Part shown: positions 1-32,661 of the stretch, in pieces | Layout of the letters: every line of letters starts with the position of its first letter | Numbering within the stretch: position 1 is the stretch's first letter | Origin: Balneolales bacterium | GTDB lineage: Bacteria > Bacteroidota > Rhodothermia > Balneolales > Natronogracilivirgulaceae | Length of the DNA: 32,661 nt | Assembly: GCA_007135115.1 (NCBI GenBank) | Contig: SLJN01000171.1 | Location: 1-32,661 of the forward strand | Direction of reading: 5' to 3' | The notes under the pieces: generated by a model | Told to the model about the DNA's origin: nothing | Database searches by the model: none | Seen by the model: only the letters and a program-made list of their open reading frames with translations | Translations under genes and position numbers: made by a program

Positions 1-14
1 AATTAATTAAAAAT

Positions 15-37
15 CATATACCATTTTGGTGTATATG
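15..37 (-). terminator. possible rho-independent terminator downstream of the 62..496 ORF
   Basis: CATATAC...GTATATG hairpin (with additional ACCA/TGGT pairing), followed on the minus strand by ATTTTTAATTAATT. Confidence 0.45.
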
Positions 38-61
38 AGCTTGGTCAAGAATTGGCATTTT

Positions 62-496
62 TTAGTAAAACCGGTATTTACACCAATGATCTTCTGGATA
101 GTAGATGATTTCCAGGCTACTGCCGGACTCCTCATCTGAAAACTTCAATGGCACTTCCGGTTGCAGCTCAATTTCATCAATACGATCCGGCGGAATCTGC
201 CAGCTATAGGCGCCGGCGTATTTTTGAAGCTCAGTAAGCTGTTCGTTCATAAAATCGAGATACTCCAACTCAAATCTGCCATTCAGCATATAACCTCGCA
301 TCATGCTGTAAATGACATTCGAGTAATGCACGAAGCGATCGGCCCAATCATCCGGAAGATCATCATGATTGATATGATGTAGAAAAAAGTAGAGTTTAAC
401 AGCTTTCCGGAATAGCTCCCGCTCGGTAGGGCGGATCAAACGTTTTTGAAACTCCGGGGGTTGTTTGAACCAGTTTTTTATACTCTGTAGTGGCAT
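62..496 (-). CDS. hypothetical protein (144 aa)
   Basis: Intact ORF with ATG start; no family recognised; overlapping + ORF judged spurious. Confidence 0.6.
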   Translation of the reverse strand: MPLQSIKNWFKQPPEFQKRLIRPTERELFRKAVKLYFFLHHINHDDLPDDWADRFVHYSNVIYSMMRGYMLNGRFELEYLDFMNEQLTELQKYAGAYSWQIPPDRIDEIELQPEVPLKFSDEESGSSLEIIYYPEDHWCKYRFY

Positions 497-598
497 TCTT
501 CAATTAAAAATTCTTTGATTAAGTCCGGCAAAGATAACAATTCCACGTCATCAAACGCGTGAAACAACACAAACCTCTTCAAAAAATCCCGTAATAAC

Positions 599-1642
599 TT
601 GGATTCTGTTTCTCACATCATGGTTGGCGGCGCTATTGGAGAAGCTACTCTCGGGCGCAAAGCCGGATACCGCGCTATGGCCTGGGGTGCCGCAATTTCG
701 GTGCTTCCGGATATTGACGTGGCTATCGGTCAGTTTATGAGCGAAATTGATGAGCTGGTTTTTCATCGCGGCTGGACCCACTCCCTTGTTTTTTTAGCTG
801 CGATGACGCCTCTGCTCGGCTGGTTGCTATCAAGATTCCATTCAAACCTCAACATACCGGCCTGGCGCTGGATGATGCTGGTCGGATTATCGCTGTTTTC
901 GCATATCTTCCTGGACATATGCACCTCTTACGGTACTCAGGTACTACTACCGTTTACTGACACCGCTTTCGCCTGGAGCAACATTGCCATAATTGACCCG
1001 CTTTTCACCTTGCCTTATCTGGTGGCCATACCGTTTATGATCCGATTCAGGCAAAATTTCCAGCGCAGAAAAATCATTTCCCTGATCGCCATTGCCGTAT
1101 CCGCATTGTATCTGAGTTTTACTTTCATCAACAAAGCCCATGCAGAACGCCAGTTTCACGCTGCGCTTGATCAACAGGAAATTTCGTATTCGGAAGCTGA
1201 GGTGAAACCGATTTTATTCACCAACCTGCTCTGGAGGGGTATCGCCCGTGATGGAGAAACCTACACTGCGGGATTTTACGCCCTTCCGGATGATGAGCCT
1301 TTTGAGGATTTATACGAAATTGAAGGGGACCACCACCTTGCTGAAAAATTTGAGCCTTATAAGACATTTCAGCAAATCAGATGGATCAGCGAAGGTTATT
1401 ATTCCATCCACGAGGAAAACGATTCGCTGTTTTTCAATGATTTGAGATTCGGCAGAATGGGGGAGTGGGAAGACCGAACCTCACCTTACACTTTTTCTTA
1501 TCATCTTGATGCCTATGGCAACCCACCGGATTCCATGCGAATAAGCCGTGTAGACCTCGATTTTGAAGGGGATCGTGACCGGCAGCTATTAAGAAGTATG
1601 ATGAACAGGATCTGGTATGGTCCTGATAGCTACATGGAATAG
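599..1642 (+). CDS. membrane-bound metal-dependent hydrolase (DUF457/YdjM-like)
   Basis: N-terminal MDSVSHIMVGGAIGE, PDIDV, HRGWTHS motifs and several TM helices; TTG start at 599 supported by the conserved MDSxxH N-terminus. Confidence 0.85.
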   Translation: MDSVSHIMVGGAIGEATLGRKAGYRAMAWGAAISVLPDIDVAIGQFMSEIDELVFHRGWTHSLVFLAAMTPLLGWLLSRFHSNLNIPAWRWMMLVGLSLFSHIFLDICTSYGTQVLLPFTDTAFAWSNIAIIDPLFTLPYLVAIPFMIRFRQNFQRRKIISLIAIAVSALYLSFTFINKAHAERQFHAALDQQEISYSEAEVKPILFTNLLWRGIARDGETYTAGFYALPDDEPFEDLYEIEGDHHLAEKFEPYKTFQQIRWISEGYYSIHEENDSLFFNDLRFGRMGEWEDRTSPYTFSYHLDAYGNPPDSMRISRVDLDFEGDRDRQLLRSMMNRIWYGPDSYME

Positions 1643-1658
1643 TTGAGTTCTAAGATTT

Positions 1659-1901
1659 TTACTCCCGAACAACCTGCCCATACGGCGTAATGCGTTCACC
1701 CTCTTCCGGGGGTTCCGTCGGAAAAGCATCTACCGGTACATCCGGATCTCTGTCATGAGGCACGTAATGGTTGTGGTTACCGTGCGGAATGACCTGGTAG
1801 GGACGGTCATCAAATACACCGACACTTTCCATAAACAGAAATGCAATTAATAAACCTGATACAATCAGGGCTGCAATCCGGACTTTTTTGGGAATTCGCA
1901 T
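1659..1901 (-). CDS. small single-pass membrane protein, hypothetical
   Basis: 80 aa ORF, N-terminal TM helix (VRIAALIVSGLLIAFLFMESVGVF), polar Pro-rich C-terminus. Confidence 0.6.
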   Translation of the reverse strand: MRIPKKVRIAALIVSGLLIAFLFMESVGVFDDRPYQVIPHGNHNHYVPHDRDPDVPVDAFPTEPPEEGERITPYGQVVRE

Positions 1902-2127
1902 TAGTTTGGCTGAGTATAATTTTGTTCAATCAACGAAAACTCAAATATAACGCATTTTTGCTGATTTTATCTTAACCAAAGAGACGCTTTTGGATCGGGA
2001 AAATCCGCATTCATAAAAAATTAATTTTTCTTAATAATTGGCTGCTTAGTGGAACGCAAACTATCGGTACGGTGTCCGTAATGCGGTGGTTTAATCATAC
2101 GCTTAAGCTCTGAACTTAATTATTTTT

Positions 2128-4551
2128 GTGGGATATAGAATGACCAAATTATTTACGCTTGTAACTCTGACCTTCATTATTGGCTTTCCGGCAACCCTGT
2201 TAGCTGATGATTCTTCCGAAGACCGAGGTGTGCTAAAGGGGGTTGTGGTAGATGAGGAAACCGGAGAACCGTTAGAGTTTGCCAATGTGATTTTACGGGG
2301 AACCGATTACGGAACTACTACCGATGCTCAGGGGGAGTTTGAAATCAGAAATATCCCGCCCGGTACTTATAACGTACAGGCAAGTTTTGTGGGCTATCGG
2401 CAGCGCGTCGTTTACGATGTAGATATCTCCCGCGCACGAGAAACTACCCTCGAAATTGAACTCGAACCGGATGCTTCCCGATTGGATGAAATCACCATTC
2501 GTCCGTCTGCTGTCAGCCGTACCGACGAAAGCCCGGTTTCGATGCGGAGTATCAGCACTTCAGAAATTGAGCGTTCCCCCGGCGGCAACCGGGATATTTC
2601 CCGAGTGGTGCAAAGCCTGCCAGGAGTCGCCACAGGAATCGGCGGATTTCGCAACGACCTTATCATACGCGGCGGCGCCCCGGCCGAGAATACGTTTTAT
2701 CTTGATGATATCGAAGTTCCCACCATTAACCACTTTACCACGCAAGGGGCTTCCGGCGGGCCTGTGGGGATGATCAATGTGGATTTCATCCGGGATGTAG
2801 AATTATACACCAGCGCCTTTCCGGCCAACAAAGAAGGAGCTTTGAGTTCGGTGATGGACCTGCGCCAACGCAACGCCACCGACCGATTCGGACTTACCGC
2901 GACCCTTGGTGCCAGTGATGTGGGTGCCACGGTAGAAGGTCCCATTGGTGAAGATGCTAATTTTTTAATATCAGCCCGGCGTTCCTACCTACAGTTTCTA
3001 TTCGAAGCGCTTGAGCTGCCGTTTCTGCCTACTTACACTGATGTTCAATTCAGGTTCAACTGGAATATCAACCCGGATAACCAGGTTACCTTTATCGGAC
3101 TGGGGGCCATCGATGATTTTGAGCTCAACACCGGCCTCGATGATACCGAGCAACAGCGCTACATCCTGAACAACCTGCCGGTCAACGAACAGTGGAATTA
3201 CACGCGAGGGCTCCGTTACCGAAATTCCGGCGACAATCGCGAGACGATGCTGGTTTTGAGCCGGAATAAGCTGAATAATTCGGCTTTCAAGTATGAGGAT
3301 AATGATGACAGCGACCCGGATAATCTCATCCTCGATTACGAATCGGTGGAAACCGAAAACAAAGCACGTCTGGAAAACCGGCTACGCTGGGGAAACTACA
3401 GGTTGAATGCCGGAGTCAACTATGAATATTCCATTTATACCATTGATAATTTCCAACGCATTTCAACACCACAGGGAGTAATCGAAACCGATTTTGACTC
3501 CCGGCTCACCATGAATCAGTACGGAGCATTTGTACAAGGTTCCGGTCGATTTGTCGATCAGCGGCTGATTTTATCCGCCGGTATGAGAGTTGACGGAGCC
3601 GATTATAATGAAGAGACCCGCAATCCCTTGACGCAATTTTCTCCACGAGTTTCGGCTTCCTGGTTTTTTACAGATCGTTTCAGCGTCAATGCTAATGTTG
3701 GGCGCTATTTTCAGTTGCCGCCTTACACCATATTAGGTTACCGGGATACCAATACCGAAGAGCTGATCAACCGGGATAACGGCATCACCTACATCCAATC
3801 CGATCATCTCGTCGGCGGATTTGAGTATTCGACCGATTTCGATATGATCTTCTCAATTGAAGGCTTCGGAAAATGGTACGACAACTATCCCTACTTGACT
3901 CGCGAAGGCGTTTCACTGGCAAACCTTGGCAGCGACTTCGGCGTCATCGGCAACGAACCTGCCGAACCAACTTCATCCGGGCGCAGCTACGGGGTAGAAA
4001 CGTTAATTCAACAAAAATTCCGCGATGGATTCTATGGAACGCTCGCTTACACCTGGGTCCGCAGTGAATTTGAGGATCAGCAAGGTAATCTTGTGCCGTC
4101 GGCCTGGGATAACCGGCATTTGCTGACCTTTACCGGTGGTTGGCAGTTTGCCTCCGGATGGGAAATCGGTGCGAGATTTCGCCTGTCGGGTGGTACTCCG
4201 TTCACTCCGTATGACGAAGAGCGATCATCCCGAAAAGAGGTGTGGGATGTGCGGGGTGAAGGCATTCCCGACTTTTCCCGTGTGAATGAAGAGCGGCTTG
4301 GCTGGTTTCACGAGTTGGATATCCGCCTGGATCGCCGGTTTTTCTTCGACAACTTCACACTCAGCTTTTTTGTAGATGTGCAGAATGTTTACGGATCAGA
4401 TATTGAATTACAGCCCTTTTTGAATGTTCGCCGGGATGAGCAGGGGAATGCCCAACCGGATCCTGACCGCGAAGGGTTCTACGACACTTATCTGCTCGAT
4501 AACACCTCCGGAGAAGTGCTTCCTACCGTCGGTATCGTGTTTGAGCTCTAA
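2128..4551 (+). CDS. TonB-dependent receptor with N-terminal carboxypeptidase-like regulatory domain
   Basis: Signal peptide (MTKLFTLVTLTFIIGFPATLLA), CarboxypepD_reg-like GVVVDEETGEPLEFANVILRGTDYGTTTDAQGEFEIRNIPPGTY, plug and beta-barrel. True start may be ATG at 2140 rather than GTG at 2128. Confidence 0.92.
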   Translation: MGYRMTKLFTLVTLTFIIGFPATLLADDSSEDRGVLKGVVVDEETGEPLEFANVILRGTDYGTTTDAQGEFEIRNIPPGTYNVQASFVGYRQRVVYDVDISRARETTLEIELEPDASRLDEITIRPSAVSRTDESPVSMRSISTSEIERSPGGNRDISRVVQSLPGVATGIGGFRNDLIIRGGAPAENTFYLDDIEVPTINHFTTQGASGGPVGMINVDFIRDVELYTSAFPANKEGALSSVMDLRQRNATDRFGLTATLGASDVGATVEGPIGEDANFLISARRSYLQFLFEALELPFLPTYTDVQFRFNWNINPDNQVTFIGLGAIDDFELNTGLDDTEQQRYILNNLPVNEQWNYTRGLRYRNSGDNRETMLVLSRNKLNNSAFKYEDNDDSDPDNLILDYESVETENKARLENRLRWGNYRLNAGVNYEYSIYTIDNFQRISTPQGVIETDFDSRLTMNQYGAFVQGSGRFVDQRLILSAGMRVDGADYNEETRNPLTQFSPRVSASWFFTDRFSVNANVGRYFQLPPYTILGYRDTNTEELINRDNGITYIQSDHLVGGFEYSTDFDMIFSIEGFGKWYDNYPYLTREGVSLANLGSDFGVIGNEPAEPTSSGRSYGVETLIQQKFRDGFYGTLAYTWVRSEFEDQQGNLVPSAWDNRHLLTFTGGWQFASGWEIGARFRLSGGTPFTPYDEERSSRKEVWDVRGEGIPDFSRVNEERLGWFHELDIRLDRRFFFDNFTLSFFVDVQNVYGSDIELQPFLNVRRDEQGNAQPDPDREGFYDTYLLDNTSGEVLPTVGIVFEL

Positions 4552-4565
4552 CCAATCGGTAAGGG

Positions 4566-4829
4566 TCAAGATGTCTCTTCTTCTTGAGCTCTACGCTTTT
4601 GGAGTTGATGCTTTATCCGCCCGAAGACAAAGAAAAAAAAGAAAAATACTGCGAGGGCGAAGGCGGGCAGCGTCATCTCGTCCATATACCAAAACGAGTA
4701 AATGTAAATAAAGGCGAAACCCGCTACTCCAATAATCATTGTCGGGAAATGATGACCAAAATGCTTGACAAGAAAAAAATTCACCACCAACAAAACCAAA
4801 ATTATAATTAAAACTGCAGTGGCATCCAT
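4566..4829 (-). CDS. small two-TM membrane protein, hypothetical
   Basis: 87 aa, two hydrophobic segments including FFFFFFVFG, charged C-terminus; convergent with the receptor gene. Confidence 0.55.
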   Translation of the reverse strand: MDATAVLIIILVLLVVNFFLVKHFGHHFPTMIIGVAGFAFIYIYSFWYMDEMTLPAFALAVFFFFFFVFGRIKHQLQKRRAQEEETS

Positions 4830-5046
4830 AGAATTATTTTAGGTTGATGATTTTGCTAAAGGTAAAGGAGTCTCTTGAAACTCCTGATTTCACTCGTTCG
4901 AATGACACGAGTATATAAGTGACAGTAATATAGATTATGCTAAGAAGTTTGAGCATAAAAAAGATCCGTATACATCCGCGTAAATCCCCCAACCTCCTTC
5001 GTCGGTGCAGGGCACAGCGCGGTAAAACAGAATAATTACTGGCAAT

Positions 5047-6153
5047 TTACAGATTTTCTTTAAACTTCATTACCCGCTCATAGGATTCCTCAATTCGCGA
5101 GCGAGACACCCGGCCATCTTCTACCATCGCTGCAATTTTTGAGACCGCCCGTTCGGTGATGTCTTCTTCATACACCGAATTATTGGCAAACACCAGCAGA
5201 TCAAGTCCGGCATTGATGCCCAGCTCCAGCGCCTCTTCGAGACCGTAAAAATCGGTAATGGCATTCATCTGCATATCATCGGAAACAATGATGCCTTCGT
5301 AGCCCATTTCTTCACGAAGAATATTGGTGACCACATTTTGCGAAAGCGTAGCGGGGTGATCCGAATCCAAATGCTCGTTAAAAATGTGGGCCGTCATGAT
5401 GAGCTGTAGATCGGAATCAATAAGCTCCTGAAACGGCTGCAGCTCCACTTCATCCCAATATTCGGTCACATCGGCAATGCCGAGATGGGTATCGTCCCTT
5501 GAGCTGCCGTGGCCGGGAAAGTGTTTGATGGTGGAATACACGCCGTATTCGTGATGAGCCTGCATAAAAGCTCTTGCGTGCTGCGCTACAACATCCGGAT
5601 CCTCCGAAAAACTGCGCTCAAGTTTCCCGATAATCGGATTTTCCGGATTGCGATTCACATCCGTAACCGGCGCATAATTGATATTAAAGCCCAGATCTGC
5701 CAGTCGCTCTGCGGTTTTTGCGGATTCCTCGTAGGTTTTATCCGTGTCATTTTCGTCGCCCAGACTCTGATGCGACCGCATTTCGTGGAATCCGTGTTCC
5801 GGCTTTAATCGAGCAACATTTCCGCCTTCCTGGTCGATGGCAACCATCAACGGCGTTTCGGCGTGGGATTGTAGGTCGGCATTCAGCTGTCTTACCTGAT
5901 CCAGATCCCGGATATTTCGTTTCGGCTCATCTCTGGGTACATCATAATCAAACAAGATAACGCCACCGAGATTTCGTTCTTCAATATCACGGACGACCGT
6001 CATGCCATCCTCCAGCTCAAATCCCCGAAAACCCACCATTAAAAGCTGGCCGATTTTCTGTTTAAGTTCATCGTCCTGAGCTGCTTCGGTGTTGGAGCAT
6101 GCAAACATTCCCAATCCGGCAGCAAATACGGCGGTAAGCCAAAAAACTTTCAT
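5047..6153 (-). CDS. glycoside hydrolase family 3 (beta-N-acetylhexosaminidase-like), predicted lipoprotein
   Basis: KHFPGHGSSRDDTHLG and IIVSDDMQM motifs typical of NagZ-like GH3; lipobox-like MFACS in the signal peptide. Confidence 0.9.
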   Translation of the reverse strand: MKVFWLTAVFAAGLGMFACSNTEAAQDDELKQKIGQLLMVGFRGFELEDGMTVVRDIEERNLGGVILFDYDVPRDEPKRNIRDLDQVRQLNADLQSHAETPLMVAIDQEGGNVARLKPEHGFHEMRSHQSLGDENDTDKTYEESAKTAERLADLGFNINYAPVTDVNRNPENPIIGKLERSFSEDPDVVAQHARAFMQAHHEYGVYSTIKHFPGHGSSRDDTHLGIADVTEYWDEVELQPFQELIDSDLQLIMTAHIFNEHLDSDHPATLSQNVVTNILREEMGYEGIIVSDDMQMNAITDFYGLEEALELGINAGLDLLVFANNSVYEEDITERAVSKIAAMVEDGRVSRSRIEESYERVMKFKENL

Positions 6154-6297
6154 AATTATCGTGATAAAAACTTAATCAGCATTTTTGATGGCCTGGAAAT
6201 TTCAAGCCATACGAGGATAAGAAAAGTTAAGCATATTTTTAATGCTGATGGACGAATTTATAAAGAGGCTATAGAACCAGTATCAGACTTTCACCAC

Positions 6298-7047
6298 TCA
6301 CACAATTTGCTCAATGACATCTTCAATCAAATAAAACCCTTTTTTCTGCTTTTGTAGCCAGATGGCTGCTTTCAGTGCCCCGGCTGCGAATCCATCCCGA
6401 GAGCGTGCCTTATGGGAGATTTCAATGTCATCAAACTCGGAAATGATTTTGAGATGATGCTCCCCGAAAATGCTGCCGATGCGCTGTGAGGTTACATAGA
6501 AATTGGAGGGATCCGGCTTGCCACTTTCCGAAATGCCGTAGTGGCGCTTTTTTTCTGATTCGGAATTTGCAATCCAGGTATCAGCCAGGGTTCGGGCGGT
6601 GCCGCTGGGTGCGTCGGCTTTTCCGGTATGATGAAGTTCGTGCAGGCCGGCATCAAAATTATCCGACTTGCCGTATAATTCAGCTGCCCGCGCTACGAGC
6701 TTATTGAAAAGCTGGACGCCGAGGGAAAAGTTGGAGCCGTAGAGAATGGTGCCGTTTGCTTCAGTCACCTGTTTGCGCACTTCATCAATTTCGTTGAACC
6801 AGCCTGTAGTACCAATCACGGTCGGCACATTCAAGTTGAGAAGGGTTTGCAGATGTCCGGGTGTGGCTTCAGGATGGCTGAAATCAATGGCAACATCACA
6901 GAGAGCAAGTTGATCGGGTTGGATTTCAGCAGTTGCATCTTTAGCAACAGGGTCTACACGCAGAGCAATTTCAGCATCAAACCGTTCTGACAGCTCGTGA
7001 ATTCGCTGTCCCATTTTACCATATCCGATAAGTGCGATGTTTATCAT
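6298..7047 (-). CDS. dapB: 4-hydroxy-tetrahydrodipicolinate reductase
   Basis: GYGKMGQ nucleotide-binding motif, ELHHTGKADAPSGTA active-site motif. Confidence 0.95.
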   Translation of the reverse strand: MINIALIGYGKMGQRIHELSERFDAEIALRVDPVAKDATAEIQPDQLALCDVAIDFSHPEATPGHLQTLLNLNVPTVIGTTGWFNEIDEVRKQVTEANGTILYGSNFSLGVQLFNKLVARAAELYGKSDNFDAGLHELHHTGKADAPSGTARTLADTWIANSESEKKRHYGISESGKPDPSNFYVTSQRIGSIFGEHHLKIISEFDDIEISHKARSRDGFAAGALKAAIWLQKQKKGFYLIEDVIEQIV

Positions 7048-7056
7048 AAATCCAAC

Positions 7057-8415
7057 CTAATTTTCTGAGAAAAACTCACGATGTAATTTTCTTGCTCCAT
7101 CTTCCACTTTATCATTTTCAATCACCAGAGAAAGATTCATATCCGAGCTACCCTGTGATATCATCCGCACCGGAATATCCGCTAAAGCCGTGAACACACG
7201 ACGGGCAATTCCGCTGGATTTTAAGAAATTATTCCCGACGACACACAACAGAGCTTGGTGCCGGTCCACCGAAACTTCACCGTAATCGGCTAACTCATTA
7301 CACAAATCATCAAGATTATCGGTACGATCCACCGACATGGTAACCGAAACTTCAGAGGTGGTTACCAAATCCACAGGAAGCTTCAGCTGCTCGAAAACAG
7401 AAAAAACACGCGCCAGAAAGCCGTAGGCCATGAGCATCCGGGAAGAGGTAATGGTGATTAAAGTGATATCCCGCTTAAAAGCGATGGCTTTGACGTTATG
7501 GTCCCCGTTTATTCCGGATGTGATCGTTGTACCGGGATGATCAGGGTCGAATGTGTTTTTTACCAGCACCGGTATATCGGCATCGACTGCGGGTTGAATG
7601 GTTGCCGGATGCAATACCCGCGCCCCGAAATACGCCAGCTCGGCAGCTTCATGAAAATTAATTTCCGGGATCGATGCGGCTTCCGGGACTACTCTGGGGT
7701 CACAGGTATACATACCACTGACATCTGTCCAAATCTCAAGACTTTCCGCTTCCAGTGCTTCAGCGATCAAACCTGCGGTGAAATCGGAGCCTCCCCGGCC
7801 CAATGTGGTGATTTTACCTTCCGGGGAGTGGCCGTAAAATCCTCCCATTACAGAAATGGCCCCTTGAGCCGCTTCATCTCTGAGCACTTGTACGTTTGAT
7901 TTTATTTGTTCCCGGTCCGGAGTAGCCTGACCAAACTCCGCATCGGTTTTAATTACCCTTCCGGAATCGATATGAGCAGCTTTTCTGCCGGAGGCATTCA
8001 TACATTCCGCGAGCATTTTTGAAGACAGACGCTCACCAATGCTACAGACATTATCGAGAGTTTTCTTCGTGAGCTCCTCAACGGTATAAATACCATCCAG
8101 AAAGCGTTTTAACTCATTGATCAAGCTATCAATGTGATCGTAGGCGGGCTGCAGACGACTCTGTTCACACTGTTCCGCTTCTGCAAACTCTTTTAGCAAT
8201 TCTTGATGGCGCTGTTTGATTTTACCGGTAACTTCCACAGCCTCTTCGTAGTAACCGCCTTCAGCTTTTTCAGCAGCTTCAATCAGGGCATTTGTAGTTC
8301 CGGATGTGGCTGAAACCACCATCACACAGGGCCGGCGTTCTTCGGCAATGGCTATAACTTTTCTCCATGAATCGGCCGTACCCATGGATGTACCGCCAAA
8401 CTTTAATACTTGCAT
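7057..8415 (-). CDS. lysC: aspartate kinase
   Basis: MQVLKFGGTSMG N-terminus, kinase domain, C-terminal ACT-like regulatory region; 452 aa monofunctional. Confidence 0.95.
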   Translation of the reverse strand: MQVLKFGGTSMGTADSWRKVIAIAEERRPCVMVVSATSGTTNALIEAAEKAEGGYYEEAVEVTGKIKQRHQELLKEFAEAEQCEQSRLQPAYDHIDSLINELKRFLDGIYTVEELTKKTLDNVCSIGERLSSKMLAECMNASGRKAAHIDSGRVIKTDAEFGQATPDREQIKSNVQVLRDEAAQGAISVMGGFYGHSPEGKITTLGRGGSDFTAGLIAEALEAESLEIWTDVSGMYTCDPRVVPEAASIPEINFHEAAELAYFGARVLHPATIQPAVDADIPVLVKNTFDPDHPGTTITSGINGDHNVKAIAFKRDITLITITSSRMLMAYGFLARVFSVFEQLKLPVDLVTTSEVSVTMSVDRTDNLDDLCNELADYGEVSVDRHQALLCVVGNNFLKSSGIARRVFTALADIPVRMISQGSSDMNLSLVIENDKVEDGARKLHREFFSEN

Positions 8416-9584
8416 TATGAATCGTGACTGGTCGAAAGATTTTGGATCAATATTTCAGAAAGAAGCTGCGATGCCGGCTCCATAACCGATTCATCCACAT
8501 CAAATAACGGGGTGTGAACCGGATGAGAAGTTGACGGGCCCGAGCTTGTGCCTAACCGCATAAACAGCGCCGGTAATTTAAGGGAATAATGGGCAAAATC
8601 CTCACCTCCCATACTGGGTGAGCAGCTGACAAGAGAAATCTCCGGATTTTGTTCAACTACCGATCTCGCGGCAGTTGCAAAACGGTCATCATTTCGTACA
8701 GGCGGAGCACCTCGGCCCGTCTGCATATTGCATTCAATACTATAGATCGATGAAAATGAATCGAGCAGCTTTTCTATATGCTGCAAAATTACTTCCCGAT
8801 CTTCGTGTTTGGAACAGCGGATGGTTCCGGCAAAGGACACTTGTTTGGGTATCACATTGTGGGTGTCCCCGCCATGAATCATGCTCACGGCAATCACACA
8901 GGGGTCGAGCGAATTGGTCAGCCTGCCCGGCAGCCCGTACAGTTCGGAAATAATTTTATTCGTCACCCAGATCGTATCGGTTCCCTGATGAGGTCGGGCA
9001 GAATGCTGGGATTCCGGTGCGGTAACCGTTATGGTAAATTTATCAAAAGAGGCGGTGACCATCCCGGAAAGGATGCAGATCGAACCGGCATCCAGGTTGG
9101 GGTCACAATGAATACCGTAGATGGCACTGCATTCATCAAGAATACCTGATTTGATGATTTCCGGCGCACCGCTTGGGTTGGGTTCTTCGGCAGGCTGCCA
9201 AAAGATGCGAACGGTTCCCCGGATTTTGTCGCGGTTTTGATTCAGGTTTCGCGCAATCCCAAAGGCAATCGTGCTGTGCACATCATGGCCGCACATGTGT
9301 CCTTTTCCCTGATGAGACGATGCATACGGCACCGGTTTTTCATCCTGAATAGGAAGACCGTCGATATCTGCCCGGTAGGCAATGGTCGGACCGGGCTTAT
9401 CGCCTTTAATATCTACGTAAAAACCGGTTCCTGCCACAGGCCCCTGCACACGGAAACCCTCCGATTCGAGTGCATCGATAAGAATCCGGCGGGTTTGGTG
9501 TTCTTCAAACCCCAATTCAGGATGCTGATGAAGGTTACGACGGAGGGAGATTAGGGAATGGTGGTCAGAGTTTTTTTGAGCCAT
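8415..9584 (-). CDS. M20-family (M20D) amidohydrolase / N-acyl amino acid deacylase
   Basis: RRNLHQHPELGFEE, GHMCGHDVHST, QPAEEP, GGEDFAHYS motifs; TAATG overlap with lysC. Confidence 0.9.
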   Translation of the reverse strand: MAQKNSDHHSLISLRRNLHQHPELGFEEHQTRRILIDALESEGFRVQGPVAGTGFYVDIKGDKPGPTIAYRADIDGLPIQDEKPVPYASSHQGKGHMCGHDVHSTIAFGIARNLNQNRDKIRGTVRIFWQPAEEPNPSGAPEIIKSGILDECSAIYGIHCDPNLDAGSICILSGMVTASFDKFTITVTAPESQHSARPHQGTDTIWVTNKIISELYGLPGRLTNSLDPCVIAVSMIHGGDTHNVIPKQVSFAGTIRCSKHEDREVILQHIEKLLDSFSSIYSIECNMQTGRGAPPVRNDDRFATAARSVVEQNPEISLVSCSPSMGGEDFAHYSLKLPALFMRLGTSSGPSTSHPVHTPLFDVDESVMEPASQLLSEILIQNLSTSHDS

Positions 9585-9603
9585 AAAGTCATCTCATAAA
9601 AAA

Positions 9604-9632
9604 ATCCCCCTGAAGGATAGCCTCAGAGGGAT
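9604..9632 (-). terminator. intrinsic terminator-like hairpin between the Fe-S gene and the M20-lysC-dapB operon
   Basis: Minus-strand ATCCCTCTGA-GG-ctat-CC-T-TCAGGGGGAT (one mismatch in the 10-bp arms) followed by TTTTTT. Confidence 0.8.
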
Positions 9633-9663
9633 AAGTAGAAAAACAGGTTGTCAAACAGAATAA

Positions 9664-10014
9664 TCAAGCACTGAAGGAAATGCCACACCCGCAAGTACTT
9701 GAAGCATTCGGATTTTCGAATGTGAATCCTCGTGCGTCCAACCCGTCCTGAAAATCAACTTCAATCCCTGCCAGATAGAGTACGTGGCGTTTATCGATGA
9801 TCACTTCCACACCGTTTATGGTTTCGAGTTCATCGTTTTCGGTTTTATGATCAAAACCAAGCTCGTAGCTCATACCGGCACAGCCTCCGCCTTTTACACC
9901 TACTCTCAGATACTGATCTTCCGGTATATTATCATTTTCCCGGATTTCAGCGACCTGTTTTGTAGCACGATCGGTAAGCTGAATGATCGTGTGATTTTGC
10001 GTTTGCGGGTTCAT
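9664..10014 (-). CDS. iron-sulfur cluster assembly accessory protein (IscA/SufA/ErpA-type)
   Basis: GVKGGGCAGMSYELGF and C-terminal CGCGISFSA cysteine signature. Confidence 0.92.
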   Translation of the reverse strand: MNPQTQNHTIIQLTDRATKQVAEIRENDNIPEDQYLRVGVKGGGCAGMSYELGFDHKTENDELETINGVEVIIDKRHVLYLAGIEVDFQDGLDARGFTFENPNASSTCGCGISFSA

Positions 10015-10162
10015 AAGCTAATAGTCTCTTATTTAAATTCAGTCCAAATATAAGAAATAACGTTATCGGATTTCAAATAATGGTTGAATTCAACAAATCG
10101 TTCACGCTGTCATAATCGGAGCGTGCCGATATTTCATTAAGTAGTGTCTGCAAGTATGATTC

Positions 10163-10855
10163 TCAGGTTGGTTGAGCAAGGGTGAAATAATCGCTTCGCT
10201 CGGATGAAAAAAGTTTTAGAATTCCGGCGGAAGTCAGGTCAACCAATGTCTGTGACGCATTTCGCTTACTGATATTGGCAATGCGGGAGTATTCGCCCAC
10301 GGTGATGCGCTCATATTCACTCAGATACCTCAGCAGCATTTGTTCCTTTGGGCCGTATTCAAACGTAACACCGTCTGACTTTTCATTACGCTTGAGAATT
10401 TCTACGGTTTCCCGGTTTGCTCTTATGCTACGGTCATCTTTGCGGATGAAAACCGTCTTCTTTTTTCCATTAACGACAAAAATGGGTTTTTGAACCGCCT
10501 CGGGAATTTTCATCAGCATGATCTCTTTGCTGCGAAACGGAACGAACTCAAGTTGATACTGAAGAGTAGGAGTGCAGTATTCATAAGCGGCTTGTTCAAG
10601 TAAGAACTCTTGCTCAAAATAGCTTTCGACTCCGTAGAGAGATTTATCATCATCAACGCCTACAAGCAGTGTGCCACCTTTGGTATTGGCAAATGCGGAG
10701 ATTTCTCTGGCGATTTTTTCAGGCGAAGAAACCGTACGTTTGAACTCCAGGAATGTTCCTTCACCGGTTCGCACCAGATGTTTGAGATCATTCAGAGACA
10801 TTGCTGAATTTGAAGGCCTCATAATTGCAATAATTAAGAACAACGAATTACTCAC
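10163..10855 (-). CDS. AlbA_2/Schlafen-type ATP-binding protein with C-terminal winged-helix domain
   Basis: TFLEFKRT...REISAFANTKGGTLLVGVDDD motif, C-terminal wHTH-like region; likely true start MSLNDLKHLV near 10801. Confidence 0.8.
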   Translation of the reverse strand: MSNSLFLIIAIMRPSNSAMSLNDLKHLVRTGEGTFLEFKRTVSSPEKIAREISAFANTKGGTLLVGVDDDKSLYGVESYFEQEFLLEQAAYEYCTPTLQYQLEFVPFRSKEIMLMKIPEAVQKPIFVVNGKKKTVFIRKDDRSIRANRETVEILKRNEKSDGVTFEYGPKEQMLLRYLSEYERITVGEYSRIANISKRNASQTLVDLTSAGILKLFSSERSDYFTLAQPT

Positions 10856-10875
10856 ACCGGCATGAAACCGGCTCG

Positions 10876-11880
10876 TTAACAGGCTTCCTCTTTGGGCTCA
10901 CGTGTCATTAATTCATAAACGGCCTGTTGCGGCTTAACGTCTTCAAAAAGTACCTGATAAACGCTTTCGGTAATGGGCATTTCTACATTGAGTGACTGGG
11001 CCCACTCCTTTACGGATTTGGTCGTTTTAACTCCTTCAGCAACCATATCCATTTTATCAATAACGTCGGATAGTTTTTTGCCTTTACCGATTTCATAGCC
11101 AACATACCGGTTTCGGCTGTGCCGGCTGGTACAGGTGACCACGAGATCTCCTATACCGGCAAGCCCGTTAAACGTTTCTTCTTTGGCGCCCAGCGTGATC
11201 CCGAATCGCTTGATTTCAGCAAGACTTCGGGTGATTAAACCGGCGGCCGCATTATCTCCAAGTTCGGCACCGTCAATTATTCCGGTAGCAATAGCCATAA
11301 TATTTTTAACCGATCCGGCAATTTCAACTCCGGTGATATCGGAGTTAACATAAATGCGAAGCATCGGGGTGATCACACTGTTTTGAATAAACACCGCCGT
11401 TTGGCGCTCTGTTGAAGAGGCTACTATTGCCGCCGGTTTTCTCAATGCGACTTCTTCGGCATGTGTAGGACCGGAAAGCACACCTATTTGATCCGGTGTG
11501 ATGTAGCCATCAAGAACTTCCGCAAGAACTTTACTCATTCGGTTGAAGCCATCAAGCTCAATCCCTTTGGATACCGATACAACAACGGCATCGGAATCAA
11601 GATATGGAGCCATTTTTGCAGCTACTGTTCTCATGGCATGCGACGGAGGGGCCATAATCACAAGTTTTGCCCCCCGGCAGCATTCTTCCATGGATGTATA
11701 GGCTGAAATTTGATCCGGCAACCGAATCGACTTCAAATAGGTAGGGTTGATTCGGCTTAGATTGATGGAAGATGCAATATCCTCTTCCCGTGCCCAGATG
11801 CCGACTTCATGACCGGCATCGGCAAGTACGATGGCCAGGGCAGTTCCCCAACTGCCTGCTCCGATTACTGCTGTTCTCAC
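10876..11880 (-). CDS. gpsA: glycerol-3-phosphate dehydrogenase [NAD(P)+]
   Basis: GAGSWGTALA motif, SVSKGIE, GPTHAEEV, KNIMAIATGIIDG; GTG start overlapping the plsY stop (GTGA). Confidence 0.96.
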   Translation of the reverse strand: MRTAVIGAGSWGTALAIVLADAGHEVGIWAREEDIASSINLSRINPTYLKSIRLPDQISAYTSMEECCRGAKLVIMAPPSHAMRTVAAKMAPYLDSDAVVVSVSKGIELDGFNRMSKVLAEVLDGYITPDQIGVLSGPTHAEEVALRKPAAIVASSTERQTAVFIQNSVITPMLRIYVNSDITGVEIAGSVKNIMAIATGIIDGAELGDNAAAGLITRSLAEIKRFGITLGAKEETFNGLAGIGDLVVTCTSRHSRNRYVGYEIGKGKKLSDVIDKMDMVAEGVKTTKSVKEWAQSLNVEMPITESVYQVLFEDVKPQQAVYELMTREPKEEAC

Positions 11881-12569
11881 GTAGCTTGTTCTTCGTTTAG
11901 TCGACCTTTAGACGGCTTAAAACTGGTGATTCGGTTTTCGTTACCATTTATCAGCCGCTGAATATTTGTTCGATGTTTGTAAATGATAACTATTGCTATT
12001 GCCGAAGATATAAAAAGAAGGGTATTTGCTATGTCAAAACCAAATTGATTTCGTAGCAATAGCAAAAAAAGCGGATATGAAACAGAACCGATTATAGATC
12101 CTAACGAAACATATCTTGTGGTAAACAAGATGATCAGAAAAACAACCAGAGTTAAAGCCACCGAAACCGGCTCTATCGCCAAAAGCATTCCTACGGCTGT
12201 TATAACGCCTTTTCCACCGCGAAAACCGGCATAAACCGGATACATGTGCGCCAGGACAGCGACTGCTCCGCAAATCAACTGGAATAATGTAACTGCTTGA
12301 GCTCCGAATAACAGCTCAGGTCGCCCAGCCAGGTTAAAAGCAAGAAGGCCAACGAAATATGCAGCCGTAAACCCTTTTATGAGATCAATTGTGAGTACAA
12401 GAGTTCCCGCTTTCCACCCAAGGATTCGAAATGTATTGGTCGCGCCGGCATTTCCACTGCCGTAGTTTCGTACATCAACCCCCTGCAGAGCCTTACCAAC
12501 CCATATTGAGGTGGGAATAGCACCAAGAAAGTAGCTAACTACAACTGCTGTTATCAGACCGGTTATCAC
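11877..12569 (-). CDS. plsY: acyl-phosphate glycerol-3-phosphate acyltransferase
   Basis: SGNAGATNTFRILG and FRGGKGVITAVG motifs, polytopic membrane protein. Confidence 0.95.
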   Translation of the reverse strand: MITGLITAVVVSYFLGAIPTSIWVGKALQGVDVRNYGSGNAGATNTFRILGWKAGTLVLTIDLIKGFTAAYFVGLLAFNLAGRPELLFGAQAVTLFQLICGAVAVLAHMYPVYAGFRGGKGVITAVGMLLAIEPVSVALTLVVFLIILFTTRYVSLGSIIGSVSYPLFLLLLRNQFGFDIANTLLFISSAIAIVIIYKHRTNIQRLINGNENRITSFKPSKGRLNEEQAT

Positions 12570-12800
12570 TGGATTAAAATTTGGCTCAAATTACAGTTAC
12601 AATACCCTTTACAATCTACGAAAACTCTTGATTAGTTGGTTAGTGCAGATTTCCTGAATACAAAGAAATTCAGAAAGATCACAACTGGTTGCACCATCCC
12701 TCCAAACTATGATTTAACTCTCCCTACATCTTAGCAATATCTCTTGATCGAGTCAATCCAAACATCATGAGATTAATCTCAATCTATCCGAAAAACCATG

Positions 12801-12830
12801 CTCCCGGGTCACAATATTTGGACCCGGGAG
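12801..12830 (-). terminator. intrinsic terminator downstream of lipA
   Basis: Perfect 10-bp stem CTCCCGGGTC-N10-GACCCGGGAG, minus strand continues CATGGTTTTT. Confidence 0.75.
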
Positions 12831-12856
12831 TTGGTAAAAATAGTTTTATCTAAATC

Positions 12857-13735
12857 TTAAACGTGCCGTTCGGCATGATAAGATGAACGAACCAACGGTC
12901 CGCTTTCTACATGTTCAATTCCTTTGCTTTCGCCAACTTCTTTATAATTGGCAAATACATCGGGATGCACCCATTCCTGAACGTCGAGGTGCATTTTGGT
13001 CGGTTGCATATACTGACCGATCGTCAGCACGTTCAAGCCGACATCGACGCAGTCATCCATCAACTGGAAAACCTCGCCGGGTTGCTCCCCGAAGCCGACC
13101 ATAATTCCCGTTTTGGTTCGCAGCCCCTGTTCTTTAGAGATCTTGAGCAACTCCAGTGAGCGCTCATAGTTGGCCTGCGGACGTACCTGACGGTACAGAC
13201 TCGGCACCGTCTCAAGGTTATGGTTCATCACCTCGGGTTTGGCATCAATGACGATCTGCAAGGCATCCGATAGGCCGCGGAAGTCGGGAATCAGCACTTC
13301 AATGGTTACTCCCGGGATGGCATCACGCAGTTGATAAATGGTTTCAGCGAAAATGGGAGCACCGCCGTCTTTACGCTCATCGCGGTTTACGGAAGTAAGT
13401 ACAACATGCTGGAGCCCCATGAGCTTGGCAGCTTCGGTAACACGTCGAGGCTCATCCCAGTCGAGACCTTTCATCGGCCGGCCGGTTTTTACGGCACAGA
13501 AACCACATGAACGGGTACAAACATCCCCGAGAATCATGAATGTGGCGGTTCCGTTACCCCAGCACTCACCCATGTTCGGGCATCGTGCTTCGGAGCACAC
13601 CGTGGAGAGGTTGTTTTCTTGAATAATGTTATTAACCTCTTTGAATTTTTTACCGGAAGGCAACTTTACCCTGAGCCAATCAGGGCGGCGTTTCGCTTCT
13701 TCCGGGGAGGAAATAACATCGAGTTCTTTAATCAT
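12857..13735 (-). CDS. lipA: lipoyl synthase (radical SAM)
   Basis: CSEARCPNMGEC and CTRSCGFC cluster motifs. Confidence 0.97.
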   Translation of the reverse strand: MIKELDVISSPEEAKRRPDWLRVKLPSGKKFKEVNNIIQENNLSTVCSEARCPNMGECWGNGTATFMILGDVCTRSCGFCAVKTGRPMKGLDWDEPRRVTEAAKLMGLQHVVLTSVNRDERKDGGAPIFAETIYQLRDAIPGVTIEVLIPDFRGLSDALQIVIDAKPEVMNHNLETVPSLYRQVRPQANYERSLELLKISKEQGLRTKTGIMVGFGEQPGEVFQLMDDCVDVGLNVLTIGQYMQPTKMHLDVQEWVHPDVFANYKEVGESKGIEHVESGPLVRSSYHAERHV

Positions 13736-13782
13736 AAGGACAGCTCTTCTAAGTCTGTGGAAATAATGATAGCTAAAGGTAG

Positions 13783-14538
13783 TCAGTTTACAGGTTGATT
13801 AAAACCCTCATCCATTTGAATTTCGGGGAGGGTATCAACGTGATTCAGTTTAACATCAAATACGGTCGCAAAGTTTGCAATCAGCCGCTCTTTTACTTCA
13901 TCCTGAGATATCTCCCTTCCGGTAAGCTCGTTGAGGCTGCTCACCTGTTTATCGGAAATACCACAGGGAATGATGTGTTTAAAATACTCCAATTGCGGGT
14001 GAATATTAAACGCAAACCCGTGCATGGTAACCCAGCGAGAACACTTAATGCCCATAGCACAGATTTTCGAATTACCAACCCAAACGCCGGTGGCTTTGTC
14101 CATGCGTCCGGCGACCAAAGAGTATTCGGCACACACTCGGATAATAACTTCTTCCAGCAGCCGCAGGTATTTGTGAATATCGGTGAAATACCGGTCAAGA
14201 TCTAAAATCGGATAGCCTACAATCTGACCGGGGCCATGATAGGTGATATCTCCTCCGCGATCATTTTTGACAAACTCGGCTTCAATCTGATCGAGCTCAT
14301 CTTGCTGGTGAAGTAGATTGGAGATATCCCCGCTTTTTCCAAGTGTATAAACATGCGGATGCTCAACAAAAAGCAGCGCATCGTTTCGGCGTTTTCCATT
14401 AAACTGACCTTTTTGCGCGGCTCTTTTTTCGTCGATCAGCTTTTGCTGAATGCGAGCCTGGAGATCCCATGCTTTTTTGTAGGGCACCTGGCCCAAATCC
14501 AGTATATCAACCGTATTCATGACGGTAATAACGGTCAA
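13783..14538 (-). CDS. lipB: lipoyl(octanoyl) transferase
   Basis: RGGDITYHGPGQ, catalytic Cys/Lys context IIPCGISDKQVSSL; likely true start ATG at 14520. Confidence 0.95.
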   Translation of the reverse strand: MTVITVMNTVDILDLGQVPYKKAWDLQARIQQKLIDEKRAAQKGQFNGKRRNDALLFVEHPHVYTLGKSGDISNLLHQQDELDQIEAEFVKNDRGGDITYHGPGQIVGYPILDLDRYFTDIHKYLRLLEEVIIRVCAEYSLVAGRMDKATGVWVGNSKICAMGIKCSRWVTMHGFAFNIHPQLEYFKHIIPCGISDKQVSSLNELTGREISQDEVKERLIANFATVFDVKLNHVDTLPEIQMDEGFNQPVN

Positions 14539-14565
14539 TCTCCGGCATTATGGCCGGAGATTGAC
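14534..14565. other. perfect 13-bp stem-loop in the lpdA-lipB intergenic region
   Basis: GTCAATCTCCGGC-ATTATG-GCCGGAGATTGAC; no U-run on the minus strand. Confidence 0.85.
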
Positions 14566-14579
14566 GAAATCTGAAAGGT

Positions 14580-16001
14580 TTACTTCTTTTTAGGAGGTGA
14601 TCCGAGGTGAACCCCTTCGCCATAAGCTTCGGCGGCAGCCTCCATGATGCATTCGGAAATAGTCGGGTGCGGATGAACCGAGTGGATGATTTCCTTGCCG
14701 GTTGTTTCCAGATCACGGGCAACTACGGCTTCTGCAATCATCTCGGTTACATCGGCGCCAATCATGTGGCAACCCAGCCATTCGCCGTACTTTTCATCAA
14801 AAATAACTTTGACGAAACCTTCGGTATGGCCGGAACCGGTAGCTTTACCGTTGGCACTGAACGGAAACTTACCGACTTTAACCTTATATCCGGCATCTTT
14901 GGCACCTTGCTCAGTATAACCGACTGATGCAATCTGCGGCTGACAGTAGGTACAACCCGGGATATTCTCGTAATTAATGGGGTGTGCATCTTCACCGGCC
15001 AGATTTTCCACACAAAGGATACCTTCATGAGAGGCTTTGTGAGCCAGCCAGGGAGCACCGGTAACATCGCCGATTGCGTAAATGCCATCAACCGAAGTTT
15101 TGTAGGTATTACGGTCCACTTCGATGGCACCTTTATCGTGTTTTACACCCACTTCATCGAGACCCAGGTTTTCGACATTGCCCACAACACCAACGGCTGA
15201 AAGGACAACATCCGCTTCAATGGTTTCCTCGCCTTTTGGTGTTTTAACCGTAGCCTTAACGCTTTTGCCTTTTTTATCTACTTTTTCAACTGAGCTCTTG
15301 GTGTAGATTTTCATGCCGGATTTCTTGTAAATCTTCTCCAGCTCTTTACCTACTTCTTTATCCTCAATTGGTACCAGCGTATCCTGCAACTCTACAATGG
15401 TTACCTCGGTACCCAGGCTGTGGTAGAAATAGGCAAACTCAATACCAATAGCTCCGGCACCTACAACCACCATTCGCTTAGGCTGCTCTTCCAGCTTCAT
15501 GGCAGTTTCGTAGTTGATCACCTTTTTGCCGTCGAACTCAAGATTAGGAAGCTCTCGGGCACGGGCTCCGGTAGCGACTATGAAGTTCTTGGCATTTACC
15601 GTTTCGGTTTTTTTACCGTTTTCATCAACAACTTCAAGTTCTTTCTTTTTGTTGAACTTGCCGTGTCCTTTGATGACTTCGACCTTGTTGGCCTTCATCA
15701 GAAACTGGACCCCTTTACTCATCTTGTTAGCCACATTTCGGCTACGCTTGATGACTTTGGAGAAGTCGTGATCGTACTCCTTCACATTGATACCATAATC
15801 TTTAGCATGGCTGATATAATCCATGACTTCGGCTGTTTTCAATAATGCTTTCGTCGGGATACAGCCGATATTCAGGCAGACGCCTCCGAGATCACGTTTT
15901 TCAATAATTGCTGTCTTAAATCCTAATTGACTTGCCCGGATTGCGGCTACATAACCGCCCGGACCGGATCCGATAACACAGACGTCAAATTCTTTTGCCA
16001 T
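14580..16001 (-). CDS. lpdA: dihydrolipoyl dehydrogenase
   Basis: GGVCLNIGCIPTKALLK redox disulfide, HPHPTISE C-terminal motif. Confidence 0.95.
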   Translation of the reverse strand: MAKEFDVCVIGSGPGGYVAAIRASQLGFKTAIIEKRDLGGVCLNIGCIPTKALLKTAEVMDYISHAKDYGINVKEYDHDFSKVIKRSRNVANKMSKGVQFLMKANKVEVIKGHGKFNKKKELEVVDENGKKTETVNAKNFIVATGARARELPNLEFDGKKVINYETAMKLEEQPKRMVVVGAGAIGIEFAYFYHSLGTEVTIVELQDTLVPIEDKEVGKELEKIYKKSGMKIYTKSSVEKVDKKGKSVKATVKTPKGEETIEADVVLSAVGVVGNVENLGLDEVGVKHDKGAIEVDRNTYKTSVDGIYAIGDVTGAPWLAHKASHEGILCVENLAGEDAHPINYENIPGCTYCQPQIASVGYTEQGAKDAGYKVKVGKFPFSANGKATGSGHTEGFVKVIFDEKYGEWLGCHMIGADVTEMIAEAVVARDLETTGKEIIHSVHPHPTISECIMEAAAEAYGEGVHLGSPPKKK

Positions 16002-16034
16002 TCTAATATCCTGTCTGTTTAGGTGAAAAAATTT

Positions 16035-16046
16035 ACACTCGAGTGT
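16035..16046. promoter_or_regulatory. 12-bp perfect palindrome upstream of lpdA, candidate operator
   Basis: ACACTCGAGTGT, about 34 nt upstream of the lpdA start. Confidence 0.35.
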
Positions 16047-16421
16047 TGCTTACGCGGGCGACAATTTAAGGAATTAAGTAATTCAAGGTAAGTGTTTATA
16101 CCACCGAAGTTTTTTATACTAACTTCATTTAGCACTTTATCAAAACTTGATCATTTTAAGACTGAATCATGTTTCCACTAAAACATTTAAAGCGAAGAGC
16201 AACTTCAGACTTATAAAGCAATATTGACAATCGACCATTTTTCTGTAACACTTTAGGTTTCTATGACGATAAATAGTTAGAATTGTCAGATCGATTGCAG
16301 ATTGGGAAGCTTTTCAGATGTTCTTATCTTTTTGGTCTTAAGCTATAGGACTACTAAAAATTTCTACCAGGGTTAGCAGGTTCAATATTTCAATGTCACT
16401 TTTCAGGGGTAACCAATTCAG

Positions 16422-16904
16422 ATGTTTTCACAATTAGGCAAAGCGTTTACGGTTCTACTCCTTAACGCTTTTATGATCGTCGGTTTAATGCTGGGATTTG
16501 GTTTTCTACAGGAAGTCGCCATATCTCTTTACGAAGCAGGTTTTCAAACTTATAGTGATTTTAAAGATAGTTTGACTGCCCATGCTACTAGCTTTTTGTC
16601 ACAGGAAACACATATCCTTTTCGGGATCATCTTTTGTGTAGGAGTTATCACTTATGATGCCATGCTCTTTATCTCCTGGCTGCGATCATTCCGGTTTACC
16701 AAAACTAAAAGCTGCAAACGCTGCCATCATAAGATCATCCGTGAGCCAAGATCTGGCGTAGACCGCTTGGTTTCCTTTGTAATCGCGTTGAAACGCTACC
16801 GATGTGTAGGATGCGGTAAAGAATATTTGATGATGCAACGCTCAGACAAACATGCTCCCGCACCCTCCTCCCAGGCTCAACCTTCTATGGTTCGTAAAGA
16901 TTGA
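16422..16904 (+). CDS. two-TM membrane protein with C-terminal zinc-ribbon-like motif, hypothetical
   Basis: Two hydrophobic segments then CKRCHHKI...YRCVGCGKEY. Confidence 0.65.
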   Translation: MFSQLGKAFTVLLLNAFMIVGLMLGFGFLQEVAISLYEAGFQTYSDFKDSLTAHATSFLSQETHILFGIIFCVGVITYDAMLFISWLRSFRFTKTKSCKRCHHKIIREPRSGVDRLVSFVIALKRYRCVGCGKEYLMMQRSDKHAPAPSSQAQPSMVRKD

Positions 16905-16915
16905 TTCACCCCGGG

Positions 16916-18070
16916 TCACACTGCTCCAAGGTGATCTTTAACCATACGGATGATCTCATCCTGATGTCTTTGCTCCAAATCCGGAAACAAAGGCAACGAT
17001 AAGCATTGTTGATAATACTTTTCTGAAGCAGATAAGTCAGTGGGTACTTTCCGGGCGTAGGGCTTCATAAATGTTAAATAGTGCAGTGGCACATAGTGAA
17101 CCTGGCACTTATAACCCGCTTTCATCAAGCGATCATACAACTTTTTCCTTTCCGGAATGCGGATAATAAATAGGTGCCAGCTATTCCGGTATTTATCCTG
17201 CTGCGGCGGCAACCCGATTTCATCAACACCCCTAAACGCCTGAAAATAATTGTCAACCAGCTTTTTTCTATTCTTCTGAAACTCCGGAAGCTGCCTTAGC
17301 TGAGCGACACCCATTGCACATTGCATTTCTGAAATCCGGTAATTAAACCCCGGATTGATGATATCATACCTCCAGGGTTCATCCTGTAAATTCCCGGACT
17401 GAATTCCGTGATTGCGAAACTTTCTGACTTCTTCGGCAAATTCCTCATCATTGGTTAGAACAGCCCCACCTTCGCCAGTAGTAATGTTTTTTAATGCCTG
17501 AAAGCTCACCACACCGGCCAATTCAAAACGCCCATCCGTAAATGGGAGCCACCCTCCGGATTCTTCGCGATATTCGGTTCCCATTGCATGACTTAAATCA
17601 GCAATTACAGGTATTTGGTACTCGCCGGCAATCCGGTGGATCTCCTGTCGATCGTAGCCATATCCTCCCATTGAAACCGGTACAATGAGTTTCGGATTAA
17701 TCGCTTCTGAATTCAACAGAGATTTAACCTTTCGGGTATCCAATGCCAGGTTTTCGGGCGATATATCCCCTAAAACCGGGTCCGCACCACAATGAAGTGC
17801 ACTTGCAGCAGTAGAAGCAAATGTAACAGCCGGAATGACAACCTGATCTCCCGGCTTAATCCCTGCGGCAAGATAGGCCAGATGCAACGCTGCCGAACCA
17901 CTTGAAACCGCAACAGCGTGTTTTACCCCACAGTAATGAGCCAGTTGATTTTCAAAATCCCTCAAATAGGCACCTTGAGAAACCGATTTCGTTTGAAGCA
18001 CTTTGCTTACCATTTCACGCTCCGGCTTCCCTATAACAGGCAGACTGTAATTAAGTAGTTCTGATGGCAT
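16916..18070 (-). CDS. DegT/DnrJ/EryC1/StrS PLP-dependent sugar aminotransferase (PseC-like)
   Basis: SSGSAALHLAYLAAGIKPGDQVVIPAVTF, SFQALKNITTGEGGAV with the PLP Lys, RNHGI. Confidence 0.9.
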   Translation of the reverse strand: MPSELLNYSLPVIGKPEREMVSKVLQTKSVSQGAYLRDFENQLAHYCGVKHAVAVSSGSAALHLAYLAAGIKPGDQVVIPAVTFASTAASALHCGADPVLGDISPENLALDTRKVKSLLNSEAINPKLIVPVSMGGYGYDRQEIHRIAGEYQIPVIADLSHAMGTEYREESGGWLPFTDGRFELAGVVSFQALKNITTGEGGAVLTNDEEFAEEVRKFRNHGIQSGNLQDEPWRYDIINPGFNYRISEMQCAMGVAQLRQLPEFQKNRKKLVDNYFQAFRGVDEIGLPPQQDKYRNSWHLFIIRIPERKKLYDRLMKAGYKCQVHYVPLHYLTFMKPYARKVPTDLSASEKYYQQCLSLPLFPDLEQRHQDEIIRMVKDHLGAV

Positions 18071-18119
18071 AAGTTGTGAGATTATTTATTCGTTATAGGA
18101 TAAGTATATAACCACCTCT

Positions 18120-18512
18120 ATGAAAATATTCCTTGCCATACTATTTGTGATCGGGTTCTATGCTCCATTTTCGTACAGTCAGGAGCAGGGGGAGTGGATT
18201 TTCCTGAATAGTGCTCAGGATTCAGCAGTTTATGAAGAAGACGGTTGGATTTGGGGATACAGCGGCAGCGCCTCACGTTTCCATGAAGGGGAGCCACGAC
18301 CGGGTCATTTACGACCTGTCATATTTTCCCCTGGTTACGGTTTCGAGATCGAGCTGATGTTTCGCTTTCAGATGTCGCCCTATGGCTTTTCTGATACCAC
18401 TTCCTATTATAATCCCTATCAATTTATTCCACCCCATTACCTGCATCCCCGGAAACCGATCCACCGACACTGGTCTCGTCCGCCTTACAGACCCTACTAC
18501 CGCGAAAAGTAA
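18120..18512 (+). CDS. small secreted protein, hypothetical
   Basis: Signal peptide MKIFLAILFVIGFYAPFSYSQ; Pro/His/Arg/Tyr-rich C-terminus. Confidence 0.55.
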   Translation: MKIFLAILFVIGFYAPFSYSQEQGEWIFLNSAQDSAVYEEDGWIWGYSGSASRFHEGEPRPGHLRPVIFSPGYGFEIELMFRFQMSPYGFSDTTSYYNPYQFIPPHYLHPRKPIHRHWSRPPYRPYYREK

Positions 18513-18770
18513 GCCAATAGCTTAACAGCCCTTACTTTATTACAACAAACTCCTATACTTTAACCTCAATTATTCATTTAAAACATGACGTTCATCATTG
18601 TTTTAATGCGGGTTTGGTGCTTAATTAGCTATTAACGAAGAATAGTCTGTTGCTTTATTTATGAGCATCGGAAGTTTCGGTTATTCCCGGTATCGGGACA
18701 GTTTGAAGCTATTATTTTCTGAGTTCTTTAAATCTATTAACCTATTTTTTATCAATATCTGGAGGTTCTT

Positions 18771-19391
18771 ATGAAATTATTTATGCCTCTTTTAGCCTTT
18801 TCATTGGTGGTAATATTCGGATGTTCGCTCACGCACGCATCCGGTGATGTAACAACTTCCAATCAATCTATTTCGGAAGAAGCGGAGTTTGAAGTTTTGT
18901 ATTCATTCGACAACCGCGATCGAGGCGAGTGGATCGGCTCCAACCATTTTGAAGGTTTTTTAATCTCTGATGAGTGGAGCAGTCATGGAGAGTTTTCCCT
19001 GATGGGTATTCTGAAGCAGCAAGACCCGACCCATTTTGAGCCTGAGTTCACCAAAATTTACGGACCGAGTCTCCGTGACTTTTCCGGATATAAAGCTATC
19101 GCTGTTGACCTTAGACACGAAGAAGGCGACTGCGACCCCGGCGACGGACTCCATGCCAGAATTTATCTTACCGGTGAAGACTACAACATGATCGGATATA
19201 GCGAAGCCATCAGAGTTTGCACCGAAACCCATACCGCGACAATAAACTTGCCGGATGACCTTCTCGAAGGGATGGATAAATCAGCACTAGAAAAAGTAAG
19301 GCGACTAAGTGTAGAATTTCTGCCTTGTGAATCCGCAACCGGAAATATCGCTCTGTTTATTGATAACATCAGAGGGCTTCCGGCAGATTAG
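18771..19391 (+). CDS. predicted lipoprotein with beta-sandwich (CIA30/CBM-like) domain, hypothetical
   Basis: Lipobox-like VVIFGC; C-terminal IALFIDNIRG typical of carbohydrate-binding-like folds; preceded by GGAGG ribosome-binding site. Confidence 0.6.
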   Translation: MKLFMPLLAFSLVVIFGCSLTHASGDVTTSNQSISEEAEFEVLYSFDNRDRGEWIGSNHFEGFLISDEWSSHGEFSLMGILKQQDPTHFEPEFTKIYGPSLRDFSGYKAIAVDLRHEEGDCDPGDGLHARIYLTGEDYNMIGYSEAIRVCTETHTATINLPDDLLEGMDKSALEKVRRLSVEFLPCESATGNIALFIDNIRGLPAD

Positions 19392-19420
19392 GGTTTATTT
19401 GTGCTGATTTATATCTAATG

Positions 19421-19443
19421 AGACTCCCGAGCGAAGGGAGTCT
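19421..19443 (+). terminator. intrinsic terminator downstream of 18771..19391
   Basis: AGACTCCC-N7-GGGAGTCT, extended by flanking AATG/CATT with a bulge, then T-rich TTCATTATT. Confidence 0.7.
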
Positions 19444-19520
19444 TCATTATTGTGGCAAAATGTAGGTTAGTAATCAGAACATATAGGAACCACAATATCC
19501 ACATCATCCCCAAAACAAAA

Positions 19521-19550
19521 AAGCCCAACAACTCATAAGTCATTGGGCTT
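19521..19550 (-). terminator. intrinsic terminator of the tRNA-Arg gene
   Basis: AAGCCCAA...TTGGGCTT hairpin; minus strand continues TTTTTTGTTTTG. Confidence 0.85.
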
Positions 19551-19557
19551 CAATGTG

Positions 19558-19631
19558 TGCGCTGGGGAGGATTCGAACCCCCAACCTTCTGATCCGTAGT
19601 CAGATGCTCTATCCAGTTGAGCTACCAGCGC
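19558..19631 (-). tRNA. tRNA-Arg (anticodon ACG)
   Basis: Minus strand GCGCTGGTAGCTCAACTGGATAGAGCATCTGACTACGGATCAGAAGGTTGGGGGTTCGAATCCTCCCCAGCGCA; 7-bp acceptor stem, anticodon loop CTACGGA; CCA not encoded. Confidence 0.96.
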
Positions 19632-19925
19632 ATTTATTTATTTTATTATCAGAACAAATCCGATATAGAATAGTAAATATAAGCACTGAAGTAAGCTATT
19701 GCAACCTTTTAGGCACACTCTGGCACATGTTTTGTCCGGAATAAACCGTTTGCGAAAACTTCAATTTTTTGTTTTTTATGAAGACTCGTTGTTTCTAAAA
19801 GTGACAAAATTTTGTAGTTGATTGAATCTTTTTGTCATGCCTTTACGTAACTTACAGTGTTTCTATTCCGGTTTTTCAATTTCATGTACTGAATAGAGAC
19901 CAATAACAATTAAACCGATAAAGCC

Positions 19926-20270
19926 ATGAATTTTAAATTAAGCGAGCGATATAACAGTGTTGTCATAAAACTGAAGGGCAATGTTATGGGAGGACCGGAT
20001 GCCGCTCAGTTTTCACAAGAGCTAAAGAGACTTATTGATGAAGGCAAAAAGAATGTCGTCGTTGATTTAAGTAGTGTGAAGTTTATGAACTCATCCGGGC
20101 TTGGTATTCTCATCAGTGGATTAACGACTATGCGAAACGCCGGGGGTGATATGAAAATTTGCGGTGCTACCGAAAAAGTTGAAAGCTTACTTATGGTCAC
20201 CAAGCTCATAACCGTATTTGACAACTACAAGACCGAAGATGAAGCGGTTAAAGCTTTCGAAGCTGCTTAA
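19926..20270 (+). CDS. STAS-domain anti-sigma factor antagonist
   Basis: VVVDLSSVKFMNSSGLGILIS with the phosphorylatable Ser motif. Confidence 0.9.
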   Translation: MNFKLSERYNSVVIKLKGNVMGGPDAAQFSQELKRLIDEGKKNVVVDLSSVKFMNSSGLGILISGLTTMRNAGGDMKICGATEKVESLLMVTKLITVFDNYKTEDEAVKAFEAA

Positions 20271-20312
20271 AACATGACCATAGCACAACAACTGGTCTTT
20301 CATACATTAAAA

Positions 20313-20344
20313 AAGCCCTGACCTGCAGTAGCAGATCAGGGCTT
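20313..20344. terminator. bidirectional terminator between the STAS gene and ahcY
   Basis: AAGCCCTGACCTGC-AGTA-GCAGATCAGGGCTT (one mismatch) flanked by an A-run on the left and AATTTTTT on the right, between convergent genes. Confidence 0.9.
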
Positions 20345-20368
20345 AATTTTTTAAGAGAACTTGCCGGT

Positions 20369-21682
20369 TTAGTACCGATAGTGTTCCGGCTTAAACGGAC
20401 CGTCCTTCGGAATTCCGAGGTACTTGGCCTGATCTTCGGTAAGTTCTTCAAGCTTAACACCGATCTTGCTGAGGTGCAGTTGAGCAACCTTTTCATCAAG
20501 ATCTTTAGGCAGGATATGCACATCAGTGGTGAAATCGTCCGGGCGTTGCCACAGAGCGATTTGAGCCATAACCTGGTTGGTGAAGCTGTTGGACATCACG
20601 AAAGATGGGTGTCCGGTTGCGTTACCGAGGTTGAGCAGTCGACCTTCGGAAAGCAGAAAGATGGTGTTGCCGTTAGGCAGGGTAAAAGCATCTACCTGAT
20701 CCTTAATATTGTCTCGCTCGGCATTGTTCTCGAGCCACTTAACCTGGATTTCAGAGTCGAAGTGACCGATATTACCAACAATGGCCTGATCCGGCATTAC
20801 TTCGAAATGCTCGGCGCGAAGAACATCGGCACAACCGGTAGCTGTGATTACGATATTAGCTTCAGGAGCCGCTTCTTCCATGGGCTTAACTTCAAAGCCT
20901 TCCATGGCAGCTTGCAGCGCACAAATTGGATCAATTTCCGTTACAATAACACGGGCACCGTAGGAGCGCAGACTGTGAGCACTTCCTTTTCCTACGTCAC
21001 CATATCCGGCAACTACGGCAGTTTTACCGGCGATCATCACGTCGGTACCACGCTTGATACCGTCAACCAGTGACTCACGGCAACCGTAGAGGTTGTCGAA
21101 CTTAGACTTGGTTACAGAGTCGTTAACGTTCATGGCCGGAACACCGAGGGTGCCTTCCTGAGCCATTTGATAAAGACGGTGTACACCAGTAGTGGTTTCT
21201 TCAGAAAGACCGTTGATGCCTTTGAGAAGCTCCGGATACTTTTCATGTACCATGGCAGTGAGGTCACCGCCATCGTCAAGAATCATGTTAAGCGGCTTGC
21301 CATCCGGGAAATAGATAGTTTGTTCAATACACCAGTCGTACTCTTCATCAGTTTCACCTTTCCAGGCGTAAACCGGGCATGCGTCTCTGGCGATAGCTGC
21401 TGCGGCATGGTCCTGAGTAGAGAAAATATTGCAGGATGACCATTGTACTTCAGCACCGAGTTCGAGGAGAGTCTCAATAAGAACGGCTGTTTGTACAGTC
21501 ATGTGGAGGCAGCCGGCGATGCGGGCGCCCTTCAACGGCTTCTCTTTGCCGTACTCTTCGCGAAGGGCCATCAAGCCAGGCATTTCGGCCTCAGCGATTT
21601 TGATTTCTTTTCGACCCCAGTCAGCGAGGTTAATATCTTTAACCTTGTAGGGTAACTTTTCTTCTTGTTTATCCTGAATCAT
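20369..21682 (-). CDS. ahcY: adenosylhomocysteinase
   Basis: [35 protein letters not shown]-terminal KPEHYRY. Confidence 0.97.
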
Positions 21683-21830
21683 GTATGGATTCGTTAGTTT
21701 AGTTCAAATTTTGAAGCGTCGTAAGGTAGGGATTATTTAATACCTTTTCAACGTTCATCTTATATTATATCTCACTGTTTATTAAGACATTACTAAATAG
21801 GCTCTAAATACCGGTTATCATAACCGAAAA

Positions 21831-22334
21831 TTATTCGCCATATTGCTCAATAATTTCTCGTGTTGTCTCATAATCAGCATCGGGTCCCTGATTGCCGATT
21901 TTTGTTTTTACAAAGTTTCCGTCAGGGTCAATGTAGATTTTATAGGGGATGGAGTTGATGCCAAGCACCTCGGCAATCTCATCATTATAGGCGTAGAAAA
22001 AGTCGTAATCGTGCTCATCTATAAAACCGGTGATGGTATCGCGATCATCCATCATCATTGGGGAGAGGGCGAGCACTACAAAATCACCATCAAAGGTTTC
22101 CTGTAGTTCGTCAAGGTGGGGAAAACTCACCAGACATGGCGTACACCAGGTTTCCCAGACATCAATGAGGACTACCTGCCCCTCAAAGCGGGATAGGTCG
22201 TACTCGTTGCCATCAAAATCAGTGAAGGTCAGGTTTTCCAGGAACTCCAACTGCTCATCGTTATAGGATACGTCGGAGGTTAGGGTGAAACCGGAAACCA
22301 AAATCAGTGTTAGTAGCGAAATCAGGGTTTTCAT
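21831..22334 (-). CDS. TlpA/thioredoxin-like thiol-disulfide oxidoreductase
   Basis: Signal peptide MKTLISLLTLILVSGFTL, VWETWCTPCLVSFP CxxC motif; ORF track extends to 22370 but MKTLIS at 22334 is the likely start. Confidence 0.88.
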   Translation of the reverse strand: MKTLISLLTLILVSGFTLTSDVSYNDEQLEFLENLTFTDFDGNEYDLSRFEGQVVLIDVWETWCTPCLVSFPHLDELQETFDGDFVVLALSPMMMDDRDTITGFIDEHDYDFFYAYNDEIAEVLGINSIPYKIYIDPDGNFVKTKIGNQGPDADYETTREIIEQYGE

Positions 22335-22368
22335 ATTGCAAAAGAGGTTTAATATACATTCTGTAAAC

Positions 22369-22385
22369 AACCGGATATCCCGGTT
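22369..22385. repeat. inverted-repeat motif AACCGG-N5-CCGGTT, copy 1
   Basis: AACCGGATATCCCGGTT. Confidence 0.5.
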
Positions 22386-22403
22386 GGTTCATCTCACAGC
22401 CAT

Positions 22404-22682
22404 CTATACTTCGGTGAGTAAATGCGACAAATTCAACTTATGTATCGGGATCAGGTATTTGGATTCCATTGCATCTTTATGAATGCCATACTCACCCGTT
22501 CCACGAAAATCCACGATACAAAACTGTTCTACCTTATTAATTATTTCCCCGATTCCGTAAAACTCGGGGCAAGGGCCATAATATACCAGATCCCCGGGCT
22601 GAAGCTCGTTCAGCGCACGGCGATGAAATGGCATAATGACCGGCAACCGGTCAATACGATATGGCAACTTACTATTCCTCAT
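22404..22682 (-). CDS. small protein, hypothetical (92 aa)
   Basis: ATG ORF in the tsaE-porX directon, 23 bp downstream of tsaE; core LQPGDLVYYGPCPEFYGIGEIINKVEQFCIVDFRGTGEYGI. Confidence 0.6.
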   Translation of the reverse strand: MRNSKLPYRIDRLPVIMPFHRRALNELQPGDLVYYGPCPEFYGIGEIINKVEQFCIVDFRGTGEYGIHKDAMESKYLIPIHKLNLSHLLTEV

Positions 22683-22705
22683 GAACGCCCGAAAATAAGA
22701 ATTTC

Positions 22706-23155
22706 TCAGGAACCGGACTCAATCATTAGTTTCCGTTTCGATTCTGATACATGATCAAATGTTACCCGAACAGTTGTGGCCGGCAACAGCTGCTCAATTC
22801 GGTCTGGCCATTCAATCAAAGAAATTCCGGAGCTGTTGATATAATTTTCCAGCCCGATTACTGTCGCCTCCTCTTCATCAGCAAGACGATAACAATCCAT
22901 GTGATAAACGGAATAACGGGCTTCATATTCATTGACAATCGCAAAAGTCGGAGAATCGACCTGATCGGGATTCCCGCCAAGCCCTTCTACCACACCCTTT
23001 ACAAAATGCGTTTTGCCGCTGCCCATTTCACCCGATAAAGCAACGACATCGCCAGGTTGAAGCTGTTCAGCAAAAGCCTGAGCTGCTTTAAGGGTTTCCT
23101 CAACTCCGTTGGTAATGATTTCTTTTCTTCCCCGAAAACTAATCTTCCTGCTCAT
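22706..23155 (-). CDS. tsaE: tRNA threonylcarbamoyladenosine biosynthesis ATPase TsaE
   Basis: Walker A LSGEMGSGKTHFVKG, DSPTFAIVNEY, YHMDCYRL. Confidence 0.95.
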   Translation of the reverse strand: MSRKISFRGRKEIITNGVEETLKAAQAFAEQLQPGDVVALSGEMGSGKTHFVKGVVEGLGGNPDQVDSPTFAIVNEYEARYSVYHMDCYRLADEEEATVIGLENYINSSGISLIEWPDRIEQLLPATTVRVTFDHVSESKRKLMIESGS

Positions 23156-24705
23156 CAGGATTTAGGCTTCATCGTCGCCACGGGCAGTATGACCTCCTCC
23201 ATGGAAGCTCCTCCATGCTGGAAGGTGTCTCTGTAGCGATTCTGATAGTGATGATAGTTCGTCGGGTAGATGAAGTAGTAATCTTCTTTTGCGATGATGT
23301 AATTGGTGCTTGCATTCATTCTGGGCAGCTTATAATCAAGCGGCCGGTCGATTATGATGGCCGAATCATGATCGCATTTTAAATGCCGCCCGAACTTGTA
23401 TCGCAGACTCGTTGAGGTATCACGATCCCCGAGAACTTTGGTATCTCGTAAGGAGCGGACACTGCCGTGATCGGTAGTCACTACGATGGTGATATCATGA
23501 TCCGCAAGCGTCTGAAACATTTGATAAAGCGAAGAGTGCTCAAACCAGGTTTTGGTAAGTGAGCGAAATGCTGAAACATCAGGAGCCAGTTCTTTCAAAA
23601 CCGTTGAGTCGGAGCGTGAGTGAACCAGCATATCCACAAAGTTTATCACAAAAGAGCTGAAACGATTCTGGGTATAATTGGAAATACGATCGGCTATTTT
23701 TTTGCCCTCATCTGCCTGAAGAATTTTTTCATATTTCGGACTGAAATCATAGCCGAACTTTTTGAATTGTTCGATCAAAAGTTCTTCTTCATACTGATTC
23801 AAAGAGCTTTCATTCTCATCGCCGTTCTGCCAGAGGTGTGGATATCGCTTTTGAATATCGAGCGGATACATTCCGGCAAAAATGGCGTTCCGAGAATACG
23901 GAGTGGCCGTGGGCAGGATCGAGTAGTGATAATCCATCTCGATATGATAAAACTTGCTGAGCATCGACTGGAAAACCAGCCACTGATCGTACCGCATGCA
24001 GTCGATCAGAAAAAACATGGTGGTTTTGCCTTCATCCAGATGCGGTTTCACATAATGGCTCAGTACATCCGGTGACAACACCGGGCGCTCCGGATAAGAT
24101 TCGGATAACCAGTGCTTGTATTCTTTTTCAAGAAACCGACCGAATTCCAGGTTAGCCTGCTGAAACTGATCATCCAGAACCTGCCGCAAACCTTCGTCGC
24201 TTCGCTCCAGCTCAATATCCCAACCCGTCAGTTTCCGGTAAATTTCAGTCCAGCCCTGCCAATCGGGCTGCTCGTTAATCTCCATGGAGATCCTGTTAAA
24301 ACTTTGCAGGTAACTCTGGGCCGATTTCTCGTCGCGGATTCGGCTGCGATCTAAAATCCGCTTGATGGTCAATAATATTTGATTCGGATTAACCGGTTTA
24401 ATCAGATAGTCAGAAATTTTCCCCCCGATGGCATCTTCCATGATGCTTTCTTCCTCACTTTTGGTAATCATGACGACCGGCAGGGTAGGACTGATGTCTT
24501 TGATTCCAGAAAGTGTCGTGATGCCGTCCATCCCCGGCATTTGTTCATCAAGAAATACAAGATCGAATGGCTCTTTTTCGATCAGCGATATAGCGTCACT
24601 ACCGTTTGAAACCGGTGTTACATCAAATCCCTTTTTTTCCAGGAAAATAATGTGTGGTTTCAGTTGTTCAATTTCATCATCAGCCCATATAATTCTTGTG
24701 CTCAT
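23155..24705 (-). CDS. porX: PorX-type response regulator with PglZ/alkaline-phosphatase-superfamily domain
   Basis: REC domain ([21 protein letters not shown]) fused to PglZ ([32 protein letters not shown]); TGATG overlap with tsaE. Confidence 0.92.
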
Positions 24706-24716
24706 CTACTTCGGTT

Positions 24717-25250
24717 TTATTCTAATGTGACATAGGGCCGGATGTTTTCAAGGCGGGCTTCTCCAATACCACGGACATTGCGCAGATCTGAAATCTCCTC
24801 AAAAGGACCGTTTTCTTCGCGGTATTCCACTATTCGTTCTGCGATGGCCGCTCCTACACCCGGCAATTCCTGAAGGCGGGTGGCATCTGCGGTATTGACG
24901 TTGATGGTATCGCGTTCCGACTCGGTGGTATCAGCGGAAACTTCCGCAGCCTTGCTACCGGCATTTGACTGTTTTGCTAACGCATCCTCGCCTGCGTTAG
25001 TGCCGCTTTCCGGAGGGGCTTGCGGATAATGCTGCGCTGCAATGAGGGAATCTTCGCGAAGTGCCTGTTCGCTAAGCTCTTTGAATTTGTCTTCGTAGTA
25101 AGCATAGAAATCATCGTCATACCCGGAGGGCTTTTCAAGTTGATGAAGCCCGCTAATCACAAACAGAATAGTAATCAATGTTATCATAGTACGCCTCTCT
25201 TTTACGGTTATTTGGAGACTTTCAAGCCAGAAAAAAAGCTTTCTCTTCAT
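24717..25250 (-). CDS. ComEA-like helix-hairpin-helix protein, predicted membrane-anchored
   Basis: N-terminal TM, C-terminal INVNTADATRLQELPGVGAAIAERIVEYREENGPFEEISDLRNVRGIG. Confidence 0.85.
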   Translation of the reverse strand: MKRKLFFWLESLQITVKERRTMITLITILFVISGLHQLEKPSGYDDDFYAYYEDKFKELSEQALREDSLIAAQHYPQAPPESGTNAGEDALAKQSNAGSKAAEVSADTTESERDTINVNTADATRLQELPGVGAAIAERIVEYREENGPFEEISDLRNVRGIGEARLENIRPYVTLE

Positions 25251-25349
25251 AGTTTACACATCCTGATACTCTCTTACCTAAAATCAGAATTTCTAAGGAA
25301 TATACTTAAAGAGCAGCATCACAGGTAAACCTTACACCCGTAATATTTT

Positions 25350-26546
25350 TTAAGGATTGGCCCGGTCTGCTCGTTTTCGCAATAACATGCTGGTGTTGAA
25401 GGAGTCTCCGTCTCTCATTACATCAATGTCAATAGAGTCGCCATGGCTGTATTGGTTGAATAACGCCTGGGTATGAGCATTACCCAGCAAACGCTGGTTA
25501 TCAACGCGCAACAGAACATCCCCCGGTAAAATGCCGCATTCGTAGGCGGGACCATCTTTATTTACGCTGAGTACCAGGAGCCCGTGATCTACATCCAGAT
25601 TGTACCTTTCGGCGACTTCGTTGGTAACAGGCACGGTTTCAAAACCAGGGTCAAAATCATGAACAATACTGCCGCCTTTTTTAAAAGCTTCAATGAGCGG
25701 TTTGATTCTGTTGCTTGGTATTGCAAACCCAAGACCAGGCTGAATTTGTGAGCGCTGACCTGTTTGAATCAGCGTATTGATGCCCAGGACTTTACCATTG
25801 GCATCAACCAGCGGGCCGCCGGCATTTGCCGGATTGATGGTGGCATCCGTCTGAATCATATCCAAATAGTAGCGATTACTTCGCGGGTCATGGCGAAGAC
25901 TTCGGTTTGATGCACTTACGACACCAACCGTCACTGTGGGCTTCCCGTCTTCATACATTCCCGTCGGATTACCGATTGCAATGACCCATTCGCCGATTTG
26001 AAGGGAATCGGAATCGGCAAATTCGACAAAATTAAAGGTGGTGTCGGCGTCAATTTTCAGCAGTGCAATGTCGGTTTGCATATCGGCATCAACCAGCGTT
26101 GCCGAAAATAGCTCACCGTCGTGAAGAGACACTTTAATTTTTTCTGAACCGTGGCTGCTGATATGCTCGTTGGTCAACACATACCCATCATCAGAGACGA
26201 TAAAGCCGGATCCAATGGTAGTATATTCCTGAGGTTGCCCCGGGTTATAGAAAAAACCTTCAAATAAATCAAACTCAAGGCTGCCGCGCCCTCCGGTTAA
26301 CTGTGTAGTTTTGATACCAACGACGGCTTTTGAAGACCGCTCAACGGCTGTTGTGATGGCTGTACTGCGAGAATGTTCGATATTGTTTCCCGCTTCATTC
26401 TGATTGGCTCGTTGCGAGGGGTTATCCTGGCGTTCATACTCCAATCCGTCACAGCTGATAAGTATAAATAAACTCAGCATCACACCCCCCACGCCGGAGA
26501 TCATACCCCGCACGGAAGCGATTATATTTGGTGCTGATTTATTCAT
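25350..26546 (-). CDS. HtrA/DegP-like S1C-family protein with PDZ domain; catalytic Ser replaced by Ala (predicted pseudoprotease); lipoprotein
   Basis: GYVLTNEHIS (His), TDIALLKID (Asp), INPANAGGPL in place of INPGNSGGPL, PDZ domain, lipobox LISC. Confidence 0.88.
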   Translation of the reverse strand: MNKSAPNIIASVRGMISGVGGVMLSLFILISCDGLEYERQDNPSQRANQNEAGNNIEHSRSTAITTAVERSSKAVVGIKTTQLTGGRGSLEFDLFEGFFYNPGQPQEYTTIGSGFIVSDDGYVLTNEHISSHGSEKIKVSLHDGELFSATLVDADMQTDIALLKIDADTTFNFVEFADSDSLQIGEWVIAIGNPTGMYEDGKPTVTVGVVSASNRSLRHDPRSNRYYLDMIQTDATINPANAGGPLVDANGKVLGINTLIQTGQRSQIQPGLGFAIPSNRIKPLIEAFKKGGSIVHDFDPGFETVPVTNEVAERYNLDVDHGLLVLSVNKDGPAYECGILPGDVLLRVDNQRLLGNAHTQALFNQYSHGDSIDIDVMRDGDSFNTSMLLRKRADRANP

Positions 26547-26557
26547 ATCTATTCAAA

Positions 26558-27526
26558 TCAATTAAGCTGTTTTGAAGCCTGATCCACAACATCTTTTACA
26601 GCCTGTTCAATCGGTCCGTCGTGCCATCCCCCGGCTGCTTTCTGATGTCCGCCACCCTCAAAATTACGGGCTAATTTATTCACGTCTAATGATGATTTTG
26701 ACCGTAAACTTAATTTGATCCTGCCATCTTTCTCACAAAGTAAAAAAGCCGCTTTGGTCTGTTTAAGACTGAGAGGATAAGCGACAAATCCTTCGAGATC
26801 AGCATAGGTGCATCCTGCCTCGTCCAGCGTTGCTTGAGTAACGCTCATCGTGGCAAGCTGATTGCTGTTAAACAGTTCAATCTTTTTTAGCGCCGCCCCC
26901 AACAACTTAAGGTGACGGATTTCATTATTGTCGTAAATGGCTTCGTGAATTTCTGGCGGCGAAAACCCACCGGATTCAAGCAAATCCGCTACAATGCGAT
27001 GAGTCTGCGGGCGAACCGAATCGAAGCGCAGCGATCCGGTATCGGTAATGATGCCGGCATACAGAGCTTTCGCCATTTCGGCAGTTACTGCCGATGAATC
27101 ATGCTCACAAATCAAATCATAAACCAGCTCGGCGGTGGATCCGATATCCGGTCTGGAAATACCATCATCAAACTCCATTTCAGGGTCCGGGTGATGATCA
27201 ATCATATAACACGGTCGCCCGGAGCTACCGAGCTGTGCAGCAACTTCTCCGAAACGGTCGAGTTTATTCCCGTCCAGGAAGACATAAGCCTCGCATTGAT
27301 TCACCACATTTGCGTCGGGCTGCTGAACAGGAAAGAAGGGCTCCATCCACTTGAGGTTATCCGGAAACGGGTCGGGGTTGAATGCAAAAATATTCTTGCC
27401 CATATTTTTCAGCCAAATACTTAAGGCAACCTGTGACCCAAGTGCGTCTCCATCAGGTCGTGCATGTGAAAAAACCCCTATCGTTTGGTGAGCTTTAAGT
27501 GCTTTTAGAAGCCTCGAATTCATCAA
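26558..27526 (-). CDS. nrnA: DHH/DHHA1 phosphoesterase, NrnA-like (oligoribonuclease / pAp phosphatase)
   Basis: SHARPDGDALGSQ, IDHHPDPE, C-terminal GGGHQKAAGG. Confidence 0.9.
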   Translation of the reverse strand: MMNSRLLKALKAHQTIGVFSHARPDGDALGSQVALSIWLKNMGKNIFAFNPDPFPDNLKWMEPFFPVQQPDANVVNQCEAYVFLDGNKLDRFGEVAAQLGSSGRPCYMIDHHPDPEMEFDDGISRPDIGSTAELVYDLICEHDSSAVTAEMAKALYAGIITDTGSLRFDSVRPQTHRIVADLLESGGFSPPEIHEAIYDNNEIRHLKLLGAALKKIELFNSNQLATMSVTQATLDEAGCTYADLEGFVAYPLSLKQTKAAFLLCEKDGRIKLSLRSKSSLDVNKLARNFEGGGHQKAAGGWHDGPIEQAVKDVVDQASKQLN

Positions 27527-27559
27527 TCCGTTTTAAGTGAAAATCATGTTATACCAATC

Positions 27560-27576
27560 AACCGGATGACCCGGTT
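27560..27576. repeat. inverted-repeat motif AACCGG-N5-CCGGTT, copy 2
   Basis: AACCGGATGACCCGGTT, 15/17 identical to copy 1. Confidence 0.5.
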
Positions 27577-27714
27577 AAATTTATTACGTTTACGCCTGCA
27601 ATCAGGAATTAGTACACATCAACGGTTTGTACAGGTGCTGTTTGGATTCAGGTTATGTATCTTGTTTCTTCTGATAAGGCTTTTTAAAAATTCAATAAAC
27701 CCGGAGCGTCACTT

Positions 27715-28950
27715 ATTTCCTCCACAAGTACTGACATAACCATTATCGGTGCCGGAATCGTTGGGCTGGCTACAGCCCGGCATTTGCAGAAGCTGCATCC
27801 CGATTGCAGGTTGACCATTCTGGAAAAAGCCCCGCAAGTGGGTTTTCACCAAAGCGGACACAACTCCGGCGTAATTCATTCGGGCATTTATTACCGGCCG
27901 GGTAGTATGAAAGCCAATTACTGCCGGGAAGGGAAACAACAACTGGTCGAGTTTTGCAAAAAGCATAACCTGCCCTATGAAATGTGCGGGAAAGTGATTG
28001 TCGCTACGGATACCTCCCAACTGCATCAACTCAAACAGTTGTATGAAAGAGGGCTGACCAACAGCATTGAAGATATCCGGATCATTGACGACGAGCAGCT
28101 GCGAGAAATCGAGCCGTATTGTCGTGGTATTGCGGCCATTAAAGTGGGCTCTGCCGGAATTGTGAACTTCCAGTCCGTTTGCCGCAAACTGGCAGAACTT
28201 ATCCGGGAAGATGGCGGCAATATTATTCTGAACGAAGAACTGATGGCGGTTCGGACAGAGGATGATCATTTCAACATTTCCACGACAACCTCGACATTCA
28301 CCACACGAAGCCTGATCAATTGCGGTGGCTTGCAAGCTGACCGAATTGCGAAAATGGCCGGTCATAAGCCGGATTTAAAAATCATTCCATTCAGAGGCGA
28401 GTATTATAAGCTGAAGGATGACGCACGATCAAAAGTTAACGGACTGATTTACCCGCTGCCGGATGAAAATTTTCCTTTTTTAGGAGTGCATTGTACCAAA
28501 ACCGTTCACGGGGAGGTGGAATGCGGTCCGAATGCCGTCTTATCGCTAGCGCGTGAGTCCTATTCCAAATGGGGTTTCCGCTTTTCCGATAGCTGGGATA
28601 CCTTTACCTACAAAGGGTTTCAAAAGCTTGCTTCTCAATACTGGAAAATCGGAATGGAAGAGATGAAGCGGTCCTATTCAAAAAAATCATTTACGAAAGC
28701 CATCCAGGAGTTGATCCCTGAAATCGTTTCCGAAGACTTGATACCGCATACCCCTGGAATCCGAGCCACAGCCATAAGTCCGGATGGGAAAATGCTGGAT
28801 GACTTTGAGTTTATCTCCTCGGAGAATCAACTTCATGTCTTGAGTGCGCCGAGCCCGGCGGCGACTTCTTCATTAAAACTGGGTGAAGAAATCGCCCGAA
28901 AAGCACTCCGGGAATTTAATTTTGAAAGTATTAAGCAAGAAGCCAGCTGA
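27715..28950 (+). CDS. lhgO: L-2-hydroxyglutarate oxidase (FAD-dependent DAO family)
   Basis: ITIIGAGIVGLATARHLQ Rossmann motif encoded upstream of the ORF-track start (27784); C-terminal PGIRATAISPDG...VLSAPSPAATSSLKLGEEIA; proposed ATT start at 27715 with GGAG at 27703-27706. Confidence 0.85.
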   Translation: MSSTSTDITIIGAGIVGLATARHLQKLHPDCRLTILEKAPQVGFHQSGHNSGVIHSGIYYRPGSMKANYCREGKQQLVEFCKKHNLPYEMCGKVIVATDTSQLHQLKQLYERGLTNSIEDIRIIDDEQLREIEPYCRGIAAIKVGSAGIVNFQSVCRKLAELIREDGGNIILNEELMAVRTEDDHFNISTTTSTFTTRSLINCGGLQADRIAKMAGHKPDLKIIPFRGEYYKLKDDARSKVNGLIYPLPDENFPFLGVHCTKTVHGEVECGPNAVLSLARESYSKWGFRFSDSWDTFTYKGFQKLASQYWKIGMEEMKRSYSKKSFTKAIQELIPEIVSEDLIPHTPGIRATAISPDGKMLDDFEFISSENQLHVLSAPSPAATSSLKLGEEIARKALREFNFESIKQEAS

Positions 28951-28983
28951 ACTCAGCTATCGGCGATTTGTTGATTACCACAT

Positions 28984-30252
28984 TTATCCGCCAACGCCAC
29001 CGACATCGTTTTGCGGCGAGCCTTTTCTAAGCGTGATGAGTGTGATTTCTGGTCGAACAATCCGAATGGGAACTCCAACCATACCCACGCCTACATTCAC
29101 ATACATCTTACGGTTCTCTCTTGTGAACAAGCCCTTGGTATAATCGTGAAATAAGGATACCGGATAAATCGGAATCCCCATGAATCGACCGCCAATCTGA
29201 CCGCCATGTGTATGTCCGGCGAGGGTCAGGTCAACCTGTTCAATCCCGTTGAAATCGAAAACATTGGGCCGGTGAGATAGTAGTAGTTTGAAATGATCCG
29301 GATCAGAGCCCTCAAGCGCGCGATCCAGACGAGCAAAATTGCGCGAGCCGCTTCCTGCATCATCCACCCCGAGAATATCCAACGGCTCTCCGTTGATCAT
29401 GAGGTGATTGCGACTGTTATTAAGCATCGGAATGTTGCGCTGCCGAACAGCCGCTGATACTGCTGAACCCGAAGCATAGTGGTCGTGATTTCCAAGGCAC
29501 CCGAAAACCCCATACTCCGACTTCAACATCGGAAGTGTGTTATAAATACTCGAAATCTCAGAAGTAGAGGTATCTACAAGGTCACCCGTTAATGAGACAA
29601 TTTCCGGATTCAGTGAATTGCTAATCTCAAAAATTTCGCTGATTTGCCGCTCCGTCATATAAATACCGGAATGCAGGTCACTGATCTGAACAATTTTGAG
29701 TCCGTCAAGACCGGTTGGCAAGTCCGGAAAAAAAAGCTCCGGACGCGTTATATTGTAATCTCTTGAGGTCGCTGCTGATGAACTCATCGTAACAATGAAG
29801 GGAGAGGCAACGGCAATCGAGCCCGCCGTCTTCAAGAACTTGCGGCGGCCGGGATCAAAGTGTTGAGCATCCTGTTTTTCCTGTTGATGATCTTTGAATT
29901 TCTCCATCAACAGCTTTATCCCTTTTATGCTGTAGCGAACGCCATCTGTTATGAGAAGTGCGGCAAAAGCAAGGGTTATGCCTGCGAAGAAAACTCCGCC
30001 GGGATAGATGATCAGCGACTGCGTAAATAAATTATCGTAAAACCCGAATTCTGTTGTTATAAACCTGAAACTGAAAATCAGGTTGGCGAAAAGCATGAAA
30101 ATAAGTCCGGCCCTCAGCCAGCTTAATTGGCGCTCCTTTTCCACTGAGCTTTTCACCCAACTGACATAAAACCGCCCCACATACCACTGCATGATGCCAA
30201 ACAGCAGAAACAGAAACGAAAAGTAAATTATAGTTTGTAGTACACCTAACAT
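28984..30252 (-). CDS. membrane-anchored metallophosphoesterase (YkuE/YaeI-like)
   Basis: QISDLHSG, LTGDLVD, LGNHDHY, LAGHTHGGQ motifs after three TM helices and an internal RRKFLKTAG motif. Confidence 0.92.
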   Translation of the reverse strand: MLGVLQTIIYFSFLFLLFGIMQWYVGRFYVSWVKSSVEKERQLSWLRAGLIFMLFANLIFSFRFITTEFGFYDNLFTQSLIIYPGGVFFAGITLAFAALLITDGVRYSIKGIKLLMEKFKDHQQEKQDAQHFDPGRRKFLKTAGSIAVASPFIVTMSSSAATSRDYNITRPELFFPDLPTGLDGLKIVQISDLHSGIYMTERQISEIFEISNSLNPEIVSLTGDLVDTSTSEISSIYNTLPMLKSEYGVFGCLGNHDHYASGSAVSAAVRQRNIPMLNNSRNHLMINGEPLDILGVDDAGSGSRNFARLDRALEGSDPDHFKLLLSHRPNVFDFNGIEQVDLTLAGHTHGGQIGGRFMGIPIYPVSLFHDYTKGLFTRENRKMYVNVGVGMVGVPIRIVRPEITLITLRKGSPQNDVGGVGG

Positions 30253-30586
30253 CGATAGATAACCTTATACAACTATGGCAGTACCAACTTTAACCTTTTA
30301 AAATTTTAATTCGTTTATTGCAAAACCTTCCGGACAATAGAGGCACTGCGCGATATCATCCTGCGAAATCGGTTTAATTTCACTTTGTCTTGCTATTATT
30401 ATCCTTTCAGTTTTTCGCAATTGCTGAAAATCATTTTTGATAAAATGCCTAATCGGTTTTAGCAGAACCTATTTTACCGTTCACCGAGTCAGATTTTTAA
30501 TTCAGTATTTCCAATACGAAGCACTGAATTAACGTGTTCACCCCCTTTTGGTACATATATAAAAAGTTATTTATTAATAAAAAACT

Positions 30587-32661
30587 CTAATCCCAGGGAT
30601 CGTACTGTATCTCTTTTCCACAGCTCACATACCTTATAGCTCCCTGTAAACTGGTATAACGCAGCCGGGTACCACTTTCGACCAAATTATGTGCCGCTTC
30701 GTAATGCGGGTGACCAAATCTGCTGTTTAATGCAAGTGAAGCTACCGATTTTGCAGGATCTACATAATCCAGAAACGATTCAGTTGAGCTTGTACTGCTG
30801 CCGTGATGGCCGACTTTCAGCAGGTCTGAATCAAGAAACGAGCCGTAATCATCGATCATAAACTCCTCGGTTTGTGCGGTAGCATCGCCGGTCAAAAGCA
30901 CCGAAGTTTCGCCATATTGTAATTTCACCACCGCTGAGAAGGTATTGGGATCACTACCGGTCAAGCGATTATGCGGCGCCAGAACAAATAACCGTAGCTC
31001 AGGTGTCAACTCGATTACATCACCTAAAGCCACCGTCTCTACCGGAATTTCGTTCTCCGCTGCTGTAGCCATCATATCGGTATAAACCTGACTGTCATAA
31101 TCAAAATCCGGTTGATAGATGGCATCGACGGTGAAATTCTCTATCAAATGCCGGGTTCCACCGATATGATCAGCATGAGGATGCGAGTGGATGATCGCAT
31201 CAATATGATCGATATCCATAGCCTGTAACTCTGGCTCAAGAACCTGCCGGCCACTGTCGTGCCAACGCGATTTCAAACCCGTATCGTAAAAAAAGGTGGT
31301 ACCGTCAGGTGCTTCTATCAATAGCGCATCGGCTTGACCAACATCAAATGCCGTTATGGTGAGTTCGCGATGTTGCCAGTTCTGCCAAAGATTCCATGCT
31401 GATACGAGTACCGCAATACCCAGCAATACATTTATACATTTCCACCTTAGCTCAGGTTTGTGTAAGGATGCAAAAACAGCAATTGCAGCTGTCCAAAGCA
31501 GAAAAAACCACATCCCCGGCAGACTCGACTCGATCCAGGAAAAATCATGCATGGTGATTACTCCCACCCACCAATCCATCAACCATATAATACCGTCTGC
31601 CGGATAATTGATGATCACCGCAAAGTCCGGGGCTATTAGGGCAAGCCCCATATTAAACAGCGATATGGTGAACATGATCTGCACTAAAGGAACGGCTATG
31701 GTATTGCTCAGCGGCCCGATCAATGAAAATTCATTGAAATAATGTACCAGGATGGGAAAAAGTCCGCTTTGAACCAGAATACTGACCATCACAAACTGGT
31801 AAACCTTAGCCGACCAAGTATAACGCCACCTGATCGGCAGAAGCTCACGGCTGGCCGGCATTGTTGTGAGAATGATTAAAACCGCACCGAAAGACAGTTG
31901 GAAACCTACATCAAACAAAAATCCGGGATTCGCAATCAACAGGATTAAACCGGCAGCTCCAAGCAGGTTCAATCCGTTGCTTTGCTTGCGGAAGCATCTT
32001 GCATACATCAGTAATGCCGCCATCGTGGAAGCGCGTAACACCGATATCGCAAACCCGGTAATAGCGGCATATCCCGTTAAAATCAGTCCGGACATTAAAA
32101 AAGCCACAAGACTGCCGTGTTTATACTTCCAGAAAAATGGAATCAGAAACCAAATTGGTGCCATGAGAAAACCCACATGCATCCCCGATACCGCCATCAG
32201 ATGGGCAAGTCCGGCTCTGGAAAAGGCGGTTTGATGATCCCTGTCCAATCCGGACCGATCACCCAGAATTACAGCTTTGGCCAGCGCCTGATGATCCTCC
32301 GAAAAAATTCGGTCGATTAGCTGCCGGGCTCCCGACTGCCAATACACCAACCGGGTTGGGGATGTCACCGGGTGAGCGTCTTTGATTTGATCAATCGAAG
32401 CAATCAGATAGATGCCCTGTCTCTTAAGAATAGAGCGATAGTCAAATTGATGTGGATTTCTCGGCTCATCCAGGTTATCCAATTCAGCCGAAACGGTTAT
32501 GTAGTTACCGAATTTCAGATTTTCGCGGCCCGACTCTTCTCTGTAGTACCCTTCAATTTTGAACGGTTCGCGCCATTTTAGGGCATCAGGACCCGCCTCA
32601 AGAGAGTCCACGCGCAATCTGATCCGTATATTCCCGCCACTCGTTTCCGTTGATTCGATAA
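30587..32661 (-). CDS. comEC: ComEC/Rec2-like DNA internalization protein (5' end truncated by the window edge)
   Basis: Competence-domain TM core (RAGLAHLMAVSGMHVGFL), metallo-beta-lactamase domain (HSHPHADHIGG, GHHGSSTS); reading frame stays open from 32617 to the window end. Confidence 0.93.
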   Translation of the reverse strand, partial: IESTETSGGNIRIRLRVDSLEAGPDALKWREPFKIEGYYREESGRENLKFGNYITVSAELDNLDEPRNPHQFDYRSILKRQGIYLIASIDQIKDAHPVTSPTRLVYWQSGARQLIDRIFSEDHQALAKAVILGDRSGLDRDHQTAFSRAGLAHLMAVSGMHVGFLMAPIWFLIPFFWKYKHGSLVAFLMSGLILTGYAAITGFAISVLRASTMAALLMYARCFRKQSNGLNLLGAAGLILLIANPGFLFDVGFQLSFGAVLIILTTMPASRELLPIRWRYTWSAKVYQFVMVSILVQSGLFPILVHYFNEFSLIGPLSNTIAVPLVQIMFTISLFNMGLALIAPDFAVIINYPADGIIWLMDWWVGVITMHDFSWIESSLPGMWFFLLWTAAIAVFASLHKPELRWKCINVLLGIAVLVSAWNLWQNWQHRELTITAFDVGQADALLIEAPDGTTFFYDTGLKSRWHDSGRQVLEPELQAMDIDHIDAIIHSHPHADHIGGTRHLIENFTVDAIYQPDFDYDSQVYTDMMATAAENEIPVETVALGDVIELTPELRLFVLAPHNRLTGSDPNTFSAVVKLQYGETSVLLTGDATAQTEEFMIDDYGSFLDSDLLKVGHHGSSTSSTESFLDYVDPAKSVASLALNSRFGHPHYEAAHNLVESGTRLRYTSLQGAIRYVSCGKEIQYDPWD

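Follow-up and report, generated by a model that had tools for sequence, protein, structure and literature searches.

The window, a stretch of 32,661 nucleotides from a Balneolales bacterium (contig SLJN01000171.1), contains a gene for an HtrA-type protein in which both the catalytic Ser and the Gly of the oxyanion hole are replaced by Ala. The protein is very likely a genuine and functionally retained pseudoprotease, a lipid-anchored HtrA with a single PDZ domain that would have arisen from an ordinary serine protease. It is probably a lipoprotein that depends on its PDZ domain to bind, hold or sense polypeptides. The genus of the window (g1) has two known species, the window genome and G015. 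A pseudoprotease had been predicted from the DNA of the window alone, and comparison with other genomes supports that assignment: the variant is fixed in both species, the gene is under purifying selection after the loss of Ser, and the oxyanion-hole Gly is lost as well.

HtrA proteins combine protease and chaperone activity, and the relative weight of the two is usually probed with engineered Ser-to-Ala mutants. Here such a mutant seems to have been made and kept by nature, in a family whose close relatives have the gene intact, further degenerated or not at all. With this natural series one can ask what an HtrA does apart from proteolysis, and whether inactivation comes after other HtrAs have made the enzyme redundant. 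HtrA pseudoproteases are already known from MamO and other magnetotactic cases (PMC4794232) and from plant Deg proteins (PMC3473262). A search of open-licence papers found no report of one in Balneolales. What is new is the lineage, the paired replacement of Ser and Gly by Ala together with constraint, and the intact, switched, degenerate and lost series inside a single family.

Gene, product and active site

The ORF encodes a product of 398 aa, which includes TINPANAGGPLV. Its short N-terminus carries a lipobox and is followed by a trypsin-like domain and a single PDZ domain. The features of the gene are as follows.

25350..26546, minus strand: predicted HtrA-type pseudoprotease lipoprotein, 398 aa (Trypsin_2 and PDZ_2; TIGR02037 282.6 bits)
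26451..26453, minus strand: predicted lipidated Cys32 of the lipobox LISC, Asp at +2 (sequence; Cys aligned in 5/5 family members)
25677..26366, minus strand: chymotrypsin-fold domain, residues 61-290, boundaries approximate (Pfam, structure model)
26163..26165, minus strand: His128 (TNEH), catalytic His position, retained (alignment)
26070..26072, minus strand: Asp159 (TDIALLKI), catalytic Asp position, retained (alignment)
25953..25964, minus strand: residues 195-198, FGLF in intact orthologs and TGMY in the window and its sister species (alignment)
25827..25829, minus strand: Ala240, replacing the oxyanion-hole Gly (Gly193; Gly in 103/103 intact orthologs)
25821..25823, minus strand: Ala242, replacing the catalytic Ser (Ser195), codon GCC at 25823-25821 (sequence, alignment)
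25737..25760, minus strand: loop L2, residues 263-270, remodelled and of low confidence in the model (alignment, model)
25365..25676, minus strand: PDZ domain, residues 291-394, boundaries approximate (Pfam, alignment)

The Trypsin_2 (111.5 bits) and PDZ_2 (37.7 bits) matches are both above their cut-offs and, together with the Foldseek results below, place the protein in the HtrA/Deg fold family, in which a trypsin-like domain is followed by PDZ. The protein has a single PDZ domain, and its score for TIGR02037 (Do family serine endopeptidase) is below the curated cut-off of 416.2. The lipobox Cys follows a hydrophobic segment (helix 16-29 in the model) and the product is predicted to be a lipid-anchored lipoprotein. 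A simple lipobox pattern is passed by 83/103 intact orthologs, and several of the others still have a Cys at this place. The PDZ domain, full-length frame and lipobox noted in the original prediction are thus all confirmed (PDZ_2, the 398-aa ORF and Cys32). The PDZ domain is followed at the C-terminus by LRKR in 5/5 family members (25365-25385 in the window), and a similar basic motif occurs in many other orthologs.

The coordinates and residues first given for the Ser to Ala change are correct, and the His and Asp that had been read as intact fall at the catalytic positions in the alignment. The window protein lacks two features of an active enzyme. The His-Asp-Ser triad is broken by Ser to Ala in both g1 species, and Ala240 takes the place of Gly193 in the oxyanion hole. 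The latter is a second lesion, beyond the one originally described: the Gly two residues ahead of the Ser is Ala in both g1 species. The number Gly193 (chymotrypsin numbering) was assigned from the position within the G-x-S-G-G motif. Like this Gly, the Ser at position 242 is found in 103/103 intact orthologs. In MamO, a residue other than Gly at position 193 has been argued to block the active conformation of the loop (PMC4794232).

The rest of the protease domain has changed in a similar manner in the two species. Where it departs from invariant columns, the new residue is identical in both for 16/18, and most of the changes in the substrate pocket (residues 195-198) and L2 are likewise to the same new residues. 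The g1 changes are concentrated around the active site (Fisher p 0.004), a descriptive result only, since the regions were drawn after the changes had been seen. The equivalents of the activation cluster, Arg215 and Gln232, whose roles were transferred by alignment from PMC11642142, are kept in g1 and are gone from the degenerate copies described below.

An AlphaFold model based on 12 sequences has a mean pLDDT of 71. Because of this modest confidence, and of a pLDDT below 50 in L2, the pocket of the model is unreadable in detail. The best Foldseek matches of the model are structures of DegP (E 1.4e-29), DegQ and AlgW, several of them engineered Ser-to-Ala mutants.

Orthologs, neighborhood and selection

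The G015 copy (MAG contig SLQI01000272.1, Balneolales bacterium isolate CSSed165cm_526; also L036) has about 76-78% identity and carries NPANAGGP, as does the window protein. A sequencing or assembly error as the cause of Ala242 is ruled out by this independently assembled second species. Among the 245 genomes of the class that were scanned, DNA coding for NPANAGGP occurs in the two g1 species alone, to which the Ser to Ala form is confined. Almost every genome of the order has an ortholog, at 43-50% identity. In a triad table of about 140 HtrA sequences, His, Asp and Ser are all present in 103/103 orthologs, 102 from other families and one, that of G003, from the family of the window. The original prediction had named GNSGG in all orthologs at the locus as evidence against it; GNSGG is the rule beyond the genus, whereas inside it G015 has ANAGG. 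It had also called for canonical HtrA paralogs elsewhere in the genome, and there are two of the Do type (G000:C170, C213), both with GNSGG. They share 36-37% identity with the window protein, have a greater length of about 510 aa and show a second PDZ-like match. Six genomes outside the window's family (G112, G115, G120, G070, G091 and G103), several of them 98-100% complete, have no close ortholog, as sporadic losses.

The genes surrounding the HtrA gene were named to family from their sequences.

26558..27526, minus strand: NrnA/DHH-type phosphoesterase gene, 11 bp upstream; linkage kept across the order
24717..25250, minus strand: ComEA-like helix-hairpin-helix protein, downstream
23155..24705, minus strand: PorX-like response regulator with a PglZ-type domain

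The NrnA/DHH gene is beside HtrA in 27/27 ortholog loci checked in other families, and in the window's family it adjoins HtrA wherever HtrA is present. Since it adjoins across loci, the NrnA-linked HtrA forms a single syntenic lineage, separate from the Do-type HtrAs. The gene had been described as kept in a PorX directon. ComEA-PorX is indeed adjacent in g1, but the linkage that holds order-wide is the one to the upstream NrnA/DHH gene, and within the family direct adjacency of ComEA-PorX to HtrA occurs in g1 only. The order ComEA-PorX-TsaE (22706-25250) is family-wide and directly follows NrnA-HtrA in g1 only; in other family members two opposite-strand genes separate TsaE from NrnA. Most of the family has PorX, whereas G003 lacks a close one (best E 9.7e-15) at an estimated completeness of 92%.

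Synonymous sites have reached saturation between the two g1 species (pS 0.78), and pN is 0.16, with 82% identity in the protease domain and 84% in the PDZ domain. The codons of the active-site motif differ synonymously (AAT/AAC, CCG/CCT, GCA/GCC, GGC/GGT) and the peptide NPANAGGPLVD is unchanged; therefore, the peptide is being kept. The gene is thus a case in which a catalytic residue is missing and purifying selection retains the gene, in line with the original view that it is not decayed. A decaying pseudogene in g1 was considered and is unsupported, given the purifying selection after the loss of Ser.

The stem of g1 evolved rapidly. On the fixed species topology, the branch length of the protease domain is 0.747 on the g1 stem and 0.243 for the intact G003, the one sister species against which the acceleration was measured. 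The corresponding values are 0.459 and 0.603 for NrnA, and 0.103 and 0.088 for RpoB. Both HtrA domains have a g1 stem about three times the G003 branch, and no such excess is seen in NrnA or RpoB. For the protease domain, the HtrA/NrnA ratio inside g1 is back to about 0.5, like that of intact lineages. A change of function would give such a pattern, since a burst of change on the g1 branch was followed by constraint.

Proposed working mode

Since Ser and Gly have become Ala yet selection keeps the rest of the protein in two species, the window protein most likely now binds rather than cuts. In the g1 ancestor, the nucleophile Ser and the oxyanion-hole Gly would have changed to Ala and the pocket and L2 would have been rebuilt, after which the new sequence was presumably held constant. 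As its lipobox suggests, the protein would be exported by Sec and lipid-anchored on the periplasmic side, and it may form oligomers like other HtrAs. The PDZ domain could capture C-termini that are exposed or segments that are unfolded, and the inactive protease cleft could act as a groove that holds them. As cleavage would not follow, the outcome may be holding, sequestration or signalling. DegP S210A is protease-deficient and keeps chaperone activity (PMC5023192; PMC11642142). If the protein is a retained pseudoprotease, a role as a holdase or sensor has close to an even chance, and it overlaps with the regulatory role considered below.

The window protein is similar to the S1C proteases of the HtrA/Deg family (DegP, DegQ, DegS and AlgW) in its chymotrypsin-like fold and PDZ, its His and Asp positions and the Arg and Gln of the activation cluster. 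With one PDZ and a membrane anchor it resembles DegS; however, its anchor is a predicted lipid rather than a transmembrane helix. It further differs from these proteases in the Ala at positions 195 and 193 and in the remodelled pocket and L2. The engineered DegP S210A, AlgW S227A and DegQ S190A, several with solved structures, carry the same Ser-to-Ala change that evolved naturally here. They are laboratory variants of otherwise canonical enzymes, and Gly193 is kept in the aligned AlgW example. Degenerate plant Deg proteins such as AtDeg16 are also natural HtrA homologs that lack a triad residue (PMC3473262), but they are eukaryotic and belong to other lineages with other lesions; Deg16 lacks the Asp.

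The protein may instead regulate in trans, as a dead subunit that mixes with or competes against active HtrAs and so protects or delivers their clients. Active paralogs are found alongside in genomes of the family, magnetotactic bacteria repeatedly pair an active with an inactive HtrA paralog (PMC4794232), and the PDZ and activation cluster are retained in g1. However, the low identity and different architecture of the Do-type paralogs make co-assembly hypothetical. This role is overall rather unlikely, and it shares ground with the holdase or sensor role.

Degenerate and absent copies in the family

Two other genera of the family have copies that are more degenerate than the window gene. The G019 copy (L009 150-1349) has lost all three triad residues (TKYR, YSGI, SSSEGG). 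The G001 copy (L029 1489-2643) has lost His and Asp and has Glu in place of Gly193, and a Ser can still be aligned with the nucleophile. Each of the two copies is full length, adjoins NrnA and keeps the Cys anchor. The mean identity to intact orthologs is 36% (G019) and 25% (G001) in the protease domain, and 43% and 40% in the PDZ domain. The two copies are 52% identical to each other in PDZ and 30% in the protease domain, which is evolving very fast.

In the five remaining genera of the family no copy was found beside NrnA or elsewhere, in genomes of which some are 93-98% complete and others fragmentary, and the gene appears to have been lost there. Hidden diverged copies were considered; a five-member profile retrieved just the Do-type paralogs. 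The gene is dispensable in near relatives, since sister genera either lack it or carry a copy that has degenerated further.

In the HtrA tree, a single clade of the four inactive proteins (AU p 0.546) does not decide between one and two inactivations. The RpoB tree groups the intact G003 with g1 (97/94) and comes close to rejecting the alternative (AU p 0.056). Two independent inactivations are therefore the favoured reading, though not proven. The fuller scenario is that the family inactivated the same ancestral lipoprotein HtrA twice by different routes, namely Ser and Gly to Ala with renewed constraint in one genus, and, in another clade, loss of the triad with nothing but the PDZ retained. 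This is conceivable, if somewhat less than probable. If true, it would imply that a PDZ-based non-catalytic function was the selected part and that proteolysis became unnecessary or harmful.

The degenerate and absent copies could also mean that selection on the protein is relaxed, and that it is on its way out after redundancy with the two Do-type HtrAs, with g1 less far along in this loss than its sister genera. The state of the sister clade and the fast protease domain of its remaining copies fit this explanation. However, the constraint on the g1 protease domain after the loss equals that of intact lineages, with both domains above 80% identity at saturated synonymous sites, and the new residues are common to both species. 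Even the degenerate copies are full length and keep the anchor and a PDZ that is better conserved than the protease domain. Relaxed selection is therefore improbable as an explanation for g1.

MamO is a precedent for a different use of the fold. Like the window protein it has an HtrA fold with the nucleophile replaced, no Gly at residue 193 and retention by selection, and its dead L1 loop accompanies a new ligand (PMC4794232). MamO has Thr and Glu at the nucleophile and 193 sites and binds metal through two His, whereas the window protein has Ala at both, and its score for the NCBIfam MamO model is 82 bits against a cut-off of 800. Its inactivation came without evident recent duplication. A repurposed metal-binding or other scaffold is very unlikely here, since no magnetosome genes are seen in the immediate neighborhood and the half conserved in relatives is the PDZ, which indicates peptide binding. 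Residual or unconventional protease activity is the least credible explanation, as the retained His and Asp in g1 are left without a nucleophile (A-N-A-G-G) and the oxyanion Gly is replaced too.

In G017 (L124 3487-4563) and G016 (L123 6615-7637), an SMP-30/gluconolactonase-like gene follows NrnA at the place expected for HtrA. A gene that resembles it by appearance adjoins the degenerate HtrA in G001 (L118 2767-3831).
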